From positions 361,001 through 425,000 of the forward strand of contig NZ_CP133465.1 of assembly GCF_031191185.1 (NCBI RefSeq): a DNA stretch of 64,000 nt. The letters are read 5' to 3'. Positions 1-64,000 of the stretch are shown piece by piece. The position numbers were made by a program, and so were the translations under genes. Position 1 is the first letter of the stretch, and each line of letters starts with the position of its first letter. A model generated the notes under the pieces. It was given only the letters and a program-made list of their open reading frames with translations, was not told where the DNA came from and ran no database searches. Source of the stretch: Prevotella nigrescens. Its GTDB lineage: Bacteria > Bacteroidota > Bacteroidia > Bacteroidales > Bacteroidaceae.

Positions 1-498
1 ATAAAAGCAGTGGTATGTGATGGACACATGGGACTTTTACAAGCTATAAGTTTCTGTCCCGTACAAATGTGTCAGTTCCACCAATTCCAAATAGTTAGAA
101 GGCTTCTTACTAACAATCCACATTTACCTGCAGGCGTTGAACTATTAACTTTAATGAGAAGTATGTTCTCTTTGGGAAAAGAAGAGTTTATAACAGCTTT
201 TGAGAAATGGTGTGAACAATGGAAAGAGTTTCTAGACGAACGAACTCTTCTAATCTCTGGCAAGACGACCTATACACATAGAAGACTGAGAACTGCAAGA
301 CGTTCTGTTAAGACTCATCTTAAATGGCTCTATACGTATGAGGATTATACAGAATTACAAATTCCTAATACAACAAATCTATTGGAAGGATTTAACTCAC
401 AGCTTAAAAGGGCACTACATAATCATAATGGATTGAATAAAGCTAACAAGAAGAAGTTTATAGATGGATTCATAAATACAAAAAGTAGGCTGGAATGA
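1..498 (+). CDS. DDE transposase, C-terminal part (cut by window edge)
   Basis: The reading frame is open from base 1, so the N-terminus lies outside the window. What remains shows an acidic residue in 'VVCDGH', a C-x2-H pair in 'CQFHQ', and a late glutamate in 'NLLEGFNSQLK'. Together these resemble the catalytic core of DDE transposases of the mutator or ISXO2-like type. The exact IS family cannot be named from this fragment. The stop codon sits inside a perfect hairpin and is followed by two copies of a terminal-repeat-like sequence, so this is probably the right end of an insertion sequence. Confidence 0.75.
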   Translation: MKAVVCDGHMGLLQAISFCPVQMCQFHQFQIVRRLLTNNPHLPAGVELLTLMRSMFSLGKEEFITAFEKWCEQWKEFLDERTLLISGKTTYTHRRLRTARRSVKTHLKWLYTYEDYTELQIPNTTNLLEGFNSQLKRALHNHNGLNKANKKKFIDGFINTKSRLE

Positions 499-507
499 AC
501 AGCCTAC
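485..507. repeat. Hairpin spanning the transposase stop codon
   Basis: gtaggctg (485-492) and cagcctac (500-507) are perfect 8-bp arms around a 7-base loop that contains the transposase TGA (496-498). No T-run follows. The right arm is the start of the terminal repeat at 500-521, so the gene end folds against the IS end. Confidence 0.7.
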
Positions 508-564
508 CAAATGTCCATTACTAAAACACGTGAGGTTTTCAGCCTACCAAATGTCCATTACGCC
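500..564 (+). repeat. Two copies of a terminal-repeat-like sequence (500-521 and 536-564)
   Basis: The core cagcctaccaaatgtccatt occurs at 500 and again at 540. The second copy extends to a 29-bp unit (536-564), beginning tttt and ending acgcc. An identical 29-bp copy lies alone at 50316-50344. Directly after a transposase this suits an IS terminal repeat, but a dispersed repeat unrelated to the IS is possible. Confidence 0.6.
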
Positions 565-688
565 GCAAAAGACCGTTACATGGAACTACGGACTGGTTGA
601 AGTTTTAATGGCTTACTCTGTAACGGCTTGCAGATACGGTCTTTTAGAGAGTATGATTATTCGCCCTTCAACTTATTTGGAAATATGA
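551..688 (+). pseudogene. 45-codon ORF downstream of the IS end, probable truncated remnant
   Basis: The ATG lies inside the 29-bp repeat and the frame runs to a TGA at 686-688. The first residues are therefore repeat-encoded and the rest (…YGLVEVLMAYSVTACRYG…) would be host-derived. It could be the 3' end of a gene cut by the IS, or chance. I do not recognise the protein. Confidence 0.25.
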
Positions 689-760
689 TTGCCGAAAAGA
701 ACGGAACGTTCAAAATAACTACTTGAAACAAATATTGTAGAATACAATTATAACAAATTC

Positions 761-1339
761 ATGAATATGAAAACAATCTTTAATGTCATCGCTTCTAATT
801 TAGCTAATAAGATGCCTTTTAAGTCTCTTTTTGAGGAACTTGGAGATGCAAATATAAATGCAGAACAAAAGTTGAAATATCTGATGTTTGCAGCTTATTG
901 TTTTTACTTTGATGGTGATATAACACACACGAAAGAAATTCTATCTGATTTAGTAAATTGCAGTTTTGATGGTGATTATAATAAATGGACTTGGATAGAA
1001 GGAGCCATTATGCTACAGCTGTATCTTGATAACTTTAATAATATAGAATTAAAGAATAAAGTTTTGGCAACCTTAGATTATGGCAACGATGAGTTGAAAA
1101 ATAAAATTAAGAAAAAGGCTTTTGCCAGAAGAAGCAATGGACTTTTATTGCATACAGACGAAAAGTCTTCTTTAGTAAACAATAAAGAAGTTGACTTTTT
1201 AAAACTAACACCCTATTTCAGTGAACTTATTTTTATAAAGTCATTTGGAAATGGAGATAAATTTACTGAAGAAGAATTGATGATTGACCTTAGTTCCTTA
1301 GAGAAGGAAGTTAAATCTGTAATATCACAATATAAATAA
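761..1339 (+). CDS. Hypothetical protein, 192 aa
   Basis: A soluble-looking, lysine-rich protein with no signal peptide or membrane segment. I do not recognise a domain. The N-terminal half is predicted helical (aromatic and leucine-rich stretches near residues 40-90), and the C-terminus carries an acidic stretch, 'FTEEELMIDLSSLEKEV'. It stands alone between an IS end upstream and an IS256-type remnant downstream, and no promoter consensus is obvious. Such isolated genes are often cargo or orphaned immunity-type genes, but nothing here proves that. Confidence 0.6.
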   Translation: MNMKTIFNVIASNLANKMPFKSLFEELGDANINAEQKLKYLMFAAYCFYFDGDITHTKEILSDLVNCSFDGDYNKWTWIEGAIMLQLYLDNFNNIELKNKVLATLDYGNDELKNKIKKKAFARRSNGLLLHTDEKSSLVNNKEVDFLKLTPYFSELIFIKSFGNGDKFTEEELMIDLSSLEKEVKSVISQYK

Positions 1340-1782
1340 CATAAGTGGTGTTTCGAGAAAGTCAATTGGTAGTGTCCTAAAAAGTGTGTAATTTCTCTTT
1401 TCTTTGTTTTGTTTTTATTCATTTTTCTTTCTTGTGTTTCCAGAATTTCCATTGATAAATTTTCCTGGCATATGTTGTTTTTGTTTCTTCCATGGCAACA
1501 CTTGCTAATAGAAAAAGTACCGACTTGTCTGATGACATTGATGTTCTCATTTTTATCGTTCTCTTATATTTTCTATTGAGCCTTTCAGTCCAGTTAGCCA
1601 TATATATGCACCTTTACACTTGCACGGGAAAGTCCATATATGTAAAGTAAGCCATGTTGCGGTCGGATTTATAGCTCCTCAATATAGCATGGTGCCCCCT
1701 AAAATGGTATGGTAACGTGAGTCCGACGAATTTATGGGTTGTTTCCTCTTCCTGAAACCGCTTTCGCACCCCATAGATGGAG

Positions 1783-1878
1783 TACGTTCATACCCCACGA
1801 GGGGCATATACTTGCGCCCTACTCGTGAGGTACGTTTGCATATCACTCGTGGGATACAGACATTGCCCTATTTACAGA
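1783..1878. repeat. 24-bp tandem repeat, four degenerate units
   Basis: Four consecutive 24-base units start at 1783, 1807, 1831 and 1855. Units 1 and 3 begin tacgtt and share cata about 7-9 bases in. Units 2 and 3 share ttgc and actcgtg in the same register, while unit 1 has the complement cacgag there. The array lies inside the IS256 remnant. Confidence 0.6.
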
Positions 1879-2073
1879 CTATTGGAATTCGCTGAACGCA
1901 CGTTACAACAAGCCTCTTCAGAGACTTGTTTGTCCCTGCGAGTGCAATGAAAGTGGCATCGATACAAACTGCTGAATAATAAAAAGAAAGCGAGCCATTG
2001 AACCATTGCCCAACGTCTTCACGGCAGCTATTGCTCAAGTAAGACGTCTGCTGTCTACTATAGGAGTGCACAT

Positions 2074-2137
2074 AAAGTGTGTAAATCCCATTTTTCTATT
2101 TTATACAAAGATAAAAAAATATGGGCTTACACACTTT
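2074..2137. repeat. Inverted repeat at the right end of the IS256 remnant
   Basis: aaagtgtgtaaatcccat (2074-2091) faces atgggcttacacacttt (2121-2137), a near-perfect inverted pair enclosing about 29 bases. Between the arms, caaagata (2106-2113) reads TATCTTTG on the minus strand, a plausible -7 box for the old transposase. Confidence 0.6.
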
Positions 2138-2204
2138 TTAAAGATTGTACCATCTAACTGGAGAAAGTAAATATGTCATAGCATATTATTTTCAACGCGA
2201 TAGG

Positions 2205-2236
2205 TTTGTCATTAACAAGATAATGTAGTAACTTTG
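2205..2236 (+). promoter_or_regulatory. Bacteroidota-type promoter for the M15 peptidase gene
   Basis: TTTG at 2205-2208 and TAACTTTG at 2229-2236 are separated by 20 bases, matching TTTG-N19/20-TAnnTTTG. Transcription would start near 2242, which excludes the upstream in-frame GTG at 2238. Confidence 0.75.
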
Positions 2237-2258
2237 TGTGAAGAAAATACGTACAACA

Positions 2259-3026
2259 ATGAGAAATAAATGGGTGTTTATAGTGCTTTGGCTTGCTTTT
2301 ACAAGTTTCATAATAGAAAATTTGCATAATAACGATGTTCAAAGACAATGGCAAACAACTAACAAACAAAGGCAAAAAACTTCATCTGCACAGCGCATGG
2401 AGCAGCAAGGATTCGTAGATATAAAAAGTATAGACCCTACAATAAAGGTGGCTTTGATGTATGCCCGGACCGACAATTTTTGCCACAAACAACTTTATAA
2501 AAGCTTACGTACAGCCTATATGCTACCCCAATGCGCCGCAGCTTTGAAGAAAGCACAAGCTGAACTGAAACGAATTCGCCCAGATTTAAGCCTCATCATT
2601 TTCGATGCAACACGCCCAATGAGCGTACAACAAACTATGTGGAACACTGTAAAGAATACCAACCATAGATTTTATGTCTCTAATCCTGCCAACGGAGGAG
2701 GCATGCACAACTATGGAATGGCAGTAGACATAAGTATTTGCAAAGCTTCGTGGAGCGAAAAGCTATGGCGCGATGGTGCAATACCATGTAAGATAGATAC
2801 TATTCCGATGGGAGTTAAGGTTGACCATTTGGGAAATGAAAGCCATATAGACAACGAACAACAGCTATTAATACGAGGTGTACTCAACAAGGAGAGCCTT
2901 GAGAACCGTAGATTGTTGCGCCGTGTTATGAAAGCAGCAGGTTTTCAGCCACTACGAACAGAGTGGTGGCACTTTAATCTTTGTACACGCAAATGGGCAA
3001 AGGTGCATTTAGAAGTTATTAAATAA
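2259..3026 (+). CDS. M15-family D-Ala-D-Ala dipeptidase (VanX/DdpX-like)
   Basis: Predicted zinc D-alanyl-D-alanine dipeptidase acting on peptidoglycan peptides in the envelope. The family signature is clear: 'GGGMHNYGMAVDIS' supplies the first zinc His and Asp, and 'EWWHFN' near the C-terminus supplies the catalytic Glu and third zinc ligand. The N-terminus has one hydrophobic segment (about residues 5-19), so it is exported or membrane-anchored. I use ATG 2259 (255 aa) because the promoter at 2205-2236 would initiate downstream of the GTG at 2238. No vancomycin-resistance genes are nearby, so a housekeeping cell-wall role is more likely. Confidence 0.85.
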   Translation: MRNKWVFIVLWLAFTSFIIENLHNNDVQRQWQTTNKQRQKTSSAQRMEQQGFVDIKSIDPTIKVALMYARTDNFCHKQLYKSLRTAYMLPQCAAALKKAQAELKRIRPDLSLIIFDATRPMSVQQTMWNTVKNTNHRFYVSNPANGGGMHNYGMAVDISICKASWSEKLWRDGAIPCKIDTIPMGVKVDHLGNESHIDNEQQLLIRGVLNKESLENRRLLRRVMKAAGFQPLRTEWWHFNLCTRKWAKVHLEVIK

Positions 3027-3050
3027 TTCTCACCTTATTATATATAGCAT

Positions 3051-4280
3051 TTGGAAACATCAGAATTTATCCGACAGTATGCTAACGATGATGTTAGGGC
3101 ACTCGCACTTATGGGAAAGCGTTTTCCAAAGGTGGACTTGCCCTACGCACTCGACCAGATTAGAGGGCGACAATTAGCACGAATAAAACTACCTACATGG
3201 GCAAATACGGAAGGAATAGTCTATCCACCGCACTTAAACATGGAACAATGTTCAAGCGAACCAACCGCTTTGTATAAACAAGATATTGTGAGGCGTTTGC
3301 TGCGAAAGCTTCCAACAGAGAATAATTCTACGCTAATCGATCTTACAGGAGGACTGGGGGTGGACTTTTCTTATATGTCAATGCTTTTTAATAATGCCCT
3401 TTATGTAGAACGAAACAAGCAACTCTACGACATAGCACTGCAAAATTTTGAATGTTTAAAGCTTAATAATATAACTACAGAAAATAAAGATTCCATAGAT
3501 GTCTTGCACCATCTCAGCAGTGTTTCTATATTTTTTTTAGACCCAGCACGTCGCAACAGCAATGGCGAGAAAGTTGTTTCGATGGCAGATTGCGAACCCA
3601 ACGTACTGGAATTGTGCGATGAAATGGTGAAAAAGAGCTGTTTTACCATTATAAAACTATCACCGATGTTAGACTGGCATAGTGTGGTGGCGCAACTAAA
3701 GCATGTGATTGAAGTACACATCGTATCGGTTAAAAACGAGTGTAAAGAGCTTTTAGTAGTGCTGGGCAACCATAAAAAGGAAGAGCAAGACGGTAAAGAG
3801 CAAACTATAAAAATATTTTGTGCAAACGATAACGATGTATTCTACTACGATGAGAATATAAATTACAGTCAGAAATACACATCCCAACAACCAATAATCG
3901 ACAAAAACACATTACAAACATCGTACCTATACGAACCGAATGCTTCTATTATGAAAGCTGGCTGCTTTGCCCAGTTAAGCGAAACATACCATGTAGCAGC
4001 AATAAGCAATAATTCTCATCTATTCGTGTCCCCAGTTTTACTGTCTAAATTTCCAGGAAGGAAGTTCAGAATTACACATATTTGCACGCTAAACAAGAAA
4101 GAAATACGCCGCGCTCTAACAAATATAACACAAGCAAACATAGCCGTAAGGAACTTTCCTATGGGAGTAGAAGACCTAAAAAAACGGTTAAAACTACACG
4201 ATGGTGGCACTAATTATATCTTCGCAACAACTTATGGCGAAAAAGAGCATGTACTAATATTCAGCAAAAAAGAGGTGTAA
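3051..4280 (+). CDS. THUMP-like class I SAM-dependent methyltransferase
   Basis: A 409-aa protein with a central Rossmann-type SAM-binding motif, 'LIDLTGGLGVDF' (about residues 96-107). 'FFLDPARR' resembles the catalytic D/N-P-P-x motif region of nucleic-acid methyltransferases. This matches a Bacteroidota family usually annotated as a THUMP-like or class I methyltransferase, probably acting on RNA; the substrate is unknown. The start is a TTG at 3051, 25 bases after the M15 stop; the next in-frame ATG is about 20 codons in and would cut conserved-looking sequence. It is probably co-transcribed with the M15 gene. Confidence 0.75.
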   Translation: METSEFIRQYANDDVRALALMGKRFPKVDLPYALDQIRGRQLARIKLPTWANTEGIVYPPHLNMEQCSSEPTALYKQDIVRRLLRKLPTENNSTLIDLTGGLGVDFSYMSMLFNNALYVERNKQLYDIALQNFECLKLNNITTENKDSIDVLHHLSSVSIFFLDPARRNSNGEKVVSMADCEPNVLELCDEMVKKSCFTIIKLSPMLDWHSVVAQLKHVIEVHIVSVKNECKELLVVLGNHKKEEQDGKEQTIKIFCANDNDVFYYDENINYSQKYTSQQPIIDKNTLQTSYLYEPNASIMKAGCFAQLSETYHVAAISNNSHLFVSPVLLSKFPGRKFRITHICTLNKKEIRRALTNITQANIAVRNFPMGVEDLKKRLKLHDGGTNYIFATTYGEKEHVLIFSKKEV

Positions 4281-4281
4281 A

Positions 4282-4313
4282 TTTGGCAATATTGCTTAAA
4301 ATGCGTACTTTTG
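4282..4313 (+). promoter_or_regulatory. Promoter for the GNAT-family gene
   Basis: TTTG (4282-4285), then 20 bases, then TACTTTTG (4306-4313) is an exact consensus match. It overlaps the 5' part of the longest open frame, so translation must start later, at ATG 4352. Confidence 0.75.
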
Positions 4314-4351
4314 TAAGTCGAAAAATAAAGTTACGAAAGAATTATAAAAAC

Positions 4352-5497
4352 ATGTCATCAATTCAAATTAAGAAGGTTACGAACAAGACAGACCTAAAAA
4401 ACTTCATAGATTTGCATTACGAACTATATGCAGGAAGTCCCTATGATGTGCCTAACCTTTATGACGACGAATGGAATACACTTTCAAAAGATAAGAATGC
4501 AGCTTTCGAATTCTGCGAAGCTGAATATTTTTTAGCATACAAAGACAATAAGATTGTTGGGCGTGTGGCAGCCATTATCAACCATAAAGCCAATGAAAAG
4601 TGGGAACGAAAGGACGTTCGCTTTGGTTGGATAGACTTCATTGATGATATTGAAGTGTCTACGGCATTGCTCAATGCCGTGGCAGATTTTGGCCGTACGA
4701 GAGGTATGGAAACCATTGCTGGTCCATTAGGCTTTACCGATATGGATCCTGAAGGTATGCTGACAATGGGCTTCGATCAGTTGGGGACAATAGCAACAAG
4801 CTACAACTACGACTACTATCCGCGACACATGGAACAAATGGGCGGCTGGGAAAAAGACGTAGATTATCTTGAATACAAAATAAGTGTGCCCGATGCCATT
4901 CCCGAAAAGCTTGTTAAGCTCTCTGAAATGATTCAGAAGAGATACAATTTGCGCATTAAGAAACTCACTAAAAAAGAAATATTTGAAGGTGGTTACGGGA
5001 GAAAGATATTCCAACTCATCAACAGCACATATAAAGATTTGTATGGTTTCTCCGAATTAACCGACCGCCAAATCGACCAATACATAGCACAATATTTCCC
5101 ATTTGCCAACTTGGAGTTCATCACCGTTATTGAAGATGGAAACAAAGACAACCAAATTGCAGGTATAGGTATTACTTTGCCGTCGCTTAGTCGTGCTTTG
5201 CAGAAGTGTAAAAAGGGACGATTGTTCCCTTTCGGCTGGTGGCACTTGCTGAAAGTAATTAAGTTTACGAAAACGGAAGGTATAGATTTGTTACTCTTAG
5301 GGCTTCTTCCCGAATACCGTGCAAAAGGAGCAAACGCACTGTTATTTTACGATTTAATTCCGCGTTACATCAAACACGGCTTTAAATGGGGCGAGAGTCA
5401 GGTGGAAATGGAAACCAATGGCGGTGTGCAAAGTCAATGGGACATGTTCGATACCGTGAATCACAAACGCCGTCGCTGCTTTAAAAAGAGTTTATAA
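4352..5497 (+). CDS. GNAT-fold N-acetyltransferase-like protein
   Basis: A 381-aa cytoplasmic protein of a Bacteroidota family annotated as GNAT acetyltransferase. The N-terminal half has a GNAT-like strand pattern ('YFLAYKDNKIVGRVAAIIN'), followed by 'ETIAGPLGFTDMDPEG', typical of the family. The C-terminal part holds 'LLLLGLLPEYRAKGANALL', reminiscent of the acetyl-CoA binding loop. The substrate is unknown. The promoter at 4282-4313 lies inside the longer open frame that begins at 4283, so I place the start at ATG 4352. parE follows after 33 bases. Confidence 0.75.
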   Translation: MSSIQIKKVTNKTDLKNFIDLHYELYAGSPYDVPNLYDDEWNTLSKDKNAAFEFCEAEYFLAYKDNKIVGRVAAIINHKANEKWERKDVRFGWIDFIDDIEVSTALLNAVADFGRTRGMETIAGPLGFTDMDPEGMLTMGFDQLGTIATSYNYDYYPRHMEQMGGWEKDVDYLEYKISVPDAIPEKLVKLSEMIQKRYNLRIKKLTKKEIFEGGYGRKIFQLINSTYKDLYGFSELTDRQIDQYIAQYFPFANLEFITVIEDGNKDNQIAGIGITLPSLSRALQKCKKGRLFPFGWWHLLKVIKFTKTEGIDLLLLGLLPEYRAKGANALLFYDLIPRYIKHGFKWGESQVEMETNGGVQSQWDMFDTVNHKRRRCFKKSL

Positions 5498-5530
5498 AAG
5501 AAGAAACAGAAATACCGTTTAAACGAGAAT

Positions 5531-7477
5531 ATGGCGGAAGAAAACAAGAAATCAGTAGCATACACCGACGATAATATCCGACATCTTTCGGATATGGAGC
5601 ACGTACGCACCCGTCCTGGTATGTATATCGGGCGATTGGGCGATGGAAAACTTCCCGAAGACGGTATCTACGTGCTGTTGAAAGAAGTTATCGACAATTC
5701 TATCGACGAATTCAAGATGAACGAAGGCACACGCATAGAAATAGAAGTGGAAGACAATCTTCGGGTTTCCGTACGCGATTATGGGCGTGGCATTCCGCAA
5801 GGAAAGCTCGTTGAGGCGGTATCTGTGTTGAATACGGGTGGCAAATACGACTCGAAAGCATTTAAAAAAAGCGTCGGACTGAACGGTGTTGGTATTAAGG
5901 CGGTGAATGCGCTTAGCACAAAGTTTGAAGTAAAGAGCTTCCGAGAGGGTAAAGTACGCTCATTAACGTTCGAAAAAGGAATCAAGAAGACCGATAAAAC
6001 GACGAAATCGAACGATGAACAGGGAACTTACATCTACTTTGAACCCGACAATACGCTCTTTAAGAACTACAGTTTCCAAGACGACATTGTCGTTACTATG
6101 CTGCGAAACTACACCTATCTGAACACAGGACTTACCATTATGTATAATGGGCATCGCATTCTCAGTCGCCACGGATTGAAGGATTTGCTCTCCGACAATA
6201 TGACCGTAGACCCGCTTTACCCCATTGTTCACATGAAAGGCGATGACATTGAGATTGCCTTTACGCATACTAACCAATACGGAGAGGAATATTACTCGTT
6301 CGTAAACGGACAGCACACCACGCAGGGAGGTACTCATCAGAGTGCATTTAAGGAGCATATAGCCAAGACTATCAAAGAATTCTTCGGGAAATACGAATAT
6401 GGCGACATCAGAAATGGTATGGTTGCCGCCATCGCCATTAATGTTGAGGAACCTGTTTTCGAGTCGCAGACCAAGATAAAGCTTGGTTCTACGGTAATGT
6501 CGCCTAATGGTGAGACAATCAATAAATTTGTTGGCGACTTCGTAAAGACCAATGTCGATAACTTTATGCACATTCATAAAGAAGACTTTACCGACATTCT
6601 GGAAAACAAGATAAAAGAAACCGAACGTGAACGCAAGGCTATGGCAGGCGTAACAAAGTTGGCTCGCGAACGCGCAAAGAAAGCAAATCTGCACAATAGA
6701 AAACTTCGTGATTGTCGTATTCACTTCAGCGATGCTAAGAACGAACAAAAAGAAGAAAGTTCTATCTTCATAACTGAAGGTGATTCTGCCAGCGGAAGCA
6801 TTACAAAAAGCCGAGATGTAAACACGCAAGCTGTATTTTCGTTGCGTGGAAAACCACTTAACTGCTATGGTCTGACAAAAAAAGTGGTGTACGAAAACGA
6901 AGAATTCAATCTTCTGCAGGCAGCACTCGACATAGAAGAAAGCTTAGATTCGCTACGTTATAATAAGGTAATTGTAGCCACCGATGCTGATGTTGATGGT
7001 ATGCATATACGTCTACTCATTATAACATTCTTCCTTCAATTCTTCCCAGAGCTAATAAAAAAAGGACACGTCTACGTTTTGCAGACACCATTATTTCGTG
7101 TACGCAATAAGCGAACTAAGATTAAGAACAAGCAAATAATAGAGGAACAGGACGCAAAACGACTGAAAGGTGAGAAGAAAAACGACCTCATCACGATTTA
7201 TTGTTACACCGAAGAGGAAAGAATAAATGCGATTGAGGCTCTCGGACCTGACCCTGAAATTACACGATTCAAAGGTTTAGGAGAAATTTCTCCCGATGAA
7301 TTTGCTCATTTTATTGGTCCTGATATGCGCTTGGAGCAGGTTACACTGCACAAAAACGACCAAGTGAAGAACTTATTGGAGTATTATATGGGAAAAAATA
7401 CAATGGAACGACAAAACTTTATCATCGACAACTTAGTGATAGAAGAAGACCTTGTGGACGAAATTCCTGTAGAATGA
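5531..7477 (+). CDS. parE: DNA topoisomerase IV subunit B (ParE)
   Basis: ATPase subunit of a type IIA topoisomerase, 648 aa, expected to pair with ParC in chromosome decatenation. The GHKL ATPase domain shows 'TRPGMYIG', '[10 protein letters not shown]' (catalytic Glu and Mg-binding Asn) and '[14 protein letters not shown]'. The toprim domain shows '[10 protein letters not shown]' and '[12 protein letters not shown]', and 'RFKGLGE' is near the C-terminus. The length and lack of a gyrase-type insertion favour ParE over GyrB. parC is not in the window. Confidence 0.9.
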
Positions 7478-7547
7478 AATACACTTAATCGTACAATATA
7501 AATCCAAAGTGAGCTTACAACCCTACTTGAAATAAGAACTGAAGATT

Positions 7548-9134
7548 ATGAAAAGAAGTTTTCTTTTATCAATAACGCTTTTGCTGTTCAGCACTTTTGC
7601 TGCTGCACAAATCAATCTGAACCTCGGCAGCGACTCGCCCATGCGCAAAATGCAGATGGCAGAGATAGCTATCTCCAACTTCTATGTAGATGAGGTAGAC
7701 GAGCAAAAAGTGGTGGAAGACGCCATTCGTGGTATGCTGAAAGGGCTCGACCCCCACTCCACTTATACCGATGCAAAGGAAACAAAGGCCATGAACGAAC
7801 CTTTGCAAGGCGATTTTGAAGGAATTGGTGTGCAATTCAATATGATTGAAGACACTTTAGTGGTAATTCAACCCGTGGTGAATGGTCCTTCAGAGAAGGT
7901 TGGCATTATTGCAGGCGACCGCATCGTGATGGTAGACGACACGTTAATAGCAGGCGTCAAGATGAACCGTACCGACATTATGAAGCGTTTGCGCGGGAAA
8001 AAAGGCACAAAAGTTAAGTTGAGCATCGTGCGTCGTGGTGTAAAAGGCATGCTCAACTTTATGGTTACACGAGCTAAAATACCCGTTCACACAGTTAATG
8101 CAGCTTATATGATTCGTCCAGGAATAGGTTTCATACGTTTAGAAAGCTTTGGAATGAAGACGCACGAAGAATTTATGGAGGCTGTTGAAAAACTGAAACA
8201 ACAAGGAATGAAACGCCTTATTCTCGATTTGCAAGATAATGGCGGTGGATTTCTCGAAGCGGCTGTCCGTATTGCAAACGAATTTCTGCAAGACAATGAT
8301 ATGATAGTCTACACAGAAGGCCGTCGCGTATCAAGGCAAAACTACAAAGCGCGAGGCAACGGACGACTAAAAGATATACCAGTTTATGTACTGGTCAACG
8401 AACTAAGTGCATCGGCTGCTGAAATAGTTTCAGGTGCAATTATGGATAACGACCGAGGAACACTCATAGGGCGTCGCACTTTTGGGAAAGGATTGGTACA
8501 AAGACCATTTGAACTACCCGATGGAAGTATGATAAGGCTAACCGTTGCACATTATTATATACCAAGTGGACGTTGCATTCAAAAGCCTTATAAGAAAGGA
8601 GACAAAGGTGATTACGATATGGATTTGGAAAACCGACTTAAACACGGAGAACTTACTAATCCAGACAGCATTCATTTCACTGACTCTTTAAAGTATTATA
8701 CTGTACGAAAACACCGTCTTGTTTATGGTGGTGGAGGTGTTATGCCCGATTATTTTGTACCGTTAGATACAACTAAGTTTACTGCTTTCCATCGTAAACT
8801 TATGGCGAAAAATATTATTATGGACACTTTCTTAAAGTACGTAGACAATAACCGTAAAGAACTAAAGAAGGATTATAAGACTTTCGAATCGTTCAAAAAA
8901 CAATACGAAGTCCCTACTTCTCTTACCAACCTGATTATTGCCGAAGCAAAGAAAGAAAAAATTGAGCCAAAAGATTCCGATGAACTTAAAAAGACATTGA
9001 ATTATATGCGCTATCAACTAAAATCGCTTGTAGCTCGCGACTTATGGGATATGACTGAGTATTTCCAAATATGGAACGAACAAAGCGACATTGTGAAAAA
9101 AGCACTCGAAGTAATAGATGCTGATAAGAAGTAA
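7548..9134 (+). CDS. S41-family C-terminal processing peptidase
   Basis: A secreted serine protease of the tail-specific (Ctp/Prc) type, 528 aa. It has a signal peptide ('MKRSFLLSITLLLFSTFAAA'), a PDZ domain around residues 85-165 ('SEKVGIIAGDRIVMVDD'), and the S41 core. The catalytic serine lies in 'NELSASAAEIVSG' and the lysine in 'RRTFGKGLVQ'. It acts in the periplasm or on outer-membrane substrates. It lies 70 bases after parE, with no clear promoter in the gap, so read-through is possible. A strong hairpin follows it. Confidence 0.9.
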   Translation: MKRSFLLSITLLLFSTFAAAQINLNLGSDSPMRKMQMAEIAISNFYVDEVDEQKVVEDAIRGMLKGLDPHSTYTDAKETKAMNEPLQGDFEGIGVQFNMIEDTLVVIQPVVNGPSEKVGIIAGDRIVMVDDTLIAGVKMNRTDIMKRLRGKKGTKVKLSIVRRGVKGMLNFMVTRAKIPVHTVNAAYMIRPGIGFIRLESFGMKTHEEFMEAVEKLKQQGMKRLILDLQDNGGGFLEAAVRIANEFLQDNDMIVYTEGRRVSRQNYKARGNGRLKDIPVYVLVNELSASAAEIVSGAIMDNDRGTLIGRRTFGKGLVQRPFELPDGSMIRLTVAHYYIPSGRCIQKPYKKGDKGDYDMDLENRLKHGELTNPDSIHFTDSLKYYTVRKHRLVYGGGGVMPDYFVPLDTTKFTAFHRKLMAKNIIMDTFLKYVDNNRKELKKDYKTFESFKKQYEVPTSLTNLIIAEAKKEKIEPKDSDELKKTLNYMRYQLKSLVARDLWDMTEYFQIWNEQSDIVKKALEVIDADKK

Positions 9135-9149
9135 TTGAACACAACAATA

Positions 9150-9199
9150 AATATAAAAGCGAGCAATTTGCACCATAGCAGATTGTTCGCTTTTATATT
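9150..9199 (+). terminator. Rho-independent terminator after the S41 gene
   Basis: An 18-bp stem (9150-9167 with 9182-9199, one G-T pair) closes a 14-base loop. The right arm is T-rich (cttttatatt), so it could work in both directions. Confidence 0.75.
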
Positions 9200-9286
9200 C
9201 TAATTTGGTTTTTTGTCATATAAGCCTATTTTCAAGAAACCAATAAAAAACATAATTCTAATTAACTACTCCCGATATGCCAGGCA

Positions 9287-9544
9287 TTATAAAAATGGTT
9301 GATATTGCAATAACATAAGAGAATCTAATATGCTCAAAACTATTAGTTCTTTTTCTTTTTTTATGTTCTTCTTATTTTCCTTTCCTATTTTATACAGCAT
9401 ACCAATTTCTAATATTGTGCATACTAGCAATATTGATAAACCTATAAAAAACATAATTTTACTATAATCTTTGCCTATAGGAATTATTATAAGGGGAATA
9501 ACATTAATAAGGATAACATTGTCTTTGAAATCTTTATTTATCAT
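9287..9544 (-). CDS. Small membrane protein, hypothetical, 85 aa
   Basis: Two predicted membrane segments ('VILINVIPLIIIPIG' and 'IMFFIGLSILLVCTILEIG') are followed by a lysine-rich stretch ('GKENKKNIKKEKE'), then a short hydrophobic tail. I do not recognise the family. An A/G-rich stretch with agaaag sits just before the ATG. It lies alone in AT-rich DNA between two unrelated genes, so it may be a real small protein or a chance ORF. Confidence 0.4.
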   Translation of the reverse strand: MINKDFKDNVILINVIPLIIIPIGKDYSKIMFFIGLSILLVCTILEIGMLYKIGKENKKNIKKEKELIVLSILDSLMLLQYQPFL

Positions 9545-9868
9545 TTTTCATTCTTTCTGTTTTTTTAAAAGTAATCATTTTATTTATTCTTAATGTTGAT
9601 AATCTATATCTAGATTTATTAATGTGATAAAGATATGATAATAATTTGATGTTTATAACATTTATGGTGTTGATTTGATTAATATTATTGAAAATAAACG
9701 AAACTTTACTTTTGGTTTTGTGTTTCTGAAATAGGTTATCATTACCAAAATGCCAATTATTGAGTATAAAGAATAGTTTTTTAGTATTTTCTGCCTTAGG
9801 GCATACGTTACAACCACTTTAGTATACCAATTATTGCTTTTTGGTAAACATTTTTGTTATATATAAGT
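9545..9868. other. AT-rich intergenic DNA
   Basis: I see no gene. The ten-base sequence ccaattattg occurs at 9753-9762 and again at 9827-9836, with similar flanks, a weak direct repeat of unknown meaning. Confidence 0.4.
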
Positions 9869-9904
9869 AAAGGGCTAAAATTCTCTCTTGAGTTTCAGCC
9901 CTTT
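9869..9904. terminator. Hairpin downstream of the BspA-like gene
   Basis: aaagggct (9869-9876) pairs with agcccttt (9897-9904), with three further inner A-T pairs. T-rich DNA follows on the plus side. It lies about 65 bases past the stop of the minus-strand LRR gene and may end its transcript. Confidence 0.5.
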
Positions 9905-9967
9905 TGTTATTTTTGTCAAAACTTCAATGAAATAAACAAATGTACAAATTTTATCGGAGTTTTTTTA

Positions 9968-11614
9968 TTAGATTTTCACAACCTTTACACTGCCATCATT
10001 AAACTTCAGTTTTGCAATATAAAAGCCATGATAAGGCAAAGTAATCAACACTTTGTTACTGTTAAACTGTCTAACTTCGCTAACCAAAGAGCCTGCTGCA
10101 TTGTACAATTCCACAGAACTGATATTTACATTGGCTGTTAAACAAGCTTCGTTTGCATTCAATCTAACTACAGAGCATTTCATATTCTCTGTTGCGACAT
10201 TGCCTATTCCATCTGCAATGTTTGGATAATCGCCTTCAATATTGTCGCCCCACAAGAACAACCAACCATTGTCTGCATACGATTTTTCCGAACCTTTCCT
10301 AACGTGTAAATATACTTTATTAAATTCAACATCGCCAAAAACTTCTTCTCCAAGTTCGGGAGCTGTTTCTCGATAGCTATAAATATCTTTTAAGCCATGG
10401 CAAGCATAAAAAGCACGATTTGCAATGCCAATTACCAAATCGGGAATATAAACTTTCTGCACATTATTGTTGTAAGCAAATGCATAATCGGCAATATAAG
10501 AAGTTTTTGACTGAAGAACGAATTCAGTTCTATTACCTTTGCAAGGAACAGCCATCAAATAGAGACCTTTGCCACTTGGACTTCGATAATAAAGCGCATC
10601 GTCTGCGAAGATAAAACTGTTGTTCGTAGCAAAATTAAACTTCGCCATACCATTATTTGCCAATGCACCCGTGCCAATTTTCTCAATATTAGCAGGAAGT
10701 GTAATTGCCTTTATATCCTGACACTCAAAAAACGCCATAGAACGAATAACTTTTGTTTCAGCTGGAACAACAAAATTATCGGTTGCTATAACTTGTGGAC
10801 ATTCATAAAGCGTAGTTTTATCCTTAGAATAAAGCACTCCGCCAACAGCCGTCATATATTTACTTGCAGCAACAACCGTAAAACCACCAAACTCTGGACA
10901 TTGTAAAAACAGTTTTGCACCAGTTTTCTCTACCGTTGCAGGAAGTTCGAGCGTTTCTAAAGCAATGCAACGCTGAAAAGCATTCGCTTTTATCTCTTTC
11001 AAGCCTTCGTTTAACTTTACGTTAGTTAATACCTTACAGTTATAGAAAGCACGTTCGCCAATAGTTTCTACTCCAGTAAGTGTTATAGAAGTAAGCGACA
11101 CACAGTTGGCAAAACAAGTTTCGTCTATCTCTTTCAACGTTTCGGGAAACTTCACCTTCATAAGGTTAGAACACGACATAAACGTACTACGCGAAAGTTT
11201 CTTAAGTCCTGTAGGAATAGCTATCTTCTTCAGATTTTCGCATAGCACAAATGCATTTGCTCCAATAGAATCCACCGAATTTGGAAGTTCTATTGTTTCA
11301 AGACTTGCACAATCGCTGAAAGCTTGTTCGCCAATAACCTTCAATTTACTATTTGGTGCAAATGTAACCGTCTTTAAACTGTTGGCATAAAAGAATGCAC
11401 ATTGCCCAATAACTTCGAGCGAAGCAGGAAATTCTACGCTTCTAACAGACGAAGTAGCAAAAGCATTGGGAGCAATCTCGCGTATTCCTTCTGGAATTTT
11501 GTAATCAACAGGAGCACCATTACCACTTACCAACACATCGCCTTTTATTGTCTGTGCAGACAATACTGCCGGAAAAGAAATTAAGACTGCAAACAATAGA
11601 AATTTAATTTTCAT
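9968..11614 (-). CDS. BspA-like leucine-rich repeat surface protein with T9SS-like C-terminal domain
   Basis: A 548-aa secreted protein. It has a signal peptide ('MKIKFLLFAVLISFPAVLSA') and then about ten LRR_5/TpLRR repeats of the BspA type ('LEVIGQCAFFYANSLKTVTF', 'VETIGERAFYNCKVLTNVKL'). The C-terminus ('VELYNAAGSLVSEV' … 'GFYIAKLKF' … 'KVVKI') fits a type A sorting domain for the type IX secretion system. It is predicted to be surface-attached; BspA relatives in Tannerella and Prevotella bind matrix proteins and host cells. A -7-like TATCTTTG lies on the minus strand at 11723-11716, giving a leader of about 95 bases. Confidence 0.85.
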   Translation of the reverse strand: MKIKFLLFAVLISFPAVLSAQTIKGDVLVSGNGAPVDYKIPEGIREIAPNAFATSSVRSVEFPASLEVIGQCAFFYANSLKTVTFAPNSKLKVIGEQAFSDCASLETIELPNSVDSIGANAFVLCENLKKIAIPTGLKKLSRSTFMSCSNLMKVKFPETLKEIDETCFANCVSLTSITLTGVETIGERAFYNCKVLTNVKLNEGLKEIKANAFQRCIALETLELPATVEKTGAKLFLQCPEFGGFTVVAASKYMTAVGGVLYSKDKTTLYECPQVIATDNFVVPAETKVIRSMAFFECQDIKAITLPANIEKIGTGALANNGMAKFNFATNNSFIFADDALYYRSPSGKGLYLMAVPCKGNRTEFVLQSKTSYIADYAFAYNNNVQKVYIPDLVIGIANRAFYACHGLKDIYSYRETAPELGEEVFGDVEFNKVYLHVRKGSEKSYADNGWLFLWGDNIEGDYPNIADGIGNVATENMKCSVVRLNANEACLTANVNISSVELYNAAGSLVSEVRQFNSNKVLITLPYHGFYIAKLKFNDGSVKVVKI

Positions 11615-11994
11615 AATACATCGTTTAGGAAATAAATTAGAACTCTTGTTTTATGCTTTTTCTCTCTACAGTCCCACCCCAGTAAGAGTTCATAACTAAA
11701 AAGAAGGACACGCTACAAAGATAATAATGTTTTTTATACATTCGTCTAATTCCAACAATATTTTCTAACATAAAATAAGATTATCCGTATTACTATAACA
11801 AAACACACATATTATACAGCTTTAAAACACAATTTTGAAAATATAAAACAAGGCACAAATATAGCTTTACAATAAACTCTCTATTTTTTCATTTTAAAAT
11901 TTTATTTTTTAATTAGAATTTCAAAAATTCTAATTAAAAACTCTCGCGTCTTTTATTATAAAAAGAATTGTTCACTTATAACTATAAAAAATTA
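11615..11994. other. AT-rich intergenic region with a strong palindrome
   Basis: No gene is visible. tttttaattagaatt (11916-11930) and aattctaattaaaaa (11936-11950) form a perfect 15-bp stem with a 5-base loop, about 45 bases past the stop of the TPR-HTH gene. Both arms carry A/T runs, so it could end transcription on either strand. The promoter of the LRR gene lies at the low end of the region. Confidence 0.6.
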
Positions 11995-13413
11995 TCACTT
12001 TAAATGCTGAATGTATTTCTCTAAATCTTCATTGTTGAGTCCTAATCGCTTTCTTAGTCTATAACGGAGTTTGTAAAAACCTGAACCAGATATATTAAGT
12101 ATAGACATAATTTTATGTCCGTCAAGTCCAATCTTTATGAGGTATAATAATCTTTTTTCGGCTTTGGTAATAGTTGGATATTGCTTTTCTAAGCGTTGGC
12201 AAAAATCATTATCCATAAATTGAAACTGCTCGTTAAAGAACTGCATTCTTTTCTTCTCCTTCTGGTCGCTTAGCATTGCTAATTGTAACGACATTGATAT
12301 ATTTTCTTGCTGTGATTTAATTAACTTCTCTTTTTCAATCTGCATTTTAAGTTTTGATAGTTCTCTTTCCAATTCAGTATATCGAAGCTTATCGGATAGT
12401 TCTTTTGCTTCAAGTTCTACAATCCGTTTACGTTGTTTGGTACGATAATAAATCAGAACAGCTACACATACTACGAATAGAGCAACTACAACTATAAGTA
12501 GTAATAGTACACGTTGTCCTTTTATTTCTTCGTATGCTTTAAGTTTTTCACTCTCTATTTTAGCCTTCTCTTGTATTTGTTTAATTTTAGAAGTCGCCAT
12601 TGCACCATTCAAAGAATCGCGCATATTGTAATATTGTGTAAAATGATTGATAAAAGAACGGTAATCCTGACGTATCGAATCTATATGAATCATTGCTTGT
12701 AATGCCTCCACTTGGATATTCAATTGCCTAAAACGTACACTCTGTTCAAGGCACTTCTGCGCAATATTATAAATGGAATCTGGACGGCTGTATTGTTTTG
12801 CTATAAGCAAACGACAATATAACAGTTGGGTGTGAAAGAAATTATTAACTTGCTTGTCTAAACTATTAAGAATTTTTGATGCTTCTTTTATCTTCCCTTG
12901 TTTAATATATATTTCTGCCAAGTTACTTAAGTCGGTTAGAAGGAAAACCTTATTACTTATACAATGGTCATTTGCAATAGCATATTTCATTACCCGGCCT
13001 GCTTCTGCATAATTCTTACAGTGTTCTAACAAGTATACTACATTTGCATAATAGTATCTATATTTCACTATTGGAGAAAGTTGCTTCAGTGCACTACGTG
13101 CTTTTTTCAGATTTTCGTGAGCCTCTTCCCATAAACCAATACCTTCATATAATAAGGCAAGATGAATTTGACATATTGCTTGTTTTTCTTGATTATTAGT
13201 TTTTTCATAGAAAGTCTGTGCCCTTGAAATATCTCTATATGCCTTAACAAAAGAATAATTTATAATATCCATATACGAATTATTTAGCAAACTATCGGCA
13301 TACGCTCTTTCTTTTGTATGCACAAAAGAAGAACAACCTATATTTATAAATGTGGTTGCCAACAGAAATAAAATTGTTACTATATCTATGTGATGTATTC
13401 GAGAAAATCTCAT
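11995..13413 (-). CDS. TPR-containing membrane-anchored HTH regulator
   Basis: A 472-aa sensor-regulator of a type common in Bacteroidota. The N-terminus has a hydrophobic segment ending in a lipobox-like 'FINIGCSS'. TPR-like helices follow over about residues 30-290, then a membrane helix ('VLLLLIVVVALFVVCVAVLIYY'), a coiled coil, and a C-terminal LuxR/GerE-like HTH ('TKAEKRLLYLIKIGLDGHKI' … 'SGSGFYKLRYRLRKRLG'). It is divergent from the secreted-protein genes starting at 13574 and may control them. A TATCTTTG box on the minus strand (13439-13432) sits just before the start. Confidence 0.8.
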   Translation of the reverse strand: MRFSRIHHIDIVTILFLLATTFINIGCSSFVHTKERAYADSLLNNSYMDIINYSFVKAYRDISRAQTFYEKTNNQEKQAICQIHLALLYEGIGLWEEAHENLKKARSALKQLSPIVKYRYYYANVVYLLEHCKNYAEAGRVMKYAIANDHCISNKVFLLTDLSNLAEIYIKQGKIKEASKILNSLDKQVNNFFHTQLLYCRLLIAKQYSRPDSIYNIAQKCLEQSVRFRQLNIQVEALQAMIHIDSIRQDYRSFINHFTQYYNMRDSLNGAMATSKIKQIQEKAKIESEKLKAYEEIKGQRVLLLLIVVVALFVVCVAVLIYYRTKQRKRIVELEAKELSDKLRYTELERELSKLKMQIEKEKLIKSQQENISMSLQLAMLSDQKEKKRMQFFNEQFQFMDNDFCQRLEKQYPTITKAEKRLLYLIKIGLDGHKIMSILNISGSGFYKLRYRLRKRLGLNNEDLEKYIQHLK

Positions 13414-13573
13414 GGTAATACCTTTTTGCTACAAAGATACAGAATTCTATATACTCCATCTTATTTTTTAACACTTATTCAATACATTGTCTATATGATG
13501 TCTATATTCATTTTTTGTTTTCTTGCAGAGAAATATATTATTTTGCGAAATCAATGTTAATAAAATTCACAAT

Positions 13574-14050
13574 ATGAAAAAGCTAAGGTTTTTAATTCTT
13601 ACAACAGCCTTGATAATGACAATAGGAGTCATGGGCGAGGAAGGAGTACTATTACAACTAAAGAATGGTTCAACTGTGGGGTTTGCCTTTTCTGATAAAC
13701 CTACAATGTTAATTGGATCAACATTAGAGATTCGTGCTAATAAAACGGTTGTTAATTATGATTATAATGAAGTAAAGCGAGTATATTGGGGAGAAGTTCA
13801 ACCCAATGGTATATCTTCTGCCAAAGATAATATCAATAGTAGTGTGGTCTTTCGCATAAATACCAATGGTTTGAGCGTATCTGGTCTTACAAAAGGAGAG
13901 CGTGTCAGTGTCTATGACACTACTGGACGACTGGTAACAACAGCAATTTCCACTCAAGATAATGGAACACTTGATTTATCATTGAAAACATCTAATGGTA
14001 TTTATATCGCAAGAACCCAGTCAGGTATATCCTTTAAATTCACCCGATAA
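13574..14050 (+). CDS. Small secreted protein with T9SS-like C-terminal module
   Basis: 158 aa from ATG 13574; the frame is open further upstream, but the signal peptide (MKKLRFLILTTALIMTIGVM) starts here. The N-terminal half has the 'LQLKNGSTVGFAFSDKP' and 'EVKRVYW' pattern seen in many short Prevotella secreted proteins, related to the 'IWHGTKSQTIQAVDSITF' opening of the next two genes. The C-terminus ('VSVYDTTGRLVTTA' … 'NGIYIARTQSG') resembles a T9SS type A sorting domain. It is first in a run of secreted-protein genes, divergent from the TPR-HTH regulator. The function is unknown. Confidence 0.7.
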   Translation: MKKLRFLILTTALIMTIGVMGEEGVLLQLKNGSTVGFAFSDKPTMLIGSTLEIRANKTVVNYDYNEVKRVYWGEVQPNGISSAKDNINSSVVFRINTNGLSVSGLTKGERVSVYDTTGRLVTTAISTQDNGTLDLSLKTSNGIYIARTQSGISFKFTR

Positions 14051-14099
14051 GTTTTACACATTCTATTATTACCAATATAAATAAATACAAATAAGCAAC

Positions 14100-14813
14100 A
14101 TGAAGAAAGTTTTATCTATTATCTTTACTGCAATGCTCGCTTTAGGAGCAGGTGCACAAAATACTCATGACATAGTTATATGGCACGGAACAAAATCACA
14201 GACAATTCAAGCTGTAGATAGTATTACATTTGTCAAGTCAAAAGAAAAGGCAACTTACATAGATTTGGGACTCAGCGTAAAGTGGGGCACCTGCAATATT
14301 GGTGCAAAAAATCCTGAAGATTTTGGCAATTTCTATCAGTGGGGCGACGTCGAAACTAAGGAAAGTTACGACTGGAACACCTACAAACACGGCACAGACC
14401 GTAATAATTTAGAGAAATACAATGTAAAAGATGGCAAAACAACACTTGATTCGGAAGACGATGCAGCTATTGTTAATCTGAATGAAGGCTGGCGTATGCC
14501 TACACCTGAAGAAATAAAGGAATTAGTGAATGATTGTACATGGGAATGGACTACCGTCAACAATATAAACGGTTACAAAGTAACAGGTAAGAATGGCAAT
14601 TCTATCTTTCTTCCAGCAGCAGGCGTAATGTTTGGTAAGAATTCTTATTATGGTGGAAAGTACGGTTACTACTTATCTAATACGTTACGCGAAGGAGACG
14701 AGGCTTATATTAAGATGTATGCGCAGGGATTTTCTTTCCAATCTGATAAATATCAAGCAGACGATCGTATTGCACGTAATTATGGTATACCTGTTAGACC
14801 AGTACATAAATAA
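14100..14813 (+). CDS. FISUMP-like secreted protein, paralog A
   Basis: 237 aa with a signal peptide (MKKVLSIIFTAMLALGAGAQ), a short 'IWHGTKSQTIQAVDSITF' module, and a domain resembling the Fibrobacter succinogenes major paralogous (FISUMP, TIGR02145-like) domain: 'YIDLGLSVKWGTCNIGA', 'FYQWGDVETKESY', 'DDAAIVNLNEGWRMPTPEEI', 'IFLPAAG', and a final 'GIPVRPV'. These proteins are extracellular; their biochemical role is not established. There is no T9SS-like tail, so export may differ from its neighbours. It is nearly the same length as the next gene and about 11 bases from it, a clear tandem duplication. Confidence 0.75.
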   Translation: MKKVLSIIFTAMLALGAGAQNTHDIVIWHGTKSQTIQAVDSITFVKSKEKATYIDLGLSVKWGTCNIGAKNPEDFGNFYQWGDVETKESYDWNTYKHGTDRNNLEKYNVKDGKTTLDSEDDAAIVNLNEGWRMPTPEEIKELVNDCTWEWTTVNNINGYKVTGKNGNSIFLPAAGVMFGKNSYYGGKYGYYLSNTLREGDEAYIKMYAQGFSFQSDKYQADDRIARNYGIPVRPVHK

Positions 14814-14824
14814 GAGTATATATT

Positions 14825-15538
14825 ATGACGAAGAAATATATTTTATCTCTTCTTTTCTTAATCATAGCATCAGTAGTATTTGCACAGCAGCAAATAAGTG
14901 TTAAGATATGGAAAGGAGGAAAAGCCGAAATTATTGAACAAATAGACAGTGTCACTTTTCCAAATACTATGCAACATCTTATTTGTATAGACTTAGGATT
15001 GAGTGTAAAATGGGCTTCTTGTAACCTTGGAGCAGAAACACCGGAGGCTTATGGCGACTATTATGCATGGGGAGAAGTTAAGACGAAGGAAAACTATAAG
15101 TGGAACGGATATAAATATTACGAACCCATCTCCAAGAAGATAACGAAATATAATACTTCTGACAAGAAGACAATTTTAGAAGCAAGCGATGATGCCGCTA
15201 CTATTATATTAGGAAATGAATGGAGAATTCCAACTACAGCCGAAATGGAAGAATTAGTAAAGAAATGCACATGGAAATGGTTCGAAGATGAAAAAAGCGG
15301 ATATTGTGGCTATTGGGTTACTGGTCCCAATGGTAACCGCATATTCTTACCGGCGGCAGGTTGTATGAATGGAAATGAGCCTTATGCGGCAGAATTTTAT
15401 GGATATTATTGGACATCGGAGGTCGTTTCCTTTGAAAGTAAATTAGCCGTCCATCTATTTTTTGATGACAGTAAAGCAAATGCCTCAAATGTCAGCAACC
15501 GATATTATGGTTTCTGCATAAGACCTGTTCGACAGTGA
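14825..15538 (+). CDS. FISUMP-like secreted protein, paralog B
   Basis: 237 aa, laid out like the upstream gene: signal peptide, then 'VKIWKGGKAEIIEQIDSVTF', then 'CIDLGLSVKWASCNLGA', 'YYAWGEVKTKENY', 'DDAATIILGNEWRIPTTAEM', 'IFLPAAG' and 'GFCIRPVRQ'. The sequences have diverged considerably between the shared motifs, so the duplication is not recent. It differs in having two extra cysteines near 'GYCGYW' and 'CMNG'. A small hairpin (15543-15563) follows. Confidence 0.75.
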   Translation: MTKKYILSLLFLIIASVVFAQQQISVKIWKGGKAEIIEQIDSVTFPNTMQHLICIDLGLSVKWASCNLGAETPEAYGDYYAWGEVKTKENYKWNGYKYYEPISKKITKYNTSDKKTILEASDDAATIILGNEWRIPTTAEMEELVKKCTWKWFEDEKSGYCGYWVTGPNGNRIFLPAAGCMNGNEPYAAEFYGYYWTSEVVSFESKLAVHLFFDDSKANASNVSNRYYGFCIRPVRQ

Positions 15539-15542
15539 TTAG

Positions 15543-15563
15543 TCAATCCTTAAAAGGGATTGA
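15543..15563 (+). terminator. Short hairpin after FISUMP paralog B
   Basis: tcaatcc (15543-15549) pairs with ggattga (15557-15563). It is only 7 bp with no clear T-run, so a weak terminator at best. Confidence 0.4.
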
Positions 15564-15699
15564 TGGCATTAATTAATTATCAATATTTCTCTTATAGTAG
15601 ACATTTTAGATATTCCTTTATTTGTTTACAAGACGTATACAATCAGTAAAGGTTTGCGGGAAAATATAAACCTAAAGCCCTCTTTCAAAAAAGCTGCAA

Positions 15700-15716
15700 G
15701 TTACGCCTGACGTAAC
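15700..15716. promoter_or_regulatory. Small palindrome upstream of the DUF285 gene
   Basis: gttacg-cctga-cgtaac is a 6-bp perfect dyad about 50 bases before the start at 15767. An 11-base direct repeat atacaatcagt flanks it (15637-15647 and 15749-15759). It might be an operator; this is speculative. Confidence 0.3.
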
Positions 15717-15766
15717 ATAGGATATCGAGAATACAATAAAATTTATAAATACAATCAGTTAGGATT

Positions 15767-16720
15767 ATGAAGAAACAATTATTTCACAATACGTTTGTAG
15801 TTATTGCCATGTTGTTCGCAATCTTATTTTTGCCTATAACAGTACGGGCACAAGTTATGGAAGCATATGCCGTAATGGATACCGATGCAAAAACTTTTTC
15901 TTTCTATTATGACTCCAATAAAGATTCATACGATGAAAATACTGTATATACCTTGCCAAATTCTATTACTGGTTATCCTGAATGGTGTTTAAAATATGAC
16001 AGAAAGAAAATTACAACTGTAATATTTGACAATTCGATGAAGAACTGCTATCCGATCTCTACGAGATTATGGTTTGATGGCTTTGAAAAGCTTACTACTA
16101 TTGAAGGAATAAAAAACCTTAATACAGACAATGTAACTAATATGGGTGGAATGTTTTCTGGCTGTAAAGTTTTGACCTCGCTTGATGTATCGGGTTTTAG
16201 AACTCAAAATGTAACTTATATGGATTACATGTTCGATGGTTGTGAATTACTGAAGACTATTGATGTCTCTCACTTTGATACCAAAAGCGTAACTAATATG
16301 AGCTTTATGTTTTATGGCTGTAAATCCTTGATTTCTGTTGACGTATCAAACTTCAATACACAGCTTGTAACTAATATGAGCGATATGTTCCATAATTGCG
16401 AATCATTGACTACCATCTATTGCAATGACATTTGGACATGTGAAATGTCTATTTGTATGTTCCAAGATTGTAAGCTGTTGAAAGGAGGAGAAAACGGTAG
16501 TGTTGTTTACGATGCGAATAAAATTGATATAGCTATGGCGAATCCAACAACAGGATATTTCACAAGAAAGACCCCTGACAGAATTGAGATGCAAACAATT
16601 GAGAACGAGATATCACACAAGCAAATCTATACTTTACAAGGTATACGTTTAGATAATATCTCCAATTTTTCCGGTTCGGGTATTTTTATTCTAAAAGGCA
16701 AAAAGCTACTAAAGCGATAA
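15767..16720 (+). CDS. DUF285 (BspA-type) repeat surface protein
   Basis: 317 aa with an N-terminal signal peptide ('FVVIAMLFAILFLPITVRAQ') and four to five copies of the DUF285 repeat of about 25 residues ('NVTNMGGMFSGCKVLTSLDV', 'SVTNMSFMFYGCKSLISVDV'). DUF285 is found in bacterial surface proteins, including mycoplasma lipoproteins. The C-terminus ('IYTLQGIRLDNI' … 'GIFILKGKKLLKR') looks like a short T9SS-type or related Prevotella tail. It lies in the surface-protein cluster with the FISUMP-like genes, separated by about 230 bases, so it may have its own promoter. Confidence 0.8.
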   Translation: MKKQLFHNTFVVIAMLFAILFLPITVRAQVMEAYAVMDTDAKTFSFYYDSNKDSYDENTVYTLPNSITGYPEWCLKYDRKKITTVIFDNSMKNCYPISTRLWFDGFEKLTTIEGIKNLNTDNVTNMGGMFSGCKVLTSLDVSGFRTQNVTYMDYMFDGCELLKTIDVSHFDTKSVTNMSFMFYGCKSLISVDVSNFNTQLVTNMSDMFHNCESLTTIYCNDIWTCEMSICMFQDCKLLKGGENGSVVYDANKIDIAMANPTTGYFTRKTPDRIEMQTIENEISHKQIYTLQGIRLDNISNFSGSGIFILKGKKLLKR

Positions 16721-16758
16721 AAACACATTGCTCTTAATCACTAAATTGGTATAAAAAG

Positions 16759-16787
16759 TAAAGCCTTAGCGTAGTGCCAAGGCTTTA
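16759..16787 (+). terminator. Terminator after the DUF285 gene
   Basis: taaagcctt (16759-16767) pairs with aaggcttta (16779-16787) around an 11-base loop, followed by tttcatttt. Confidence 0.75.
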
Positions 16788-17182
16788 TTTTCATTTTCTT
16801 CCATTATTTTGCGTCCGAAAGGAAACTTTTGTCGTTGATGCAGCAAAGATGCAGCACACCGTGAACAGTTCTTCTGGACTTTGGAGTGAAATGAAATAGT
16901 AAAAATGTGCTGTCCAAGAACCTGCTAACCAATTAATTATATCAACTCAAAAAAATATAATAAGAAAATAAAAATCTATAATGACAAAGTGAAAAATTAT
17001 AATAACAAATTTGGAAGATTTTAATAATAAACTTGGCGAGATACAGTTGCTAAAATAGAAGTTCTTAATCCTGCATTAAAAAACTGTGCTAAATCAGGGA
17101 TAGAAAGTGTACTTGTTTGCTGTCCTTTTTTATACTTATTTCCGTTAATTGTTATATTTGTTCGTTGTTTTTTATTTTTTTT
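16788..17182. other. Intergenic region with imperfect 21/22-bp AT-rich repeats
   Basis: I see no convincing gene. Between about 16976 and 17037 three related segments (…tataatgacaaag…, …tataataacaaatttgg…, …taataataaacttgg…) recur at spacings of 21 and 22 bases. AT-richness makes chance similarity possible. Confidence 0.4.
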
Positions 17183-17214
17183 CTTGCATAATATTTTTAT
17201 TTGCCTTATCTTTG
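17183..17214 (+). promoter_or_regulatory. Promoter of the tlpA-like operon
   Basis: CTTG (17183-17186), 20 bases, then TATCTTTG (17207-17214). The -7 box is a perfect match and the -33 box matches three of four. The predicted leader is about 65 bases. Confidence 0.65.
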
Positions 17215-17286
17215 CCTACTGTAAAAGGAATATACATTCTTAATTTCGTCTAACTATAAGCAATTTAACAAGAAACAATTTGAATT

Positions 17287-17775
17287 ATGAAAAAAACGGT
17301 TCTATCCCTATTAGTATTACTTACTTGTGCTATTGGCACTGTAAGCGCGCAATTACCATCGGTAACACTTAAGGACATTAATGGCAAGGCTGTACGTACA
17401 GATACCTTGTCGAATAATGGAAAGCCATTCATCATTGACTTCTTTGCAACTTGGTGCAAGCCTTGCAACCGAGAGTTAAAAGCCATTAGCGAAGTGTATA
17501 ATGAATGGCGAGAAGAAACTGGAGTGAAAATTTTTGCCATTTCTATAGACCAGGCACAGAATGCAAACAAAGTGAAACCACTTGTAGACGAGAATGGCTG
17601 GGAATACGACGTATTGCTCGACCCAAATAGCGAGTTTAAACGTGCCTTAGGTGTACAAATGATTCCTTATGTTCTTATTTGCGATGGTAAGGGAAATATT
17701 GTGTATAAACACAACGGCTATACAGAAGGTGCAGAAAACGAGTTGATAGAGAAAGTTCGCGAACTTGTAAAATAG
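17287..17775 (+). CDS. TlpA/ResA-like thioredoxin-fold protein
   Basis: 162 aa with a signal peptide ('MKKTVLSLLVLLTCAIGTVS') and a thioredoxin fold. The active site is 'FFATWCKPCNRE' (CxxC near residue 58), with the cis-proline region at 'GVQMIPYVLIC'. It is predicted to reduce or exchange disulfides in the periplasm. It heads a four-gene operon with very short spacing (9, 12 and 30 bases) that includes an Omp28-like CxxC lipoprotein and a cysteine-rich secreted protein, suggesting it serves those partners. Confidence 0.85.
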   Translation: MKKTVLSLLVLLTCAIGTVSAQLPSVTLKDINGKAVRTDTLSNNGKPFIIDFFATWCKPCNRELKAISEVYNEWREETGVKIFAISIDQAQNANKVKPLVDENGWEYDVLLDPNSEFKRALGVQMIPYVLICDGKGNIVYKHNGYTEGAENELIEKVRELVK

Positions 17776-17784
17776 GCAGATAAC

Positions 17785-19458
17785 ATGAAAAAATATATTT
17801 GCTTACTATGTCTGCTTGCTCTTGGGGCGGTAAATGTCAATGCTCAAGGACAAGACGACAACAACGATAATAAAGTTTCGGTTACCGGAAGCATACAGAG
17901 CGACATCCTTGTACCACAGGAAGACTTGAAGATAGGTTCGCCCAAGTATAAAGACAAGGTGCTGACAAATACTTTTCTCGATTTAAACCTGATTAGTAAG
18001 AATGTAGACGCCGGAGCAAGATTTGAGTTTCTGAAACATCCATTACCAGGTTTCGAACCAGACTATAAAGGCTATGGTGTGCCATATTTTTATTTAAAAG
18101 GTAAATTTGAAAAGCTCGAAATTACATTAGGAAACTACTACGAACAATTTGGTTCGGGCTTCATACTCCGCACGTACGAGGAACGTAGCTTAGGAATAGA
18201 CAATTCTTTGTTAGGTGCACGCATAGTTTACAAACCTTATAAAGGAATTGTGCTGAAAGCTGTAACAGGCGAACAGCGCAGATACTGGGCACATAATGAT
18301 TCGTGGATAAATGGTGCCGATTTAGAACTTAATCTTGGCGAATGGTTTGCGGGATTGCAAAAGAGCGATACCCGAATTATGTTGGGTGGTTCGTTCGTAA
18401 ATAAATATGAAGACAACGACAACGATAATATAATGGTAGACCGCACGCACAAATTAAACCTTCCGCAAAATGTAAATGCCTGGGACGCTCGTGTCCAATT
18501 GCAGAAAGGCGGCTTTAATATTCTTGCCGAATATGCACAGAAAACACAAGACCCTTCGTTTACAAATGGTTACATATATCGTAATGGAAATGTAGCTATG
18601 CTTTCGGCTTCTTATTCTCAACGTGGAATGAGTGTTCTTTTACAAGCAAAGCGTTCTAACGACATGGCATTTAAAAGCGACAGAAACAGCATCGGAGTTT
18701 CTTCGTATATAAACCATCTGCCGGCATTTACACAAGACCAGACTTATGCACTTGCTGCTTTCTATCCTTATGCAACTCGTCCGGACGGCGAATGGGCATA
18801 TCAGGCACAGTTGGGTTATAAGTTTAAGCGTAAGACTTTTATCGGAGGGCCTTATGGCATGAATGTAAAAGTGAATTTCTCTCACGTCCATGCCATTGAC
18901 AAGCACATAAATCTTACAGGTTCTATCGATAATGTAAATGTAAAAGGTTCTAAAGGTTATGGTTCTGCTTTCTTTAAATGGGGCGACCAGACCTATTATC
19001 AAGATTTGAACATACAGGTTGAACGCAAAATCTCCAAGACATTCAAGCTGAATTTAATGTATATGAACCAATTCTACAATAAGACAGTGGTAGAGGGCGA
19101 GGGCGGAATGATACATTCCGACATATTTGTTGCCGATGGTAAATATACATTCTCTCCAAAGATGAACCTTCGTGGCGAAGTACAATACCTTTCTACAAAG
19201 GGCGACCAAGGCAACTGGTGGTTCGGCTTGCTGGAATTGGCAATTGTTCCTCATTGGATGTTTACTGTAAGCGATATGTATAATTCTGGCGAAACCAAGT
19301 TACATTACTATCAAGGATTAGTAACTTTCAATGCCGGTGCACACAGATTGCAAGTAGGTTATGGCCGTACACGTGCAGGTTTTAACTGCTCTGGTGGCGT
19401 ATGTCGCTATATTCCCGCAAGCAGAGGTGTAACAGTTTCATACAACTATAATTTCTAA
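17785..19458 (+). CDS. DUF6029-family outer-membrane barrel-like protein
   Basis: 557 aa with a signal peptide ('MKKYICLLCLLALGAVNVNA'), followed by an acidic asparagine/aspartate-rich stretch. The rest is strand-rich with alternating aromatic residues ('FYLKGKFEKLEITLGNYYEQ', 'LQVGYGRTRAGF') and a final aromatic residue ('SYNYNF'), the hallmark of outer-membrane beta-barrels. I place it in DUF6029 from memory of Bacteroidota proteins beside TlpA-like genes; the molecular role is not established. It is co-transcribed with the thioredoxin upstream and the Omp28-like gene downstream. Confidence 0.7.
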   Translation: MKKYICLLCLLALGAVNVNAQGQDDNNDNKVSVTGSIQSDILVPQEDLKIGSPKYKDKVLTNTFLDLNLISKNVDAGARFEFLKHPLPGFEPDYKGYGVPYFYLKGKFEKLEITLGNYYEQFGSGFILRTYEERSLGIDNSLLGARIVYKPYKGIVLKAVTGEQRRYWAHNDSWINGADLELNLGEWFAGLQKSDTRIMLGGSFVNKYEDNDNDNIMVDRTHKLNLPQNVNAWDARVQLQKGGFNILAEYAQKTQDPSFTNGYIYRNGNVAMLSASYSQRGMSVLLQAKRSNDMAFKSDRNSIGVSSYINHLPAFTQDQTYALAAFYPYATRPDGEWAYQAQLGYKFKRKTFIGGPYGMNVKVNFSHVHAIDKHINLTGSIDNVNVKGSKGYGSAFFKWGDQTYYQDLNIQVERKISKTFKLNLMYMNQFYNKTVVEGEGGMIHSDIFVADGKYTFSPKMNLRGEVQYLSTKGDQGNWWFGLLELAIVPHWMFTVSDMYNSGETKLHYYQGLVTFNAGAHRLQVGYGRTRAGFNCSGGVCRYIPASRGVTVSYNYNF

Positions 19459-19470
19459 ACAGAACATAAA

Positions 19471-20238
19471 ATGAAAAGAATAATTCCATTACTAATAGCA
19501 TCTGTGGCGATACTTCTCTCTTCGTGTGCAAATGTAGACGAGGGCGACAGATATATAAAGGTAGAATCTTCTGAAGCAAAGCGTGCCGTATTGGTAGAAG
19601 AGTTTACAGGACAGAGGTGCATAAATTGTCCTGAAGCTCACGAAGAATTAGCAAAGATTCAAAAAGAATATGGCGAGAACAATGTTATAACGGTTTGTAT
19701 ACATGCTTCTGCGTTGGCAGTATCTCCGTTAAAGACAAGTGTTGGCGAAGAATATTTTAAACATTGGAATGGCGCTAGTCTTCCGTGTGCTGTTATAAAC
19801 AGAAATACCAGTGCTTTGGGTGTCTCTGCGTGGGCAGGTGTTATAAATAGTGAACTTCAGAAGACAACTAATGTTAAACTCTCTATGGCGAATAACTATA
19901 ATGCAGCCAATCGTCAGTTGTCTATAGATGTAAATGCGTTAAGTTCAGAAAAGCTAAATGGAAAGTTGCAAGTGTGGATTGTTGAAGATGGCATTGTTGC
20001 AGTACAGCTTTTAAAAGGTAATCGCAAGGATAAAAACTATGTTCACAATCATGTGTTCCGTGCAGCTGTAAATGGCACATGGGGAACTGACATCGCTTTA
20101 CAAGAAAATGTAGAGGCAAAGAACAACTTCTCTATTCAGTTAGATTCAAAATGGAACGAAAAGAATGTTTCTATTGTAGCCTTTGTTTACAACGATTCTG
20201 GCGTTCAACAAGTAATTAAACAGCATATAAATAGTTAA
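19471..20238 (+). CDS. Omp28-related lipoprotein with a CxxC motif
   Basis: 255 aa with a lipoprotein signal ('ASVAILLSSCAN', lipid on the Cys at about residue 19). The mature start resembles the thioredoxin-like part of the Omp28 family: 'VLVEEFTGQRCINCPEAHEE', with a CINC motif and a proline in 'ASLPCAVINR'. The C-terminal half is beta-rich. Omp28-type proteins are outer-membrane associated in Porphyromonas and relatives. Its position next to a TlpA-like protein makes a thiol-redox relay plausible. Confidence 0.8.
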   Translation: MKRIIPLLIASVAILLSSCANVDEGDRYIKVESSEAKRAVLVEEFTGQRCINCPEAHEELAKIQKEYGENNVITVCIHASALAVSPLKTSVGEEYFKHWNGASLPCAVINRNTSALGVSAWAGVINSELQKTTNVKLSMANNYNAANRQLSIDVNALSSEKLNGKLQVWIVEDGIVAVQLLKGNRKDKNYVHNHVFRAAVNGTWGTDIALQENVEAKNNFSIQLDSKWNEKNVSIVAFVYNDSGVQQVIKQHINS

Positions 20239-20268
20239 TATATATCTTTAATTTAAAAGGAGAAAACA

Positions 20269-20919
20269 ATGAAAAGAATATTACTCGTAGCAGCCGTATT
20301 GTTCTCAATAAGTATGGGAGCAATGGCTCAAAGTGCAAAATCGGCACTCCAGTTTGTAGACGATAAAGGTAATGTTATACCAGATGGTTCTGTATTTGAA
20401 GTTACAGAAATAATAAAAGATGAAGATTTTGGCACCATATATATGAAACCAAACCTGTTTATTAAAAATGTGTCAGGTCTGAAAAAAGAGGTTGCTATGA
20501 AACTTGATTTAAAATCTATGCCTGAAGGAAAAATTCAATGTTGTATAGGTAATTGTGATTTCTACGATACTCCTTCAATCCATACATCAGGTTCAATATC
20601 AATAGCAGCCGGAAAGTCTGAAAGCATAGAAACTGAATGGTTCATTCCAGCTGAAACTACAACTCCAAAATGCTGGACAGCAGTTTTTACTGCAGGTTTA
20701 TGTAAGTTGGGAGCAGCTGCATACGAATATTCAGAAGATGGACCTTCTATAAAGGTTAGGTTCGGAAAAGACCCAACTGCAGTAACTTCGGTTAAAGAAA
20801 ACACAGTAACAGAAGTAGAGCGTTACAATGTACAAGGCCAGAAGATTTCAAAACCTTGCAAGGGTATCAATATCATTAAGCTATCCAATGGCAAAACCGT
20901 TAAGAAGCTGATACCTTAA
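20269..20919 (+). CDS. Secreted cysteine-rich protein with T9SS-like tail
   Basis: 216 aa with a signal peptide ('MKRILLVAAVLFSISMGAMA'). The central part is beta-rich and has a 'QCCIGNC' cluster plus further cysteines in 'PKCWTAVFTAGLC'. The C-terminus ('VERYNVQGQKISKP' … 'GINIIKLSNGKTVKKLI') looks like a T9SS type A or related sorting module. Domain and function are not recognised. It is last in the operon with two thiol-active proteins, so it could be their substrate (inference). Confidence 0.7.
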   Translation: MKRILLVAAVLFSISMGAMAQSAKSALQFVDDKGNVIPDGSVFEVTEIIKDEDFGTIYMKPNLFIKNVSGLKKEVAMKLDLKSMPEGKIQCCIGNCDFYDTPSIHTSGSISIAAGKSESIETEWFIPAETTTPKCWTAVFTAGLCKLGAAAYEYSEDGPSIKVRFGKDPTAVTSVKENTVTEVERYNVQGQKISKPCKGINIIKLSNGKTVKKLIP

Positions 20920-20925
20920 ATACAC

Positions 20926-20951
20926 AACGACAAGCAGAAATCTCTGTCGTT
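20926..20951 (+). terminator. Terminator of the tlpA-like operon
   Basis: aacgaca (20926-20932) pairs with tgtcgtt (20945-20951), followed by ttcat. It lies 7 bases past the stop. Confidence 0.65.
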
Positions 20952-20988
20952 TTCATAATTATTATTATTGTAAACAAATAAAATCAAG

Positions 20989-21028
20989 AGTCATATTTTG
21001 CTCCTATCCAAGGATTTAAGATATGACT
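20989..21028. terminator. Second hairpin between convergent genes
   Basis: agtcatat (20989-20996) pairs with atatgact (21021-21028) and is followed by ttttgtg, a T-run on the plus strand. It may back up the first terminator. Confidence 0.5.
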
Positions 21029-21043
21029 TTTTGTGTCTCATTA

Positions 21044-21095
21044 CAGAATAGCGTTGGTATTATCTTGCAATCCAAGTAACACCAACGCTATTCTG
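21044..21095. terminator. 15-bp perfect inverted repeat between convergent genes
   Basis: cagaatagcgttggt (21044-21058) and accaacgctattctg (21081-21095) are perfect complements around a 22-base loop. There is no T-run on either side. It is the third hairpin in 170 bases and lies nearest to the end of the minus-strand YitT gene. Confidence 0.6.
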
Positions 21096-21147
21096 CGATA
21101 AGCCCTAAGAAAGATTTTCCAAACACACTGGAATAATATTTGAGGGG

Positions 21148-22080
21148 CTATTTTGTTTCTAAAGAAACAGTTTCAGAATTTTTCTTGTTGTTTTTGTTCT
21201 TAATTTTAAACTTGTCGAAACCTTGCCCAAACACACCCATTACCTGACTTTGTGTAACAAAAGCGTGAGGGTCTATGTCGTTTATAAGATGATAAAGCGT
21301 TCTTGCTTCGCGTTGACGTGTAACAACCAATACAACTTTTGTTGTTTGTCCCGTGTAATATCCTTGGGCATCTATAATAGTACAGCCACGATGAGGTGGA
21401 GTTTCTACAACTTCTTTGCATATTTCTTTATATCGCTCCGAAATAATGAGAAACTGAACCGAACGCCTGCCAGAATTAACTACCTGGTCTAACACAAAAG
21501 ATACGATAAACAAAGATAGATAACCATAAATGACACGCTCCCAATCTTTCAGCACAAAATAACTTAATGTTACGATAGAAGTATCTACCAGAATTAGTAC
21601 GCGGCCAAGCGAAATGTCGTGGTATTTATTTACAATTGCTGCAACAATATCGGAACCACCTGAACTTCCATTATAAGAAAGACAAAAACCTAAGCCCATA
21701 CCACAGAACAACGAGCCTATAAGCATGGCAACAAATGGTTGTTCGTGCATAATTGTAGGGTGTGGAAAATATCCTCGCAAGAATCCAGTTGCAAATGTCA
21801 TAACCAACACTCCATAGATTGTTTTAACGCAAAAGCGCCAGCCAAGTGTCTTTAATGCTACAGTTAATAAAAGGGCATTTAAAACGAAATAAGTGTAAGA
21901 GACGGGAATGTTCAAAGCCCAAAAAACTGTAGACGACAAACCTGCAACTCCACCTGTACTAATGTTGTTTGGAAGTAGAAAGATGGTCCAACCAATGCCA
22001 TACGAGATGCACCCGAGGGTAATCATAACGTAATCGACAATTTCGCGATAAAGCACTTTCTTTGTAATTGAGAACTCCAT
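21148..22080 (-). CDS. YitT-family membrane protein (DUF161/DUF2179)
   Basis: 310 aa from ATG 22080. The N-terminal part has five to six hydrophobic segments with 'LPNNISTGGVAGLS' and 'LSYNGSSGGSDIVAAIV', the two glycine-rich repeats typical of YitT. The C-terminal soluble DUF2179 domain includes 'ERYKEICKEVVETPPHRGCT' and 'TKVVLVVTRQRE'. The function of the family is unsettled. The upstream in-frame ATG (22107) overlaps a minus-strand TACTTTTG -7 box (22112-22105), so I prefer 22080. Confidence 0.85.
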   Translation of the reverse strand: MEFSITKKVLYREIVDYVMITLGCISYGIGWTIFLLPNNISTGGVAGLSSTVFWALNIPVSYTYFVLNALLLTVALKTLGWRFCVKTIYGVLVMTFATGFLRGYFPHPTIMHEQPFVAMLIGSLFCGMGLGFCLSYNGSSGGSDIVAAIVNKYHDISLGRVLILVDTSIVTLSYFVLKDWERVIYGYLSLFIVSFVLDQVVNSGRRSVQFLIISERYKEICKEVVETPPHRGCTIIDAQGYYTGQTTKVVLVVTRQREARTLYHLINDIDPHAFVTQSQVMGVFGQGFDKFKIKNKNNKKNSETVSLETK

Positions 22081-22152
22081 TGATTTAAGCCTTTTATTTT
22101 TCTGCAAAAGTACTTATTTATATTGGATAAAGCGATTTCTTGAGCATAAAAA

Positions 22153-22193
22153 AAATGCCTTCGTAAAGCATAACTTGCTATATGAAGGCATTT
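22153..22193 (-). terminator. Terminator of the P1B-ATPase gene
   Basis: aaatgccttc (22153-22162) pairs with gaaggcattt (22184-22193). On the minus strand it is followed by a run of T (the a-run before 22153). It separates the ATPase gene from yitT. Confidence 0.8.
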
Positions 22194-22232
22194 ATATTGG
22201 TGGAAGCACCCTTTAAGTTTTATTCTTACAAT

Positions 22233-24119
22233 TTATTTCACCTTTAAAGCACGAGTGGCATTCAGTACGGCAAGTACCATTACACCTACATCTGCAAAAA
22301 CAGCCATTCCCATTGTTGCTATTCCTACGGTAGACAGAATAAGCACTGCTACTTTTATACCTATAGCAAACACTGCATTTTGCCGGGCAATATTAATAGT
22401 ACGACGAGAAATAGCAATGACTTTGGCTATTTTTGAAGGCTTATCGTCCATAAGAACGACGTCTGCTGCCTCTATTGCAGCATCGCTTCCAAGTGCTCCC
22501 ATCGCAATTCCAATATCTGCCCGTGCCAAAACAGGCGCATCGTTTATGCCGTCTCCCACGAAAGCGAGTGCACTGTTAATCGGCTTCTCGTTCAGTAAGT
22601 GTTCTACGTGTGTTACTTTATCGGCAGGCATTAGTTCGCTGTAACATTCGTCTATTCCCAATTGTGTGGCAACAATCTCGGCTACTTCTTTACGATCTCC
22701 AGTTAGCATTACAGTTTTCCCAATACCAGCTTTCTTTAGTTTTGCAATAGCCGAAGATGCGTCGGTTTTTATTTGGTCAGCAATAACAATATGACCAACA
22801 TACGCACCATCTACAGCAACATGTACCGTAGTTCCTTTAAGATGCTGACATTTGTTGCAGGCAACTATTTCAACTCCTATGAAATCCATTAGTTTTTTAT
22901 TGCCAACACACACGTTTTTTCCGTTGATTTCGGCAGAAATCCCTTGTCCGGCAAATTCTTTTATATTTTCAACTTTGCATTTACAACCTGTTTCTTTATA
23001 AGCATTTCGCAGTGCGATTGCTATTGGATGCGTAGAAAATTGCTCGACATGTGCTGCAAGATGTAAGAGTTCTTTCTCTGAAAACTGATTTGGATGGATT
23101 GCTTCTACTTCAAAAACACCACGAGTTAGTGTTCCTGTCTTATCGAAAACAATAGTTTTTGCTCGTGTTAAAGCTTCCATATAATTTCCACCTTTTATAA
23201 GAATACCTACATGACCGGCTCCACCTATACCACAGAAGAACGATAAAGGAATAGAAATAACCAAAGCACACGGACAACTGACTATAAGGAAAGTAAGTGC
23301 ACGGTAGAGCCAAGTAGATAGCGCATAGTTGTAGCTATCTGAAAAAAATGGCGGAATAAACGCTATAATAACTGCAGAGATAACTACGATAGGCGTATAG
23401 ATACGTGCGAAACGACGAATAAAAGACTCGCTTCTTGATTTATTCTCACTTGCTTTTTCTACCAAATTCAATATCCTTGATGCAGTAGAATTATCGAAGG
23501 TTTTGCTTACTTTTATCTTTAATAAACCCGAAATGTTCACACAACCCGATACAACATTATCGCCCGGCGTTACATCTTTCGGCATACTTTCGCCTGTCAG
23601 TGCCACCGTATTCAGGCTGGAAGTTCCCTCAATAATCTCTCCATCGAGTGGAATCTTTTCGCCCGGCTTCACAAGAACCACCTCACCAATGGCTACGGTA
23701 GCGGGGTTTACCACGATGGTTTCACCGTTTCTTTCCACATTTGCCGTATCAGGGCGTATGTCCATAAGGTCGGAAATGGAGTCTCGCGTCTTGTCTTCGG
23801 CGTAGTGTTCAAACAGTTCGCCCACTTGGAAAAACAGCATAACGAAGACTCCTTCCAAGAATTGCGGCTCTCCGTTGGGCAAAAAGCCGACCACAAAAGC
23901 ACCTATTGTGGCAACAGACATAAGGAAATTCTCGTCGAAAGGGTTACCCTCCATAATTCCCTCCACTGCTTCGCCCAACACATCGTAGCTGATAAGCAAG
24001 TATGGAATAAGGTAAACAACCAGCATTTGCCACGTTGGCAAATTGCAATTGCGCTCTACAATCCATGCCAACAATAGCAACACGGACGTAAGAATGACTC
24101 TTATAACTTTTTTCTTCAT
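22233..24119 (-). CDS. Heavy-metal P1B-type ATPase (Zn/Cd/Pb exporter type)
   Basis: 628-aa inner-membrane cation pump. Motifs: 'ALTGESMPK' (actuator domain), 'SCPCALVIS' (metal-binding CPC), 'VFDKTGTLTRG' (phosphorylated Asp), 'STHPIAIAL' (HP motif) and 'FVGDGINDAPVLARADIGIA'. The last membrane segment contains 'FADVGVMVLAVLNATRAL'; an Asp-x-Gly here is typical of the Zn/Cd/Pb/Co subgroup. There is no N-terminal HMA domain or long His-rich stretch, so the metal is not certain. No metal-sensor gene is adjacent. A -7-like TACCTTTG lies on the minus strand (24158-24151), beside a palindrome at 24166-24177. Confidence 0.88.
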   Translation of the reverse strand: MKKKVIRVILTSVLLLLAWIVERNCNLPTWQMLVVYLIPYLLISYDVLGEAVEGIMEGNPFDENFLMSVATIGAFVVGFLPNGEPQFLEGVFVMLFFQVGELFEHYAEDKTRDSISDLMDIRPDTANVERNGETIVVNPATVAIGEVVLVKPGEKIPLDGEIIEGTSSLNTVALTGESMPKDVTPGDNVVSGCVNISGLLKIKVSKTFDNSTASRILNLVEKASENKSRSESFIRRFARIYTPIVVISAVIIAFIPPFFSDSYNYALSTWLYRALTFLIVSCPCALVISIPLSFFCGIGGAGHVGILIKGGNYMEALTRAKTIVFDKTGTLTRGVFEVEAIHPNQFSEKELLHLAAHVEQFSTHPIAIALRNAYKETGCKCKVENIKEFAGQGISAEINGKNVCVGNKKLMDFIGVEIVACNKCQHLKGTTVHVAVDGAYVGHIVIADQIKTDASSAIAKLKKAGIGKTVMLTGDRKEVAEIVATQLGIDECYSELMPADKVTHVEHLLNEKPINSALAFVGDGINDAPVLARADIGIAMGALGSDAAIEAADVVLMDDKPSKIAKVIAISRRTINIARQNAVFAIGIKVAVLILSTVGIATMGMAVFADVGVMVLAVLNATRALKVK

Positions 24120-24165
24120 CGTTTTTTATGTTTTGTTACTGATTTCGATGCAAAGGTAAACAAAA

Positions 24166-24177
24166 GGTTGTGCAACC
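24166..24177. promoter_or_regulatory. Palindrome near the P1B-ATPase promoter
   Basis: ggttg-tg-caacc is a perfect 5-bp dyad just upstream of the -7 box of the ATPase gene. Its position suits a repressor or sensor site, but no family-specific operator is recognised. Confidence 0.35.
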
Positions 24178-24304
24178 AAGTTGCAAAGTTTCCGTACGAC
24201 CATCAAATTGGAATGGAAAAGTCTGACAAGCCGTATATAAATACCTGCCAGTTAGGGTGAAATAGTTGAAAAACAGGCAAAAGCAGAAAATAAATGGAAT
24301 TTTA

Positions 24305-24336
24305 TTCGTCTGTTCAGCAATTAATACTTAATTTTG
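24305..24336 (+). promoter_or_regulatory. Promoter of pnp
   Basis: TTCG (24305-24308, 3/4 match to TTTG), 20 bases, TAATTTTG (24329-24336). The predicted start of transcription near 24342 gives a leader of about 125 bases that contains the hairpin at 24358-24427. Confidence 0.55.
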
Positions 24337-24357
24337 TGCGGTTTTTAAAAGTTATGC

Positions 24358-24427
24358 GGAAATGTAAAATACTTCACAGGGCAAAGCTATGGTTATTCTT
24401 TTACCTTTCTGTAGTCTTTACATTTCC
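24358..24427 (+). promoter_or_regulatory. Long hairpin in the pnp leader
   Basis: ggaaatgtaaa (24358-24368) and tttacatttcc (24417-24427) are perfect 11-bp arms. Inside them act…acag pairs with ctgt-agt, extending the stem to about 18 bp with small interior loops. It ends 40 bases before the pnp start. In E. coli a double-stranded pnp leader is cut by RNase III as part of autocontrol; a similar role here is inference. Confidence 0.55.
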
Positions 24428-24467
24428 CTATGATGTTAGGTCAAAACAATAAGTATTTAAATTTTAG

Positions 24468-26684
24468 ATGAACGTAATTACGAAAACTCTTCAATTGGCT
24501 GATGGAAGAAACATCACAATTGAAACTGGAAAGGTTGCAAAGCAAGCCGATGGCGCAGCAGTAATCAGAATGGGTAACACTGTGCTCCTCGCAACAGTTT
24601 GTGCAGCCAAAGAGGCAGTTCCAGGTACAGACTTTATGCCTTTGCAAGTAGATTATCGCGAACAATACGCAGCTGCAGGTAGATTTCCTGGTGGTTTTAC
24701 TAAACGCGAAGGCAAAGCCAACGATGACGAAATACTAACTTCACGTCTTGTAGACCGTGTGCTTCGTCCCCTTTTCCCTTCAGATTATCACACAGAAGTA
24801 TTCGTGAATGTAATGCTTCTTTCAGCTGACGGCGTTGATATGCCCGATGCCTTGGCAGGATTTGCAGCATCGGTAGCTATGCAATGCTCGGATATTCCTA
24901 TCGAACACCCCATCTCTGAAGTGCGCGTAGCACGTGTAAACGGAGAATATATCATCGACCCGACCTTCGAACAAATGAAGGAAGCCGATATGGATATCAT
25001 GGTCGGTGCCACCAAGGAAAACATCATGATGGTGGAGGGCGAAATGGACGAGGTGTCAGAACAAGACCTTATCAACGCCCTTAAAGCAGCGCACGATGCT
25101 ATCAAGCCTATGTGCGAGATACAGGAAGAACTTGCAAAGGAACTCGGCACAGACGTTAAGCGCGAGTATTGCGACGAAGTGAATGACGAAGAGCTCCGCG
25201 AGCAGGTGAAGAAAGAAATGTATGATGCTTGCTATGCTGAAGCTCAGAGCGGCGACAACGACAAGAAGCACCGCGAAGAAGTTTACGACAAGATTAAGTC
25301 GGACTTCATCGAACGCTACGATGCAGCACATACCGACCTTTCGGAAGACGACCTCGAGGAAAAACACGCACAGATTGAACGTTACTACGCTGATGTACAG
25401 CGCGACTCAATGCGCCGCAGCGTTCTTGATACAGGTAAGCGCATGGACGGCCGTGCATGCGATGAAATTCGCCCAATATGGTGCGAAGTAGATCCACTGC
25501 CTATGCCTCACGGAAGCGCATACTTCCAACGTGGCGAAACATTGGCACTCGCTACTTGTACATTGGGTACGAAGCTGGACGAGAAGATGGTAGACAACGT
25601 GCTCGACAAGAGCTACCAACGCTTCCTGCTCCACTACAACTTCCCTCCTTTCTGTACGGGCGAGGCAAAGGCACAACGTGGAGTTGGCCGTCGCGAAATT
25701 GGTCATGGACACTTGGCTTGGCGCGGTTTGAAGGGTATGATACCAGAAGATTTCCCTTACACAGTGCGTCTTGTAAGTCAGGTATTGGAGTCTAACGGCT
25801 CTTCTTCTATGGCTACCGTATGTTCGGGAACACTTGCATTGATGGACGCTGGTGTGCCTATCAAGAAGCCAGTATCGGGTATTGCAATGGGGTTGATTAA
25901 GAATCCGGGCGAAGAAAAGTATGCCGTGCTCAGCGATATTCTTGGCGACGAGGACCACTTGGGCGATATGGACTTCAAGACAACTGGTACTCGCGACGGT
26001 ATTACAGCGACACAGATGGATATTAAGTGCGACGGACTTTCGTTTGAAATCCTCGAAAAGGCACTTATGCAGGCTAAACAGGCTCGCGAATACATTCTCG
26101 ACAAGATAGTAGAAACCATTCCTGAACCGCGCAAAGAGATGAAACCACAGGTTCCACGTATTGAGACACTCGAAATTCCAAAAGAATTTATCGGTGCTAT
26201 CATAGGTCCCGGTGGTAAGATTATCCAGCAGATGCAGGAAGAAAGTGGTGCTACTATTACCATTGACGAAGTTGATGGTGTAGGTAAAATTCAGGTTTCT
26301 GCACCCAATAAAACTGCAATTGATGCTGCTATGGGCAAAATTAAATCAATTGTTGCCGTACCAGAAATAGGAGAAGTTTACGAAGGTACAGTTCGTTCTA
26401 TTATGCCTTATGGTTGCTTTGTTGAGATTTTACCAGGTAAAGATGGCTTGCTCCATATTTCAGAAATCGACTGGAAGCGGCTTGCTACCGTTGAAGAAGC
26501 AGGCATTAAGGAAGGCGACAAACTTCAAGTCAAGCTCCTCGACATCGACCCTAAGACGGGTAAGTACAAACTTTCACACCGCTGCTTGCTTGAAAAGCCT
26601 GAAGGTTATGTAGAGCCACAGCGTCGTCCACGTGGCGACAGAGGCGAACGCCGCCCACGTCGCGACGATAATCACCGTTCATAA
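24468..26684 (+). CDS. pnp: Polyribonucleotide nucleotidyltransferase (PNPase)
   Basis: 738-aa 3'-5' phosphorolytic exoribonuclease. It contains two RNase PH domains (first around '[20 protein letters not shown]'; second around '[20 protein letters not shown]'), a helical linker, a KH domain ('[20 protein letters not shown]') and an S1 domain ('[20 protein letters not shown]'). It ends in an Arg-rich tail ('[12 protein letters not shown]'), common in Bacteroidota PNPases. The linker between the PH domains is unusually acidic and long (about residues 225-310). A hairpin in the leader may allow autocontrol. Confidence 0.95.
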
Positions 26685-26692
26685 TTGTGAGA

Positions 26693-26720
26693 AACGGCAA
26701 ACCACACTGTGGTTTCCGTT
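26693..26720 (+). terminator. Hairpin just after pnp
   Basis: aacgg-c-aaaccac pairs with gtggttt-ccgtt, starting within 10 bases of the stop. No T-run follows, so it may protect the mRNA end rather than terminate. Confidence 0.45.
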
Positions 26721-26772
26721 CTGCTGACGGACAAGCTAACGATTATTTTTTAATAGTTAATATAGTTCTAAG

Positions 26773-26800
26773 TCCCGCAAATTCTTCTGAGTTTGCGGGA
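26773..26800 (+). terminator. Rho-independent terminator of pnp
   Basis: tcccgcaaa (26773-26781) pairs with tttgcggga (26792-26800), followed directly by tttttgttt. Confidence 0.85.
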
Positions 26801-27333
26801 TTTTTGTTTCTAACCTACACGCAAGTCCAGTATAGGAAAGCAGGTTGGGCAAGCAATCCTATAGATATTCTTTTAGCGAACCTCCTAATAAAATAGTCAG
26901 AGTTGTTCTCTCTAACTTTGTAAAGACAATTTTATAAAAAACCGATGATTACACTTTGACATTGCGAAAGCGGCTCTTTTGCGATGCAAAACATACGCTT
27001 TTACCGTGCAAAACAGCCACTTTTGGAACGCAAAACAATAGGTTCTGTAATGCGTTGATGAACAGATGGTTAGGCAATAGTTACTCTTGTGAAAAATATT
27101 TACACGCTTGTTGCCTTCTTTTCATTCATAAAACAACTCGTGTTAATCTACCGAAAGCCCGATGAAACCGAAGATTTTTGCATATAAGAGCTATGAGATA
27201 GGCAGATTATTGAACAGGTCTGTCATGGTTATAAGATTAGTACGGCTTCTTTATAACGGCTTTGTACAGAAACATACACACCTCTGCAACTCCTCCTTTC
27301 TGCATTTCCTGCTTAATAAAAGCACCCTATTCC
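26801..27333. other. Intergenic region holding 22-bp array A
   Basis: About 530 bases with no convincing gene; short open frames here lack any recognisable feature. The tandem array at 26963-27050 is the main structure. Confidence 0.6.
26963..27050. repeat. 22-bp tandem repeat array A, four units
   Basis: Units begin at 26963, 26985, 27007 and 27029, each exactly 22 bases. The shared pattern is tgcaaaa-x-a at the start and cttttgg/cttttgc near positions 14-19. At the first unit junction this gives ttttgc-gat-gcaaaa, a 6-bp dyad. Flanking 22-mers decay out of match. The same family occurs at 43797-43884 and, degenerate, near 39672-39736. Confidence 0.75.
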
Positions 27334-27364
27334 TTTGATGTCTCTACTATTTCCATTACCTTTG
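27334..27364 (+). promoter_or_regulatory. Promoter of murF
   Basis: TTTG (27334-27337), 19 bases, TACCTTTG (27357-27364), an exact consensus match. It sets the murF start at 27386, not at the earlier ATG in the same frame. Confidence 0.75.
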
Positions 27365-27385
27365 CAGATATTAAAAATCGAAGAT

Positions 27386-28687
27386 ATGGACAGCAAGGAA
27401 TTGTACAAACTATACGAACAGCACCCTGTTATAACAACCGACAGTCGCAATTGCCCAGAGGGCAGCATATTCATTGCACTGAAAGGAGCTTCGTTCGATG
27501 GTAATAAATTTGCAAAAGCAGCATTGGAAAAAGGTTGCAGCTATGCCATTATCGACGAAAAAGAGTATGCCGAAACGGGAAACGACCGCATTATACTCGT
27601 AGACGACGCTCTTATAGCCTACAAGGAAATAGCAAGAGCACACCGCCGCACGTTCCAAATACCTGTAATAGGTATTACGGGCACAAACGGAAAAACCACT
27701 TCAAAAGAACTAATATCGGCAGTGCTGGCAGAGAAATTCAATGTTTTGCATACCGAAGGCAACTTCAACAACGATGTGGGAGTACCTAAAACCTTGCTGC
27801 GTCTGCGTCCCGAACACGAAATTGCCGTAATAGAAATGGGAGCATCGCACAGAGGCGACATCACGAAACTGGTCGAATATGTAGAACCTACCTGCGGACT
27901 GATTACCAATGTGGGGCGTGCGCACCTGCAAGGATTTGGCAGCTTTGAAGGCGTAAAGCAAACCAAAGGCGAACTGTACGACTACCTGAAGGCACACAAC
28001 TGCCTGCTCTTCCTGAACGAAAGCAATGCAGACTTAGCAGAAATGGCTGCGCAACGCGATTTTGAACGTGTGGTATCGTATGGTCAGGACGAAACGGCGA
28101 ATATACAAGGTGAGGTGGTAGACTGTGCGCCTTTCCTGCGTTTCCGTTGGCACGAAGCAGGGGGCGAATGGAAAGAAGTGCTGACCCACCTTGTCGGTAC
28201 ATACAATTTAGACAATATGCTGGCTGCCATTGCCATCGGTTTGCACTTTGGTATTGCGCCACAGCAAATTTGCCACGCATTGGAAAACTATATACCGAGC
28301 AACAATCGTTCGCAACTCACCGAAACGCCGAACAACAAGCTCGTTGTAGATGCTTACAATGCCAATCCTTCGAGTATGGCAGCAGCCATAGAGAATTTCC
28401 GTTTGATGGCGGTAGACAACAAGATGGCGATACTGGGCGATATGCGCGAGCTGGGCGAAGCAACCGCCGAGGAGCACCAAAAGGTGGTAGACTTACTCGC
28501 GGCAGCAGGCATTACGAACGTTTGGCTTGTGGGCGAGGACTTCGGAAAAACCGTTACGACCTTTAAAAAGTTCAAGGACGTTGAGGAAGTAAAAGCGGAA
28601 ATAGCCCGCTGTCAGCCTAAAAATCACTACATATTAATAAAAGGTAGCAACGGCACAAAACTATACGAACTGCCCGAATTGTTGTAG
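27386..28687 (+). CDS. murF: UDP-N-acetylmuramoyl-tripeptide--D-Ala-D-Ala ligase (MurF)
   Basis: 433-aa ATP-dependent Mur ligase adding D-Ala-D-Ala to the peptidoglycan precursor. The N-terminal domain has 'ITTDSRNCPEGSIFIALKG', the ATP site is 'GITGTNGKTTSKELI', and the central domain includes 'EMGASHRGDI' and 'NVGRAHLQGFGSFEGV'. The C-terminal domain starts near 'VVDAYNANPSSM' and includes 'ILGDMRELG'. The frame is open from 27335, but the promoter lies there, so I use ATG 27386. Its substrate D-Ala-D-Ala is made by Ddl, encoded at 52246-53241. Confidence 0.93.
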   Translation: MDSKELYKLYEQHPVITTDSRNCPEGSIFIALKGASFDGNKFAKAALEKGCSYAIIDEKEYAETGNDRIILVDDALIAYKEIARAHRRTFQIPVIGITGTNGKTTSKELISAVLAEKFNVLHTEGNFNNDVGVPKTLLRLRPEHEIAVIEMGASHRGDITKLVEYVEPTCGLITNVGRAHLQGFGSFEGVKQTKGELYDYLKAHNCLLFLNESNADLAEMAAQRDFERVVSYGQDETANIQGEVVDCAPFLRFRWHEAGGEWKEVLTHLVGTYNLDNMLAAIAIGLHFGIAPQQICHALENYIPSNNRSQLTETPNNKLVVDAYNANPSSMAAAIENFRLMAVDNKMAILGDMRELGEATAEEHQKVVDLLAAAGITNVWLVGEDFGKTVTTFKKFKDVEEVKAEIARCQPKNHYILIKGSNGTKLYELPELL

Positions 28688-28892
28688 AAACAATATAACA
28701 GTCTAAGAAATTATAAGCAAGAAAATAGATAATGGTTAAAATAAAATCATTATCTTTGTAGTCAGATAGCTATTTATGTAGTTTGGAAACATCGTTATCT
28801 TCTAAATGTCAAATATGAGAGAACTTATAGAAATAGAACATCAATGTGTTTTAAGCTTAATCAGACTGTAGAAATATGAAAACGTTACCGAT

Positions 28893-30677
28893 ATGAAACT
28901 GTTTGTATATGATTTATTACTTCACCCTCCCCATTCCTTAAAAACTGTTTTATGCACACTCTATATCCTTATAGGAGGAGCTTCCGTTGCGTTTGCTGAT
29001 ATAAATACTGCCACTGTTCATAGTGAAATGTCGCGAATGCCGGCAAAGGAACGGTTGGTTTATCTGCGCAATGCTTGCGACAATGCCATTGGAAAAGACG
29101 ATGAAAAACAATACGATCTATTGAAGATTTATATTGCAGAGGCACAAAAACAGGCTTCAACAGTCGATGAAATGTATGGATTGAAGCGTTTGATGTGCTA
29201 CTATTATAATTATGACAAAGACAAACAGCTGCACAAGGAATTGCCAGACGCCATGAATAAAATGATAGCTTACGGCTATACAGACTACTATTATGAATTG
29301 TGGTCGCTCATGATAGAGCAGCATTTTTATACAGAGAAAATCATTCAGGCACTTTCAGAGGCTAAAGAATTGTTTGACGATGCTAAAAAACGGAAAAACG
29401 GATATGGGCTTGCTGTGGCAAACAACCTATTGGGAGAAATCTATGCAGACATGTACGACGGTATTATATCGCTGCGACACTTTGCCATTGCCGTTGAATA
29501 TGCCAAGAAACTGAAACATAACAACCGCTTGCTCATACTGATTTATTCTAATTATACTGATGCTCTTTATAATGAAAGGCAATATTCACAGATGCTCAAA
29601 GTTGCGCAGGAATGGGAGGAAAAGCTAAAGGAGCATGCCGAAAAGATAAAGAAAGAGGGCAAATCTTTATCGCCCTTGACACCGTGGTATGCTTATTGCT
29701 ATCTTGCAATAGCCGATGCGCAGATGCAAATGGGTAACTATGATGCAGCCAATAGCTATCTACAGAAAGTAGCTTCTACTATAAACTCTCAGACCATAAG
29801 GGTAAAATCTGCCTATTATCATAGCATATCACAGTTTTGGGCGTGTAAGAAAGACTATGAAAAAGCTTTGGAATACAGCAATATGTGCTTGAAAATAAGT
29901 GCCTCTATCAAAGATGCTATGGGTATGAACAGTTTGCTTATCGACCATGCCTACATCTTAAACAGTGCCGGGCGATACAAAGAAGCATCGCAGCTATACA
30001 GCAGCTTGATGGAAAAACGCGATAGTCTGGAAGAAAATTATATGCGTAACCAACTCAACGAAATGAGCGTGAACTACCAATTAGAGAACGAACGGGCAAA
30101 CAGAAATCAGGCTAACATGAACTTAGCCATATCCTTGAGTGCGTTACTGATATCAATATTGATAGGTGTGCTTTATTATATTTATACACGAAAGCTGAGA
30201 CAACGAGAAAGAATAATGTTCAAAACTGTGCAACGCTTTAAACTGACAGAACGCTTGAACCTTGCCTCGTTGGAAACTTTGTCCGAAGAAAAGCTGACGA
30301 TGGAAGAACGATTGTTTATAGAGACTTGCCAAATGATGGATAGGGACAAGCCTTATCGCGACCCCGACTTCAATCGGGACCTGATGGCTACGCTGTTAAA
30401 TACAAACCGGACTTACTTAGGGAGCGCCATCAGAAAGTATGCCGACGGACTCACCATATCGGAATTCATTACACGCTATCGTCTACGCTATGCAGCTGCA
30501 TTGTTGGTAGGACGACCCGATATGAACATTAACGACACAGGATTGATGGCTGGTTTTAACTCACGAAGCACCTACAACCGCCTTTTCCGCAACTTTTTCG
30601 GTGTGTCGCCCACCTCATTCCGTGATATTAGAGTACAATCTGCTGATGAACGAAGTTCCGAAGCAGACGATGTGTAG
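28893..30677 (+). CDS. TPR, membrane-anchored AraC-type regulator
   Basis: 594 aa. An N-terminal signal or membrane segment (about residues 15-35) is followed by TPR-like helices to about residue 395, a membrane helix ('AISLSALLISILIGVLYYIY'), and a cytoplasmic C-terminal AraC-type HTH ('LMATLLNTNRTYLGSAIRKY' … 'RLRYAAALLVGRPDM' … 'GFNSRSTYNRLFRNFFGVSP'). This is a recognised Bacteroidota one-protein sensor layout. A TATCTTTG -7 box lies at 28751-28758. It is convergent with another AraC-type gene only 9 bases away. The signal and targets are unknown. Confidence 0.82.
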   Translation: MKLFVYDLLLHPPHSLKTVLCTLYILIGGASVAFADINTATVHSEMSRMPAKERLVYLRNACDNAIGKDDEKQYDLLKIYIAEAQKQASTVDEMYGLKRLMCYYYNYDKDKQLHKELPDAMNKMIAYGYTDYYYELWSLMIEQHFYTEKIIQALSEAKELFDDAKKRKNGYGLAVANNLLGEIYADMYDGIISLRHFAIAVEYAKKLKHNNRLLILIYSNYTDALYNERQYSQMLKVAQEWEEKLKEHAEKIKKEGKSLSPLTPWYAYCYLAIADAQMQMGNYDAANSYLQKVASTINSQTIRVKSAYYHSISQFWACKKDYEKALEYSNMCLKISASIKDAMGMNSLLIDHAYILNSAGRYKEASQLYSSLMEKRDSLEENYMRNQLNEMSVNYQLENERANRNQANMNLAISLSALLISILIGVLYYIYTRKLRQRERIMFKTVQRFKLTERLNLASLETLSEEKLTMEERLFIETCQMMDRDKPYRDPDFNRDLMATLLNTNRTYLGSAIRKYADGLTISEFITRYRLRYAAALLVGRPDMNINDTGLMAGFNSRSTYNRLFRNFFGVSPTSFRDIRVQSADERSSEADDV

Positions 30678-30686
30678 TACACATAC

Positions 30687-31826
30687 TTAAACCTTTCTTC
30701 GTGCATTAAGCCAACGCAAAGGGGTAGTTCCTTCTAATCGTAAGAAAATTTGAATGAAGTAACTACTTGATGAAAAACCTACTTTATAGGCAATCTCTTC
30801 AATAGTAAGTGTTGTTTCGGATAGCATAATTTGCTTGGCTTTACGAATACGCAAGCTGTTTATCCAGCTGCTGAAGTTGGAATTGTAAGTCTCATTAATA
30901 TATTTCGATAAATAGCTGCGATTGGTTTTTATTTCACGAGCTACCGATTCGATGGTCAATTCCAGATTGCAGTATTCCTCATTGGAAAGCCAAATGTGCA
31001 TTAAACCCTTTTGGGTGTCGGTTAAAATATCTGTCTTGCTGTCGCTTGAGTTATGAATTTGAGAGCTTTTTAATAAGATTTGTTGGTTGAAACTCAAATT
31101 AAACGAACGTTCTACCGTTTCAAACACGAACGAATAGTTCATAAACGACTCGGCAATATAGACATTCATAGTGGTTGCCGCCACAAAATAAACCAACTTA
31201 AAAAGGTAAGGGGCAAAGAGCATAATAACACTGACAATTCCGAAAAGAACGATGAACATAATGCTTCTGCGTATCCAAAGCACGAAGTTATACATTGGTT
31301 CGGTATAGTAATTTTCAAGTTGAATACGCACAGCCTTATACATTCTCATTAAGCGGAAAACACAAATAAGAGTAAAAAAAATGAGCATAAAGCTCCCCGC
31401 AAAAACCAATAAGATTTGAACTGTATGGTTTTCAACAATAAGTGCCCCCAAACAAGTGGCACATACTATACACCACGATAACAAATCTAACAGTACACGC
31501 TTGTAGGTTCCGAAAGAATGATCAAGCAGATGAAAGAAAGCTAAACACAAAAAAATAAGCTCTATATAGAAGAAAGGTATGTCAATGGCAGAAAGAACTT
31601 CTGCCGAAAGTGTATTTTTAGGCAGTTTCCACTCAAAGAAAATTTGCGAAAAGAGAAAGAAAAAAGCCACAACCATAAATCCACGCGAACGCCGATAGGG
31701 AGCAAAAACTTTACGTTTCGGAATTTTCATAAATATAAAGATGAAGACAAACACAAGATAGATGCCCCACGAAGCATTTAAGATACTTTGCATTAAGTTT
31801 TCTGTTGCCATATATACACTTCTCAT
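30687..31826 (-). CDS. Multi-pass membrane AraC-family regulator
   Basis: 379 aa. About six hydrophobic segments span residues 15-250 ('GIYLVFVFIFIFM', 'ILLVFAGSFMLIFFTLICVF', 'IMFIVLFGIVSVIMLF'). The AraC HTH follows ('LTIESVAREIKTNRSYLSKY' … 'IRKAKQIMLSETTLTIEEI' … 'VGFSSSSYFIQIFLRLEGTT'). The membrane part probably senses a signal and the HTH binds DNA at the membrane. It is divergent from the 1201-aa secreted-protein gene at 32132, a likely target. A minus-strand TATATTTG box lies at 31845-31838; ATG 31811 is an alternative start. Confidence 0.82.
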   Translation of the reverse strand: MRSVYMATENLMQSILNASWGIYLVFVFIFIFMKIPKRKVFAPYRRSRGFMVVAFFFLFSQIFFEWKLPKNTLSAEVLSAIDIPFFYIELIFLCLAFFHLLDHSFGTYKRVLLDLLSWCIVCATCLGALIVENHTVQILLVFAGSFMLIFFTLICVFRLMRMYKAVRIQLENYYTEPMYNFVLWIRRSIMFIVLFGIVSVIMLFAPYLFKLVYFVAATTMNVYIAESFMNYSFVFETVERSFNLSFNQQILLKSSQIHNSSDSKTDILTDTQKGLMHIWLSNEEYCNLELTIESVAREIKTNRSYLSKYINETYNSNFSSWINSLRIRKAKQIMLSETTLTIEEIAYKVGFSSSSYFIQIFLRLEGTTPLRWLNARRKV

Positions 31827-32131
31827 TAATTATTTTTCAAATATACAAATTTTGTCTTAAAATGATTGCTCAATATCGTAAACATTGTATCTTAAATGAG
31901 CAACAAATTGTTTTCCAGTATTTTATAATGCTTTTCAATACAGTTATTTTGTTTATTTTCGATATTTTTTTGCTCGCTTAATAGAGTATCGGTATAGCAA
32001 TTTTACGTTTTTATTATGTCTTATTTAACATTTTTATGATATTAAAATTAATTAAAAAGAAGGCTCTCTAATTTTGCAATAACATCGCGAGTCGATATTA
32101 AGACAAATGTAATATCAAAATAAATACTATT
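31827..32131. promoter_or_regulatory. Divergent promoter region of the AraC-type and 1201-aa protein genes
   Basis: 305 AT-rich bases. -7 boxes face outward: TATATTTG on the minus strand (31845-31838) and TAATTTTG on the plus strand (32069-32076). Neither has a clear TTTG -33 box. No strong palindrome is seen. Confidence 0.5.
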
Positions 32132-35100
32132 ATGAAAGCGAAAAACAATTACTATCAAACGAAAAAAAGAAGATGGTATCGTACCATTGTACTCCTCTTC
32201 TTATTGTGTCTATACGGACACACGCAAGCACAAAATGTAACCATTAGTCCCAAGACGGGCAAGTTGATGGCTGCATTGACAGAAGACCACGAGGTAGGAT
32301 TTCAGAATGGCTGGTCGTCTCTTTGGCGCCACGACCAGCTCCCATTGTCGTTAACAGTTGCAGACTACCCCGATCTTACACCAAGTGGGGAATTGAAGAG
32401 ACCTGCCGGTAACATCGCAATCGAAAATAACGAATTGGTTTTACTTGGAGGAATGACCCGTAACCTCTACATGGAAGTCTCTTTACCTAAAGGTTATCGC
32501 ATTACAGGATATACGCTTGTAATGAAGAACAACCTTAATGGAAAGACTGTAAGAGGTATGAAATTGGGCAATGTAACGAAAAAAATGTATGAAACCAACA
32601 AGGATTTTAATTTAGGAAGTGCTAAAACGACCTCTGAACAGATAGGGAAATATAACGAAGAAACCAAGGAATACACCATCAAGCGCACATCAATGACAAA
32701 AGATGACATGGGCAACCAGCTTTATTTCTGTTTGGATAAAAGAAATGCAAATGCATACTTTGGTGTAACTATTAAGTACTTTGAACTTCATTTCACTGCT
32801 GAAGGCGACTTTACAGAACACGTAGCTCCTGTATCGGTTAGCGATATTCAATCTCCCGTGAGTTATTATGAAATGCCATTTACCACATCGAAACTCGACA
32901 TTGGTCCTATTCAGCCAAATTCAAAGAATGGTAGCAAGACTTATTACAGCTATAATTATAAAAATGTTGCTGACCTTACTGCAAATATGATTATTTATCA
33001 GCAAGCCGCAGTAAATGCCCAAAAAGAGGCTGCCGATGTTGCTGTCAGCAAGCATATCTCGGCTTTTGTAATGGATAATAAAACTCATTTTGGATTAGGG
33101 AACGACACTTATTTTGTCGAAACACCTACAACTGCAACTACTAAAAAAGGCGATAATCTTTTGTTAGGCTATCGCATTGTAGGTGCAAAATTCAACTGTG
33201 CATATGCTAAAGATAGAAAATATTCAGAGTTTAAAATACATTATAAGAAATTTTTGGGATCCACTTATTACCTGACAGAAACTGGAGGCACAAGTACTAA
33301 TGCTGCACAAGCAGCCAAATGGTTTATTGATGATACTGGCTATATGCGTATAGGGAATACTTATTTGCAAGTAGATAATTCAGGTGCAATATCAGTTACT
33401 CCTAATAAAAAAATGGCAAGTGTAATACGCAGAGATGGTGATAATATAATTTGTGGTAATAAATACCTACGCCTTGGTAGTGGAAAGAAATTAGAATTTG
33501 GTTCACAAAACTCTGCTGCATCTGCTGAAGAAACAGGAACCAATATTACTATTTCTAAAGGTGCACCTTACACTTTAAAGATCTACGACAAGACAGGAAA
33601 GAATGTCGTACAGAAAATAGACATTAAGAACGCCAACGATGCTGGCAGTTACGAGCTCACGGACTTAAACAACGACGCTGTTAAGTTTGAAGTGTCAGGA
33701 TTAACAGGTACCGACAAGCAAGCAGTGGTGTCTGTTGATGTAACGATGCAGGCGCTTAACCCATTCATACACAGCATTGATATTGTGTGCCACGACTGGG
33801 CAGATGCACATCCTATGACGCAAACCTTTACTGCCAACGACTTCTCTGTACGTGGTGGCAAGTTTACTTTCTATGTGCCAGAAGACTTTAGCGTGAAAGA
33901 AGGACAACAACAGCCTTGTAAGTTTACGTTTGAAAACTTATACAGCCTTTATGGCGATAAGACCTATTACACCGGAACAGAAAAGCAAAAGGACGGCAAT
34001 GCACGCTATGTCTTCATCGAGTCTCCATACGACCAAAACTTCAAGGGTTTGTATGATGCAAGTTATAATCCTGATGCAGACTACAGAGGCAAGATACAAG
34101 CTATTGTGAGTGGTACAAAAGCGTTCCGCTTTAACAATGCTGACGAGTTGGGCAATGAAGTCCACAGTACAGACATCAAGTACTTTAATGAATTCCCATT
34201 CTCAAAAGAAGCTTACAAAAAAACAACTGGTGGCAAGTTCAAGGAATTGTCATTGATGAAAGATGGCAGCGAAGTGCGCTACTTGTTTACTGCTGACGAA
34301 ACACGCTACAACATTTCGCCAGCCACAGCGACTGAACACCGTAGCCACGCATTCTATGTAATGGACATTCAGTTGGTACTCAAACAGTATAAACCTAAGT
34401 TTACATGGGTTCCAATTTACACCTCAACATGCTATCAGGAAAATGGCAAGGATGTTGAAAAGCCACAATATGGCTTGAAGCTTGGTACTACCGAAATGGG
34501 CGAAAGTGGAAAGATGGGCTATTTGACCGTAGACCAAATTAATAAAATCCTTTTGAACGACAATGAAATCTTAGGTAGTGGCTCTACTCCTCGTCCTGCA
34601 GAAATAAAATCACCTGAGCAAGTACTTTATGTTGATGCCAGCGACCTTATGACTGTGGTTTATCGCAAGGCAACCATTGAGGGCGGAAAGGACGATTTAG
34701 ACCAAGCAATGAGCTTGCTCGGAAAGAACGCACTCTTCTACTTGCCCGAAAATCTTGCACCGGCAAAGAATAACTTCGCAACAAAGACAGGCACAGGCGA
34801 GTTCCGTGCATGCAAAGACATCGTTATTACCGACAAGAAACCTTTCTATGCACCATACAACATTCGTGTAGATGCTGCACAAACCGCAACTTATACCCGC
34901 GAAATAACTGTACCAAAGAATGGCAAGGCTACTTTTGCTTCTGTTATGTTGCCATTCACACTTAGCATAAACAACGATGGAGTGCATACCAACGAAGATG
35001 GCTCATGTAAATTCAGATTGAGCAAAATGAACGAAAACAGCTGTATCACGCTCAGCCAGAACGAAGCATCAAAACCAAACAACTATAAGGCAAAGGCTAA

Positions 35101-35737
35101 GTTTATACCTCTTACAGGAACTTCGACAAAAGCCAACACACCTTATATGGTAGAAGTCTTGTCAGCTCCTACAAGCGATAAGATTTCATTCATAGCAATT
35201 CAGAAAGGTTCTGATGTCGTTGCAAGCACATCGATGGCAAACGATACTTACCTCTTCAAAGGTGAAGCTGCAAAGGGCAAGATTGGACAATACGATGTAA
35301 ACTTCACGAACTATGGCTCTTACTCTGGAAAGAAACTCAATAAGAACAGAAAGATATTCTATTTCTCTGGAAATATGTACTTGTGTTCAAAGAATTTAGA
35401 TGCTAAGTTCCCTTGGTTATACGTTTATCCATTCCGTGCGTTCTACGAATATACAGGTGGAGCAGATGCTAAAGATTTGAGCGGTATGTCGGTTATCTAT
35501 GACGACAGCCAAGATGAAGCTACTGGCATTGCAAACTTGCAGCCTCGTCCAAACTTAGCCGTACAGGCAGGCAATGGAACCATTACCTTTGCAGCAACAG
35601 TAGATAGCAAAGTGAACATCTACACCGTAACGGGAACTTTGGCAAGCAGCGTAAATGTGAAAGCGGGCAGTACAGAAACTATCAATGTACCTGCGGGCAT
35701 GTATGTAATAAATGGAGTAAAAGTAATAGTTAAGTAA
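32132..35737 (+). CDS. Large secreted protein, 1201 aa, with T9SS-like C-terminus
   Basis: The N-terminus is basic then hydrophobic ('RTIVLLFLLCLYGHTQAQ'), a signal peptide. The mature protein is strand-rich with many aromatic and Thr/Ser residues, no recognised catalytic motif and few cysteines. The last 80 residues ('NLAVQAGNGTITFAATVDSK' … 'VNIYTVTGTLASSV' … 'AGMYVINGVKVIVK') fit a T9SS type A sorting domain. I do not recognise its central domains. It is divergent from an AraC-type membrane regulator and followed after 15 bases by a small acidic peptide gene. Confidence 0.8.
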   Translation: MKAKNNYYQTKKRRWYRTIVLLFLLCLYGHTQAQNVTISPKTGKLMAALTEDHEVGFQNGWSSLWRHDQLPLSLTVADYPDLTPSGELKRPAGNIAIENNELVLLGGMTRNLYMEVSLPKGYRITGYTLVMKNNLNGKTVRGMKLGNVTKKMYETNKDFNLGSAKTTSEQIGKYNEETKEYTIKRTSMTKDDMGNQLYFCLDKRNANAYFGVTIKYFELHFTAEGDFTEHVAPVSVSDIQSPVSYYEMPFTTSKLDIGPIQPNSKNGSKTYYSYNYKNVADLTANMIIYQQAAVNAQKEAADVAVSKHISAFVMDNKTHFGLGNDTYFVETPTTATTKKGDNLLLGYRIVGAKFNCAYAKDRKYSEFKIHYKKFLGSTYYLTETGGTSTNAAQAAKWFIDDTGYMRIGNTYLQVDNSGAISVTPNKKMASVIRRDGDNIICGNKYLRLGSGKKLEFGSQNSAASAEETGTNITISKGAPYTLKIYDKTGKNVVQKIDIKNANDAGSYELTDLNNDAVKFEVSGLTGTDKQAVVSVDVTMQALNPFIHSIDIVCHDWADAHPMTQTFTANDFSVRGGKFTFYVPEDFSVKEGQQQPCKFTFENLYSLYGDKTYYTGTEKQKDGNARYVFIESPYDQNFKGLYDASYNPDADYRGKIQAIVSGTKAFRFNNADELGNEVHSTDIKYFNEFPFSKEAYKKTTGGKFKELSLMKDGSEVRYLFTADETRYNISPATATEHRSHAFYVMDIQLVLKQYKPKFTWVPIYTSTCYQENGKDVEKPQYGLKLGTTEMGESGKMGYLTVDQINKILLNDNEILGSGSTPRPAEIKSPEQVLYVDASDLMTVVYRKATIEGGKDDLDQAMSLLGKNALFYLPENLAPAKNNFATKTGTGEFRACKDIVITDKKPFYAPYNIRVDAAQTATYTREITVPKNGKATFASVMLPFTLSINNDGVHTNEDGSCKFRLSKMNENSCITLSQNEASKPNNYKAKAKFIPLTGTSTKANTPYMVEVLSAPTSDKISFIAIQKGSDVVASTSMANDTYLFKGEAAKGKIGQYDVNFTNYGSYSGKKLNKNRKIFYFSGNMYLCSKNLDAKFPWLYVYPFRAFYEYTGGADAKDLSGMSVIYDDSQDEATGIANLQPRPNLAVQAGNGTITFAATVDSKVNIYTVTGTLASSVNVKAGSTETINVPAGMYVINGVKVIVK

Positions 35738-35752
35738 GAAAGGAGTACTATC

Positions 35753-35950
35753 ATGAAAAAGAAATATATAAAACTCCAAGTGGAGTGCATGCAAATACAA
35801 CACGAAAACCATCTATTGGCTGGCAGTGGTAATGAGAACGACCACGCAGATTCAAAGGAATTCCAGTCTGATTTTGAGGCAGACTTTGATAATTTCGATG
35901 ATGATGATATTAATACCTTTAAAGATAATAAGAAGTTATGGGACTATTAG
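35753..35950 (+). CDS. Small acidic 'LLAGSG' peptide, 65 aa
   Basis: The protein begins 'MKKKYIKLQVECMQIQHENH', then 'LLAGSG', then a strongly acidic tail ('FEADFDNFDDDDINTF'). From memory, short Bacteroidota ORFs of the form MKKxYIxPxxxVxxI…LAGSG are frequent beside secreted-protein genes; their role is unknown. It has no signal peptide. It lies 15 bases after the 1201-aa gene with aaggag just before the ATG, an unusually good ribosome-binding site for this window. A terminator follows. Confidence 0.7.
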   Translation: MKKKYIKLQVECMQIQHENHLLAGSGNENDHADSKEFQSDFEADFDNFDDDDINTFKDNKKLWDY

Positions 35951-36017
35951 CTTATGTGCCAATTAATTAGACTATAATTAGTTATTAGTTTATTTAATTG
36001 TGCTGATGTTTGAGTAG

Positions 36018-36050
36018 GAGGGTGTTCCAAAAAGCGTTTTGGGCACCCTC
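36018..36050. terminator. Strong bidirectional terminator
   Basis: gagggtg (36018-36024) pairs with caccctc (36044-36050), extended by an inner ccaaaa/ttttgg stem around agcg. ttattatttt follows. It separates the small-peptide gene from the convergent phosphatase gene. Confidence 0.85.
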
Positions 36051-36085
36051 TTATTATTTTGTTCTTGTTCGCAGAGAGATGCCTA

Positions 36086-37390
36086 TCAGTTGTTTGACGC
36101 TTTATAGCTATTGAGCAGTTTCAAATAGAATGTTTTAAAGTCTTTCCATTTATAATAATAAGGTGTAGAAGTTTTGGGCAATGGCATTGTTACCTCTTCC
36201 TCGTTTAGCAATGCCTTTACAAGAACATCTGCATTCGGTTTCTTTGAATTCTTATAAAAAATGAACTGAATGTTAGCTGCCATTGGAAATATGTACGCAC
36301 TGTTCCAACCTTTCGTTTCAAGACTATCTAAGTCAGATGTCTGTATATTGTAATTGTTAAGGTTTAACAAACAAGCCAAAGGCATAATCATTGTATCATG
36401 TCCAAAGCGAAGAGTTGCTCCTGGATGCATGAGCGATAAGCATGAATCGGCTTCAGTTATTATTTTGTGTAGCAAATTCCGCTGAGAAAAAGGTTGGTTT
36501 CCTCCATTTTGTGGAGCACCGGCATAATGTAAATACCACCAAACATTAGACCGTTGCCAAAGATTATATAGTTCGTCAGGTGTAAAAATATCGTATAGCG
36601 ACAGCGAATGGCGTATTTCAGAATCCTGAACAATACCAGCAAGACTAAATAAATCGTGCACAAATTGTTCAGCGTTTATATTTTTATCCACATAACTGCT
36701 ATCTGTAAAAAGCCGCGACATTAATGGACGGAAGTTTAAATGTTGTTTATCCCAATCGTTTTGTGCCTTTTTCACTTCTTTGGTTTCTTTTTTCAGCATC
36801 AGCTTTTTATCCGAAAGATTCATGTAATACATATCGTGAGCACTGGCATCGCAGCGTACTTTTAAGCAGGAATTGTGCCGAAGAAGTTCCTGAAGTTCGT
36901 TTTCCATCGACAAAATACAACGGATAACAACCGTAGATTTAGCATCTACCCACACAGAATCTTTGAAAACAGAAGGAAAGCGCTCGTACATTCTTCGTGC
37001 TATTTGTCTATGTTGTTCAGCCCCTAAAGGTGTAAGTTCTCCCCATCTGTTATAAGCTTCGGCATACATACGGCGTATTTTGGCTATTGTTTCTTTGCCT
37101 TTATTGGTAAGAACACCTGCCGAATCGGCTTTCTCAAGTGCTTGTAAAGGTCGTAAGTACTGATAATCGTGAATGAGATAACGCGATCCGTGCCTTCCGT
37201 AATGAGAAATATAAACAGGGACGTAGCCGGTTGGTGGCAGCGTAAGCTTACCCGAAGGCGTAGGATAAGCGAGATAATTGTTTGCCGACAGTTCTGGTCT
37301 TGCGTAAATTTCCTTTCTAAATGATTGTGCCGTTATGTGTAACGATGACAAAAATGCCATTGTACACAACAAAATAAAATATTTCTTCAT
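36086..37390 (-). CDS. Histidine-type acid phosphatase, secreted
   Basis: 434 aa with a signal peptide ('MKKYFILLCTMAFLSSLHIT'). The catalytic histidine lies in 'SHYGRHGSRYLIHD' (RHGxR motif) and the proton donor in 'LRFGHDTMIMPLACLL' (HD motif). This places it in histidine phosphatase clade 2, which includes phytases and multiple inositol polyphosphate phosphatases; the substrate is not determined. I use ATG 37390, ten codons inside the longest frame, because the signal peptide starts there. A TATCTTTG box lies on the minus strand (37486-37479). Confidence 0.85.
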   Translation of the reverse strand: MKKYFILLCTMAFLSSLHITAQSFRKEIYARPELSANNYLAYPTPSGKLTLPPTGYVPVYISHYGRHGSRYLIHDYQYLRPLQALEKADSAGVLTNKGKETIAKIRRMYAEAYNRWGELTPLGAEQHRQIARRMYERFPSVFKDSVWVDAKSTVVIRCILSMENELQELLRHNSCLKVRCDASAHDMYYMNLSDKKLMLKKETKEVKKAQNDWDKQHLNFRPLMSRLFTDSSYVDKNINAEQFVHDLFSLAGIVQDSEIRHSLSLYDIFTPDELYNLWQRSNVWWYLHYAGAPQNGGNQPFSQRNLLHKIITEADSCLSLMHPGATLRFGHDTMIMPLACLLNLNNYNIQTSDLDSLETKGWNSAYIFPMAANIQFIFYKNSKKPNADVLVKALLNEEEVTMPLPKTSTPYYYKWKDFKTFYLKLLNSYKASNN

Positions 37391-37575
37391 TTCTTCTACG
37401 TTTATTTTGATTTGTCCCAAATGGGCAATGTAAGTTTTATAAATGCTGCAATAAAGCCTTTTCCATTACCTTTCAGTGCAAAGATAGTTATTTTTAGCGA
37501 ATATGAAGTATTGATGTAGTCGGAACATAAAATGGTTATGGGGGATTTTTCATAACCTTCTTGCATAAGAATATT

Positions 37576-38073
37576 TTATGTCTGTGGTTCGGGTTCTGCG
37601 GCTATCATCATTCCGGCGTCTTCTTCAGGTACCTGATAAGTAATCAAACGGTCTTTCAGGTATATATGGTTAAGCGTGTATGCCAGCGACACCAGTGTCT
37701 GTTCGCGCTTGTTTTTCTTCAGCTCACATTCCCACACCGTAATGCAATGCCAGCCCATCTGTGCTAACCGCTGTTGTTCTTCCTTGTCCCGTTCCTTGTT
37801 ACGGGCTACCTTCTTCACCCAGAATTCTGTATTGGTCTTCGGCACAGTGTAGTATCTGCAGCCCTCGTGTCCGTGCCAGAAACAGCCATTCACAAAGATG
37901 CAGGTTCGGTACTTGCGCAGCACGATGTCAGGACTGCCTGGCAAGCGTGGGTTGTTTATCCTGTACCGGAAGCCGTTGCGCCACAAAAACTTTCTGACTA
38001 TCATCTCTGGCTTCGTATTCTTGCTTTTGATGGCTGCCATGTTGTTGTGGCGCTGTTGTGAGGGACAAGCCAT
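37576..38073 (-). CDS. vsr: Very short patch repair endonuclease (Vsr)
   Basis: 165-aa single-strand nickase for T:G mismatches. Family motifs: 'NMAAIKSKNTKPEMIVR' (N-terminal), 'GSPDIVLRKYRTCIFVNGCF' (catalytic Asp region), 'WHGHEGC' and 'FWVKKVARNKERD'. Vsr normally repairs deaminated 5-methylcytosine beside a cytosine methyltransferase, but none is in this window. It starts 1 base after the rsmD stop, so the two are co-transcribed and probably translationally coupled. Confidence 0.9.
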   Translation of the reverse strand: MACPSQQRHNNMAAIKSKNTKPEMIVRKFLWRNGFRYRINNPRLPGSPDIVLRKYRTCIFVNGCFWHGHEGCRYYTVPKTNTEFWVKKVARNKERDKEEQQRLAQMGWHCITVWECELKKNKREQTLVSLAYTLNHIYLKDRLITYQVPEEDAGMMIAAEPEPQT

Positions 38074-38074
38074 T

Positions 38075-38605
38075 TCATTTAAATATAGAGAAGTTCACGC
38101 TGCCGTAGCTTCTGTGTTCTACAAAGTGCGGATTGTTTGAGAAATCGTTGTTTTTTCCATGCTCAAACACGAAAATTCCGTCTGTTGAAAGCAGGTTATA
38201 TTCAAAAATAAGGTCCGGAATGGTCCCGAGTTCTGGTAATGCATAGGGTGGGTCGGCAAAGATCAAGTCAAACTTTTGATGGCATGTTTTAAGAAAGCGG
38301 AATACGTCGCCACGGATAAGAATATTGCTTTCCACCTTTATTTTCCGCATACATTCGGCTATGAAGCGTGCATGGTCGCGGTCTTTTTCTACACTTACCA
38401 CCTCCTTACAACCTCGGGATATTAGTTCCAAGCTTATGCTTCCGGTGCCAGAAAATAGGTCAAGCACCGTAATACCATCGAAATCGATGTATCCGTTGAG
38501 TACGTTAAATATGTTTTCTTTTGCAAAATCGGTGGTAGGACGTGCCTTGAAGGTACGTGGTATGTCGAAGTGTCTACCTTTGAACTGTCCGGTTATTATG
38601 CGCAT
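38075..38605 (-). CDS. rsmD: 16S rRNA (guanine(966)-N2)-methyltransferase RsmD
   Basis: 176 aa. It begins 'MRIITGQFKGRHFDIP' and contains 'RPTTDFAKENIFNVL', the SAM motif 'VLDLFSGTGSISLELISRG' and the catalytic 'LIFADPPYAL', all typical of RsmD. It methylates a 16S rRNA guanine during small-subunit assembly. It follows the DUF3822 gene by 23 bases and precedes vsr by 1 base, a three-gene minus-strand operon. Confidence 0.92.
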   Translation of the reverse strand: MRIITGQFKGRHFDIPRTFKARPTTDFAKENIFNVLNGYIDFDGITVLDLFSGTGSISLELISRGCKEVVSVEKDRDHARFIAECMRKIKVESNILIRGDVFRFLKTCHQKFDLIFADPPYALPELGTIPDLIFEYNLLSTDGIFVFEHGKNNDFSNNPHFVEHRSYGSVNFSIFK

Positions 38606-38628
38606 AGCGTCTTTCTCTTATTTTCGTT

Positions 38629-39441
38629 TCAACCCAAATACAATGCTTTCAGGTCGTATGGAATTTCCTTTTGCGTTGCCATTGCAGCGTTGTTGAAGTC
38701 GGTTGCAACTTCCAGAACGTGGTATCGGTTCACGAATTGTTGCAATTTGGTGCACAGTTCGTCTCTATTGGGAACGTTTCCTGCCAAATACAGTTCGTTG
38801 TCTCCCCTATCCATTCCCATCAGCTTCCATACGTAAAGCAGATAATAGAGTATGTCTTGCGTACTATTTACTCCGTACGAATTGCAGAACTCGAACCTGT
38901 TTCGCTGAAATCTAATCACCTCCATTCGCTTGTCGTGGAAATATGCGAACAGTTTCTGACGGATACCAGCGAATGCGTACTTATACAGATGCGTCCACAC
39001 GGCTTGCATTTGCGGCTGGACTTGTATGTTTTCAAAATGGTTGTCTACCACCATCTTCAGGTCTTTGCTTACTGCAAACACTGCAACGGCATTTAGTTTG
39101 GGCATTGTGCTCGTCAGTATGTCTTCGCTTCGTTGCCATTTCAAGGTGTGTTTGTAGAGTGTTTCTGCATCTTGTTCCTTATATTCGTCTAACGGAACAA
39201 ACATTGTGGGGGCATCTATCGCCACCAATGCGCGCTTGTAGCCACTCTGCAATAGTTCAGACTTCTTGAAAGCTTCGCGCAAGTTTGCCGCTACAGAAAT
39301 GCTATTGTTTACGTTATAGGGTTCGAACACAAAATTATCGTCGGCTTGCGGGTCGCCAACGGCAAACAGCATACTGCTTTCGCTTATGCGTAAAGTAAGG
39401 CGTATGCACCTATCGGGAATGTTATTATCTATCTGAACCAT
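38629..39441 (-). CDS. DUF3822-family protein
   Basis: 270 aa, cytoplasmic. A Bacteroidota protein of unknown role; I recall DUF3822 next to rsmD in this phylum. Strand patterns such as 'RLTLRISESSMLFAV', 'KRALVAIDAPTMFVPL' and 'ELYLAGNVPNRDELCTKL' suggest an actin/PilM-like ATPase fold. It is divergent from the RecD-like helicase gene, and the 350-base gap holds 22-bp periodic DNA. Confidence 0.7.
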   Translation of the reverse strand: MVQIDNNIPDRCIRLTLRISESSMLFAVGDPQADDNFVFEPYNVNNSISVAANLREAFKKSELLQSGYKRALVAIDAPTMFVPLDEYKEQDAETLYKHTLKWQRSEDILTSTMPKLNAVAVFAVSKDLKMVVDNHFENIQVQPQMQAVWTHLYKYAFAGIRQKLFAYFHDKRMEVIRFQRNRFEFCNSYGVNSTQDILYYLLYVWKLMGMDRGDNELYLAGNVPNRDELCTKLQQFVNRYHVLEVATDFNNAAMATQKEIPYDLKALYLG

Positions 39442-39546
39442 AGTTTATGAGTGCTGCAAACTTACGCATTTTTTTTCAATTACGCGGTCTTTCGCACCAC
39501 AAATATAGCTTATTCTTTGCACACCGCAGTCTTTCATTTCATTTTT

Positions 39547-39743
39547 ACCATGGTTCTGCAACTTTTTTACCATAGTTCTGTATTTGTTTTATCGGCACAA
39601 AACAGTAATATCTACACGTAGATACGAGCGTACCTACACTTAAATACAATTGTACTTGCGCACAAGTACTACAACAGAGAGCCTGTTTAACGATAACAGA
39701 ACGGTGGTTTTGTTGGCAAAATACCATGCAAAAGAAACCGCAA
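39547..39743. repeat. 22-bp periodic region C, degenerate
   Basis: Adjacent 22-mers match in pairs. 39547-39568 and 39569-39590 share accat-x-gttctg at the same place. 39612-39633 and 39634-39655 agree at 17 of 22 positions, starting ctacac and ending gtac. From 39672 to 39736 three more units (22, 21, 22 bases) show agagcctgttt, ggttttg and ggcaaaa at the places expected from arrays A and B. Confidence 0.55.
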
Positions 39744-39792
39744 TCAAATAAAATGGCTAACTTTGCACGGTTAGAACGAAATGCAATGAAGT

Positions 39793-41214
39793 ATGATACA
39801 AGACGAATGGGTGTACCAAATACTGCAAGACTTCGGCTTTGAACCAACGCAAGACCAACGAAACGCCTTGCACATCTTTGCCCGGTTCATGACCGACAGA
39901 AGCGAAAATGCAGCGATGATACTGCGCGGAAGTGCGGGTACGGGCAAGACTTCGCTTGCAGGAGCCATCGTCAGAGCCGTGAGCCGGCTGCGTATCAAGG
40001 TGTCGTTGTTGGCACCTACGGGGCGGGCAGCAAAGGTTTTCTCGCTCAATGCAGGCTTGGCAGCCTCAACCATTCACCGCAAAATCTACCGGGAAAAGGC
40101 TTTCAACGGTGCCGATGGGCATTTCCAGCTCAACAACAACCTGTTTCGCGACGTGCTGTTCATGGTAGATGAGGCTTCGATGATTAGCCTTTCGCAAAAC
40201 AATTCAGTGTTTGGCAGCGGTCGTTTGCTCGATGATTTGGTGCAATACATTTACAATAGTAATGGCAATTGCCGCCTGCTGCTCATTGGCGACAAGGCGC
40301 AGCTGCCCCCAATAGGCGAACAGGAAAGCCCTGCACTGCGTGCCGACATGCTGCGAACTTACGGCTTGCAGGTCTATGAATGTGATCTGAACGAGGTGTT
40401 GCGCCAAAGTCAGCATTCTGGAATACTGTGGAATGCCACCGCCATTCGCAAAATGATAACCTGTAACACGGCAACACAGCTGCCGAAAATACGGCTGAAA
40501 GGATTTGCCGACATCTCTGTTGTGCACGGCGACGAACTGATTGAGAGTCTCACATCGAGCTATTCGGCAGTGGGAATGGACGAAACTATGGTGATAACAC
40601 GGTCGAACAAGCGGGCAAACATCTTCAATCAAGGCATTCGCAACACCATTCTCGGACGCGAGGAAGAACTTACAACGGGCGATTTGGTAATGGTAGTGAA
40701 GAACAAATACTTGGAAAAAGACCGCAGCACCGATATTTCGTTCATTGCAAACGGCGACCACGCCGTGGTGCGGCGCGTGCGCAACATTCGCGAACTGTAT
40801 GGTTTCCGCTTCGCCGACGTCGTTTTGGAGTTTCCCGATTACGACAATACGGAGCTGGACACGGTGGTCGTGCTCAACACGCTCACGACGGAAGCCCCTG
40901 CACTGACACACGAACAGAACGAGAAACTCTTTCAAAGCATAATGGAAGACTATGCCGACGTGCCCCGAAAAGCCGACCGCATGAAGCAATTGCGCGAAGA
41001 CCAGTACTTCAACGCCATGCAAATAAAGTTCGGATATGCCGTTACGTGCCACAAAGCGCAGGGCGGACAGTGGGCACATATCTATCTCGACCAAGGCTAT
41101 ATGACCGACGAAATGCTTACAGCCGACTACATTCACTGGCTCTACACAGCTTTCACGCGTGCCACCGAGCACCTTTACTTGGTGAACTGGAACAAAAAAC
41201 AGATTGCAGAATAA
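39793..41214 (+). CDS. RecD-like ATP-dependent DNA helicase
   Basis: 473-aa superfamily 1B helicase. Walker A 'LRGSAGTGKTSLAGAI' (about residue 45), 'LAPTGRAAKVF' (motif Ia), Walker B 'LFMVDEASMISL', 'LLIGDKAQLPPIG' (motif III), and near the end 'VTCHKAQGGQWAHI' and 'WLYTAFTRATEHLYLV' (motifs V and VI). It lacks the N-terminal part of true RecD2, as is common for this Bacteroidota family. It overlaps the SprT-like gene by one base (taATG), so the two are translationally coupled. Confidence 0.88.
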   Translation: MIQDEWVYQILQDFGFEPTQDQRNALHIFARFMTDRSENAAMILRGSAGTGKTSLAGAIVRAVSRLRIKVSLLAPTGRAAKVFSLNAGLAASTIHRKIYREKAFNGADGHFQLNNNLFRDVLFMVDEASMISLSQNNSVFGSGRLLDDLVQYIYNSNGNCRLLLIGDKAQLPPIGEQESPALRADMLRTYGLQVYECDLNEVLRQSQHSGILWNATAIRKMITCNTATQLPKIRLKGFADISVVHGDELIESLTSSYSAVGMDETMVITRSNKRANIFNQGIRNTILGREEELTTGDLVMVVKNKYLEKDRSTDISFIANGDHAVVRRVRNIRELYGFRFADVVLEFPDYDNTELDTVVVLNTLTTEAPALTHEQNEKLFQSIMEDYADVPRKADRMKQLREDQYFNAMQIKFGYAVTCHKAQGGQWAHIYLDQGYMTDEMLTADYIHWLYTAFTRATEHLYLVNWNKKQIAE

Positions 41215-41876
41215 TGGAAATTACGACAGCTTATCTTAAAGAAGCCTTCAACAAATACAATGAAGAGATATTCGGAGACACGCTTCCCATGCCTAACTTA
41301 CGGGTGTCTAACGCCAAACGGAGATTAGGTTCCATGAGCTATCGTATGCAAAAAACATGGCGAAAAACACACCGTAGCTTTACCATTACTGTTTCCAACT
41401 ATTACGACATGCCGCAATCGCTCATAGAAGACACACTTATTCACGAAATGATTCACTACGAAATTGCCTACAAAAACCTGAAAGACACATCGGCACACGG
41501 CACTTTGTTTCGCCAAAGAATGGAGGAAATAAACCGCAAATACCATCGAGACATTACCATAAGCAAGCGTATGATGGACTATGCGCCACGCCAAGACGAC
41601 CCGACAGAAACCTTTCTGGTGCTGGCAATAAAACTGAACGACGGTTCGCATCTGCTTAGCTCCGTTGCACGAACAGCGATAGCAAACTTGGAAAGCCAGA
41701 TGAAAAGAGTGTCGAAGATAAGCAACTACGGCTGGTATGTTACGCAAGACCCTTACTTTCGTAACTTTTCGAGAGTACGAACCTTGCGTGCCCATGCGGT
41801 ATCGGCAGAAGAATTTGCTCGCCTTACTGCACAAATGGCATTAATAAGAGACAAAAGTGGGTGGACAGAACCATAG
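41214..41876 (+). CDS. SprT-like zinc metalloprotease
   Basis: 220 aa from ATG 41214, which overlaps the helicase stop by one base. 'LIHEMIHYEIAYKN' gives the HExxH zinc site, and 'SAHGTLFRQRMEEINRKYHR' the third ligand region. Eukaryotic relatives (Spartan) cut DNA-protein crosslinks; the bacterial role is not settled. Coupling to a RecD-like helicase makes a DNA-repair role attractive (inference). Confidence 0.83.
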   Translation: MEITTAYLKEAFNKYNEEIFGDTLPMPNLRVSNAKRRLGSMSYRMQKTWRKTHRSFTITVSNYYDMPQSLIEDTLIHEMIHYEIAYKNLKDTSAHGTLFRQRMEEINRKYHRDITISKRMMDYAPRQDDPTETFLVLAIKLNDGSHLLSSVARTAIANLESQMKRVSKISNYGWYVTQDPYFRNFSRVRTLRAHAVSAEEFARLTAQMALIRDKSGWTEP

Positions 41877-41894
41877 CCACCCATATGCCATAGC

Positions 41895-43547
41895 CTACTC
41901 CTTAGACTTTGAAAAATAATGCTCTTTGTTGGTTTTAAGGTCGAGCCAGCCACTAACGCCGTCCTTCACTATGTGGTAAAAGTATCGAGTGCTCTGTTCC
42001 AACTCATCGTAAACAGGTGTGTCGTTGTACGAATAGATGCCCGCTTTGCCACCTTTGTAGAAATAAATATATCCGTCGTTGTGCATCATAATAGAGTCGT
42101 AGACCATCGGAAGAATTGTTTCGCCCTTTAGAGTCCGCACAGGATAAGTCATCAATGGTCTTTTCCAATCACCCTGACCTACTGTACCTTCCTTAGGTTC
42201 CACATCGTTTGGCAGTTTATAATCGTAAGCAAGAATACCAAATTTGCCATTTCTTCCTACTCTTATCCATTCTGGACGTACATCGAGATCTCCCAGAAAC
42301 CAACTGTTTCCATTGCATCTGTACTCTTTTTTTCCATCAAGAAAGGTAAGAGAGTCAGAAGGTTGGCAGTCTGAAAGCACGTAACGTTTGTCTTCTTCGC
42401 AGGTTACACCAGGTCCACCAGTGTAGTATTTCAGCTGGTGTTGCCCACGTTTCTTTAGCAAACTATATGTCCAATGAGGTACAGTGCCGCAAACTTCAAA
42501 CTGTATTTTCCAAGGATTTTTCATCTTTTTCCCCATTTCATCGTAGTAAAAATCACCATTTCTGTTCAGCACATTTATGCAACCAATCATACAATTAGGT
42601 ATTTCATACGCAACCAGGGCGTTTCCCAAGTCGAGCTTTTGAAGGTAAAGATTGTACACATCAACCCCTTTCTTTGTATGCGCAATAATAAAACGGTCTC
42701 CACAAATAATGCTGTCGTAATCTTGTTTCAGCATATTTTCGCCGAAAGCGTTCACCAATTGGCACCTACCTTCGTCCGTTTTCTTAACGTTCAAGAAGTC
42801 TTTAAGAACAATATTCATGAAGTCGTAGGGTGCAGCAGCATCGTATTTATTTCCTGCTTCTGTTAGTTCCGCAGGTTGGCATTCGCGAGATAATTTCACA
42901 AACTGGTCGCTTTTAATCGTTGGAAGCAACAAATAATCGAATGTTCTATAGGCGAATAACAAAACCGTCTTCCCTCCTTTCATTTCCAAAACAAGCGGAT
43001 TTAATGGTTGAGACACCCCACGCCAGGTTGTAACCGAGTCTGGAACACACGAAGAAATAGTTATTACGCTGTATGCATACCTATCAGCCTTGGCATAACG
43101 CAGCAGTTGAGCAAACGCAAGGTCGGGTCGCAAGAACTTCAAAACATAGCTCGAGTTTTCTTCATTGCGCTTCCATTTGCCGCCTTCTTTGATATCGAAC
43201 GTCTTTCCAACATAGTTTTCGAGAGCTATGGGACGCAGATTATCTACATCAACGAAACGCTCTCCCCTTTTTTCAATATCGTTTCTACTTAGTGTATCAT
43301 TGCAAGAATATAAATCCCAGACCATCTGATAAGCTGCAGAAGCTTTGCTTATGCTTATTTTTTTCCGATCTATTTGCAAACGTCTTTGAGCATAACGGTC
43401 GGTGCCTACTTTTTTATAAAGGTCTATCCAACTGCCATCTACGTCGTAACCTATGGCATCAACATCGGGCAAAGACAGTCGTTGCTGCGCATAAAGACTG
43501 GTTGCCATACAGTAAAAAAATAGAAAAAGGAAAATATTTTTCTTCAT
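41895..43547 (-). CDS. Secreted WG-repeat-like protein
   Basis: 550 aa with a signal peptide ('MKKNIFLFLFFYCMATSLYA'). The C-terminal half has degenerate WG-type repeats ('LVNAFGENMLKQDYDSIICG', 'WIRVGRNGKFGILAYDYKLP', 'KDGVSGWLDLKTNKEHYF'). No catalytic motif is visible. WG-repeat proteins are common surface or periplasmic proteins in Bacteroidota with mostly unknown roles. It is convergent with the helicase-SprT pair and appears to be a single-gene unit. Confidence 0.65.
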   Translation of the reverse strand: MKKNIFLFLFFYCMATSLYAQQRLSLPDVDAIGYDVDGSWIDLYKKVGTDRYAQRRLQIDRKKISISKASAAYQMVWDLYSCNDTLSRNDIEKRGERFVDVDNLRPIALENYVGKTFDIKEGGKWKRNEENSSYVLKFLRPDLAFAQLLRYAKADRYAYSVITISSCVPDSVTTWRGVSQPLNPLVLEMKGGKTVLLFAYRTFDYLLLPTIKSDQFVKLSRECQPAELTEAGNKYDAAAPYDFMNIVLKDFLNVKKTDEGRCQLVNAFGENMLKQDYDSIICGDRFIIAHTKKGVDVYNLYLQKLDLGNALVAYEIPNCMIGCINVLNRNGDFYYDEMGKKMKNPWKIQFEVCGTVPHWTYSLLKKRGQHQLKYYTGGPGVTCEEDKRYVLSDCQPSDSLTFLDGKKEYRCNGNSWFLGDLDVRPEWIRVGRNGKFGILAYDYKLPNDVEPKEGTVGQGDWKRPLMTYPVRTLKGETILPMVYDSIMMHNDGYIYFYKGGKAGIYSYNDTPVYDELEQSTRYFYHIVKDGVSGWLDLKTNKEHYFSKSKE

Positions 43548-43988
43548 AAGTACATTTATTTTTGAGACAAAGATAAGAAATTTGAAGAATAAAGACCTGC
43601 ATTTTAAGAAACTTTATGATAGTACGAATTTATATATTGATAGACGGAACAGGGGGAGGAGTTGAGCTAAAGCGTGAAAACTACAGAACAAGCAAGACTT
43701 TAATATTTGCGATTATCTAACGCACACTTAAGGCATCATGGCGTTTTAAAAACAGCGAAAATATTGTTCGGATAACTATTTAATACTCAACATACTACAA
43801 AAAGCTATCGTTTTGCCTTGCAAAAGAGCCTGTTTGGCAATGCAAAAGAGCCTGTTTGGCAATGTGAAACAAGCTCTTTTAAAAAGTTAGAAAACATAGA
43901 ATACATAATATTCCTACAAGCGCTAATATTAAAAAAACTAAAAATAGCCCATTATATAAGGTGTATGGAAAAAGTTTGCTTACTTTTG
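43548..43988. promoter_or_regulatory. Intergenic region before topA, with -7 box and array B
   Basis: 440 bases without a gene. It contains the 22-bp array at 43797-43884 and a TACTTTTG -7 box at 43981-43988; no TTTG -33 box is found at the usual distance. The -7 box fixes the topA start at 44018. Confidence 0.6.
43797..43884. repeat. 22-bp tandem repeat array B, four units
   Basis: Units begin at 43797, 43819, 43841 and 43863. Units 2 and 3 are identical over all 22 bases (tgcaaaagagcctgttt…). The junction of units 1 and 2 gives ttttgc-ctt-gcaaaa, the same dyad as in array A. Unit 4 shares tg-x-gaaa and gctctttt with unit 1 of array A. Confidence 0.8.
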
Positions 43989-44017
43989 CGCCCTTGAATA
44001 ATGTTACTAATGCTGAT

Positions 44018-46363
44018 ATGCAAGAAAACTTAGTTATAGTGGAAAGCCCTGCAAAGGCGAAGACAATAGAGAAGTTCTTAGGCGAAGACTTTAAAGTAAT
44101 GTCGTCTTACGGACATATTCGTGATTTGAAAAAGAAAGAGCTGAGTGTGGATTTGGACACTTTAGAAGCCAATTACGAAATTCCGGAAGAGAAGAAGAAG
44201 GTTGTTTCAGAACTTAAAAAGAACGCAAAAGCCGCCAAAAAGGTTTGGTTGGCATCCGATGAAGACCGCGAAGGAGAAGCCATAAGCTGGCACCTTTGCG
44301 AAGTTTTAGGTCTCGACGAAGCAAAAACAAGTCGCATTGTGTTCCACGAAATTACGAAACCAGCCATTCTTGCCGCCATTCAGAATCCCCGTCATTTGGA
44401 CATGAACCTTGTAAACGCACAGCAAGCACGCCGTGTCTTGGACCGTTTGGTAGGTTTCCGCCTGTCTCCGGTGTTGTGGCGCAAAGTAAAACCGGCACTA
44501 AGCGCAGGGCGCGTGCAAAGCGTTGCCGTACGGTTGATAGTAGAACGCGAGCGCGAAATACAAGCATTTAAGTCTGAGCCCTATTACAGAATAAGCGCAA
44601 TATTCGCTGCAACAAGCGAAGACGGCACGAAAAACGAGGTGAAGGCAGAACTAAACAAGCGTTTTTCTACGCACGAAGAGGCGTTGGCGTTTCTTGAACA
44701 GTGCAAAACGGCATCGTTCAAAATATCTTCCATCGCCAGGAAACCGCTGAAACGTACCCCCGCCCCTCCCTTTACAACATCTACATTGCAACAAGAAGCT
44801 GCACGCAAACTCGGCTTCACAGTAAGTCAGACCATGATGGTGGCACAGCGGTTGTACGAAGCAGGACGCATTACATACATGCGTACCGACAGCGTAAACC
44901 TCTCGTCGCTCGCCATCAGCACGACCCAAAAAGAGATAGAGCGCTTATATGGCACCGAATATAGTCAGACTCGGAAATATCACACCAGCAGCAAGGGGGC
45001 ACAAGAAGCCCACGAGGCTATCCGTCCAACCGACATGAGTGCACACAACATAGACGGAACCAGTCAGGAAAAACGTCTTTACGACCTTATCTGGAAGCGC
45101 ACGGCAGCATCGCAAATGGCAGATGCCAAGATAGACAAGACCACTGTTTCTATTGCCATCTTCGATACGGAAGGGCACGAAGCAGCCGACTTGCAATTCG
45201 TAGCCACGGGCGAAGTAATTACATTCGACGGCTTTCTGAAAGTTTATCGCGAGTCTACTGACGACGAAAACGAGAACGAAGACACGTCGCACGCACTGCC
45301 GGCAATGAACGAAGGTCAGCTTCTGGAACGGCGCAGCATAGTTTCCACCGAGCGCTATTCCATGGGACCAAGTCGCTACACAGAAGCAAGTCTTGTGCAT
45401 AAGCTCGAAGAACTGGGCATTGGCCGCCCATCAACATACGCTCCAACCATCTCGACCATTCAGCAACGCGAGTACGTTCAGAAGGGAGAAAAGAAGGGAG
45501 AAGAACGTACATACATCGTAGACACATTACAGGCACTGAAGATTACTTCGAAGAACAAGAAGGAAATGGCAGGTGCCGATAAGGGAAAACTTATTCCAAC
45601 CGACATTGGCATCGTGGTAAACGACTTCCTCATGGAGAACTTCCCAGACATTATGGACTACAATTTCACAGCAAAAGTAGAACAAGAGTTCGATAAAATC
45701 TCGGAGGGAAAGGCAAAATGGAACACTGCAATGAAAGATTTCTATAAGCATTTCGAACCCGAAGTGGAATCCGTAATGAATGCACGGTCGGAGCATAAGG
45801 CTGGTGAACGCGAGTTAGGAGTAGACCCTAAGACCAACAAACCCGTATTTGTAAAGATTGGACGCTTCGGTCCTGTCGTGCAAATCGGCACTGCCGATGA
45901 TACGGACAAGCCCCGCTTTGCGCAAATTCCGACTGACAAGAGTATGGAGACACTCACGCTCGACGATGCATTGGAACTGTTTAAGCTGCCACGCACGGTC
46001 GGACAGTTTGAAGGAACCGACGTCGTGATTGGCACAGGACGTTTCGGCCCATACATAATGCACAACAAAAAGTATGTCTCATTGCCCAAAGAGGAAGATC
46101 CTTTGACAGTTTCGCTTGACACAGCCATACGCCTGATAGAAACAAAACGGCTCCAAGATGCACAAAGACACCTTAAACAGTTCGACGAAGACCCGAAGCT
46201 GGAAGTAATGAACGGTCGTTACGGCCCATACATTGCATACGACGGAAAGAACTATCGCATACCAAAAGCCATGCACGAAAGGGCTGCCGAACTTACGTAT
46301 GAAGAGTGTCAAGACATTATGAAGAATGCTCCTGAACCGAAAACAAAGCGCAAACGCAAATAA
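44018..46363 (+). CDS. topA: DNA topoisomerase I (TopA)
   Basis: 781-aa type IA topoisomerase that relaxes negative supercoils. The toprim domain starts at 'NLVIVESPAKAKTIEKFLG', with acidic residues in 'WLASDEDREGEAISWHL'. The catalytic tyrosine is in 'RITYMRTDSVNLSSLA', and 'GIGRPSTYAPTIS' is present. The C-terminus has three glycine/tyrosine repeats ('VKIGRFGPVVQIG', 'IGTGRFGPYIMHN', 'MNGRYGPYIAYDG') instead of zinc fingers, as usual in this phylum. The frame is open from 43961, but the -7 box at 43981-43988 argues for ATG 44018. Confidence 0.94.
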   Translation: MQENLVIVESPAKAKTIEKFLGEDFKVMSSYGHIRDLKKKELSVDLDTLEANYEIPEEKKKVVSELKKNAKAAKKVWLASDEDREGEAISWHLCEVLGLDEAKTSRIVFHEITKPAILAAIQNPRHLDMNLVNAQQARRVLDRLVGFRLSPVLWRKVKPALSAGRVQSVAVRLIVEREREIQAFKSEPYYRISAIFAATSEDGTKNEVKAELNKRFSTHEEALAFLEQCKTASFKISSIARKPLKRTPAPPFTTSTLQQEAARKLGFTVSQTMMVAQRLYEAGRITYMRTDSVNLSSLAISTTQKEIERLYGTEYSQTRKYHTSSKGAQEAHEAIRPTDMSAHNIDGTSQEKRLYDLIWKRTAASQMADAKIDKTTVSIAIFDTEGHEAADLQFVATGEVITFDGFLKVYRESTDDENENEDTSHALPAMNEGQLLERRSIVSTERYSMGPSRYTEASLVHKLEELGIGRPSTYAPTISTIQQREYVQKGEKKGEERTYIVDTLQALKITSKNKKEMAGADKGKLIPTDIGIVVNDFLMENFPDIMDYNFTAKVEQEFDKISEGKAKWNTAMKDFYKHFEPEVESVMNARSEHKAGERELGVDPKTNKPVFVKIGRFGPVVQIGTADDTDKPRFAQIPTDKSMETLTLDDALELFKLPRTVGQFEGTDVVIGTGRFGPYIMHNKKYVSLPKEEDPLTVSLDTAIRLIETKRLQDAQRHLKQFDEDPKLEVMNGRYGPYIAYDGKNYRIPKAMHERAAELTYEECQDIMKNAPEPKTKRKRK

Positions 46364-46374
46364 ACAGCCAGCCT

Positions 46375-46400
46375 CCGCCTCTCCCCATAGGAGAAGGCGG
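46375..46400 (+). repeat. Hairpin between topA and aroK
   Basis: ccgcct-ctcc pairs with ggag-a-aggcgg around ccata. There is no T-run, so read-through into aroK is likely; it may be a processing or stability element. Confidence 0.5.
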
Positions 46401-46411
46401 ATATGTAAGAA

Positions 46412-46975
46412 ATGACCGAGAACCTACCAGACAACCTCAAACGAATAATCATAATAGGCTATATGGGCGCCGGAAAAACCACGCTCGGTTGGGCTTTGTC
46501 TAAAATCCTGGGGTTCAGATTCTACGATTTAGACTGGTATATAGAGACACGCATGCGCAAAACTATAGCCCAGATATTCGAAGAACGGGGCGAAGATGGG
46601 TTCAGAGTCATAGAACGCAACATGCTGCACGAGGTTGCAGAGTTTGAGAACGTCATTATTGCCTGCGGTGGAGGTACTCCGTGCTTCTTCGACAATATGG
46701 ATTACCTGAACCAACAGGGTGAAACGGTGTACATGAATGCAACTGCCGACATCATCTGCCAGCACCTTAACATGAGCAGGAATGTTCGTCCTCTGTTAAA
46801 AGGCAAGTCGGAAGAAGAAATGAAAGTCTTTGTAGAGAAACAGATAGAGCAACGAAACACTTACTACAAGAGGGCAAAGCACATTGTTGAAGTGCATTTA
46901 ATGGACAACCGCAAAAAGATAAGCGCAATGGCAAAACAGCTTATTGCGACCATAAAAACAAGCCGGAAGTTTTAA
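46412..46975 (+). CDS. aroK: Shikimate kinase (AroK)
   Basis: 187 aa. Walker A 'IIGYMGAGKTTLGWALSKIL', the shikimate-binding 'FYDLDWYIE', 'GEDGFRVIERNML' and 'IIACGGGTPCF', and the lid region 'RNVRPLLKGK' are all typical. It phosphorylates shikimate in aromatic amino-acid synthesis. It lies 48 bases after topA, probably in the same transcript. Confidence 0.93.
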   Translation: MTENLPDNLKRIIIIGYMGAGKTTLGWALSKILGFRFYDLDWYIETRMRKTIAQIFEERGEDGFRVIERNMLHEVAEFENVIIACGGGTPCFFDNMDYLNQQGETVYMNATADIICQHLNMSRNVRPLLKGKSEEEMKVFVEKQIEQRNTYYKRAKHIVEVHLMDNRKKISAMAKQLIATIKTSRKF

Positions 46976-47083
46976 TACAACATAGGAAAAAATAATAAAC
47001 AAGAATACTATTTCATTATCGAGAGCGAAATCTATCCGAGTTATAACGGCACAAAAAGTTCTCTAACACACAACAAATAGGTT

Positions 47084-48976
47084 ATGAAAAAATGGACGAT
47101 TGAAGATTCGAAGGAACTCTATAATATTAAAGGGTGGGGAACTTCTTACTTTGGTATCAACGAATCTGGACACGTTTACGTTACTCCGTGCAAGGATAAC
47201 AGGCAGTTAGACTTGTGCGAAATTATGGATGAGCTTGTGTTACGCGACGTAACGCCTCCCGTTTTGCTCCGTTTCCCGGACATTCTCGACAATCGCATCG
47301 AGAAAATATCGTCGTGTTTCGAGATTGCAAAGAAGGAATACAAATATGAAGGAGATAATTTCATCATCTATCCTATTAAAGTTAACCAGATGCAACCGGT
47401 TGTTGACGAGATTATTTCGCACGGCAAGAAGTTCAATCTTGGCTTGGAAGCAGGCTCGAAACCCGAATTGCACGCCGTAATAGCGGTTCAGTGCCAGAGC
47501 GACTCGCCTATTATCTGCAACGGATACAAAGACCAAAGCTACATAGAACTTGCCCTTTTGGCACAGAAAATGGGCAAGCGCATATTTATTGTAGTAGAGA
47601 AACTTAACGAGATAGACATTATTGCAAAAGCCGCCAAGAAACTTAATGTTATGCCCAACATTGGCATTCGCATCAAACTGGCATCTACAGGCTCGGGTAA
47701 ATGGGCTGAGAGCGGAGGCGATGCGTCCAAGTTTGGCTTAACGGCATCGGAACTCTTGCAAGCCCTTGAGAAGCTCGACGAGAAGGGATTGCACGATTGT
47801 TTACGACTGATACACTTCCATATTGGTTCGCAGATTACGAAGATACGTCGCATTCAGACTGCACTTACCGAGGCTGCACAGTATTATGCCAACCTAAGAA
47901 AGATGGGGTACAATGTAGACTTCGTAGATTGTGGAGGCGGATTGGGTGTAGATTATGACGGAACACGGTCATCGAGCAGCGAGAGTTCGGTGAATTATAG
48001 CATTCAAGAGTACGTAAACGACTGTGTATCTACCTTTGTAGATGCATCGAACAAGCACGGAATACCACACCCGAACATCATTACTGAGAGCGGACGCAAC
48101 GTTGCTGCACACCATTCCATACTCGTTATAAACGTATTGGAGACGGCTTCGCTGCCTGAAATGTCGGAAGAGTTCGAGGCAAAGGACACAGATCATCAGT
48201 TAGTACGCGAACTTTACAAGATATGGGACAACCTTAACTCGCGCAACATGCTCGAAGATTGGCACGATGCAGAGCAGATTCGTGAAGAGTCTCTGGAGCT
48301 TTTCTCGCACGGAATGGTAGATTTGAAGACCCGCGCAGAGATAGAAGCAATGTACTGGAGCGTCTGCCACGAGATAAACACACTGGCAAAGGGAATGAAG
48401 CACGTGCCAGACGAACTCCGCAACTTAGACAAATTGCTTGCAGACAAATATTTTTGCAACTTCTCGCTCTTCCAATCGCTTCCCGACAGTTGGGCTATCG
48501 ACCAGCTTTTCCCCGTCATGCCGATACAACGGCTGAACGAACGCCCTACACGGAAAGCCACTTTGCAAGACATTACCTGCGACAGCGATGGCAAGATAGC
48601 CAATTTCGTAAGCGGAGGACGCACCAGCCACGTGCTTCCAGTGCACGCATTGCGTCGTAACGAGCCTTATTATCTTGGTGTTTTCCTCGTTGGTGCATAC
48701 CAAGAGATACTCGGCGACCTCCACAATCTGTTTGGCGACACCAATGCCGTGCACCTTTCCGTGAAAGACGGGAGCTATCATATCGACCAGATTATAGACG
48801 GCGAAACCGTGGAAGAGGTGCTCGAGTATGTGCAATACAACCCTAAGAAACTTGTTAGGCAGCTCGAAATATGGGTAACCAAGAGCGTCAAGCAAGGAAA
48901 AATATCGCTCGAGGAAGGAAAAGAATTCCTTAGCAACTATCGAAGCGGACTGTATGGATATACCTATTTGGAGTAA
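47084..48976 (+). CDS. speA: Biosynthetic arginine decarboxylase (SpeA)
   Basis: 630-aa PLP enzyme making agmatine from arginine, the first step of one polyamine route. The fold III decarboxylase signature includes 'FIIYPIKVNQMQPVVDEI' (PLP lysine), 'IRIKLASTGSGKWAESGG', 'HFHIGSQITKIRRIQ', 'VDCGGGLGVDYDG' and 'ITESGRNVAAHHSILV'. The length matches bacterial SpeA. It starts about 108 bases after aroK. A 9-bp hairpin spans its stop codon. Confidence 0.93.
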   Translation: MKKWTIEDSKELYNIKGWGTSYFGINESGHVYVTPCKDNRQLDLCEIMDELVLRDVTPPVLLRFPDILDNRIEKISSCFEIAKKEYKYEGDNFIIYPIKVNQMQPVVDEIISHGKKFNLGLEAGSKPELHAVIAVQCQSDSPIICNGYKDQSYIELALLAQKMGKRIFIVVEKLNEIDIIAKAAKKLNVMPNIGIRIKLASTGSGKWAESGGDASKFGLTASELLQALEKLDEKGLHDCLRLIHFHIGSQITKIRRIQTALTEAAQYYANLRKMGYNVDFVDCGGGLGVDYDGTRSSSSESSVNYSIQEYVNDCVSTFVDASNKHGIPHPNIITESGRNVAAHHSILVINVLETASLPEMSEEFEAKDTDHQLVRELYKIWDNLNSRNMLEDWHDAEQIREESLELFSHGMVDLKTRAEIEAMYWSVCHEINTLAKGMKHVPDELRNLDKLLADKYFCNFSLFQSLPDSWAIDQLFPVMPIQRLNERPTRKATLQDITCDSDGKIANFVSGGRTSHVLPVHALRRNEPYYLGVFLVGAYQEILGDLHNLFGDTNAVHLSVKDGSYHIDQIIDGETVEEVLEYVQYNPKKLVRQLEIWVTKSVKQGKISLEEGKEFLSNYRSGLYGYTYLE

Positions 48977-48988
48977 AACTACTCCAAA
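48967..48988 (+). terminator. Hairpin spanning the speA stop codon
   Basis: tttggagta (48967-48975) pairs with tactccaaa (48980-48988) around aaac. The stop codon (48974-48976) is within the left arm and loop. No T-run follows. Confidence 0.5.
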
Positions 48989-49005
48989 CAGGTTCTCCAT
49001 TCCTA

Positions 49006-49041
49006 TTTGTTAATTATTGTTCCCAACAATAGATATCTTTG
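49006..49041 (+). promoter_or_regulatory. Probable promoter of the sigma factor operon
   Basis: TATCTTTG at 49034-49041 is a perfect -7 box. TTTG at 49006-49009 is 24 bases upstream, slightly far. The leader would be about 85 bases. Confidence 0.45.
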
Positions 49042-49131
49042 TATAAACAACTAACAAAGGTTAAAACATAGCCATTTTACACGGCTCTTTGTAACTTCAA
49101 TCCCCACTTATTCGTCTTTACAATAGAGAGA

Positions 49132-49641
49132 ATGGAAAAAGTTAGTTTCCGAAACGACGTGTTGCCATTGAAGAATCAACTCTTCAGATTGGCGCTTCGC
49201 ATAACCCTTAATAGGGAAGAGGCTGAGGACATTGTGCAAGACACGATGATAAAAGTTTGGGACAAACGCTACGAATGGGGTTCCATCGATTCCATAGAAG
49301 CCTACAGCCTGCGGATATGCAGGAACCTTTCGCTCGACAGACTGAAGAAGCGAGACAATCAGAACGGCTCTTTGGAAGAAGAACAACCCAGACAAGAACC
49401 ACTCTCAACACCGCAGGACAGACTGGTAGACCAGGACAGACTGCGCATAGTAAAGGAGATTGTAAACTCTTTGCCCGAGAAACAGCGCACATGTATGCAG
49501 CTACGAGACTTCGAAGGCAAGCAATACAAAGAGATTGCAAGCATCTTAGGCATAACGGAAGAACAGGTAAAAACAAATATTTTCCGTGCTCGCCAAACTG
49601 TAAAACAACGATTTCAGAAAATAGAACAATATGGATTATAA
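49132..49641 (+). CDS. ECF-type RNA polymerase sigma factor
   Basis: 169 aa. Region 2 is 'LFRLALRITLNREEAEDIVQ' … 'MIKVWDKR', and region 4 is 'SLPEKQRTCMQLRDFEGKQY' … 'IASILGITEEQVKTNIFRAR'. It overlaps the next gene by 11 bases, the usual layout of an ECF sigma factor with its anti-sigma factor. The regulon is unknown. Confidence 0.88.
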   Translation: MEKVSFRNDVLPLKNQLFRLALRITLNREEAEDIVQDTMIKVWDKRYEWGSIDSIEAYSLRICRNLSLDRLKKRDNQNGSLEEEQPRQEPLSTPQDRLVDQDRLRIVKEIVNSLPEKQRTCMQLRDFEGKQYKEIASILGITEEQVKTNIFRARQTVKQRFQKIEQYGL

Positions 49642-50110
49642 GTACATCGAACAGTTATTGGAACGCTATTGGCGCTGCGAAACTTCGCTACAAGAGGAGG
49701 AAATACTGCGTTTATTCTTCTCTCAGGAGGAAGTTCCTGCCGATTTGCTGCCTTATAAAGACTTGTTTGTCTACGGACAGAAACAGAAAGAGGCTGACGT
49801 TCTTGGCGATGACTTTGACCAGAAGATACTCGAAAAGGTGAACGAAGACCACCCTGTAAAGGCTCGTACCATTACAATGCGTAAGCGCTTAATGCCACTC
49901 TTCAAGGCTGCAGCAATTGTTGCCATCTTGCTCACATTGCAGAACGCATTGCAAGAAACATTCAATGGCACCACGCCTTCGGCTCAACAACATGTTGAAA
50001 TGCCAAATGCGAACAAGACTCCCAAGAGTCCGGCTGTGGCAAAAGCCGACTCTGCCAAGGTAGATTCAGCCCAGAAGGTTAGCGCCATCACCGAAACAGA
50101 GTACAATTAA
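49631..50110 (+). CDS. Probable anti-sigma factor
   Basis: 159 aa, overlapping the sigma gene by 11 bases. The N-terminal cytoplasmic part has 'IEQLLERYWRCETSLQEEEI', a pattern seen in Bacteroidota sigma-associated proteins. One membrane helix follows ('LFKAAAIVAILLTLQNALQ', about residues 95-113), then a periplasmic tail rich in Ala, Lys and Ser. There is no FecR domain and no zinc motif. Its role rests on position and topology, not on a clear domain. Confidence 0.65.
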   Translation: MDYKYIEQLLERYWRCETSLQEEEILRLFFSQEEVPADLLPYKDLFVYGQKQKEADVLGDDFDQKILEKVNEDHPVKARTITMRKRLMPLFKAAAIVAILLTLQNALQETFNGTTPSAQQHVEMPNANKTPKSPAVAKADSAKVDSAQKVSAITETEYN

Positions 50111-50215
50111 AAGAAATATCATTTTAATGCTTTCTCTATAAAACAAATCATTTTCTAATAAAACAAGTTCGAAACTGTGAAGTTTCATTTCTCAAATTTT
50201 TTAAGACGACAGACG

Positions 50216-50243
50216 AAAACCGGCATCGAAAGGTGTCGGTTTT
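50216..50243 (+). terminator. Terminator of the sigma factor operon
   Basis: aaaaccggca (50216-50225) pairs with tgtcggtttt (50234-50243), including one G-T pair, followed by tctcttgttcc. Confidence 0.7.
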
Positions 50244-50315
50244 TCTCTTGTTCCTGTTTTCTGCTTTATCCGCATAACCTTTATAGCTGCATAACATGAA
50301 AATTGCAGACTGACA

Positions 50316-50344
50316 TTTTCAGCCTACCAAATGTCCATTACGCC
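50316..50344 (+). repeat. Solo 29-bp copy of the IS-end repeat
   Basis: Identical over 29 bases to 536-564 (ttttcagcctaccaaatgtc… acgcc). No transposase or second end is visible near it. It lies 5 bases beyond the stop of the minus-strand NigD-like gene. Confidence 0.85.
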
Positions 50345-50349
50345 AAAGT

Positions 50350-51000
50350 TTATAAAATAAAATTTTTCGTTACTTCTCCTTTATAGGTACTTATGTGCAG
50401 CTCCATGCTGTCTCCTTTGCGCGCAAAAGCAGTAGGGATACTAACGAAAGTGCGCACTGTGTAGTATTCGGGAACATTGTTCTGGTTGTGCAGTAAGCGC
50501 AGTTTATACTTCTTTGTTCCGTTCGCCAACGCTTCAACAGTTTCTAAACTTACACCTAAAGATTGTTGGACATTGCTCTTACCCGTCTTTAAAGCCAATT
50601 CGAGATTGACATACTTGCCAGTTTTGGCAAGCCATGCACTGGTAAAGCCCAATGGATCGGTTGGATTTTTAGCCGTGTTGGTTTGTTTTGGAACAGATAA
50701 GACATACACTTTGGCTATTGCAACGGGTTCAATGTCTATACCCTTTTTGTTATAAAACAATTGTGCTCGATAAGTGGTATCGGGACGAATTGCCCATTTT
50801 GCATACAACGGTTGGCGAAGCAAAAGCATATCACCATCATCGGTAACAGCCGAAACAAAAGCTGCCTTACCATTGGTGGTAGCCTCAACAAAGTCGGAAC
50901 GCAAATAAGAGTATTCCGAGTCGCCCGTTTTAAAAGGGTCATTGGTGCAAGCCACCAATACAAAGGCTACAACGAGAAAAAAGAAGATTGGTCTACGCAT
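50350..51000 (-). CDS. NigD-like lipoprotein
   Basis: 216 aa with a lipoprotein signal ('FFLVVAFVLVACTNDPF'). The mature protein is beta-rich with 'YLRSDFVEATTNGKAAFVSA' and 'ALANGTKKYKLRLLHNQNN', resembling the NigD-like two-domain family of Bacteroidota. NigD-type proteins often lie near envelope genes; the function is unknown. Its start overlaps the end of the acyltransferase gene by 8 bases, so the two form an operon. Confidence 0.75.
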   Translation of the reverse strand: MRRPIFFFLVVAFVLVACTNDPFKTGDSEYSYLRSDFVEATTNGKAAFVSAVTDDGDMLLLRQPLYAKWAIRPDTTYRAQLFYNKKGIDIEPVAIAKVYVLSVPKQTNTAKNPTDPLGFTSAWLAKTGKYVNLELALKTGKSNVQQSLGVSLETVEALANGTKKYKLRLLHNQNNVPEYYTVRTFVSIPTAFARKGDSMELHISTYKGEVTKNFIL

Positions 51001-52150
51001 TTGCCTTCAGATAGTTGCGAGCAGGGTTGGCATACATTTCAAGCAAACGTTGGCGAAGATACGCTTCGTCTTTATTGGGAAGGGTAATCTTTGCGAGTTG
51101 CTTTTCTATATAAGCATCGAACTTCGCTTTATTATCATCAGAGTACTTATTGGTATAAATTGTAGTACCATCAAGTTCATCGAGCGCAACATAATTGTTG
51201 GCATAAAGACGATAGTTGCGGTGTATTTCTTTGTCTATATGTTGACAAATTGCAGCTAACAGTGGTCCGTTCGCCATATCTGTTGTAGTCTTCAGTGTTT
51301 CTAAATATTCGTCGATACAAGGAGCAGCGTGGTAATGAATGTTGCCTTTATAGCCCATTATACCCGTTTGCATACTAAGTACATCGTCCATTGGTCCTTT
51401 CTTCCAATTTGCATTGTCGCGTTTTGCCTGCATTTCTGCCGCCTTCAGATAGTCGCAGGGGTCGTATTCGTAAGAAATAGAAAGCGGAACGACGTGAAAC
51501 TGCTGAAGTCTTTCGAGCAATGTGCCTTCTGCTCCCAATGCAAACATTTTAAGAATAGACTTTTGTGTAAGGTCGTTAGAATCTTTAGCCCGTCCTTCGC
51601 GTTGTGCAATCCAAAGATTTTCGTGTTTTTCTGTAAGTGCAAATATCATATAGCGCGCCATCTTTACGCTCGCCTGCATAAGTTCGCGGGGAGCAAGACC
51701 ACGTTTAACTATGAAACTCTTGTTAAGCCGTGCCAAGTCGCGCACCCAGGGTAACGACAGCAGATTGTCGCCAATAGCAATTTCGCAGGTAGTAGCAAAC
51801 CCATTATCGATTAACAACTTTGAGAGAAACGCCGAATCGAGCACAATATCACGGTGGTTACTGACAAAGGTATATTGCCTTGTATTGTCGATGGCCGACG
51901 ATTCCATATCGCAACCTGTGCTTGCCTTGTCAATAAGCTCTTGGAGGAAAGTATAGGCAAAAGCTTTCTGAAACTCAAGAATAGTCTTACATTGGTGCAT
52001 CTTCTGAGAAATAGCATCAATCGGCACATTGGGATAAAGATAGTTTAATACTTGCCGGAATTGTTCGTTTGCAAGTAATCTGTTGTAAACTTCGGGCAGT
52101 TCTTCAGAGTCGAAAGGGCGTATATCGTCAAATTCAGAAAGTGTTTTCAT
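50993..52150 (-). CDS. 1-acyl-glycerol-3-phosphate acyltransferase-like protein
   Basis: 385 aa. The HX4D motif appears as 'FVSNHRDIVLDSAFLSKLL' (about residue 96), as in PlsC/PlsB-type acyltransferases. Family members of this length in Bacteroidota are annotated as 1-acyl-sn-glycerol-3-phosphate acyltransferases. It has no clear membrane helix, so it is probably peripheral at the inner membrane, acting in phospholipid synthesis. It is co-transcribed with the NigD-like lipoprotein downstream. Confidence 0.78.
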   Translation of the reverse strand: MKTLSEFDDIRPFDSEELPEVYNRLLANEQFRQVLNYLYPNVPIDAISQKMHQCKTILEFQKAFAYTFLQELIDKASTGCDMESSAIDNTRQYTFVSNHRDIVLDSAFLSKLLIDNGFATTCEIAIGDNLLSLPWVRDLARLNKSFIVKRGLAPRELMQASVKMARYMIFALTEKHENLWIAQREGRAKDSNDLTQKSILKMFALGAEGTLLERLQQFHVVPLSISYEYDPCDYLKAAEMQAKRDNANWKKGPMDDVLSMQTGIMGYKGNIHYHAAPCIDEYLETLKTTTDMANGPLLAAICQHIDKEIHRNYRLYANNYVALDELDGTTIYTNKYSDDNKAKFDAYIEKQLAKITLPNKDEAYLRQRLLEMYANPARNYLKANA

Positions 52151-52204
52151 AATTTATTATATTATGTATTCACTTATTCTTAAATGGTCGTTATAAAGAA
52201 ATAA

Positions 52205-52232
52205 AGGTGCAGAACCGTATTGGCCTACACCT
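52205..52232 (-). terminator. Probable terminator of the ddl operon
   Basis: aggtgcag (52205-52212) pairs with ctacacct (52225-52232), with one G-T pair; on the minus strand tttatttct follows. It lies just past the ddl stop. Confidence 0.5.
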
Positions 52233-52245
52233 ATTATATGTGTAT

Positions 52246-53241
52246 TTAGAATTGATTTTCTACAATATCGCTAAGTACATTTTTAATATCCAAACCAGCT
52301 GCACGCACTTGTTGTGGAACAAAGCTTGTAACGGTCATTCCTGGAGTAGTATTTACTTCGAGCATATTGATAACATCGTTGCCATCGTTATCCTTTGTTA
52401 TGATATAATCGATGCGAATAATACCATTTGCGTGCAGAATATCGTAGATGTGAGAAGTTACTTCTGTTACCTTCTCAGCCAACTCCTTGCTGATACGAGC
52501 AGGTGTTATCTCGTCTACCTCGCCATTATATTTAGCATTATAATCGAAAAATTCGTTGCTTGTAACCACTTCCGTGATAGGGAATGGAACCGACTTTTCT
52601 CTCGTCTTATAGATTCCTTGTGTTATTTCAACACCATCAAGGAAACTTTCTACCATAACTTCCGAACTTTCCATAAAAGCCTTACGAAGTGCAGGAGCTA
52701 ATTGGTCTGCATTCTTTACCTTTGAAACGCCAAAGCTGCTGCCGTCGGTTGCAGGTTTCACAAAACAAGGCATACCAATCTTCTCTGCTATTTCTCTTTC
52801 ATTATACGTTTCTCCAAGACGCAGTAAAATACTTTCAGAGACATGAATGCCATACGATTTTAAATAACGGTTCAATACAAACTTATCAAAAGTGAGTGCC
52901 GACGCCAACACATCGCAAGTAGAATAAGGAATGTTTACCAATTCAAAATAGCCTTGCATAATACCATTCTCGCCTGGTCGCCCATGTATTGTTATATACG
53001 CATAGTCGAAGAACACTGTCTGACCATTATTATTAAACGAGAAATCGTTTTTATTAATCGGTGCGGTGTGCCCGTTATCGAGGTTTACATGCCAATCTGT
53101 TCCTTTTACATCGACTATATAAATATTGTAACGTTCCTTATCGAAGAAGGAATACAACCCTTGTGCAGAACGGAGAGAAACATCGTGTTCTGAAGAATCG
53201 CCACCGCAAACGATGGCTATTGTACGTTTCATATCTTTCAT
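52246..53241 (-). CDS. ddl: D-alanine--D-alanine ligase (Ddl)
   Basis: 331-aa ATP-grasp ligase. 'AIVCGGDSSEHDVSLRSAQG' opens the N-terminal domain, 'ITIHGRPGENGIMQGYFELV' the substrate-binding part. 'GMPCFVKPATDGSSFGVSKV' is in the ATP-grasp domain, and 'INMLEVNTTPGMTVTSFVP' holds the metal and omega-loop residues. It supplies D-Ala-D-Ala to MurF. ATG 53232 (MKRT…) is a possible alternative start. It is third in the PASTA-RluD-Ddl operon. Confidence 0.94.
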   Translation of the reverse strand: MKDMKRTIAIVCGGDSSEHDVSLRSAQGLYSFFDKERYNIYIVDVKGTDWHVNLDNGHTAPINKNDFSFNNNGQTVFFDYAYITIHGRPGENGIMQGYFELVNIPYSTCDVLASALTFDKFVLNRYLKSYGIHVSESILLRLGETYNEREIAEKIGMPCFVKPATDGSSFGVSKVKNADQLAPALRKAFMESSEVMVESFLDGVEITQGIYKTREKSVPFPITEVVTSNEFFDYNAKYNGEVDEITPARISKELAEKVTEVTSHIYDILHANGIIRIDYIITKDNDGNDVINMLEVNTTPGMTVTSFVPQQVRAAGLDIKNVLSDIVENQF

Positions 53242-53272
53242 TCTAATTATTTATTTTAATCATGCAAGAAGC

Positions 53273-54364
53273 TCACAATAGCTCTTGTTTACCATTTATG
53301 TAATTTCGCCACTTTTCTATTACACTTGACAAATCGTCGGGAAGTTCGCTTGTAAAGTCCATTTGCTCTCCTGTCCGTGGGTGAACAAAACCGAGCGTCT
53401 TTGCGTGCAAGGCTTGCCGGTTGCACAATTTAAAGCAATTTTGTATATAAGCTCGGTATGTACTGGTACGCTGTCCACGCAATATTTCTGTGCCACCATA
53501 GCGCTCGTCTCCGAAAAGCGGATGCCCGATGTGCTTCATATGTGCTCTAATTTGGTGGGTTCTACCTGTTTCCAATATACATTCTATAAGGGTTGTATAG
53601 CCAAATCGTTCTAAAACCTTATAGTGCGTAACGGCAGGTTTACCTATTCCGGAATCGGTATCAAACACTTTCATGCGTAGCCTATCCTTTGGATCGCGTC
53701 CAATATTTCCTTCTATCCGCCCTTCGTCCTCGGTAAAGTTCCCCCATACTAAAGCTACATAGCTACGATGTGTTGTTTTATTGAAGAACTGCTTACCAAG
53801 GAATGTCTTTGCATCTGGTGTTTTAGCAATTAAAAGTAGACCACTTGTATCTTTATCAATACGATGAACCAAACCAACGGCAGGATCATTAGGGTCGAAA
53901 TTCTTTAAGTCGCGCAAATGCCAAGCTATTGCATTTATGAGTGTACCACGAAAATTACCAGCCCCAGGGTGCACAACAAGTCCTGCGGGCTTATTTATCA
54001 CCATAATTTCATTGTCTTCGTAGACAACATTGAGCGGCATATCTTCTGCAACAATAGTGTTATCGTGCTTCGGACGGTCAAGCATCAAGGTGATAACATC
54101 ATTGGGGCGTACCTTGTAATTACTTTTTACAGGCGTTCCATTCACATAAATACTTCCTGCATCAGCAGCTTTCTGAATACGATTACGACTGGAGTGTTGC
54201 ATTCGTTCAAACAAGAACTTGTCTATCCGCACTGCTTCTTGCCCTTTATCAACCTCTACACGGAAGTGTTCGTAAAGTTCTTCCCCATCGGCAGCAATGT
54301 CGTTCACGCCTAAAAGATCGTCAGCTAAATCTTCATAAAAGTATTCGTCAGCTATCTCTATCAT
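53273..54364 (-). CDS. RluD-family 23S rRNA pseudouridine synthase
   Basis: 363 aa. An S4 RNA-binding domain lies near residues 35-95 ('VRIDKFLFERMQHSSRNRIQ'). The catalytic aspartate lies in 'GLVHRIDKDTSGLLLIAKT', and 'GRTHQIRAHMKHIGHPLFGD' is also present. It converts uridines in 23S rRNA to pseudouridine (RluD type). It lies 7 bases after the PASTA gene and 31 before ddl, in one operon. Confidence 0.88.
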   Translation of the reverse strand: MIEIADEYFYEDLADDLLGVNDIAADGEELYEHFRVEVDKGQEAVRIDKFLFERMQHSSRNRIQKAADAGSIYVNGTPVKSNYKVRPNDVITLMLDRPKHDNTIVAEDMPLNVVYEDNEIMVINKPAGLVVHPGAGNFRGTLINAIAWHLRDLKNFDPNDPAVGLVHRIDKDTSGLLLIAKTPDAKTFLGKQFFNKTTHRSYVALVWGNFTEDEGRIEGNIGRDPKDRLRMKVFDTDSGIGKPAVTHYKVLERFGYTTLIECILETGRTHQIRAHMKHIGHPLFGDERYGGTEILRGQRTSTYRAYIQNCFKLCNRQALHAKTLGFVHPRTGEQMDFTSELPDDLSSVIEKWRNYINGKQELL

Positions 54365-54370
54365 ACCTTA

Positions 54371-55150
54371 TTATTCAGTTGGCTTTGGCGTATTCTGACC
54401 AGGTGGTAAAGCTTGCGATTGTGGTGGAACCGAAGGTAGAGTTCGTGGAGCTGATTTTCCTCCCTCTTTTATTTCGTTTCCATTTTCGTCCACAGGGACT
54501 TCTACCCAATCGTAATATTCTTCGTATTTAGGCTCTTCAACCTCTATTTCTTCATATCTACTTCCAGGACGCTGATTTGTAGTATCGTTCGCATTGCGTG
54601 TTCCATCGCCCACCTGCAGCACAATTACGGCATCGTTAGGAATACGATCTCCGGCTTGTGCAAGCTTTCCGTTTACCAAAACGCCATAAACCCAGTCCTT
54701 TTCTCCTGGAATATATTCAGGGTCTCCCACTTTGAACCCCATTGATAATAATTCGGCTTGTGCCTCGCGAAGAGAACTGTTATCTGCTATATCGGGTAAA
54801 GGCAATGTTGGTGCACTGGCAGCATTGATAGTAACATATATGACACGTGTAGATTTTATGCGTTTTCCACCAGCTGGCGTTTGTTCCAAAATACAATCAG
54901 GGGGTAAATCCTTTACGTATCCAGTATCAGCAACTTCTATTGTCAACCCTACTTTGTCCATAATATCAAGTGCGTCGTCGTACTGCTTATGAAGTATATT
55001 CGGCACGACGATAGATTCGCCCATATGGGTATAATAGTCAATTCCATATCTCACTCCTATAGAAAGCATCGTTACGAGAATGACTATTGCGAGGACATTT
55101 CCCCAAACATAGGTACTAAAAAAGCTGTGGACGAATCCCTTTGACGTCAT
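54371..55150 (-). CDS. PASTA-domain protein, membrane-anchored
   Basis: 259 aa. One N-terminal membrane helix ('VWGNVLAIVILVTMLSIGVR') is followed by PASTA-like domains ('SIVVPNILHKQYDDALDIMD' and 'PLPDIADNSSLREAQAELLS'), then a tail rich in Pro, Glu and Tyr. PASTA domains bind peptidoglycan or muropeptides in other phyla. There is no kinase domain. The link to ddl suits a cell-wall role. Its promoter (55210-55179) overlaps the rpmH terminator. Confidence 0.83.
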   Translation of the reverse strand: MTSKGFVHSFFSTYVWGNVLAIVILVTMLSIGVRYGIDYYTHMGESIVVPNILHKQYDDALDIMDKVGLTIEVADTGYVKDLPPDCILEQTPAGGKRIKSTRVIYVTINAASAPTLPLPDIADNSSLREAQAELLSMGFKVGDPEYIPGEKDWVYGVLVNGKLAQAGDRIPNDAVIVLQVGDGTRNANDTTNQRPGSRYEEIEVEEPKYEEYYDWVEVPVDENGNEIKEGGKSAPRTLPSVPPQSQALPPGQNTPKPTE

Positions 55151-55178
55151 TTTATTATACTAATAACTTATTATAGGG

Positions 55179-55210
55179 CAAAGTTAAAGAAAAAAACGGA
55201 AAGAAGCAAA
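55179..55210 (-). promoter_or_regulatory. Promoter of the PASTA-rluD-ddl operon
   Basis: On the minus strand, TTTG (55210-55207), 20 bases, TAACTTTG (55186-55179), an exact consensus match. The -33 box lies in the loop of the rpmH terminator hairpin. Confidence 0.75.
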
Positions 55211-55235
55211 GAATAGTCTCTCCTTCTTTCCGTTT
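55194..55235 (-). terminator. rpmH terminator
   Basis: aaacggaaagaag (55194-55206) pairs perfectly with cttctttccgttt (55223-55235). On the minus strand the exit side is a T-run (the a-run before 55194). Confidence 0.85.
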
Positions 55236-55263
55236 CCAATTCAATTTTCTATAAGCCTTTAGA

Positions 55264-55419
55264 TTACTTTCCGTGATGTTCGTCAGACACAGTAAGTTTC
55301 TTACGACCTTTAGCACGACGAGCAGCCAATACGCGGCGACCATCTTTTGTTGCCATTCTTTCACGGAACCCGTGTTTATTTACACGACGACGGTTGTGAG
55401 GCTGAAATGTTCTTTTCAT
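55264..55419 (-). CDS. rpmH: 50S ribosomal protein L34
   Basis: 51-aa basic protein that begins '[20 protein letters not shown]' and continues with '[20 protein letters not shown]', the nearly invariant L34 sequence. It ends with a short 'VSDEHHGK' extension. Its own promoter is at 55524-55493 and a strong terminator follows, so it is a single-gene unit. The usual neighbours rnpA and yidC are not here. Confidence 0.96.
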
Positions 55420-55492
55420 TGTTATATATTCTTTTTTATGTTATTATGCGATAAAAACATCACGACGAGACGCAATCTCACGTCATGGGTTG

Positions 55493-55524
55493 CAAAATTA
55501 CTTATTCTTTTTCAATTAACCAAG
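55493..55524 (-). promoter_or_regulatory. rpmH promoter
   Basis: On the minus strand, CTTG (55524-55521), 20 bases, TAATTTTG (55500-55493). The -7 box is perfect and the -33 box matches three of four. The leader is about 70 bases. Confidence 0.65.
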
Positions 55525-55637
55525 AAAAGGTTGTTTTTTAGCTGAATAATTTATGTTTTTTTCTATATTTTACTTAACTTTGCAGCGCAAAGCAAATTAT
55601 CCCGTAACATATAAATAATAAATATAAAAAACAGATT

Positions 55638-56204
55638 ATGATTAATTCACAAGAAATCAAAATCGGAACATGTATCCGTCTTGATGGAAAGATTTGGACT
55701 TGTATCGACTTTCAACATAGGAAGCCGGGTAAGGGCAATACGGTTATGATTACCAAACTGAAGAATGTTTCTGATGGCCGCGTACTTGAGCGTACATTCC
55801 AAGTAGGATTTAAGCTTGAAGATGTTCGTGTTGAGCGTCGTCCTTACCAATATCTTTATCAGGACCCAACAGGATATATCTTTATGAATCAGGAAACTTT
55901 CGAACAGATTCCTATTCCTCTCCATCAAATTACAGGTGCCGAATTTATGAAGGAAGGCGACATTGTTGAAGTCGTAACAGACACTTCTGACGGCACAATT
56001 CTTTCTGCAGAAATGCCAGTCAAAACTATATTGAAGATTACGCATAGCGAACCTGGCGTAAAAGGTAATACAGCAACAAATGCCACAAAACCTGCCACAT
56101 TAGAGACAGGTGCTGTAGTTCGCGTTCCACTATTCATAAACGAAGGCGAAACAATTCAGATTGATACACGCGATGGAAGTTACTTAGGTCGTGTAAACGC
56201 ATAA
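55638..56204 (+). CDS. efp: Elongation factor P
   Basis: 188 aa, the standard EF-P length. The modification loop is 'FQHRKPGKGNTVMITKLKN', with the key residue expected at the Lys before Gly-Asn; 'DGTILSAEMPVKTILKITHS' and 'INEGETIQIDTRDGSYLGRV' are C-terminal hallmarks. It relieves ribosome stalling at proline runs. A TAACTTTG -7 box lies at 55575-55582, divergent from rpmH. No EF-P-modifying enzyme gene is nearby. Confidence 0.95.
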   Translation: MINSQEIKIGTCIRLDGKIWTCIDFQHRKPGKGNTVMITKLKNVSDGRVLERTFQVGFKLEDVRVERRPYQYLYQDPTGYIFMNQETFEQIPIPLHQITGAEFMKEGDIVEVVTDTSDGTILSAEMPVKTILKITHSEPGVKGNTATNATKPATLETGAVVRVPLFINEGETIQIDTRDGSYLGRVNA

Positions 56205-56210
56205 CATAAT

Positions 56211-56255
56211 AAAAGGACAAAAAGGAAAGAACGACAACCACCTTTTTGTCCTTTT
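56211..56255 (+). terminator. efp terminator
   Basis: A perfect 15-bp stem (56211-56225 with 56241-56255, aaaaggacaaaaagg and its complement) with a 15-base loop and T-rich exit. Confidence 0.85.
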
Positions 56256-56299
56256 ATCGTTTCTTTTATTTGTAACACTCTACTCACCACCGAAATATT

Positions 56300-57352
56300 A
56301 TGAAATACAGCATCATTGTTCCTGTTTTTAACCGACCGGACGAAGTAGACGAACTTCTGTCGAGTTTATTAAGCCAGACTTTTACCGATTTTGAAGTAAT
56401 CATTGTAGAAGATGGTTCGCAAAAGACATGCGAAGAGGTTTGCAAGAAATATTCAAATCAACTCGATCTGCATTATTTTATGAAGTCTAATTCTGGTCCG
56501 GGACAAAGCCGAAATTATGGTGCTGAACGTGCAAAAGGCGAATACTTACTTATTCTGGATTCTGACGTAGTATTACCTGAAGGATATTTAAGTGCTATTG
56601 AAGAAGAACTTAAACGTGAACCTGCCGATGCTTTCGGTGGTCCTGACGCAGCCCACGAATCATTTTCTGAAACTCAAAAAGCTATTTCTTACTCTATGAC
56701 TTCATTTTTTACTACCGGTGGCATTCGTGGTGGCAAAAAGAAGTTAGACAAGTTTTATCCTCGTTCTTTCAATATGGGCATTCGTCGAGATGTTTATATG
56801 GAGCTGGGAGGATTTTCCAAGATGCGTTTCGGAGAAGATATAGACTTCTCCATTCGTATTTTTAAAGCTAATAAACGTTGTCGCCTCTTTCCAGATGCAT
56901 GGGTTTGGCACAAACGCCGTACCGATTTCAGAAAATTTTATAGACAAGTGTACAATTCGGGGATTGCACGCATAAACCTTTATAAGAAATATCCAAAATC
57001 GCTGAAACTAGTTCATCTGCTACCAATGGTATTCACCGTGGGGGTTATATTCCTTAGCCTACTTTTTATTATCGGTCTTTTCGTTTCGCTCGTGCCGTCG
57101 GTTTCTTATTCTTCAAAAGCTGTGGGTTTATCTTTTTGTATATGTGCTATTGCCCCTATCCTACTCTATTCGATCTTAATCTTGATAGATAGCACTGTTC
57201 AGAACAAAAGCATAAAAATTGGCTTTCTTAGTATTCGCGCAGCTTTCGTGCAACTTATGGGCTATGGTTTCGGATTTATTGAAGCATGGTGGAAACGCTG
57301 CATAAAAGGCAAAGACGAATTTGCAGCCTTCGAAAAGAATTTCTATAAATAA
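56300..57352 (+). CDS. Family 2 glycosyltransferase, membrane-associated
   Basis: 350 aa. The GT-A fold opens with 'YSIIVPVFNRPDEVDELLSS', has the nucleotide-sugar site 'LLILDSDVVLPEGYL' (DxD type) and the later acceptor motif 'RFGEDIDFSIRIF'. Two or three membrane segments near the C-terminus ('MVFTVGVIFLSLLFIIGLFV', 'SFCICAIAPILLYSILILI') anchor it in the inner membrane. The sugar and acceptor are unknown. radC follows after 6 bases. Confidence 0.85.
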   Translation: MKYSIIVPVFNRPDEVDELLSSLLSQTFTDFEVIIVEDGSQKTCEEVCKKYSNQLDLHYFMKSNSGPGQSRNYGAERAKGEYLLILDSDVVLPEGYLSAIEEELKREPADAFGGPDAAHESFSETQKAISYSMTSFFTTGGIRGGKKKLDKFYPRSFNMGIRRDVYMELGGFSKMRFGEDIDFSIRIFKANKRCRLFPDAWVWHKRRTDFRKFYRQVYNSGIARINLYKKYPKSLKLVHLLPMVFTVGVIFLSLLFIIGLFVSLVPSVSYSSKAVGLSFCICAIAPILLYSILILIDSTVQNKSIKIGFLSIRAAFVQLMGYGFGFIEAWWKRCIKGKDEFAAFEKNFYK

Positions 57353-57358
57353 TGGTTT

Positions 57359-58054
57359 ATGGTGGAAAAAACAAAACTAACCATCAATAAATGGGCAGTA
57401 GAAGACCGTCCACGCGAGAAACTTATAAATATTGGAGCCGACAAACTTTCTAATGCCGAACTTTTAGCAATCCTTATTGGTTCCGGTTCTACACGTGAAA
57501 GTGCCGTCGAACTTATGAAGCGTGTGTTGGCAGACTGTAAGAATAACCTTAATACACTTGGAAAATTATCTATAACCGACCTTACAACTTACAATGGTAT
57601 AGGCGAAGCAAAAGCTGTAACCATACTTGCCGCATGCGAATTAGGAAAAAGACGACAGGCATCTGACATTGCAAAACGCCCAAATCTTGATTCTGCCCCT
57701 GCCATATACAATTATATGTACCCAAAAGTACAAGATAAAGATGTAGAGGAAGCCTGGATATTACTGATGAACCAAAAGTTAGACCTTATCGAAGCTAAAT
57801 GTATTTCGCACGGAGGTATTACAGGAACTGCTATTGACGTGCGCATAATTTTAAAAGAAGCATTACTGAAAAATGCCACTGCAATTGCTCTATGCCATAA
57901 TCACCCCAGCGGAAATCCTCGACCCAGCAGAGAAGACGACAATATTACTAACTGTTTAAAGAAAGCTGCCGACACGATGCACATTTATTTTGTAGACCAC
58001 GTTATTGTTGCCCAACAGCACTTTTATTCGTACCGCGAAGAAGGAAGAATATAA
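57359..58054 (+). CDS. radC: RadC-family JAMM-domain protein
   Basis: 231 aa. N-terminal helix-hairpin-helix part ('LTTYNGIGEAKAVTILAACE') and a C-terminal JAMM/MPN domain with 'LCHNHPSGNPRPSREDD' (H-x-H-x7-D zinc site). The family is named for an old repair phenotype, but its true function is unsettled. It starts 6 bases after the glycosyltransferase gene, so they probably share a transcript. Confidence 0.9.
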   Translation: MVEKTKLTINKWAVEDRPREKLINIGADKLSNAELLAILIGSGSTRESAVELMKRVLADCKNNLNTLGKLSITDLTTYNGIGEAKAVTILAACELGKRRQASDIAKRPNLDSAPAIYNYMYPKVQDKDVEEAWILLMNQKLDLIEAKCISHGGITGTAIDVRIILKEALLKNATAIALCHNHPSGNPRPSREDDNITNCLKKAADTMHIYFVDHVIVAQQHFYSYREEGRI

Positions 58055-58172
58055 TAAAGGTAGGTTCTAAAAGACAGACCAACGTAGAATTTTGAGAACA
58101 TGCCTAAACACGCTTCTTCAGAATCTTATATTACAATGTTCTTATTGTAAGCGGCTCCTATTCTACAATTTA

Positions 58173-58224
58173 AATCCAAATCGGTTGTAAGAAGATACAA
58201 TTACCCTAACAACCAATTTGGATT
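58173..58224. terminator. Hairpin between convergent radC and secreted-protein gene
   Basis: aatccaaat-c-ggttg (58173-58187) pairs with caacc-a-atttggatt (58210-58224), with one mismatch in 15 positions. It could stop transcription from both sides. Confidence 0.6.
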
Positions 58225-58234
58225 CAAGAAAACA

Positions 58235-59512
58235 CTATCGCGCCACTATCTTATTAACATAGCCATTTATAGAAACAATATATATACCTTCTGATGGCAA
58301 TTCTAAAACAATATGCGAAGAAGACACAAGGCTGTTTGCTATTTTTGTTCCATTAACCGAATATACAGACAGAGTCTCACCTAAAGGAGCATTGTCTATA
58401 ACAACCTGTCTTCCAGATACACAAATACCTACATCATTGTTCGATACCTTGCCTATTCCTGTCGGATTAGTTACGCTCAAGACATTTTTAGAATTAACTA
58501 CAACATTGCCATTTGCCGAAATAATACTTCCTTCCGGAATTACTATATAACAGCCCTCGTGTGGCACTTCTACTCCACCGAAATTACAAGAAACAACCCA
58601 TTGTTCTTTCTCTTTAGTCAATACAGGCGTAGCTTCTTTAATCAGTTTGTTGTTATTGCCAAATAGTTGTATCTTGGCATTCGGCGAAAGCATTATTGGC
58701 TGGTTATAGAAAAAACGAACTTCGTTAAGCACACCATCTTTATTATCAAGAATGTTGCACCCTACATAGTTTATTGTCTCCATAGGTTCAGTATATCCGC
58801 CTACAAAATCTACTTTTGCTTCTTCATTCGTTATGTCGGCGCGGAATCTTGGTCTCAGACTTCCTTCGGGCAATACAAGCGAATAGTGCACTCCTTTCTC
58901 AAAGTTCATCTTTTCTCCAAAGTTAGCATAGGCTTGACCTAAGTTCCAATCCCAACCTACATTTGCTTTAAATGTTCTCACTGGGAGCCCCTCTCTATAC
59001 AATGTCATTTCTGGTTCTCCAATAGGTTCTGTTTCTGTTTCAAAATAGAAACACATAAGTCTTTCTGATGTTACAGTAGAACCATCTTTAACAGAACAAT
59101 ATTTTCCTTGAATCTTTGAAGGGACTGTAAAGCTAAATTTAAGATTTTCAGCTTTTATCGTAGGATTACTTTTAAGACTAATTGTACCTGATGGAACTTC
59201 CAACTGATAAGAGCGACCTTTGGGAAGAATAAGTTTATCGAAAGAAATAACCGCAATACCCTGTTCTTGATAGGTATCAGACTTAATTGTACCAGTTGCT
59301 ACCGTCTTACCATCGCAAGTTATCAGGGCTTTTGCATCTTCAGCAACTGTAATTTTACCTGCAAAATAGATGTTAGTTACATTAAGCGGTTCATATACTC
59401 GCTTATTTTCAATAGTACAACTCGTCGGAGTTAATATTTCATTACCCTCCGCAAATGTTGGTATTGTGAGCATACATAGCCCGATTATACAAATGAGTAA
59501 ATGTTTTTTCAT
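58235..59512 (-). CDS. Secreted protein with beta-sandwich-like repeats and T9SS-like tail
   Basis: 425 aa with a signal peptide ('MKKHLLICIIGLCMLTIPTF'). The body is strand-rich and appears to hold repeated segments ending in 'GRSYQLEVPSGTI', 'GVHYSLVLPEGSL' and 'GCYIVIPEGSII', that is, three similar modules of about 110 residues. The C-terminus ('LSVYSVNGTKIANS' … 'GIYIVSINGYVNKIV') matches a T9SS type A sorting domain. No enzymatic motif is visible, so adhesin or matrix roles are possible. The gene stands alone. Confidence 0.75.
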   Translation of the reverse strand: MKKHLLICIIGLCMLTIPTFAEGNEILTPTSCTIENKRVYEPLNVTNIYFAGKITVAEDAKALITCDGKTVATGTIKSDTYQEQGIAVISFDKLILPKGRSYQLEVPSGTISLKSNPTIKAENLKFSFTVPSKIQGKYCSVKDGSTVTSERLMCFYFETETEPIGEPEMTLYREGLPVRTFKANVGWDWNLGQAYANFGEKMNFEKGVHYSLVLPEGSLRPRFRADITNEEAKVDFVGGYTEPMETINYVGCNILDNKDGVLNEVRFFYNQPIMLSPNAKIQLFGNNNKLIKEATPVLTKEKEQWVVSCNFGGVEVPHEGCYIVIPEGSIISANGNVVVNSKNVLSVTNPTGIGKVSNNDVGICVSGRQVVIDNAPLGETLSVYSVNGTKIANSLVSSSHIVLELPSEGIYIVSINGYVNKIVAR

Positions 59513-59618
59513 ACCGAACTCCTTTCTTCTAAATGATTAATTAATAGTTCATCGGTTGAATTAAATATGCTAAATAATTTTTACCAATGGTATAATTGTT
59601 TTCTTTTATTGCAAAACA

Positions 59619-60602
59619 TTACTTGACAATTATCCTCCGTGTACAAACCAATTTGCCTTGCTTTGCCAAGGCGCAGATGTATATGCCCTTTGAAAAGTGA
59701 GGTGTCTCAATGCTCTTTGTCATAACTGTGGAAGAGAGAATCTTCTGCCCGCATACATTCAGAATATCAATATGGTCGCAGTTTTCTATGGAACTTAATT
59801 CTATTGAACCATTACGGTATATTACGTAGATATTTCGTGTATATGCAATATCGGCAATCCCGGTTTCTCTGGGATTGATAACGGGACGAATGGGAAGACC
59901 GATTGTTCTCTTGCTAGATCTTCTGCCAACACTGCCTGAATCGTAATCTATATCTTTGGCTTTCGTTATAAGATCATCAGGATCTCCTTCTGCTCTATGA
60001 AGCGTTCCGGTCCAACAATATCCTTTCCAATTCTGGTTACGATATGTTGTCCCTTGATATGTAGCAGCGTATCCGGCAGCAGGAAGAAACAGGGTGTTTT
60101 CATTTGCACCATAATGGAAGCGTCTGCCCCAAATGCCGTCCACTTCCTCCCATTTATTCCAGCAGAGTCTCACGAGTTCCCCTACCTCCTCAAAAGTAGG
60201 CAGGCGCCATCGTCCGCCCCATTTTACCCTTGCTGCATCGTATTCCGTCCCGCAGATATTTTCTCCGATATTCGTGCATAACGTGTAATAGGCAACTCCG
60301 GGAATCTCTTTGTATCCTTCAAAGAATTTGTAATTCTCATTAGTATATTCCTCTTTAGGCTCTGTCTCTCCCCACGCGAAGTAGTCTCCGAAGTCTGTGG
60401 AAGACTCAGCGCCGATGTTGCAGGTTGCCCACAGGGTGCCGCTTGGAAGCCCCATATCCACATATTCATGTCCGTCAATCACATTTGTTTGTGCATAAGA
60501 AATTGAAACGAACATAGTACTTAGTATAAATAACAGACAAAGTTTCAGCGTATATATCCCTCTGTTCTTTATATTTAGAGATTTAAAAAATATTTTTTTC
60601 AT
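59619..60602 (-). CDS. FISUMP-like secreted protein with T9SS-like tail
   Basis: 327 aa with an N-terminal signal ('LCLLFILSTMFVSISYAQ'). The FISUMP-like domain has 'YVDMGLPSGTLWATCNIGAE', 'YFAWGETEPKEEY', 'DAARVKWGGRWRLPTFEEV' and 'LFLPAAGYAA', and ends 'GLPIRPV'. Unlike the two paralogs at 14100-15538, a T9SS-like sorting module follows ('IDILNVCGQKILSS' … 'GIYICALAKQGKLVCT'). It may be cell-surface bound. A TATATTTG box lies on the minus strand at 60650-60643. Confidence 0.78.
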   Translation of the reverse strand: MKKIFFKSLNIKNRGIYTLKLCLLFILSTMFVSISYAQTNVIDGHEYVDMGLPSGTLWATCNIGAESSTDFGDYFAWGETEPKEEYTNENYKFFEGYKEIPGVAYYTLCTNIGENICGTEYDAARVKWGGRWRLPTFEEVGELVRLCWNKWEEVDGIWGRRFHYGANENTLFLPAAGYAATYQGTTYRNQNWKGYCWTGTLHRAEGDPDDLITKAKDIDYDSGSVGRRSSKRTIGLPIRPVINPRETGIADIAYTRNIYVIYRNGSIELSSIENCDHIDILNVCGQKILSSTVMTKSIETPHFSKGIYICALAKQGKLVCTRRIIVK

Positions 60603-61081
60603 AAGGAGTAATTTACTTAAACATTGTTTCAGATTGTTATCGCAAATATATATTATAAATATTAAAAATGGAAAATAAAGGTTGTATTTTACTTCTATTT
60701 ATATTACATTAACTATAATTAAGAATAAATATACCAATAGGAGATACAATATTTTTTTAATGGTGAAATCTATCAAAAGAATTTTTTAGTATCTGTCTAT
60801 AATTATAGAATAGAAAAATGTAATTATAAAATCAGATTTTATAATTACAAAAACATTCATTCTTAATAATATTTTTCTGTGCTGTAATCACGGTTGGCAA
60901 TTAGGCTGTTCAAAACCCAATATTCTAATGCTCAATAAAGATAAAAGCTTCGTTACACCTTATTAATATAATAACCTGTAAATTGCCAAGTATTTAACAA
61001 AAAGTGAAAAGTTGAAATTTTGTACCACGCATTTTTTATATACTATCCATAAAACTACCCATAGAACTACCTACTTTCTGC
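60603..61081. other. Divergent intergenic region with palindromes and direct repeats
   Basis: About 590 AT-rich bases lie between divergent genes, with no gene seen. They hold a 14-bp palindrome (60796-60809), a 31-base near-perfect palindrome (60819-60849, arms of 15) and a 12-bp tandem direct repeat (61047-61058, 61059-61070) just before the HU promoter. Confidence 0.6.
60819..60849. repeat. 31-base palindrome
   Basis: tgtaattataaaatc (60819-60833), a single central A, and gattttataattaca (60835-60849) are perfect complements. It sits upstream of both flanking genes, so it is unlikely to be a terminator. Confidence 0.7.
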
Positions 61082-61112
61082 TTTGAAAGGGCTAAATTGA
61101 GTTGTAACTTTG
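61082..61112 (+). promoter_or_regulatory. Promoter of the HU-like gene
   Basis: TTTG (61082-61085), 19 bases, TAACTTTG (61105-61112), an exact consensus match. Transcription should start near 61118, right at the first leader hairpin. Confidence 0.78.
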
Positions 61113-61117
61113 CACCA

Positions 61118-61163
61118 TCGCACGAACAAAAGCACTTGCGTGCGACGAAAGACAAGCAAGTGC
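61118..61163 (+). promoter_or_regulatory. Two overlapping leader hairpins of the HU-like gene
   Basis: Hairpin 1 is tcgcacg (61118-61124) with cgtgcga (61139-61145). Hairpin 2 is gcacttgc (61132-61139) with gcaagtgc (61156-61163). They share base 61139 and each has one arm in the other's loop, so they are alternative folds or a pseudoknot. aaattttatt follows hairpin 2. Confidence 0.55.
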
Positions 61164-61192
61164 AAATTTTATTAATCTTAATATTTTAACTT

Positions 61193-61639
61193 ATGAACTA
61201 TTCATTAAACAAAAGGAAGATGGGCGTTGGTCCAAAGAAAGGCTTAACAATGTACATAGCCAGAGCAGTTTGCCAAAAGCAACGTGTAAGTATCGACAGA
61301 CTTTGTGAATTTATGGCAGATGGTTCTACTGTGAGTCAAGCAGATGTTGCAGCTGTTTTTTACAAATTCCGGACAGTATTAAACTTACTTTGTTCGCAAG
61401 GTAACATTGTAGATGCGGGACCACTTGGCAAATTCCGTCCTACTTTCAGCGCAAAAGCTGTAGAGAAAGAAGACGACTTTAAGCCTTCTACTCACATTAA
61501 AAAGACGATGATTTTGTTCAGACCGAGTACCGACTTCAGAACATTACACGATGTCGAGTTCTTTAAAGTTGCGGCGCAGGAGAAAACAAAAGGTAAAAAG
61601 AAGCCTGAAAATGGTGGAGGATCACAACCACACCCTTAA
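61193..61639 (+). CDS. HU-like DNA-binding protein (Bacteroidota type)
   Basis: 148 aa. 'YSLNKRKMGVGPKKGLTMYI' and 'DGSTVSQADVAAVFYKFRTV' fit the HU-related family of Bacteroidota, which has a different N-terminus from classical HU. The beta-arm region is near 'DAGPLGKFRPTFSAKAVEK', and the C-terminus is Lys- then Gly/Pro-rich. It probably bends or compacts DNA. A strong promoter and a structured leader suggest regulated or high expression. Confidence 0.83.
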   Translation: MNYSLNKRKMGVGPKKGLTMYIARAVCQKQRVSIDRLCEFMADGSTVSQADVAAVFYKFRTVLNLLCSQGNIVDAGPLGKFRPTFSAKAVEKEDDFKPSTHIKKTMILFRPSTDFRTLHDVEFFKVAAQEKTKGKKKPENGGGSQPHP

Positions 61640-61671
61640 ATTCGCTTTTTGAAATTTGAGAGAAGAGAATT

Positions 61672-61698
61672 GGAGATGCACCAAAACGGTGTGTCTCC
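61672..61698 (+). terminator. Terminator of the HU-like gene
   Basis: ggagatgcacc (61672-61682) pairs with ggtgtgtctcc (61688-61698), including two G-T pairs, followed by tttctg. Confidence 0.7.
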
Positions 61699-62007
61699 TT
61701 TCTGTTCATTGTAAATAATTCCCATAAATAGTAGATTATGCTGAACTGTTATCATTGAGATCTGCTTTAATAATAACAGGAATGTTGCAAAATAATGCTA
61801 ATATCCAAAAAGAAAATCTGATAAAAAATGGAATTATACATATGAAAGTTCTATATTTGCAAAAATAAAGAGTATCCTTTTTTAGGCTTGTCAAACTGAA
61901 TGCTTATCCTCTCACACTAAATTTCTACTGTCTCCTTTAAAAAACACGAAAAATTGGAAGAATAAAAAACAAAAAAAGAGAACAGTCTTACAACTATCCT
62001 CTTTTTG
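61699..62007. other. Intergenic DNA before tRNA-Asn
   Basis: About 310 AT-rich bases; I see no gene or clear structure here. Confidence 0.5.
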
Positions 62008-62081
62008 CGCTCCAGGATGGGCTTGAACCAACGACCCCCTGATTAACAGTCAGGTGCTCTAACCAACTGAGCTACTGAAGC
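62008..62081 (-). tRNA. tRNA-Asn (GTT)
   Basis: The 74-base minus-strand sequence folds as a cloverleaf. Acceptor GCTTCAG pairs with CTGGAGC (one T-G), the D arm is GCTC…GAGC, the anticodon arm CTGACTGTTAATCAG has anticodon GTT, and the T arm contains GGTTCAAGCCC. The 3' CCA is not encoded (the sequence continues gca, then a-rich). Confidence 0.93.
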
Positions 62082-62210
62082 AGTATCACAATTTCTTTTA
62101 AGCGAATGCAAAAGTACGATGTTTTTTTTTATCTACCAAATATTTCTGAAAAAAATATCACTTTTTATAATAAAATACCTCCAACGCAGAGTCAACCAGC
62201 AAGTGCAAAA

Positions 62211-63149
62211 TTACAAAACGTGTTTAAAGAACTCGCACTTTGGAGTAGAAAAGTTTAATTTTTCTCTTGGTCTTTCGTTCAATTTCTTTTGTATGGACAT
62301 AATTCTCTTGTCCGTATAGTTATCAAACGAATCCTTTTTAGGTATATACTGCCTGATTAATTTGTTTGTATTCTCAACAGCTCCCTTTTGCCATGAACAA
62401 TATGGGTCAGCGAAGTACACGGGCACGCCTAAGTATTTGGTGATGTCCTTATGTGCCGCAAATTCAGGTCCGTTATCTGTTGTAATCGTCTTGAGGCTGT
62501 CCTTGTATGGCAGCAGTAGTTTCCTAACCACCTTTACCAGAGGCTTTGACAGTTTTCCAAATGGCAGTTTCTGCATAAACAACATATTGGTGGATTTCTC
62601 CACCATTGTGAGTATGGCGTGCTGGGCAGGGGCGACGATCAAGTCCATCTCAAAATCTCCGAATCTCTTCCCGTCAACTTCCTTACTTCTTTCATGGATA
62701 CTCACCCTGTCCTTTATTGGAAGATGTCCGCCTTTGGGACGATGCCTGTATTTCATCTTATGCCTTGTGTGCTCTGCAAGTTTCCCTGTTGTGTCATTGT
62801 GGATGATGTTATAGATGGACTGGTGGGACACCTCTATGCCCTCATTCATGCGCAGATACCCTGATATTTGTCTTGGAGACCACTGGTCGTTGGTAATATA
62901 TTCTTTAATTCTCCAAACTAATTCGTCGGAGAGCTTGGCGTTGGTTACCGTGCTCTTTCTGCGCTGCATAGCCATATCATGCGCCTTCGTCCAGATATAC
63001 TTCCCGGAAGGCGTGCTGTTGCGTTTGATTTCACGTGAGAGTGTTGACTGACTAATACCGACGATGTCGGCAATTTCTTTTCTCGCTGTTTTCTTTTGGA
63101 GTAAGGCAAAAATTTGCGACCTTTGCTCCGAGATTAATTGATGATACAT
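62211..63149 (-). CDS. IS30-family transposase
   Basis: 312 aa from ATG 63149. The N-terminal HTH is 'ARKEIADIVGISQSTLSREI' and the DDE core includes 'RFGDFEMDLIVAPAQHAILT' (first Asp), 'LKTITTDNGPEFAAHKDI' (second Asp) and 'CSWQKGAVENTNKLIRQYIP' (Glu), with the IS30-typical W-x-K-G-x-x-E-N. The gene looks intact. The frame stays open upstream to 63386 through a large palindrome, but the IS30 family normally starts near 'MYHQLISEQR'. The IS ends were not determined. Confidence 0.88.
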   Translation of the reverse strand: MYHQLISEQRSQIFALLQKKTARKEIADIVGISQSTLSREIKRNSTPSGKYIWTKAHDMAMQRRKSTVTNAKLSDELVWRIKEYITNDQWSPRQISGYLRMNEGIEVSHQSIYNIIHNDTTGKLAEHTRHKMKYRHRPKGGHLPIKDRVSIHERSKEVDGKRFGDFEMDLIVAPAQHAILTMVEKSTNMLFMQKLPFGKLSKPLVKVVRKLLLPYKDSLKTITTDNGPEFAAHKDITKYLGVPVYFADPYCSWQKGAVENTNKLIRQYIPKKDSFDNYTDKRIMSIQKKLNERPREKLNFSTPKCEFFKHVL

Positions 63150-63224
63150 TTGCAATACAAAATTAGTTAATCTTTGGGAGACTTCGGTCTCCTTTTTTAT
63201 TTGTATTGCTGGTTGTTTCTTTTT

Positions 63225-63288
63225 CCTCTCCGAGAGATGCAGACAACCTCTCGCTACGCGTCGAGAACGTCTGCATCTCTCGGAGAGG
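63225..63288. repeat. 20-bp palindrome next to the IS30 gene
   Basis: cctctccgagagatgcagac (63225-63244) and its exact complement (63269-63288) enclose 24 bases, inside which tctcg/cgaga can extend the stem. It lies about 75 bases upstream of the transposase start. Confidence 0.8.
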
Positions 63289-63396
63289 GACACTCTTTTA
63301 TTGCACTTCGATTTGGAAAGTACAGCAAGGACAACTTTCATCATACTATCATACAAAAAACGATTTCTAATATTTCCCTTTATCAATAAAAATAAT

Positions 63397-63404
63397 TACA
63401 TTTG
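63397..63404 (+). promoter_or_regulatory. Possible -7 box for the last gene
   Basis: TACATTTG matches TAnnTTTG, but no good -33 box is seen and the leader would be about 180 bases. Weak. Confidence 0.3.
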
Positions 63405-63592
63405 CAGTACTGATATACAGACAAGAAAATGCCATAATTACCGATGAACTCTAATACTCTGTTATAGAGAGTAGATTTACGATACAAGACTCATGTAAAG
63501 AAGTATCGCATCAATATTTTAGACATTTCTAATTATTGCATCTTCGTTCTATGACGAACAATACCAAGAGAATAAATATATAAAATAAAACT

Positions 63593-64000
63593 ATGAACAA
63601 AACATTATGGAATTACTATAAGCAGTCAACAGATGGACAAAATGCAATTGCAATGTTTAATCCAGAGCCAGACGATGCTTATCAAGAAATAGAGAATATA
63701 GCAACTTTCTTACAAAAGTTGGACGGTTATGTTGAACCTCAACATTTTACAGATCGCGTATTTGTGTACGAAGTTAACCTTTCCGAACGGAATCTCTTAA
63801 TCGAAGAACTTTCCGAGCGCAAGAGTTTCGAAACTTTTGTAGAATCCTATGACTTAAAAGAGTTTGATATTCAAGAAGAAAAGGTTATTTGGTTTGAAGA
63901 AAATTATTTTATCAAAGCAGATAAATTCAGACAAAAAGCAGCTACAATAGATGCTCTATCAATGTACTTATACTTTTATGATGCTTATTTCAAGCCTATC
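63593..64000 (+). CDS. Hypothetical protein, 5' part only
   Basis: 136 codons from ATG 63593, still open at the window edge. It begins 'MNKTLWNYYKQSTDGQNAIA' and is rich in Glu, Phe and Tyr ('NLSERNLLIEELSERKSFET', 'FDIQEEKVIWFEENYFIKAD'). No signal peptide or known motif is visible. It looks soluble. It lies beside the IS30 gene; I do not recognise it. Confidence 0.65.
   Translation, partial: MNKTLWNYYKQSTDGQNAIAMFNPEPDDAYQEIENIATFLQKLDGYVEPQHFTDRVFVYEVNLSERNLLIEELSERKSFETFVESYDLKEFDIQEEKVIWFEENYFIKADKFRQKAATIDALSMYLYFYDAYFKPI

Follow-up and report, generated by a model that had tools for sequence, protein, structure and literature searches.

The 22-bp array that precedes topA in the window (the whole stretch of DNA analysed here, 64,000 nucleotides, C2:361001-425000) is the surviving core of a fixed-length extragenic element of about 187 bp, and in this element spacing is kept far more strictly than letters. 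The surrounding genome amounts to 2.68 Mb in 6 contigs, with C1 and C2 comprising 567,798 and 2,105,254 bases. We tentatively favour, at a probability nearly but not quite evenly balanced, the interpretation that the element is a phase-locked, curved, probably protein-bound DNA scaffold that would work through DNA geometry. The array, here called array B, and its setting comprise the following features.

41895-43547, minus strand: divergent open reading frame of 550 aa on the far side of array B, no NCBIfam match
43758-43894, minus strand: array B, a decayed element of PINSR type that has lost its left end module and covers positions 35-170 of the 187-position profile
43797-43818, minus strand: unit 4 of array B, ACAAAAAGCTATCGTTTTGCCT, diverged, core CGATAGC (GCTATCG on the plus strand), a word also present in P. 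pallens
43819-43840, minus strand: unit 3 of array B, TGCAAAAGAGCCTGTTTGGCAA, 22 of 22 bases as in unit 2
43841-43862, minus strand: unit 2 of array B, TGCAAAAGAGCCTGTTTGGCAA, core CAGGCTC (plus strand GAGCCTG)
43863-43884, minus strand: unit 1 of array B in element orientation, TGTGAAACAAGCTCTTTTAAAA, core GAGCTTG (plus strand CAAGCTC)
43811-43825, no strand: junction dyad of array B, TTTTGCCTTGCAAAA, TTTTGC-CTT-GCAAAA
43981-43988, plus strand: candidate -7 box of topA, TACTTTTG, TAnnTTTG type
44018-46363, plus strand: topA, DNA topoisomerase I, TIGR01051 at 687.7 bits (cut-off 456.4)

Direct reading of 43797-43884 agreed with the initial annotation, which had described a 22-bp array there with two identical units and diverged outer ones: four 22-bp units are present, the middle two identical over 22 bases. 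This exact pair received the highest score (92) of the 24 TRF rows for the window, and the dyad that had been placed at the first junction was found at 43811-43825. The gap holding array B lies between divergently arranged genes. From the end of the array it is about 97 bp to the TAnnTTTG motif, which we take to be the -7 box of topA (Bacteroidetes type), and about 134 bp to the start codon of topA, an ATG at 44018. A block resembling this candidate box stands upstream of topA in most of the relatives printed. The promoter block of the window at 43930-44000 reads TATATAAGGTGTA ... AAAAGTTT ... TACTTTTGCG, with close variants in most of the topA loci of 27 relatives.

Array B scored 83.1 bits against the family profile on the minus strand (E 4.6e-24, in the stretches searched) compared to 64.1 bits on the plus strand, and is inverted relative to array A, the second array of the window, which lies beyond pnp.

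26770-26808, plus strand: separate terminator-like hairpin between pnp and array A, also present in the relative G108
26918-27104, plus strand: array A, full-length element of the family of array B, 157.7 bits, profile positions 1-187
26963-27050, plus strand: the four 22-bp units of array A, by direct reading

The last unit of array B had been likened to the first unit of array A; the letters do agree, but the positions are non-equivalent given the inversion, and the likeness is due to the palindromic arms rather than to matching positions. A further imperfect 22-bp repeat, TTTTACCATAGTTCTGCAACTG, is present in 2.2 copies at 39543-39591, apparently in intergenic DNA, and gives no match to the family profile.

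The family was sampled in 73 stretches around listed junction-pattern matches, using a by-eye consensus developed into an iterated profile, which yields a sample rather than a census. In the stretches fetched, the profile gave at least 178 matches in at least 88 non-overlapping places, arrays A and B included. Genome-wide, the 15-base family dyad with at most one mismatch was found 46 times forward and 52 times in reverse (many sites being counted twice, as the dyad is nearly self-complementary), compared to 0 for the reversed pattern. On this sequence evidence arrays A and B certainly form part of one dispersed family, as had been proposed; the family is not limited to two copies genome-wide, and no known IS or gene was found in the element. 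Small open frames of 93-183 codons overlap 23 of the 88 copies. A search of the window with 4227 Rfam models at the gathering score returned only a tRNA, and array B matched none.

The 39 full-length matches, a set selected for covering the profile, all measured 184-188 bp, with 23 of them at 187 bp. The element starts with TTGTAAAGATAATTC and finishes with GAAAAATATTTACA, and weak conservation continues for roughly 13 bases past the left end and 30 past the right. Between these end modules lie four units, each laid out as two bases, CAAAA, a 7-base core, TTTTG and three bases to give 22 bp. Core words are re-used: among 330 units with 136 words, CAGGCTC was counted 27 times, CAATAGG and GAGCCTG 23 times each, CCTACGC 19 times, CAGCCGC 14 times and GAGCCGC 11 times. 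The 7-base cores act as exchangeable words. The BOX elements of Streptococcus pneumoniae are built from an end module, a repeated middle and an end module; likened by description only, the present family has a similar modular build, with the number of middle units here mostly four. At L062:2913-3067, L078:10397-10558 and L041:2904-3093, the left end module was matched at both ends, inverted, and these elements look as if they were products of recombination through the palindromic units. At L058 (about 2959-3084), the units are bracketed by a long inverted repeat of tens of bases, unlike in the other copies printed.

Because length, place, abundance and host group agree, and not on account of its letters, the family is almost certainly PINSR, a non-coding 188-bp intergenic repeat described in 2015 by Naito et al., who report 177 and 184 copies for two strains of P. 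intermedia and list P. nigrescens, P. falsenii and P. disiens as further carriers (PMC4755523). The lengths of the full matches and the number of places fit this description, with array B itself partial. As to the host, among the named records returned, a set from which the window's own or very near genomes may be missing, TopA of the window was closest to that of P. pallens (96%), with P. falsenii and P. aurantiaca at 92%, which places the genome in the intermedia/nigrescens group; the latter two species also carry full elements before topA. The available passages on PINSR further report that copies overlap small annotated CDSs too and that the repeat is implicated in rearrangements, and leave its function and source unexplained; internal 22-bp units, cores and a spacing constraint do not figure in these passages and are features found here (PMC4755523). 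In P. intermedia ATCC 25611 a PINSR copy is reported downstream of tnaA (PMC4755523), whereas in this genome about 9 kb on each side of tnaA contain no element. This concerns a single site and not a defining letter of the repeat, and the window may belong to a different species, so the name PINSR is retained under this reservation. A narrow literature search returned no published description of the four-unit CAAAA-N7-TTTTG anatomy in 22-bp register, and among the matches listed PMC4755523 was the sole paper on PINSR under that name, with no later one. The wording of the initial annotation, a dispersed, spacing-constrained element, was right in both parts, and is to be amended in that the element is almost certainly this published repeat, of which array B is a decayed and inverted copy.

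When 40 near-full copies were compared to the consensus, 1631 substitutions were counted against only 10 indels (4 insertions and 6 deletions), and a recheck found no place counted twice; a looser length limit gave 69 copies with 3055 substitutions, 9 insertions and 9 deletions. Alignment of the window with G108 gave 391 mismatches and 38 gap events in intergenic DNA, and 5647 mismatches and 89 gap events in coding DNA. The ratio of indels to substitutions was 0.6% in the element, where the substitutions include exchanged core words, compared to 1.6% in coding and 9.7% in intergenic DNA (element vs intergenic, Fisher 2e-18); the copies were aligned with nhmmer and the intergenic DNA with blastn, which may shift the ratio, though hardly sixteenfold. 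In this genome, 216 of the 235 unit spacings below 40 bp were exactly 22, and exact CAAAA-Nx-TTTTG motifs had x=7 in 103 of 107 cases. Across nine genomes the spacing was exactly 22 in 367 of 406 cases, the arrays of the other eight having been found by a pattern in which N7 and one spacing are preset. The spacing constraint suggested initially was thus strongly borne out. Cores vary between species, and also at one shared place (before topA), while the register is unchanged.

The four-unit core has A4 and T4 tracts in alternation, one every 11 bp, and AA/TT autocorrelation (computed at lags 8-14, 20-24 and 33) was highest at 11 and 22 bp in all nine genomes. A periodicity of about 11 bp has been tied to the pitch of supercoiled DNA (PMC4132750); the A/T tract period is the same, but the available part of that work concerns a weak genome-wide bias, in contrast to the discrete repeat element found here. 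Among 342 tiles of the window, predicted curvature placed array A at the 99.4th percentile and array B above all, in a wedge model under which a phased control bends and an unphased control does not. The curvature is not independent evidence, since any A4/T4 array at 11 bp curves. The period of 11.0 is found in the four units and is absent from both end modules, and curvature phasing across the whole element was rejected.

Spacing that is kept without letters points to geometry, and the phase of the tracts to a curved or protein-covered segment. In the scaffold interpretation, tracts phased near the pitch of underwound DNA would produce a curved segment that displays repeated dyad sites on one helix face, and the candidate reader would be an architectural or topology-related protein, one that recognises the arms and accepts whatever 7-bp core lies between them. 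The rarity of indels, the exact spacing of 22, the autocorrelation at 11 and 22 bp, the high predicted curvature and the exchange of cores between species in a constant register all argue for this interpretation, as does array A, which differs from its G108 copy at 20 of 187 sites compared to 391 of 2327 in intergenic DNA (p 0.03). Against it, the 11-bp phasing is missing from both outer modules, and in pairs of loci from the relatives G170 and G156 the conservation of the element does not clearly exceed that of the flanking DNA. The spacing lock gives PINSR a testable function, by alteration of the register rather than the letters. If a protein reads the register, the copies would represent an abundant type of architectural site scattered through Prevotella genomes; if none does, they would be a clean case of a rigid-geometry repeat with free wording.

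REP/BIME elements bind gyrase, IHF or Pol I. According to the available parts of two descriptions (PMC2817692, PMC3733652), they resemble this family in their short extragenic palindromic units, regular spacing, occurrence in both orientations and high copy number, whereas the present family is distinguished by the absence of Y1/RAYT, an exact 22-bp register, AT arms round an exchangeable core and fixed end modules. REP/BIME units are palindromic and alternate in orientation. In the present family, 36 of the 88 elements contain two exactly reverse-complementary cores (permutation mean 8.9, maximum 18 in 2000 permutations), in 12 pair types and with related copies that are not independent in this statistic, as against none of the 31 arrays of G170 (0/15, null 2.6) and G156 (0/16, null 3.6). 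Elsewhere, paired arrays numbered 10/20 in P. bivia (null 4.7, null maximum 10), 3/6 in G089 (0.75), 3/5 in G102 (1.1), 5/6 in G063 (3.4), 3/8 in G012 (3.7) and 2/7 in G164 (3.05). Given the two genomes with no paired arrays, core pairing is not the common denominator. Folding was strong in seven genomes, with a mean z of -4.4/-4.7 for 40 elements of this genome and about -3.8 to -7 in the six others, and weak in G170 and G156 (z about -2).

The gene context was assessed in 169 array-bearing gaps of nine genomes, with genes called by a simple ORF rule after open frames across array centres had been dropped; 61 gaps were convergent, 84 co-directional and 24 divergent. Only the comparison of convergent with divergent gaps (p 7e-5) is relied on, since the neighbour of a convergent gap can never itself be convergent and a same-loci baseline is biased accordingly. 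Together with the 36 elements with complementary cores, the 12 pair types and the strong folding here and in six other genomes, the excess of convergent gaps would suit a bidirectional terminator or 3'-end RNA hairpin, in which adjacent units pair as A4-core-T4 stems and end or stabilise converging transcripts. We nevertheless consider this function unlikely. According to a simple in-house finder, 24 of 93 genes facing an element have a terminator of their own ahead of it, compared to 22 of 104 controls, so the element does not appear to replace an intrinsic terminator of the facing gene. Moreover, G170 and G156 combine weak folding with no paired arrays, and a terminator has no need of a fixed 22-bp register. 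Only 2 of 52 private cores had their own partner, which indicates that pairs come from word re-use; compensating mutation was rejected as a general rule. Column covariation placed the dependence mainly within cores and not between units, as the pairing units vary from copy to copy. For the scaffold interpretation, the pairing far above chance in this genome is an unfavourable point that we treat as secondary: it may be a side effect of the way units are copied in this species group rather than a conserved function, and G170 and G156 keep their arrays without exactly complementary cores.

The convergent preference would also fit an inert tandem repeat, spread by slippage and gene conversion and surviving away from promoters, and the core positions are interdependent within a unit, like converted tracts. 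Such an origin is very improbable in view of the indel depletion, the constancy of the register across species whose words are unrelated and the scarcity of copies that are off by about one unit length (two seen, L079 and L033).

After pnp, G108 has a counterpart of array A with the same unit order, beyond the separate pnp terminator, and an array follows pnp in G108, G017 (P. falsenii, with a topA identity of 1.000) and G063 among 12 relatives scanned. The consensus element ends (window 26918-26932 and 27091-27104) form an imperfect inverted repeat, matching by eye in 11 of 14 letters. A non-autonomous BIME/MITE-type mobile element, spread by an enzyme in trans and with the present arrangement as its copying structure, could account for these ends, for the fixed length with end modules in the 39 full matches, and for a dispersal with species-specific words that suggests separate amplifications. 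This, too, we judge to be rather improbable. The elements at arrays A and B are common to relatives, 11 of the 16 loci of G170 have a partner in G156 with an array at the same place (with both sets of loci chosen for having arrays, so that empty sites could not show), informal inspection of the flanks printed revealed no evident target duplication, and the available passages of Naito et al. report no terminal inverted repeat in PINSR (PMC4755523). A RAYT origin was rejected, as the Y1/RAYT transposase (PF01797) was not found in the own genome, with the control positive in 5 of 14 known genomes.

P. pallens, P. falsenii, P. aurantiaca and G108 all carry the element at the corresponding position before topA; in the three named species it is on the same strand as array B. 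It is full in G108, P. falsenii and P. aurantiaca (142.3 bits in the last) and decayed in P. pallens (72.8 bits), where four units remain in register and the word GCTATCG is found as in the window; in P. disiens, no copy was found within 2 kb before topA. At this place, P. falsenii and G108 have the cores GCGTAGG-GCGGCTG, P. aurantiaca has GAGTCTG-CAGGCTC and the window has GAGCCTG-GAGCCTG. The element is probably ancestral at the topA place. As the middle two units of the P. pallens copy differ from each other, the identity of those in the window does not have to reflect a recent duplication.

Of 27 relatives, 12 have a four-unit array (score 7 or more) at a distance of 60-900 bp ahead of topA. 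A special tie to topA was rejected, with arrays in 5 of 14 topA gaps vs 4 of 18 control gaps (p 0.45) when gaps of at least 200 bp at the same loci were compared, G108 and G017 left out; neighbouring cut-offs gave 6 to 4 (p 0.27) and 5 to 3 (p 0.25). The gap caller in this comparison missed arrays of G006, G113 and G157 that are visible by plain scan, and two of the control arrays (G012 and G082) are separated from topA by one more gene or gap. Array B stands at the end of a syntenic block common to the window and the 160 kb of G108 fetched. Syntenic blocks shared with the window end in G108:C1 near 432141 and 440076 (L259, L260), at a lone left module and a full element, in line with the reported role of PINSR in rearrangement.

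By PCR, PINSR was confined to its species group, and P. aurantiaca and P. pallens were tested but are not named as positive in the available passages (PMC4755523); here, in contrast, related arrays were found in other Prevotella including P. bivia, suggesting that consensus PCR misses relatives. With one mismatch allowed, TTTTGNNNYGCAAAANNNNNNNTTTTG passed a cut of at least 10 matches and at least four times the reversed control (matches being counted, not arrays) in 18 of 160 Prevotella genomes, the own genome included. Matches vs control were 1038/0 in G108, 820/74 in G017, 131/1 in G063 and 119/0 in G164, and G082 (124 vs 121), G113 (41 vs 11), G157 and G027 failed the cut. Outside the genus, 1 of 197 genomes passed (G216, 15 vs 3, with no repeated core among the matches listed). 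A blastn search with array A against 59 relatives (G108 not among them) found the full element only in G017 besides the own genome, and short unit matches in three others. The species inspected have core words of their own: P. bivia uses GATGACC and GGTAACC, and other words are GGGCTGC/GCAGCCC in G012, GACCGTC in G164, GATGCCC and GGTGCCC in G170 and G156, and GGATAGC and GCATAGC in G063. It is conceivable, though we lean against it, that PINSR is one dialect of genus-wide phase-locked 22-bp arrays, of which a conserved protein would read only the A/T arms and the phase; each species would then be free to rewrite its 7-bp cores, and the arrays would act as scattered sites of the nucleoid or of supercoil handling. 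The narrow literature search found no comparable system in Bacteroidota. In G164 (L214, L218, L222, L226 and neighbours), most of the seven arrays are bounded by palindromes around or near CATATATG, in 22-bp register.
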